Positions 1 through 11,125 of a stretch of DNA of 11,125 nucleotides are shown piece by piece. Position 1 is the stretch's first letter, and each line of letters starts with the position of its first letter. The notes beneath the pieces are model-generated. The model saw only the letters and a program-made list of their open reading frames with translations. It did no database searches and had not been told where the DNA came from. The stretch comes from Mycoplasmataceae bacterium (GTDB lineage Bacteria > Bacillota_I > Bacilli_A > Mycoplasmatales > Mycoplasmoidaceae): NCBI GenBank assembly GCA_031261045.1, contig JAISKE010000011.1, positions 1-11,125 on the forward strand. Reading direction: 5' to 3'. The position numbers and the translations under genes were made by a program.

Positions 1-1306
1 CATAAGCTAATGAAGCTAACATGCTCGATAACAACATTGCTCCACCAGATCCGCGACGCCCTATGATTAAGGTGTTAGGTTTTGTTTGAATGTCCACAAT
101 CAACGGAGTATTCTCTTCGCTTAAACCTACAATCGATTCACTTGGTCGAATATTTTTAATAGTATTAAATACTGAACGTAAAGAAATCTTGGAAGTTTCT
201 TTGTTTGGTATCTCGAATCTAATGGTGTTGCCCTTAAAGGAAATATTGAATTGAGCAATCTTTAGCTCTGATAGTAATTCGCACTGTTTTGCTAAGATTT
301 CATCGATCATCGCTTTGGTGCTAACTTCAAAATGGATTTCTGCAAACTGTGGCATAACGATTGTTTTTTCATAAGTCGATTCAATGCCTAATCTTTTCAT
401 GAACTTACTAATTGTATTTTGATATTTTTCAGCATTACTCTTATTATCAAAATAATGATCGGTGCTAGTGTCAGTTAAGAAGCTAATTGGAGGAAAATCT
501 TGCTTACTGCCAATGGCTTCCATTTTAATTTCATTACGCTGATGACTAGTAATTTTAACATCGTCTTTGCTTGGTGCCAATTCATCATAATCCGTTTTGT
601 TGTATGAACCACCTAATAGATGAATGAATCATTTTCGAAGCATAGTTACGCCTCTATTGTCAGTCTTGTTAAAGAATACTAATACACCACTGATTAATAG
701 ACATAGAGCAATTAATCCTAATATTACAAAACTAATATAAATTCAGCCAATGCTAATGACAATACCGATTAAACCAGCGCTAACATATGAAATATAGTTG
801 CTATCGAATGAGATTAAGAATGGATTGTAAACTTGGGTTTTAGCCGCATTCGCTCAGGATGTAAAACCATCAGTATATGACTTAAAAGTAAATTCAGTCT
901 TGTTGTTGTTGAAATAAGCCATGGAATAAATTGCAATAGAAATAGCGATTATTGCTGCAATTCAAATTAAAATTGTACCAACGACGAACCTACGTTTATA
1001 AATAAATTTAGTAAACTTGAAACCAAATAGTTTAAATAGCAAGAATAGGATTAACCATAAATATAAAATATATTTAGTGTTACCAAAGATGTATTCAAAT
1101 AAATATGAATCGGGGTAACTACCTGCATATGGAACACGTGCTGCAAATATTAAAGTGATAAATAAAAAAAATCCGTACAAAACTTTAAAAGCTAATTTAC
1201 GTGATCGTGTTAGTTGCTCTGGTTCAACATTAACATCATCAATCAATTTTTGTGATTCGTCTTGAACTCGAATTGTTTGACCTTCATTAAGTTTTATTGT
1301 TGGCAT
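1..1306 (-). CDS. FtsK/SpoIIIE-like membrane protein with degenerate P-loop (partial, C-terminus off the window)
   Basis: About 435 N-terminal residues are visible; the gene runs off the left edge. Four in-frame TGA codons are read as Trp (residues 115, 151, 188, 226). Hydrophobic membrane segments lie near residues 38-57, 78-96, 106-131 and 172-213 (probably two passes), then a soluble region. From about residue 370 it follows the FtsK/SpoIIIE pre-ATPase strand pattern: SVFNTIKNIRPSE, then VGLSEENTPLIVDI, then PNTLIIG leading into the nucleotide-binding loop. That loop reads GRRGSGGA (416-423), where FtsK has GxTGSGKS, so the catalytic Lys and Ser are Gly and Ala. The ATG (1306) overlaps the RNase J-like stop as TAATG and is preceded by GGTGGAG, so translation is probably coupled. 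Family: FtsK translocases pump DNA at the division septum. Inference: this one is unlikely to hydrolyse ATP normally. Walker B and the gamma domain are outside the window, so a more distant relative cannot be excluded. Confidence 0.7.
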
Positions 1307-3024
1307 TATTTATCTCCACCGGCAGTTTGAGGCTTTGCATGCTTCACGAAAATTATAGTAGATAAGACTAATGGTTTTTTATTAAATTTCTTTTCAAATT
1401 GTTTACTAACCATTTTACGAATCAACATTTTAATGTTCTTCATATCAATTTGAGCGTGTGATACACCATCTGCTAAAATGGTAGTAATTTCCTTATTACA
1501 AAATTCCACAATTGCATTAATGATTGTCTTATTTTCTTCACTAAGGTTGGTTACACCAACCGCATCGTAATTGTATTTCTTAATTAGTTTAGTTTCTTTA
1601 TCAAATAGTAAACTTAATAATACAACTCCATTTTCTTTCATTTGATCTCTTTCGAATAAACTGGAAGCTCCAACATCTAAAACTCCTTGCGTACCAATGA
1701 ATTGCGGTTCTAACTTAATGAATTTTTTCTTACTATCAATGATTCCATTGTTAAATGAAACACATTGCCCATTCTCTAACATGATTACATTTTGTTTCAT
1801 AAAACCAGTTTGAGCAACTGCTCTGGCATATTCCACAAAATCCATATATAAGCCCGATACCGGAATAATATATTTAGGTTTTATTAATTCCACTAAGAAC
1901 TTATGATCTTCATTGGATGCAGAAGCTTTAATAATATTCTTGGGTAGCTTATAAATATTATCAATATCCGTTCTTGCTACACTGTCAAATAATTCAGCCT
2001 CAAATGTTTCGTAACCTGGAATAGTCGTTTCAGCAAATACAAACGCATCATTCTCTTTTAAGTGAAACTTAGGATCGTCATCACCAATGATTTTAGATAA
2101 CTTAGTATATAAACGAGCCGGAGTACCAGTAACTACAATGACACCGTTAGTCGATGTATCTAGTTGACTATCATTCAATAATTGTAAATTTCTTGGTACG
2201 TAGTAGCCTTTAGCATTCAAGAACTTATACAATTCAATGAAAGTATTAGAATAAATGCTAAATGGTCTATTTTTGACACTACAAGCATGAGCAATAGACA
2301 ATATTTTATAAACATCATCATCATAAACTGCAATGACTACTCGGTTCTCATTGTCACTTAAAATCGTATCGAAATATGCTGCCACACGATGATTAGGGGC
2401 TGTAAATCCGTTATTTTTACCAGCTAAGCCCATTCCAGTGATTAACATCAAATTCTTGCCATGGGTGATCTTATTGATTTCAAAGATTTGGTCTTCAAAG
2501 GAGGCATTCTTGTTAGATGAGATGATAAAATCGTCAACGTAAATAACCGCTCCGTCTGATGTGTCAAATACAAATCCCACTGATTTAGGCATCGAATTTG
2601 ATATCCTAAACGGAGTTACCATACATGCACCTGTACGTTCGGTCTTTAAAGGTTCGATAATATGAATATTTAATTTAATCGGTGCTAACTCATGACGTCT
2701 TGCACGTTTATCAAAGTAAATATTTAGTATTGATGCCCCGATGTCAGTAGCATAGATGGGAATATTAGGAATAAACTGGTGAAAGAACTCTAGACTACCG
2801 AAATGTGCGTAGCTTGGGGTTCCTATAAAAATTCCTTTAATAAATCGTTTATTCTCATTAATTCATGAGTAATCGGGAATAATTCGTTTTACTCCTAATG
2901 AAACTGAAGATGGAACATCAATTCCCACATTGATGAGGTATAAATCCCCATTAACATTTAATACATAACACTCTTTCGCGTGTTCGTCTAGTCCACCTAA
3001 TGCAAAAAATTCTATTTTAGCCAT
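1306..3024 (-). CDS. RNase J homologue, full length, catalytic site lost (probable pseudoenzyme)
   Basis: A 572-aa protein, the usual RNase J length (about 550-570). One in-frame TGA (Trp54) splits the apparent frame. The N-terminus (FFALGGLDE at 6-14), GVKRIIPDYSW, the segment around FRISNSMP, the beta-CASP domain with LIKPKYIIPV, and the C-terminal domain (KPLVLSTIIFV) follow RNase J in order. The active-site motifs do not. HxHxDH is replaced by TPSYAH (69-74), keeping only the last His. The His of NHSIPD is Asn143. The DST motif is GMG. The HxSGHG histidines are replaced (Ser368 at the second), and the His of PVHGEY is Ser390. The TGDF aspartate survives (Asp165). RNase J normally makes 5'-exo and endonucleolytic cuts in mRNA and rRNA using two zinc ions. 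This protein should lack that chemistry and may be a structural partner of an active RNase J, as suggested for RNase J2 in Firmicutes. The start has GAGGAAG about 6 nt upstream. Confidence 0.88.
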
Positions 3025-3053
3025 TTTGTTCTTCCTCTTATTAATTAAATAAC

Positions 3054-3962
3054 ATGATATATATCAAGATATTACCGTTGTTTGTTGGATATATTATATA
3101 TCTTATAATTTTTTACGATAATAATTTTATGGATTTTATTGCTAATGAAGTGTATGTAACTATCCTCTCCATCATCGCTATTGCGGGGGGGGTGGTGATG
3201 AAACACTTTTGGCCACACATCAAGGATCGTTCCATTAAATTACCCCTAATTAAAAGACCGATAAATACATTTAAATTCTCATATTTGTGCATTGGTATTG
3301 CTCTAGCTTTATTTGAAATAGCTAAATTTGGTGTCTGAGGATCTATGGGGGCTACTGACCCAGCGGTATATATTGCGGTATTCATTTCTTCTTATTTTAT
3401 GTACTTTTTTATTGTTTATGGTTTTACAAAGAAAACATCCTTTTGTAACTCAACTGTTTCAGTTGGCATTTATATATCTACCATTGTATTATGAGTTTTT
3501 ATGTATGCCATCCCTGGTACAATGCACAACTCTGTTGCCATCATCTTATGGCGTCATGATGAACTAGATTTCTTTGTTTGGCATACATTTATTTACCATA
3601 CAGTTGGTGTTGTTGCTGGAATTATTTTTTTAATTATCAACCCATATAAAATAAATGCCTGACGAGATTGTTTAAAAGGTTTAATACCATTAGGAATATT
3701 GACAACAATTGCATATTTCTGCGCAACATTTATTCCAATGGGTATTGATGCATTCACAGACTATGATTGAAACGTTATTACTAAAGGTGTTTACGACGGA
3801 GTGGGACAAGTGATAGCTTTATACAATCTAGTAGTTTACGTTATACAAATAGCTTTGTTTGTCATGTGCTATTATTCATATTACATTGCCTCGGTATTAA
3901 TTCCAAGATTAATAAAATATTTGTCCTCTAACTGCAAGAAAAGCCGTACATTAAGTAAATAA
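3054..3962 (+). CDS. multispanning membrane protein of unknown function
   Basis: A 302-aa protein once four TGA codons are read as Trp; two TGG codons are also used. It is very hydrophobic, with about eight membrane segments (near 2-20, 34-50, 74-93, 105-123, 132-153, 178-196, 205-222, 255-285). A polar His/Asp-rich stretch (WRHDELDFF, then WHTFIYHT, about 162-180) sits between segments five and six, and the C-terminus is basic. I do not recognise the family with confidence; the HxxxYH pattern and helix layout faintly recall YwaF/TMEM164-type proteins. No Shine-Dalgarno is visible before the ATG at 3054. An in-frame TAG at 3018-3020 limits the start to a narrow stretch, and no other ATG lies in it. 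A run of eight G (3185-3192, codons 45-47) falls inside the frame, odd in such AT-rich DNA. It is the only plus-strand gene here, divergent from the RNase J-like gene and convergent with phoU. Confidence 0.85.
3185..3192 (+). repeat. poly-G tract (G8) inside a membrane-protein gene
   Basis: Eight consecutive G residues lie within codons 45-47 of the membrane-protein gene, encoding Gly-Gly-Val next to a predicted helix. Homopolymeric G tracts are common sites of slipped-strand length change in bacteria, including mycoplasmas. Gain or loss of one base here would truncate the protein. Confidence 0.9.
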
Positions 3963-3974
3963 ATATATTTACTT
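3953..3974. terminator. palindrome spanning both stop codons of convergent genes; possible bidirectional terminator
   Basis: A perfect inverted repeat: AAGTAAATA (3953-3961), a 4-nt loop AATA, then TATTTACTT (3966-3974). It contains the TAA of the membrane-protein gene (3960-3962) and, on the other strand, the TAA of phoU (3969-3971), which are only 6 nt apart. The position between two convergent genes suits a shared terminator. The stem is AT-rich and weak, and a strict U-tract is lacking, though the plus side is T-rich afterwards. Confidence 0.4.
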
Positions 3975-4655
3975 CTTATTTCATTGTTTGCTTTGTTTAG
4001 TAAAGAAGAAGTCTGATTGTTTAATAAATACAAAATTCTCAGAAATATTATCTACATGGTCTACTAATCGTTCAGTGTGCTTAATAATGATGATAGCCCC
4101 TTGAAACAGTCGTTCAATTTGCTCAGCTGATCGACGTTTAAGAATACCAGATAGTCGTTCTAACATTTCATCATATTCTTTTCTAAACGCAATGCGGGCT
4201 GCTTGAGAAATTTTGTAAGTGTCTAGTGCAGTTTTAGTAGTTAGTGCTTTGAATACTTTCGAAATGGCACTAATTGCTGCTTTAGCAGAGTCAATGATTA
4301 ATTCACGAATATCATCTGACACTTTGTTGTTCATCATAAATCTTGTGGCACTAACGGCATAGTCTGCCATACGCTCTAAATCTTTGATCGAGTTTAAAAT
4401 TGCAATTACATATCTTAAGTGATTAGCTAGTGGTTCATTCTTAGAGATCGATCAAATGCAATCATCTTGAATTTGTGCCTCGTAATGATTAGACACTTCT
4501 TCTAATTTATGAATTTGTTCCATTTCTTTTTGCGTAACTTTATTGGACTTCATTCACTTTAATACTATTTGCCACGTATCTAATACATGATCACAGAACT
4601 TAATAAATTCCGCATGTAACTCGTTTTCCGATTGTTTCATTATTTCGTAGTTCAT
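3969..4655 (-). CDS. phoU: PhoU, phosphate transport accessory/regulatory protein
   Basis: A 228-aa helical protein, close to the usual PhoU length (about 215-235). TGA occurs as Trp internally and again near the end, so the true C-terminus is WNKK followed by TAA at 3969-3971; a standard-code reading stops early. The two repeated metal-binding signatures of the PhoU three-helix bundles are visible: KDLERMADYAVS (around 91-102, E/D-xxx-D type) and HTERLVDHVDNISE in the second half. PhoU binds the PstB/PstC side of the phosphate importer and restrains uptake; in many bacteria it also signals through PhoR/PhoB. No sensor kinase or regulator lies in this window, so its role here is probably control of the transporter itself (inference). 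The start has a strong AAGGGAG about 7 nt upstream, and its ATG overlaps the stop of the preceding gene (TAATG). It is the last gene of the pst operon. Confidence 0.93.
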
Positions 4656-4999
4656 TATAAACTCCCTTCATGAGTAGTTCTTCAATACTCTTGTTCTGTT
4701 AGATGAGCGTGTTTAGCTAATCGCATATTTTTAAATTTGATAACTAACGTCACCATCGCAATCGCCTCGCACAATATATTAGAAATCATGGTTGGCAATC
4801 CACCACCTAAGTTATGGTCAATAACCATACCTAATCCATAAATAGAGAACATTAAACAAGCAAAGGCAAAGATGATATACATTCACAAATGAACTCATAC
4901 GGTATTTTTAGTTTTTAAAACTGTAATTAAATTAGGCAAAGAGAAAATTGCAATGAAAACGGCACCCACCGTCATAAAGACTGTTGTAGCAATAGACAT
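4655..4999 (-). CDS. SemiSWEET/PQ-loop small membrane protein 1
   Basis: A 114-aa protein with three membrane segments (about 5-28, 38-59, 70-89), the half-transporter layout of SemiSWEETs. Helix 1 ends with LPNLITVLKTKNT (21-33), matching the PQ-loop signature although the Gln is Asn. Helix 2 carries IYGLGM where SWEETs often have YG. Helix 3 starts with LPTMISN; Asn74 fits the conserved substrate-pocket Asn. SemiSWEETs work as dimers and move small sugars down a gradient; the substrate here is unknown. The TGA after LTEQEY is a Trp codon: the frame runs on through WRTTHEGSL to a TAA overlapping the phoU start (TAATG). Shine-Dalgarno GGAGG lies inside the end of the preceding gene. It is a paralogue of its upstream neighbour (shared LITxxKTKNT and LTExEY motifs). 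Fold confident; family and transport function moderate. Confidence 0.75.
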
Positions 5000-5000
5000 A

Positions 5001-5420
5001 TTAAATAACCTCCGTTTTGTTTTGTTCAACTTCTTGTTTAGATAATGATTTTTCATCTTGACGATAGTTCTCTGCCAACATTTTAAACTTTTTGCAATAC
5101 TCCACTTCGGTTAATTTCGCTTTTTTTGCCGCTGCATGATTTTTTAATTTTCAAACAAAGATGATTGAAGAAATAATCCCACAAATCCCTTGGGCTATGA
5201 TTAATGGTAACCCACTTTCTAATCTGTGAGCTAAGGCATGATTACCCGCCATTAGACAACCACCAATAAAAAAGCATGTACAACCAACCAAATAAATCGC
5301 ATACATCGGAATATTGATATAAGCTGTGTTCTTGGTTTTAATTAGAGTGATTAATTGAGGTAAAGTGAAAATAGAAATCCCTGCTGAAGCTATTAATCCT
5401 ACGTAAAAGTATCATGTCAT
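5001..5420 (-). CDS. SemiSWEET/PQ-loop small membrane protein 2
   Basis: A 139-aa protein with three membrane segments (about 3-26, 38-58, 72-93) and a charged, Lys/Glu-rich C-terminal tail of about 45 residues. It has the canonical PQ motif: FTLPQLITLIKTKNT (18-32), which fits SemiSWEET/MtN3 helix 1. Helix 3 starts LPLIIAQ, with Gln at the place of the conserved pocket Asn. It is clearly related to the next gene (LTEVEY matches LTEQEY after helix 3), so the two arose by tandem duplication. The pair is complementary: one keeps Gln of PQ but loses the helix-3 Asn, the other the reverse. This fits a heterodimer, but that is inference. It starts 2 nt after the pstB stop; AGGAAAG upstream is a plausible but distant Shine-Dalgarno. 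Two TGA codons are Trp. What it has to do with phosphate uptake is unknown. Confidence 0.78.
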
Positions 5421-5422
5421 AA

Positions 5423-6400
5423 TTAACCAATCTTTCCTGAAATATATTCTCTAGTCTTCTTATTTTTAGGGGCAGTAAAAATATTTTTAGTAGAATCCAT
5501 CTCAATAATATGCCCTTGAAAGAAGAAAGCCGTTTCATCACTAATTCTTTGAGCTTGTGCCATAGAATGCGTCACAATGATAATCGTAAAACGATCCCTT
5601 AGTTTATTAATTAGAATCTCAATTTTACTTGTGGCAATTGGATCTAGCCCACTTGTCGGTTCGTCCATCAATAAGGTTTCCGGGCTTAACGCAATGGCAC
5701 GAGCAATGCATAAACGTTGTTGCTGCCCACCTGATAGAGAAGTACCTAATTCGTATAGGTTTCCTCTAACTTCTTCTCATAATGCTGCACCTTTTAAAGC
5801 GTCTTCCACTATTTTGTCTAAAGCAGCCTTATCATTAATACCGTGTGACCTTGGCCCATAAGCCACGTTCTCATAAATAGACATTGGAAACGGAGATGGT
5901 TTCTGAAAAATCATTCCAACTCTAGTAGTCAATTCTAAAGTGTTTAATTTCTTAGATGCTAAATTAATCCCCTTGTCAAAATAGATAGTGCCTTCACTAG
6001 AAGTGCCTTCAATTTGATCGTTCATTCTATTTAAGCATCTAATAAAAGTAGACTTACCACAACCTGATGGCCCAATTAAAGCCGTAACTTTATGACGTTT
6101 AATTTTAATATTAATATCTTTTAGTGCATGTTTGTTGCGATTGTCATATCAAAAATTAAAATTTTCTACTTCAAAAATATTATCTTTATTAAAACTCTTT
6201 TTAATGCCATCAACACTTCTTTGGTTTTGTTCTTTCAGTTTTTTATAAAGCCTTTTTTGTTGTTGACTTAAACCTAAATATTTAAAAGGGCGAGAAAGTC
6301 AACTAGCACTCAAGACTATCGAAACTTTCTTATGATCAGCTTGTGCTTCATCAATCGATTCTACTTTTAATGTCTTAACTTTATTATCTACATTTGCCAT
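5423..6400 (-). CDS. pstB: PstB, phosphate ABC transporter ATPase with N-terminal extension
   Basis: A 325-aa protein; PstB is usually about 250-270. The ABC domain begins near residue 75 ([10 protein letters not shown]) and contains Walker [10 protein letters not shown] (110-118), the Q-loop Gln166 in [20 protein letters not shown], the signature LSGGQQQR (222-229), Walker B LLMDEP (243-248), the D-loop SGLDP and the switch His278. The [17 protein letters not shown] segment is typical of PstB. All catalytic residues are present, so it should power phosphate import on the cytoplasmic face of the permease. The first ~73 residues are an extra, mostly basic segment ([18 protein letters not shown]) without a recognised domain. 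The start at 6400 is well supported by AAAGGAGG 8-9 nt upstream and by the permease stop 1 nt before it. TGA is Trp at several places. Expression is as part of the pst operon. Confidence 0.96.
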
Positions 6401-6401
6401 A

Positions 6402-8498
6402 TTAACTATCCTCCTTTCTCCTTACTTTTCGTTTTTTATCAGGCGGATCAGTTTCTTTCACACCTAAAATATGCTTTTGGTCATCTGATAATTGATCATT
6501 AGGTATTAATACCTTTCGCATCGCGACTTGCGCTGTTGCGATTTGTTGTTCATGTCGTTTAACCCGGAGATATTGTTCCTTTGCTTTATTCTTTTTGTGA
6601 TTATAGTAAGCTGGAATAATGACGTGGACAACTAAAATAATTAATAACACCAAGATCATGGTGACGAAAGCACACTCATACATTATATGACTACCTTGAT
6701 TAACATCAGCGGTATATATTTGCGCATAAATTCTTGTTGTTAATGTTTGCCCTGGATTTATTAGCGAAATAGAACTAGAAGACGATAACCCAGAAGTTAA
6801 ATATAATGGGGCTGTTTCCGCTAAGATACGTCCAATGGATAAAATCACCGCTGTGGTAATGCCTTGACGAGCCGCTGGTAATACAATCTTACGAATGGTT
6901 TCTCATTTACCAGCACCAAGGGCATAGGAATTAGTTCTTAAATCTTTTGGGACCGATTGCAATGCTTGTTGAATGGTTCTAATAAACACTGGTAGGATTA
7001 CTATTAAAATAGTAAAAGCACCAGCAATTAATGATTTGCCAGCCGTACCACCAGCCGACATTCCTAAAGTTTGAATAAAGAAAATCAAACCAAACATACC
7101 AAATAAAATGGAAGGTGTAGAACCTAATGAATCAACGAAGAATAATAATGATTTTTTTAGTTTACCTTCCTTAGCAAATTCATTAATATATAAAGCAATC
7201 ATTAGAGATAACGGCAACCCAATACCAATAGCGATGACAATGATCAAAAGCGTATTCACAAATGCTTGACCAGTAGAATCCTTGCTAAAGGAGAACACCG
7301 TTGCATCACCACTCGCTAAAGCTACCCCACCGAATCCTAAAATATCGATGACGATTCCTGCCAAGAAAACCATCGTGATCGTCACACAGATTCATTCTCA
7401 GAATATTTTTCAAGAAGTATATAGATGAACGAATTTGTTCTTTTGAATTCTAGTAGTTAGATAACCTGAAAGGTTATCAGTGTATTTAATTTTAGAATGA
7501 TAAGTGATCTTCTCGTATAGTTTTTTAATTTGGGCTGGAATAAATAAAACGACTGTCGCCGCACCGTGTTCAAATTTATTCCATCATAATCATTTACTTT
7601 TCTTACGTTTTTTTGTTGCGGTCATTGCAATTGCATTAAGAATCATGACAAAAACAAACATTACTAAACCAAAAGCAAATAACAATGATTGTAGTGCCGG
7701 CCCACCACCTTCAGCAAACATATTAGCTGAAATCAAAGCACCTAAAGATCTTAAACCACTAGTCGCCGTTGCTCAGAACCCGTGATCAAAGATGGGGTTG
7801 TATCCTTGTGATTGTAAAATCATGGATACAGCCATGGTTTCCCCAATCGCTCTAGCAAAAGCAATAATTACCCCAACCACAATACCATTACGTGCTTCTC
7901 GTTTACATACTTTATAAATGGAACGAGTTTTAGTATTACCTAACACCATAGAAGCAGAGATTAATGTATTGTCTACCCCATCTAATGCATTTAACGATAG
8001 AGATACAATGGTTGGTAACACCATGAAGGTCAACATAAAACCAGTAGTTAATAAGTTATAGGCTGTCGCAGTGTGAAACACTGCTTTAATAATGCTACCT
8101 AATATTTGTGAAGCGAATAATCCGAAGATAACTGATGGAATATCTGCTAACAGTTCTACACCAACCCGCATCGGTTTTTGATGTTTAGGTTTGACACGAT
8201 ATTTAATAAACATCGCCGTTTTGACACCGACTGGTCAGGAAATGGCGATCGCTAACACCGAGATCATCAACGTGATGCACAGCGGTAATCAAACTGATCC
8301 TTTATTGCTAGCTAAATCAAATTTAGTACCAAAGATACTTCCACCGTATGCTTTGAAACCCGGAATAGATTTAATCACAATAAAAATAATTAGTAAGAAA
8401 AATATTAATGCGAAGATTCATGAAAGCAATGATGAAAAGAACTTGGATGCTTTATCCGCACCTTGTTTTTTAACCATCAAGTTACTCTTCTTAGCCAT
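6402..8498 (-). CDS. pstA: fused PstC-PstA phosphate ABC permease
   Basis: A single 698-aa frame carrying two ABC permease halves. The PstC-like half is about 1-300, with an EAA-type loop ASMVLGNTKTRSIYKV... at ~182-205 followed by RAIGETMAV. The PstA-like half is about 360-630, with EAA-type loop NSYALGAGKWETIRKIVLP at ~523-541 followed by GRILAETAPL. The halves are joined by a basic cytoplasmic linker (~290-360). The C-terminus is a ~65-residue highly charged tail after the last membrane helix, ending KKRKVRRKEDS. Each EAA loop docks on one PstB subunit, so the fusion supplies the whole membrane pore that PstC and PstA make as separate proteins elsewhere. The gene starts 2 nt after pstS, with AAAGGGA as Shine-Dalgarno, and ends 1 nt before the pstB ATG. 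Many TGA codons are Trp. I recall a similar fusion in M. genitalium. The symbol could equally be pstC. Confidence 0.93.
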
Positions 8499-8500
8499 GG

Positions 8501-9739
8501 TTATATCCCTTTAGGTAGTGGCGCAAAGTGCCATCCGTCCTCTCAAGGTGCATCTCAATGAGGTGTTAGAGTTGAATCATTGGAAAGATAATAATCTGAA
8601 GATCAATTGTTAAAATCTGGAACGTTAAGAGCATTCGGGAACATTTCTCAGTTTTCTTCAGGTGTAAGTGCTTTGCAACCAATCGATTCTAGCTGTTTCT
8701 TATAATCATCATCGGTAATCAATGATTTAATAAAGGCAACCTCCGGTGAATCTTGTTGGGCGACTGACAACATCGCATTTAGCGGTCGAAATCAATTGTA
8801 ACCATTGCTGGAATCCACTTTTGTGATGTCGTAAGGAACTGGTGTCGACGGGTTTAAAATACTACCATCGTATGCAAAAACCCCATAACCGTTCTTTTTG
8901 ATAAGCGATATATTTTGATTAATAAAGCCGGATGATAAATATACTACTTGCCCAGGCTTATTGGATTTTTGAAACATATCTCAGGCTCGACTATTTGCTT
9001 CATCAGTTTGTTGAATACCAAATGAAGTCCCGTACTGGCCTGATGCGAAAGCATTCTTTTGTGGCTCATTTAAACCTGCTTCGTTTTGAAAGTTAGATAA
9101 ATTGGTCCCATTCACAAAAGAGGACGCGGTGCCTGATGTTAATGAGCCACCAGCTCGTACATAAGGAATTAATGGCGTATTATTAAGCTTTGTTAGTATT
9201 ATTGAAGGACTTTGATTAATCGCAAAAGAACCTAATCTGACTGGTTTAGTAATACCATCATCGATTCCTGTAAATATTCGCATGAAATCTTGGATATTAT
9301 CATTGTTCACCACTAACAAATTATTTAAATCATCACTTGATAAGCCTAAATCCTTGGGCGGTATATAAACCATACATATAGCTTCTCATCCTATGGTGAC
9401 AGTTTTTATCTTATTGTTGATTCATTCATCTCTAAACCCTTTATCGCCAGCGGGTTGGACAGCAGTATATGGATCTTTAGATGCATCGCCGATGTTAGCG
9501 TAGTTTTTTGCTATTTGTTCAATACCGAAACCACTACCACCTGCTTCTACGGTGATATCTAATTTTTTATGATTCTTTTGATACTTTCCTGCTAAGGTTT
9601 CCACAAAAGGTTTTACACCTGAAGAACCAACACAAGAGATGGGGGTCTTGTTGAACCAGCTGTTAGAAAAGCCAACCACCAAGCCTATAGGAATTAGGCA
9701 GAGACCCATGGTTATGGTGTTCTTAATTCATTTTTTCAT
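8501..9739 (-). CDS. pstS: PstS-like phosphate-binding protein
   Basis: A 412-aa protein, longer than typical PstS (about 290-350). It begins MKKW with a hydrophobic segment (about 11-26) that can act as a signal or membrane anchor. No convincing lipobox Cys follows it, unusual for a mycoplasma solute-binding protein. Phosphate-binding motifs are visible: VGSSGVKPF (37-45), EAGGSGFGI (65-73), GDASKDPY (about 84-91, Lys where Arg is usual) and YVRAGGSLTSGTASSF (193-208, the R-x-x-GSGT loop with an insertion). The C-terminal ~50 residues are Trp-rich, with several TGA codons. It should capture phosphate outside the membrane and pass it to the fused permease. First gene of the operon. The ATG at 9739 lacks a Shine-Dalgarno (GCCACCACCA precedes it) and lies about 18 nt from the predicted transcript start, so the mRNA leader is very short. 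The next in-frame ATG (9709) would cut into the anchor. Confidence 0.92.
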
Positions 9740-9763
9740 TGGTGGTGGCTGTTAACCACGCAA

Positions 9764-9769
9764 ATTATA
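9764..9769 (-). promoter_or_regulatory. -10 box (TATAAT) of the pst operon promoter
   Basis: On the minus strand a consensus TATAAT lies 25-30 nt before the pstS ATG, predicting a start of transcription near 9757. No good -35 hexamer is visible; the position is occupied by the AT-rich inverted repeat. Weak -35 elements are normal in mycoplasma promoters. Confidence 0.55.
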
Positions 9770-9795
9770 CTAAATATATTAATAAATATATTTAG
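9770..9795. promoter_or_regulatory. 11-bp perfect inverted repeat abutting the pst -10 box; possible operator
   Basis: CTAAATATATT (9770-9780), spacer AATA, AATATATTTAG (9785-9795): a perfect 11-bp inverted repeat whose edge touches the TATAAT of the pstS promoter and covers the -35 position. A bound repressor or activator here could control the phosphate operon. It could instead be a weak terminator for the 95-aa gene upstream, but no U-tract follows on that strand. Such palindromes also arise by chance in AT-rich DNA. Confidence 0.4.
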
Positions 9796-9878
9796 ATATA
9801 CATATAGATTTTTTAGTAGTTTTTAATGCCAATTATTACGTTTAAATATTGTATCGTGATAGCAAAGACTATACTAGA

Positions 9879-9929
9879 CATCATGATGTTCTACTCTAAC
9901 TTGATATGGTTGCATAGGTTTATTATAGT
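9879..9929 (-). pseudogene. 51-bp stub of a second copy of the 95-aa gene
   Basis: This segment matches 10099-10149 inside the neighbouring gene at 48 of 51 positions, exactly 220 bp away. The three clear differences are all transitions. It would encode YNKPMQPYQVRVEHHDV and then hits TAG. The last codon and stop of the intact gene (CTA TAA) fall inside the stub's left edge, so the intact gene's present C-terminus seems to be set by the junction. It looks like the remains of a tandem copy. Confidence 0.6.
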
Positions 9930-10210
9930 GGACGGTTATTAGGCAATGGTTTCAATCCGTTGTAATCTAGACGGTCATTGATTTCTTTAATTTCAATTCT
10001 AATTGATTTAAACCCAGCCCTCATTTCGATTGCTAGCTCATCAACGGTCATTCGATGTTTACCAATTTTCTCAGCACAAACAATCAAATGATCTTTACCA
10101 TCACGATGTTCTACTCTGACTTGATATGGTTGCATAGGTCTATTATAGTCAATCACTATTTCTTGATCGTTTATTTTTGGTTTACTTTGTAATTTATCAT
10201 TCTTTTTCAT
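9923..10210 (-). CDS. small protein of unknown function with predicted C-terminal coiled coil
   Basis: A 95-aa protein I do not recognise. The N-terminal 20 residues are Lys/Asp-rich and probably unstructured. Residues 21-54 look like a small beta-rich segment (DYNRPMQPYQVRVEHRDG, then HLIVCAEKIGKHRM). Residues 55-82 form an amphipathic, coiled-coil-like helix (TVDELAIEMRAGFKSIRIEI, then KEINDRLD). The end is Pro/Asn-rich. There are no membrane segments and no signal peptide. The start is supported by AAGGGAG about 7 nt before the ATG. It follows dnaX by 85 bp on the same strand. The short coiled-coil tail is reminiscent of lineage-specific repeated mycoplasma families (DUF16/UPF0134 type), but I cannot show homology. 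A partial duplicate of its 5' half sits at its 3' end. Confidence 0.8.
   Translation of the reverse strand: MKKNDKLQSKPKINDQEIVIDYNRPMQPYQVRVEHRDGKDHLIVCAEKIGKHRMTVDELAIEMRAGFKSIRIEIKEINDRLDYNGLKPLPNNRPL
10099..10149 (-). repeat. source copy of the 51-bp direct repeat, inside the 95-aa gene
   Basis: Covers codons about 21-37 of the 95-aa gene. Its partner is the stub at 9879-9929, in the same orientation at an offset of 220 bp. Confidence 0.85.
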
Positions 10211-10295
10211 AGTTTACTCCCTTCACCTTATAAATAGCAACAAAAGTTCTAAAAAACTTCTTTATTTTAATTTCTATGCAATAAAGTACTTATTT

Positions 10296-11125
10296 TTATC
10301 CAAAAATATTTCGTAAATCTTGGTTTAAAGACTTTTGAGTGTCAGCTTTAATAGCTAATGGTTCTAAATTAGGTTCAGTAAAAGTTTTACCTTGTTTTTT
10401 CAACACTAAAAACTTTTGAGTTAACTTATCTAATGCTTCTTTATCATAACCTAAGATGTAAATATATTGACCGAGTAACTTCTTAATAGTATTCAAAAAC
10501 GCCGGAGTAACACTATGCATAAATATTTCAGCATCAGCTTCATCTTCAAATAAAACTACAATGCCATTAGTGGATGCACATTTAATTTTGGTGGCAATTT
10601 TTAAAGTTTGCAGAGTTTTATCGTGAGATGTTCTAATTTCGTCAAATAATTCTTTAGCACGTTCTAAAGTTTTTTTAGTGGTGTTATAAGCAATTTGAAA
10701 AAATATATCTTCGTCATTTTGTTGTGGTAATACTTCTTTGATATCTACGTGTTTAGCTTCCACTCTAACTTGCGGTTGTTTAGTAATAATTTCTTTAGTA
10801 ACAAACGCATCTTCTAAAGAAGGTTGCTTAGAAATCTTGTTTTCAACAACTTTAACCTTCTCTGCAACGATAGGCGTGGAAGCAGTAAAAAGTTTGAACG
10901 AATTAAATACTGCTGCTTCAAAATAAGAACGCGCATCGTTTGCGGCACGAATTTTCATGTGCGTTTCTTGTCAAATAGTAATTAAACTAATACAAGTGGC
11001 AACATTCATATTTAATTGATCAACGTTATTTTTGTTTAATCGTTTTAATAAGCCCTCATCTTTAGTTTGTAAATAAACTAATTTATCAATTAATAAAATC
11101 ACAATATCGTTTGCTAGATTAGTAA
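10296..11125 (-). CDS. dnaX: DNA polymerase III gamma/tau subunit, C-terminal part (5' end off the window)
   Basis: About 276 C-terminal residues are visible; the ATPase domain lies beyond the right edge. The frame is continuous through one TGA (Trp, in ITIWQETH), so the ATG at 10958 is internal and not the start. The first visible part fits DnaX domain III, the oligomerisation domain: LANDIVILLIDKLVYLQTK, and RAANDARSYFEAAVFNSFKL, where other bacteria have RxxLExAxLKL. After a linker rich in Lys, Glu and Val comes a segment resembling the tau C-terminal domain (NGIVVLFEDEADAEIFMHSV, then LLGQYIYILGYDKEALDKL), which in other bacteria contacts the polymerase alpha subunit. The protein loads the beta clamp and couples polymerases at the fork. 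After the TAA only weak hairpins are seen in the 85 bp before the next gene, so co-transcription with the 95-aa gene is possible. Confidence 0.87.

What the first reader, a model, noticed from the sequence alone, without database searches (positions are those of the whole stretch)
1306..3024. Full-length RNase J with almost every catalytic residue replaced
The fold-defining segments and length of RNase J are kept, but all metal/catalytic motifs are altered: HxHxDH to TPSYAH, NHS His to Asn143, DST to GMG, the HxSGHG histidines lost (Ser368 at the second), PVHGEY His to Ser390. Only Asp165 and the last His of the first motif remain. The frame is intact, so the protein appears selected for a non-nuclease role, for example scaffolding an active RNase J as proposed for RNase J2, or RNA binding.
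Basis: partly seen in the sequence, partly recalled or inferred. Interest (0 to 1): 0.75.

Follow-up and report, generated by a model that had tools for sequence, protein, structure and literature searches.

The report
Order-wide dead RNase J2 in mycoplasmas
Mycoplasmas keep a second copy of an RNA-cutting enzyme that has lost its cutting site but is still held nearly as tightly by selection as the working copy, so it probably serves as a helper part of the RNA-decay machine rather than as an enzyme.

Summary
Confirmed. The complement of 1306-3024 encodes a full-length (572 aa, code 4) RNase J homologue keeping 2 of 8 metal/catalytic residues. It is no local oddity: in all 50 hand-picked mycoplasma-order genomes from which both copies were fetched, one RNase J keeps 8 of 8 and the other 0-3. 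Database members named M. pneumoniae and M. mycoides capri are equally dead. Tree (AU p 4.6e-9 against a mycoplasma-only duplication), J2-specific residues and an ftsK/spoIIIE neighbour point to orthology with RNase J2 (RnjB); ten Bacilli J2 proteins keep 5-7 of 8. The dead copy is under purifying selection (dN/dS 0.02-0.19 in nine close pairs; 0.02-0.09 for the active copy). Best reading: a non-catalytic subunit of an RNase J1-J2 complex, inferred mainly from S. aureus, where the J2 protein is needed but its active site is not. Binding to J1 was not tested. A 2014 survey lists J1 and J2 among the few RNases in all Mollicutes and treats both as nucleases. New variant of a known kind.

The parts
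1306..3024 (-). Catalytically dead RNase J2 (RnjB) orthologue, 572 aa, code 4
2803..2820 (-). Former HxHxDH metal motif, now T69-P-S-Y-A-H74
2596..2598 (-). Former metal His (H142 in RNase J1), now N143
2530..2535 (-). D164-D165; D165 is the old bridging Asp (Asp in 32 of 51 dead copies), D164 sits at the J1 Gly position and is Asp in 46 of 46 dead copies of the near family
2428..2436 (-). Former DST motif, now G197-M-G199
1921..1923 (-). Former SGH His of the beta-CASP/5'-end motif, now S368
1855..1857 (-). Former metal His (H390 in RNase J1), now S390
2005..2346 (-). RNase J beta-CASP domain (PF22505), residues 227-340
1351..1659 (-). RNase J C-terminal domain (PF17770), residues 456-558; the domain least diverged relative to the active paralogue
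2..1306 (-). Start of an FtsK/SpoIIIE gene (runs off the window), overlapping the RNase J stop as TAATG; a neighbour shared with other J2-type loci

Best explanation
This is the mycoplasma orthologue of RNase J2 (RnjB), turned into a pseudonuclease. Shown by computation: the fold is kept, the two-metal site and the 5'-end loop are gone, the gene is under purifying selection in relatives, and it co-occurs with an intact RNase J1. Inferred: it binds RNase J1 through the kept scaffold and C-terminal domain and supports the assembly, stability or substrate path of the J1 active site, so that the working unit is a nuclease/pseudonuclease heteromer.
For: J2 orthology: AU test rejects holding both mycoplasma copies together, p 4.55e-9. 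Dead and active copies each lie on one side of a branch, 99* and 100* SH-aLRT, the active ones among Bacilli J1. Six sites agree with Bacilli J2 against J1, two the other way. Best solved-structure sequence hit is RNase J2 of S. epidermidis, 143.8 bits, though B. subtilis-type J1 (3zq4) follows at 138.6. ftsK lies beside 26 of 30 dead-copy loci with about 1.5-kb flanks (window's FtsK as query) and beside 0 of 29 J1 loci with about the same flanks; it lies downstream in 5 of 10 Bacilli J2 loci with wider flanks. Dead site. Constraint. Co-occurrence: at least two matches in 309 of 320 genomes of the order (my count of its table). Model pLDDT 89.1; top Foldseek hit is the RNJ2-RNJ1 integrative model 9a5v. 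C-terminal domain least diverged relative to J1, ratio 0.85 against 0.61 for beta-CASP. Precedent, read as abstract and passages: in S. aureus a J2 active-site mutant has no phenotype while loss of J2 does, and the authors propose J2 as mainly a structural protein of the complex (PMC3937233).
Against: No interaction with J1 was measured or modelled. S. epidermidis J2 was reported predominantly monomeric and active as an endonuclease with one metal (PMC7864078 passages). The domain ratio was not tested for significance. Two Bacilli J2 rows (L219, L222) fall apart from the other eight, so the J2 side is not one clean clade in this quick tree, and three rows have very long branches. The fold comparison does not separate J2 from J1. 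ftsK was not found in 5 of 10 further mollicute dead-copy loci with wide flanks, G080 among them. Four genomes (G005, G162, G167, G243) showed only a J1-type match and at least five (G002, G029, G033, G071, G092) only a dead-type match by score, so the pair was not found everywhere; completeness of these genomes is not given.
Confidence: 0.62

Rival explanations
1. It is an RNA-binding protein of its own, holding RNA along the RNase J channel without cutting, independent of RNase J1.
For: The fold with channel-forming domains is kept. Mean net charge of 50 dead copies is +6.4, as in mycoplasma J1 (+6.2) and unlike ten Bacilli J2 (-6.5) (frames read stop to stop, so some upstream residues are counted).
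Against: The HxSGHG loop, which holds the RNA 5' end in RNase J, is lost and variable, and beta-CASP is the most diverged domain. The window protein's own net charge is only +1.
Confidence: 0.17
2. The old metal pocket was rebuilt into a new ligand site, so the protein is a sensor or an enzyme of another chemistry.
For: In the near family D164 is fixed in 46 of 46 and N74 present in 43 of 46 dead copies; in the set I label Spiroplasma/mycoides-like K390 and D165 are fixed in 27 of 27 (many rows are close relatives).
Against: These residues differ between lineages, and most other former ligand positions vary. A Lys facing the old Asp could simply be a salt bridge in place of a metal (inference).
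Confidence: 0.1
3. It works with FtsK/SpoIIIE, the co-directional overlapping neighbour, in chromosome handling.
For: TAATG stop/start overlap and ftsK beside 26 of 30 loci. A study found both RNase J homologues in the low-abundance protein group of M. gallisepticum nucleoids (PMC8637272 passage).
Against: The neighbour is also seen at 5 of 10 Bacilli J2 loci, so it may be ancestral gene order, and was not found in 5 of 10 further mollicute loci.
Confidence: 0.06
4. It is still a nuclease, using remaining residues or a weak site.
For: J2 proteins with partly lost sites keep some activity (PMC7864078 passages). The acidic bridging position is kept here as D165.
Against: S. [quoted passage not shown] Here the four His equivalents are T69, S71, A73 and N143; in the 51 dead copies a His stands once in each of the H74, H76 and H142 columns (L152 twice, L148 once).
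Confidence: 0.04
5. It is a decaying pseudogene or an assembly artefact.
For: Single 11-kb contig, no genome held.
Against: Full-length frames in many genomes and low dN/dS in relatives.
Confidence: 0.01

Closest known systems
RNase J2 (RnjB) of Staphylococcus and other Bacilli
   Same: Same lineage by tree, diagnostic residues and gene neighbour; paired with a canonical J1; S. aureus J2 works without its active site (PMC3937233 abstract and passages).
   Different: Ten Bacilli J2 proteins keep 5-7 of 8 catalytic residues, with H74 and H76 in all 10; the mycoplasma copies keep 0-3. S. epidermidis J2 still binds one metal (PMC7864078 passages).
TIGR00649 'MG423' (NCBIfam: RNase J family beta-CASP ribonuclease)
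   Same: Window protein matches it end to end at 396.2 bits; the model's name points to an M. genitalium gene.
   Different: Just under the curated cut-off of 400. The model also matches canonical RNase J, so its description says ribonuclease for dead and live members alike.
INTS9 and CPSF100, the pseudonuclease partners of INTS11 and CPSF73
   Same: Catalytically impaired MBL/beta-CASP proteins paired with a live paralogue; INTS9 is called a pseudoenzyme and meets INTS11 through C-terminal regions (PMC7980224 passages). Entries of such complexes are among the structural hits; which chain matched was not checked.
   Different: Another branch of the superfamily with other C-terminal domains (recalled); a parallel in logic, not a relative at family level.
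RNase J1 (RnjA) of mycoplasmas
   Same: Fold, length, same genomes.
   Different: 8 of 8 catalytic residues in 50 of 50; separate group in the tree.

Membership tests
RNase J superfamily (MBL/beta-CASP plus RNase J C-terminal domain) | Full-length match, beta-CASP and C-terminal domains | tested here: met
   TIGR00649 positions 1-546 at 1.9e-118, 396.2 bits against a cut-off of 400; PF22505 and PF17770 over cut-off; fold
RNase J superfamily (MBL/beta-CASP plus RNase J C-terminal domain) | HxHxDH and the other metal ligands | tested here: not met
   2 of 8 kept, no motif elsewhere; no Lactamase_B match and RMMBL only below cut-off
RNase J2 (RnjB) | Groups away from J1 and is not a mycoplasma-only duplicate | tested here: met
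   quick tree, J2 rows not one clade
RNase J2 (RnjB) | J2-specific residues | tested here: met
   Positions 237, 317, 343, 347, 373 and 424 agree with Bacilli J2 against J1; 67 and 90 go the other way
RNase J2 (RnjB) | Co-occurs with an intact J1 | tested here: met
   50 of 50 fetched pairs, chosen for having two matches; eight of the ten nearest genomes checked; not testable in the window's own genome
RNase J2 (RnjB) | Gene neighbour shared with J2 loci of Bacilli | tested here: met
   ftsK at 26 of 30 dead-copy loci; 5 of 10 Bacilli J2 loci, 0 of 29 J1 loci
RNase J2 (RnjB) | Weak metal-dependent nuclease activity | not testable with these tools
   Four of five ligands of the single J2 metal are absent
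RNase J2 (RnjB) | Forms a complex with RNase J1 | not testable with these tools
   Only precedent from other bacteria
INTS9/CPSF100-type pseudonuclease | Dead MBL/beta-CASP paralogue dimerised with a live one | tested here: inconclusive
   Dead and paired in genomes; dimer not tested

The most novel reading that the evidence does not exclude
In the whole mycoplasma order, bacteria with some of the smallest genomes, the 5'-end RNA-decay enzyme is an obligate pair of a live and a dead RNase J, a bacterial counterpart of CPSF73/CPSF100. The dead partner's conserved task is purely non-catalytic, which would explain why a second RNase J is kept even in a minimal synthetic genome.
Probability: 0.5. 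Interest if true: 0.75.

Novelty: new variant of a known kind. Interest (0 to 1): 0.6.

Why it matters
A 2014 survey found RNase P and RNases J1/J2 to be the only RNases among those it analysed that occur in all Mollicutes, and discussed both J proteins as nucleases (PMC4014445 passages). A 2016 paper called RnjB beside RnjA in JCVI-syn3.0 unexpected (PMC4993169 passages). If one of the two is a pseudonuclease, RNase J cleavage in these cells rests on J1 alone, models that count two enzymes need correcting, and database names ('ribonuclease J') mislead. It also offers a natural test of what RNase J2 does: here evolution has removed the catalytic site and kept the rest under selection.

Tried and rejected
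Pseudogene or chance degeneration: rejected by dN/dS and by order-wide retention of full-length copies. Mycoplasma-only duplication of J1: rejected. Intact motif elsewhere in the protein: none. dN/dS on the window itself: not done, since the nearest copy in a searched genome is 69% identical and dS would be saturated; one of the 19 pairs tried gave no dS for the dead copy (G076-G084). Promoter/terminator scan of 2950-4000: 7 promoter-like sites against 6.3 expected and 1 terminator-like site against 0.4, uninformative. PMC6609329 holds none of four terms sought. PMC12494982 names only RNase J1 (MPN280) in passing. Literature: the listings (one of them empty), and the passages read, showed no statement that mycoplasma RNase J2 lacks its catalytic residues; the library holds only open-licence papers and most hits were seen as listings, so this is no proof of novelty. 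No J1-J2 complex could be predicted with the tool at hand (single proteins), and I found no coordinates of the model in the box, so conservation was not mapped on surfaces.

Full report

Catalytic residues. Eight positions were scored, numbered as in S. epidermidis RNase J1: H74, H76, D78, H79, H142, D164, the SGH His and H390. The two survivors are not family features: H74 is His in 2 of 51 and D165 is Asp in 32 of 51 dead copies.

It is an order-wide family. By my count of that table 309 of 320 had at least two matches, some of them fragments. Of the 11 with one match, G005, G162, G167 and G243 showed a J1-type copy and G002, G029, G033, G071 and G092 a dead-type copy, judged by score; G108 and G113 were not resolved. 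In G065 the best match to the window protein was only E 1.7e-16. I fetched both copies from 50 genomes chosen by hand for having two full-length matches. The active-type copy kept 8 of 8 residues in 50 of 50. The other, with the window making 51, kept 0 (16 proteins), 1 (22), 2 (10) or 3 (3). A further 32 dead copies kept 0-2. Of database proteins P0003-P0053, the 43 longer than 480 aa kept 0-2; at least three of these are truncated and their gaps counted as lost. Named members are M. pneumoniae P0064 and M. mycoides subsp. capri P0063, each with 1 of 8. G080, whose contig length of 580,076 equals M. genitalium by recall, keeps 1 of 8 (L073).

Where the loss happened. Ten J2-type proteins from Bacilli keep 5-7 of 8 and ten J1-type keep 8 of 8; I gave these labels from the motifs before the tree was built. 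Acholeplasma laidlawii proteins found with the dead-copy profile keep 7 of 8. So the site is partly eroded in the J2 proteins sampled and lost in the mycoplasma order. Other losses exist: P0055, named by its source 'Bacilli bacterium', keeps 0 of 8 and stands outside the dead clade beside P0056 (5 of 8); the unnamed P0106 and P0115 keep 1 and 2.

Orthology to RNase J2. In a 73-row quick tree the 29 dead rows are one side of a branch (99*), and the 22 active mycoplasma rows one side of a branch (100*) that sits among Bacilli J1. Holding dead and active mycoplasma copies together is rejected, p-AU 4.55e-9. Six sites agree with Bacilli J2 against both J1 sets; two agree with J1 against J2. With the window's FtsK as query, ftsK lies beside 26 of 30 dead-copy loci with about 1.5-kb flanks. 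With FtsK of L001 as query it is found at the same 26 (one of them the query's own locus) and at 0 of 29 J1 loci of about the same flank; the thirtieth locus of that control set, L013, is itself a dead copy without ftsK. It lies downstream on the same strand at 5 of 10 Bacilli J2 loci and at 5 of 10 further mollicute dead loci with wider flanks, one of these a weak hit. In the window the two genes overlap as TAATG. Weak points: eight Bacilli J2 rows form one group (93, not starred) while L219 and L222 fall apart from them; L158, L148 and L222 have very long branches.

Selection. Over 19 genome pairs picked by hand, dN/dS by the NG86 method was 0.020-0.247 for the dead copy (18 pairs with a value) and 0.018-0.213 for the active copy (19). 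In the nine pairs with dS below 1 in both genes the ranges are 0.020-0.186 and 0.018-0.094. The frame is therefore kept for its protein. Within the near family the C-terminal domain has diverged least relative to J1 (identity ratio 0.85) and beta-CASP most (0.61) (no significance test).

The old pocket. Most former ligand positions vary, but some lineage-specific residues are fixed: D164 in 46 of 46 and N74 in 43 of 46 of the near family, K390 and D165 in 27 of 27 of a set I label Spiroplasma/mycoides-like. I read these as structural fillers of a metal-free site (inference), though a new ligand site is not excluded.

Mechanism. In S. aureus the J2 active-site mutant has no phenotype, deletion of J2 has one, and the authors propose that J1 gives the active site of the J1-J2 complex while J2 is mainly structural, without excluding minor activity of J2 (PMC3937233, abstract and passages). 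The mycoplasma protein looks like the natural end point of that state. The logic resembles INTS9/INTS11 and CPSF100/CPSF73, pairs of impaired and live beta-CASP nucleases (PMC7980224 passages). Binding to J1 is inferred, not shown. Against a pure scaffold view of J2 in general, S. epidermidis J2 differs at four key residues yet binds one Mn and acts as an endonuclease, predominantly as a monomer (PMC7864078 passages). Four of the five residues that hold its metal are lost here; only the acidic position (D165) remains.

What is known in print. PMC4014445 (passages) lists J1 and J2 among the few RNases in all Mollicutes and reasons from both as nucleases. PMC4993169 (passages) calls RnjB in JCVI-syn3.0 unexpected. 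That MMSYN1_0257 corresponds to P0063 is an inference. PMC8637272 (passage) reports both RNase J homologues in M. gallisepticum nucleoids. The searches named under Tried and rejected showed no statement of the loss.

Verdict. An ordinary-looking 'ribonuclease J' that is an order-wide pseudonuclease kept by selection: a new variant of a known kind, with a testable role in an RNase J1-J2 complex.

Noticed in passing
6402-8498 (-): PstC and PstA phosphate permeases are fused into one 698-aa protein (TIGR02138 and TIGR00974 both over cut-off).
   Followed up: no
4655-5420 (-): Two overlapping SemiSWEET-like ORFs lie between pstB and phoU; both score well under the family cut-off.
   Followed up: no
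3054-3962 (+): 302-aa membrane-like protein without NCBIfam or Pfam match, divergent from the RNase J2 gene.
   Followed up: no
8501-9739 (-): PstS-like protein whose best match is limited to its N-terminal part (residues 1-88 of 412).
   Followed up: no
G310: One 2-Mb genome of the order carries two places matching the dead copy about equally well (about 266 bits each).
   Followed up: no
P0055, P0106, P0115: P0055 (source name 'Bacilli bacterium') keeps 0 of 8 catalytic residues and stands outside the dead clade in the tree; unnamed P0106 and P0115 keep 1 and 2. Perhaps independent losses.
   Followed up: partly
G009:C1:473435-475083: The canonical RNase J match is split in two with a TAG inside, in one genome; error or real break not resolved.
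   Followed up: no
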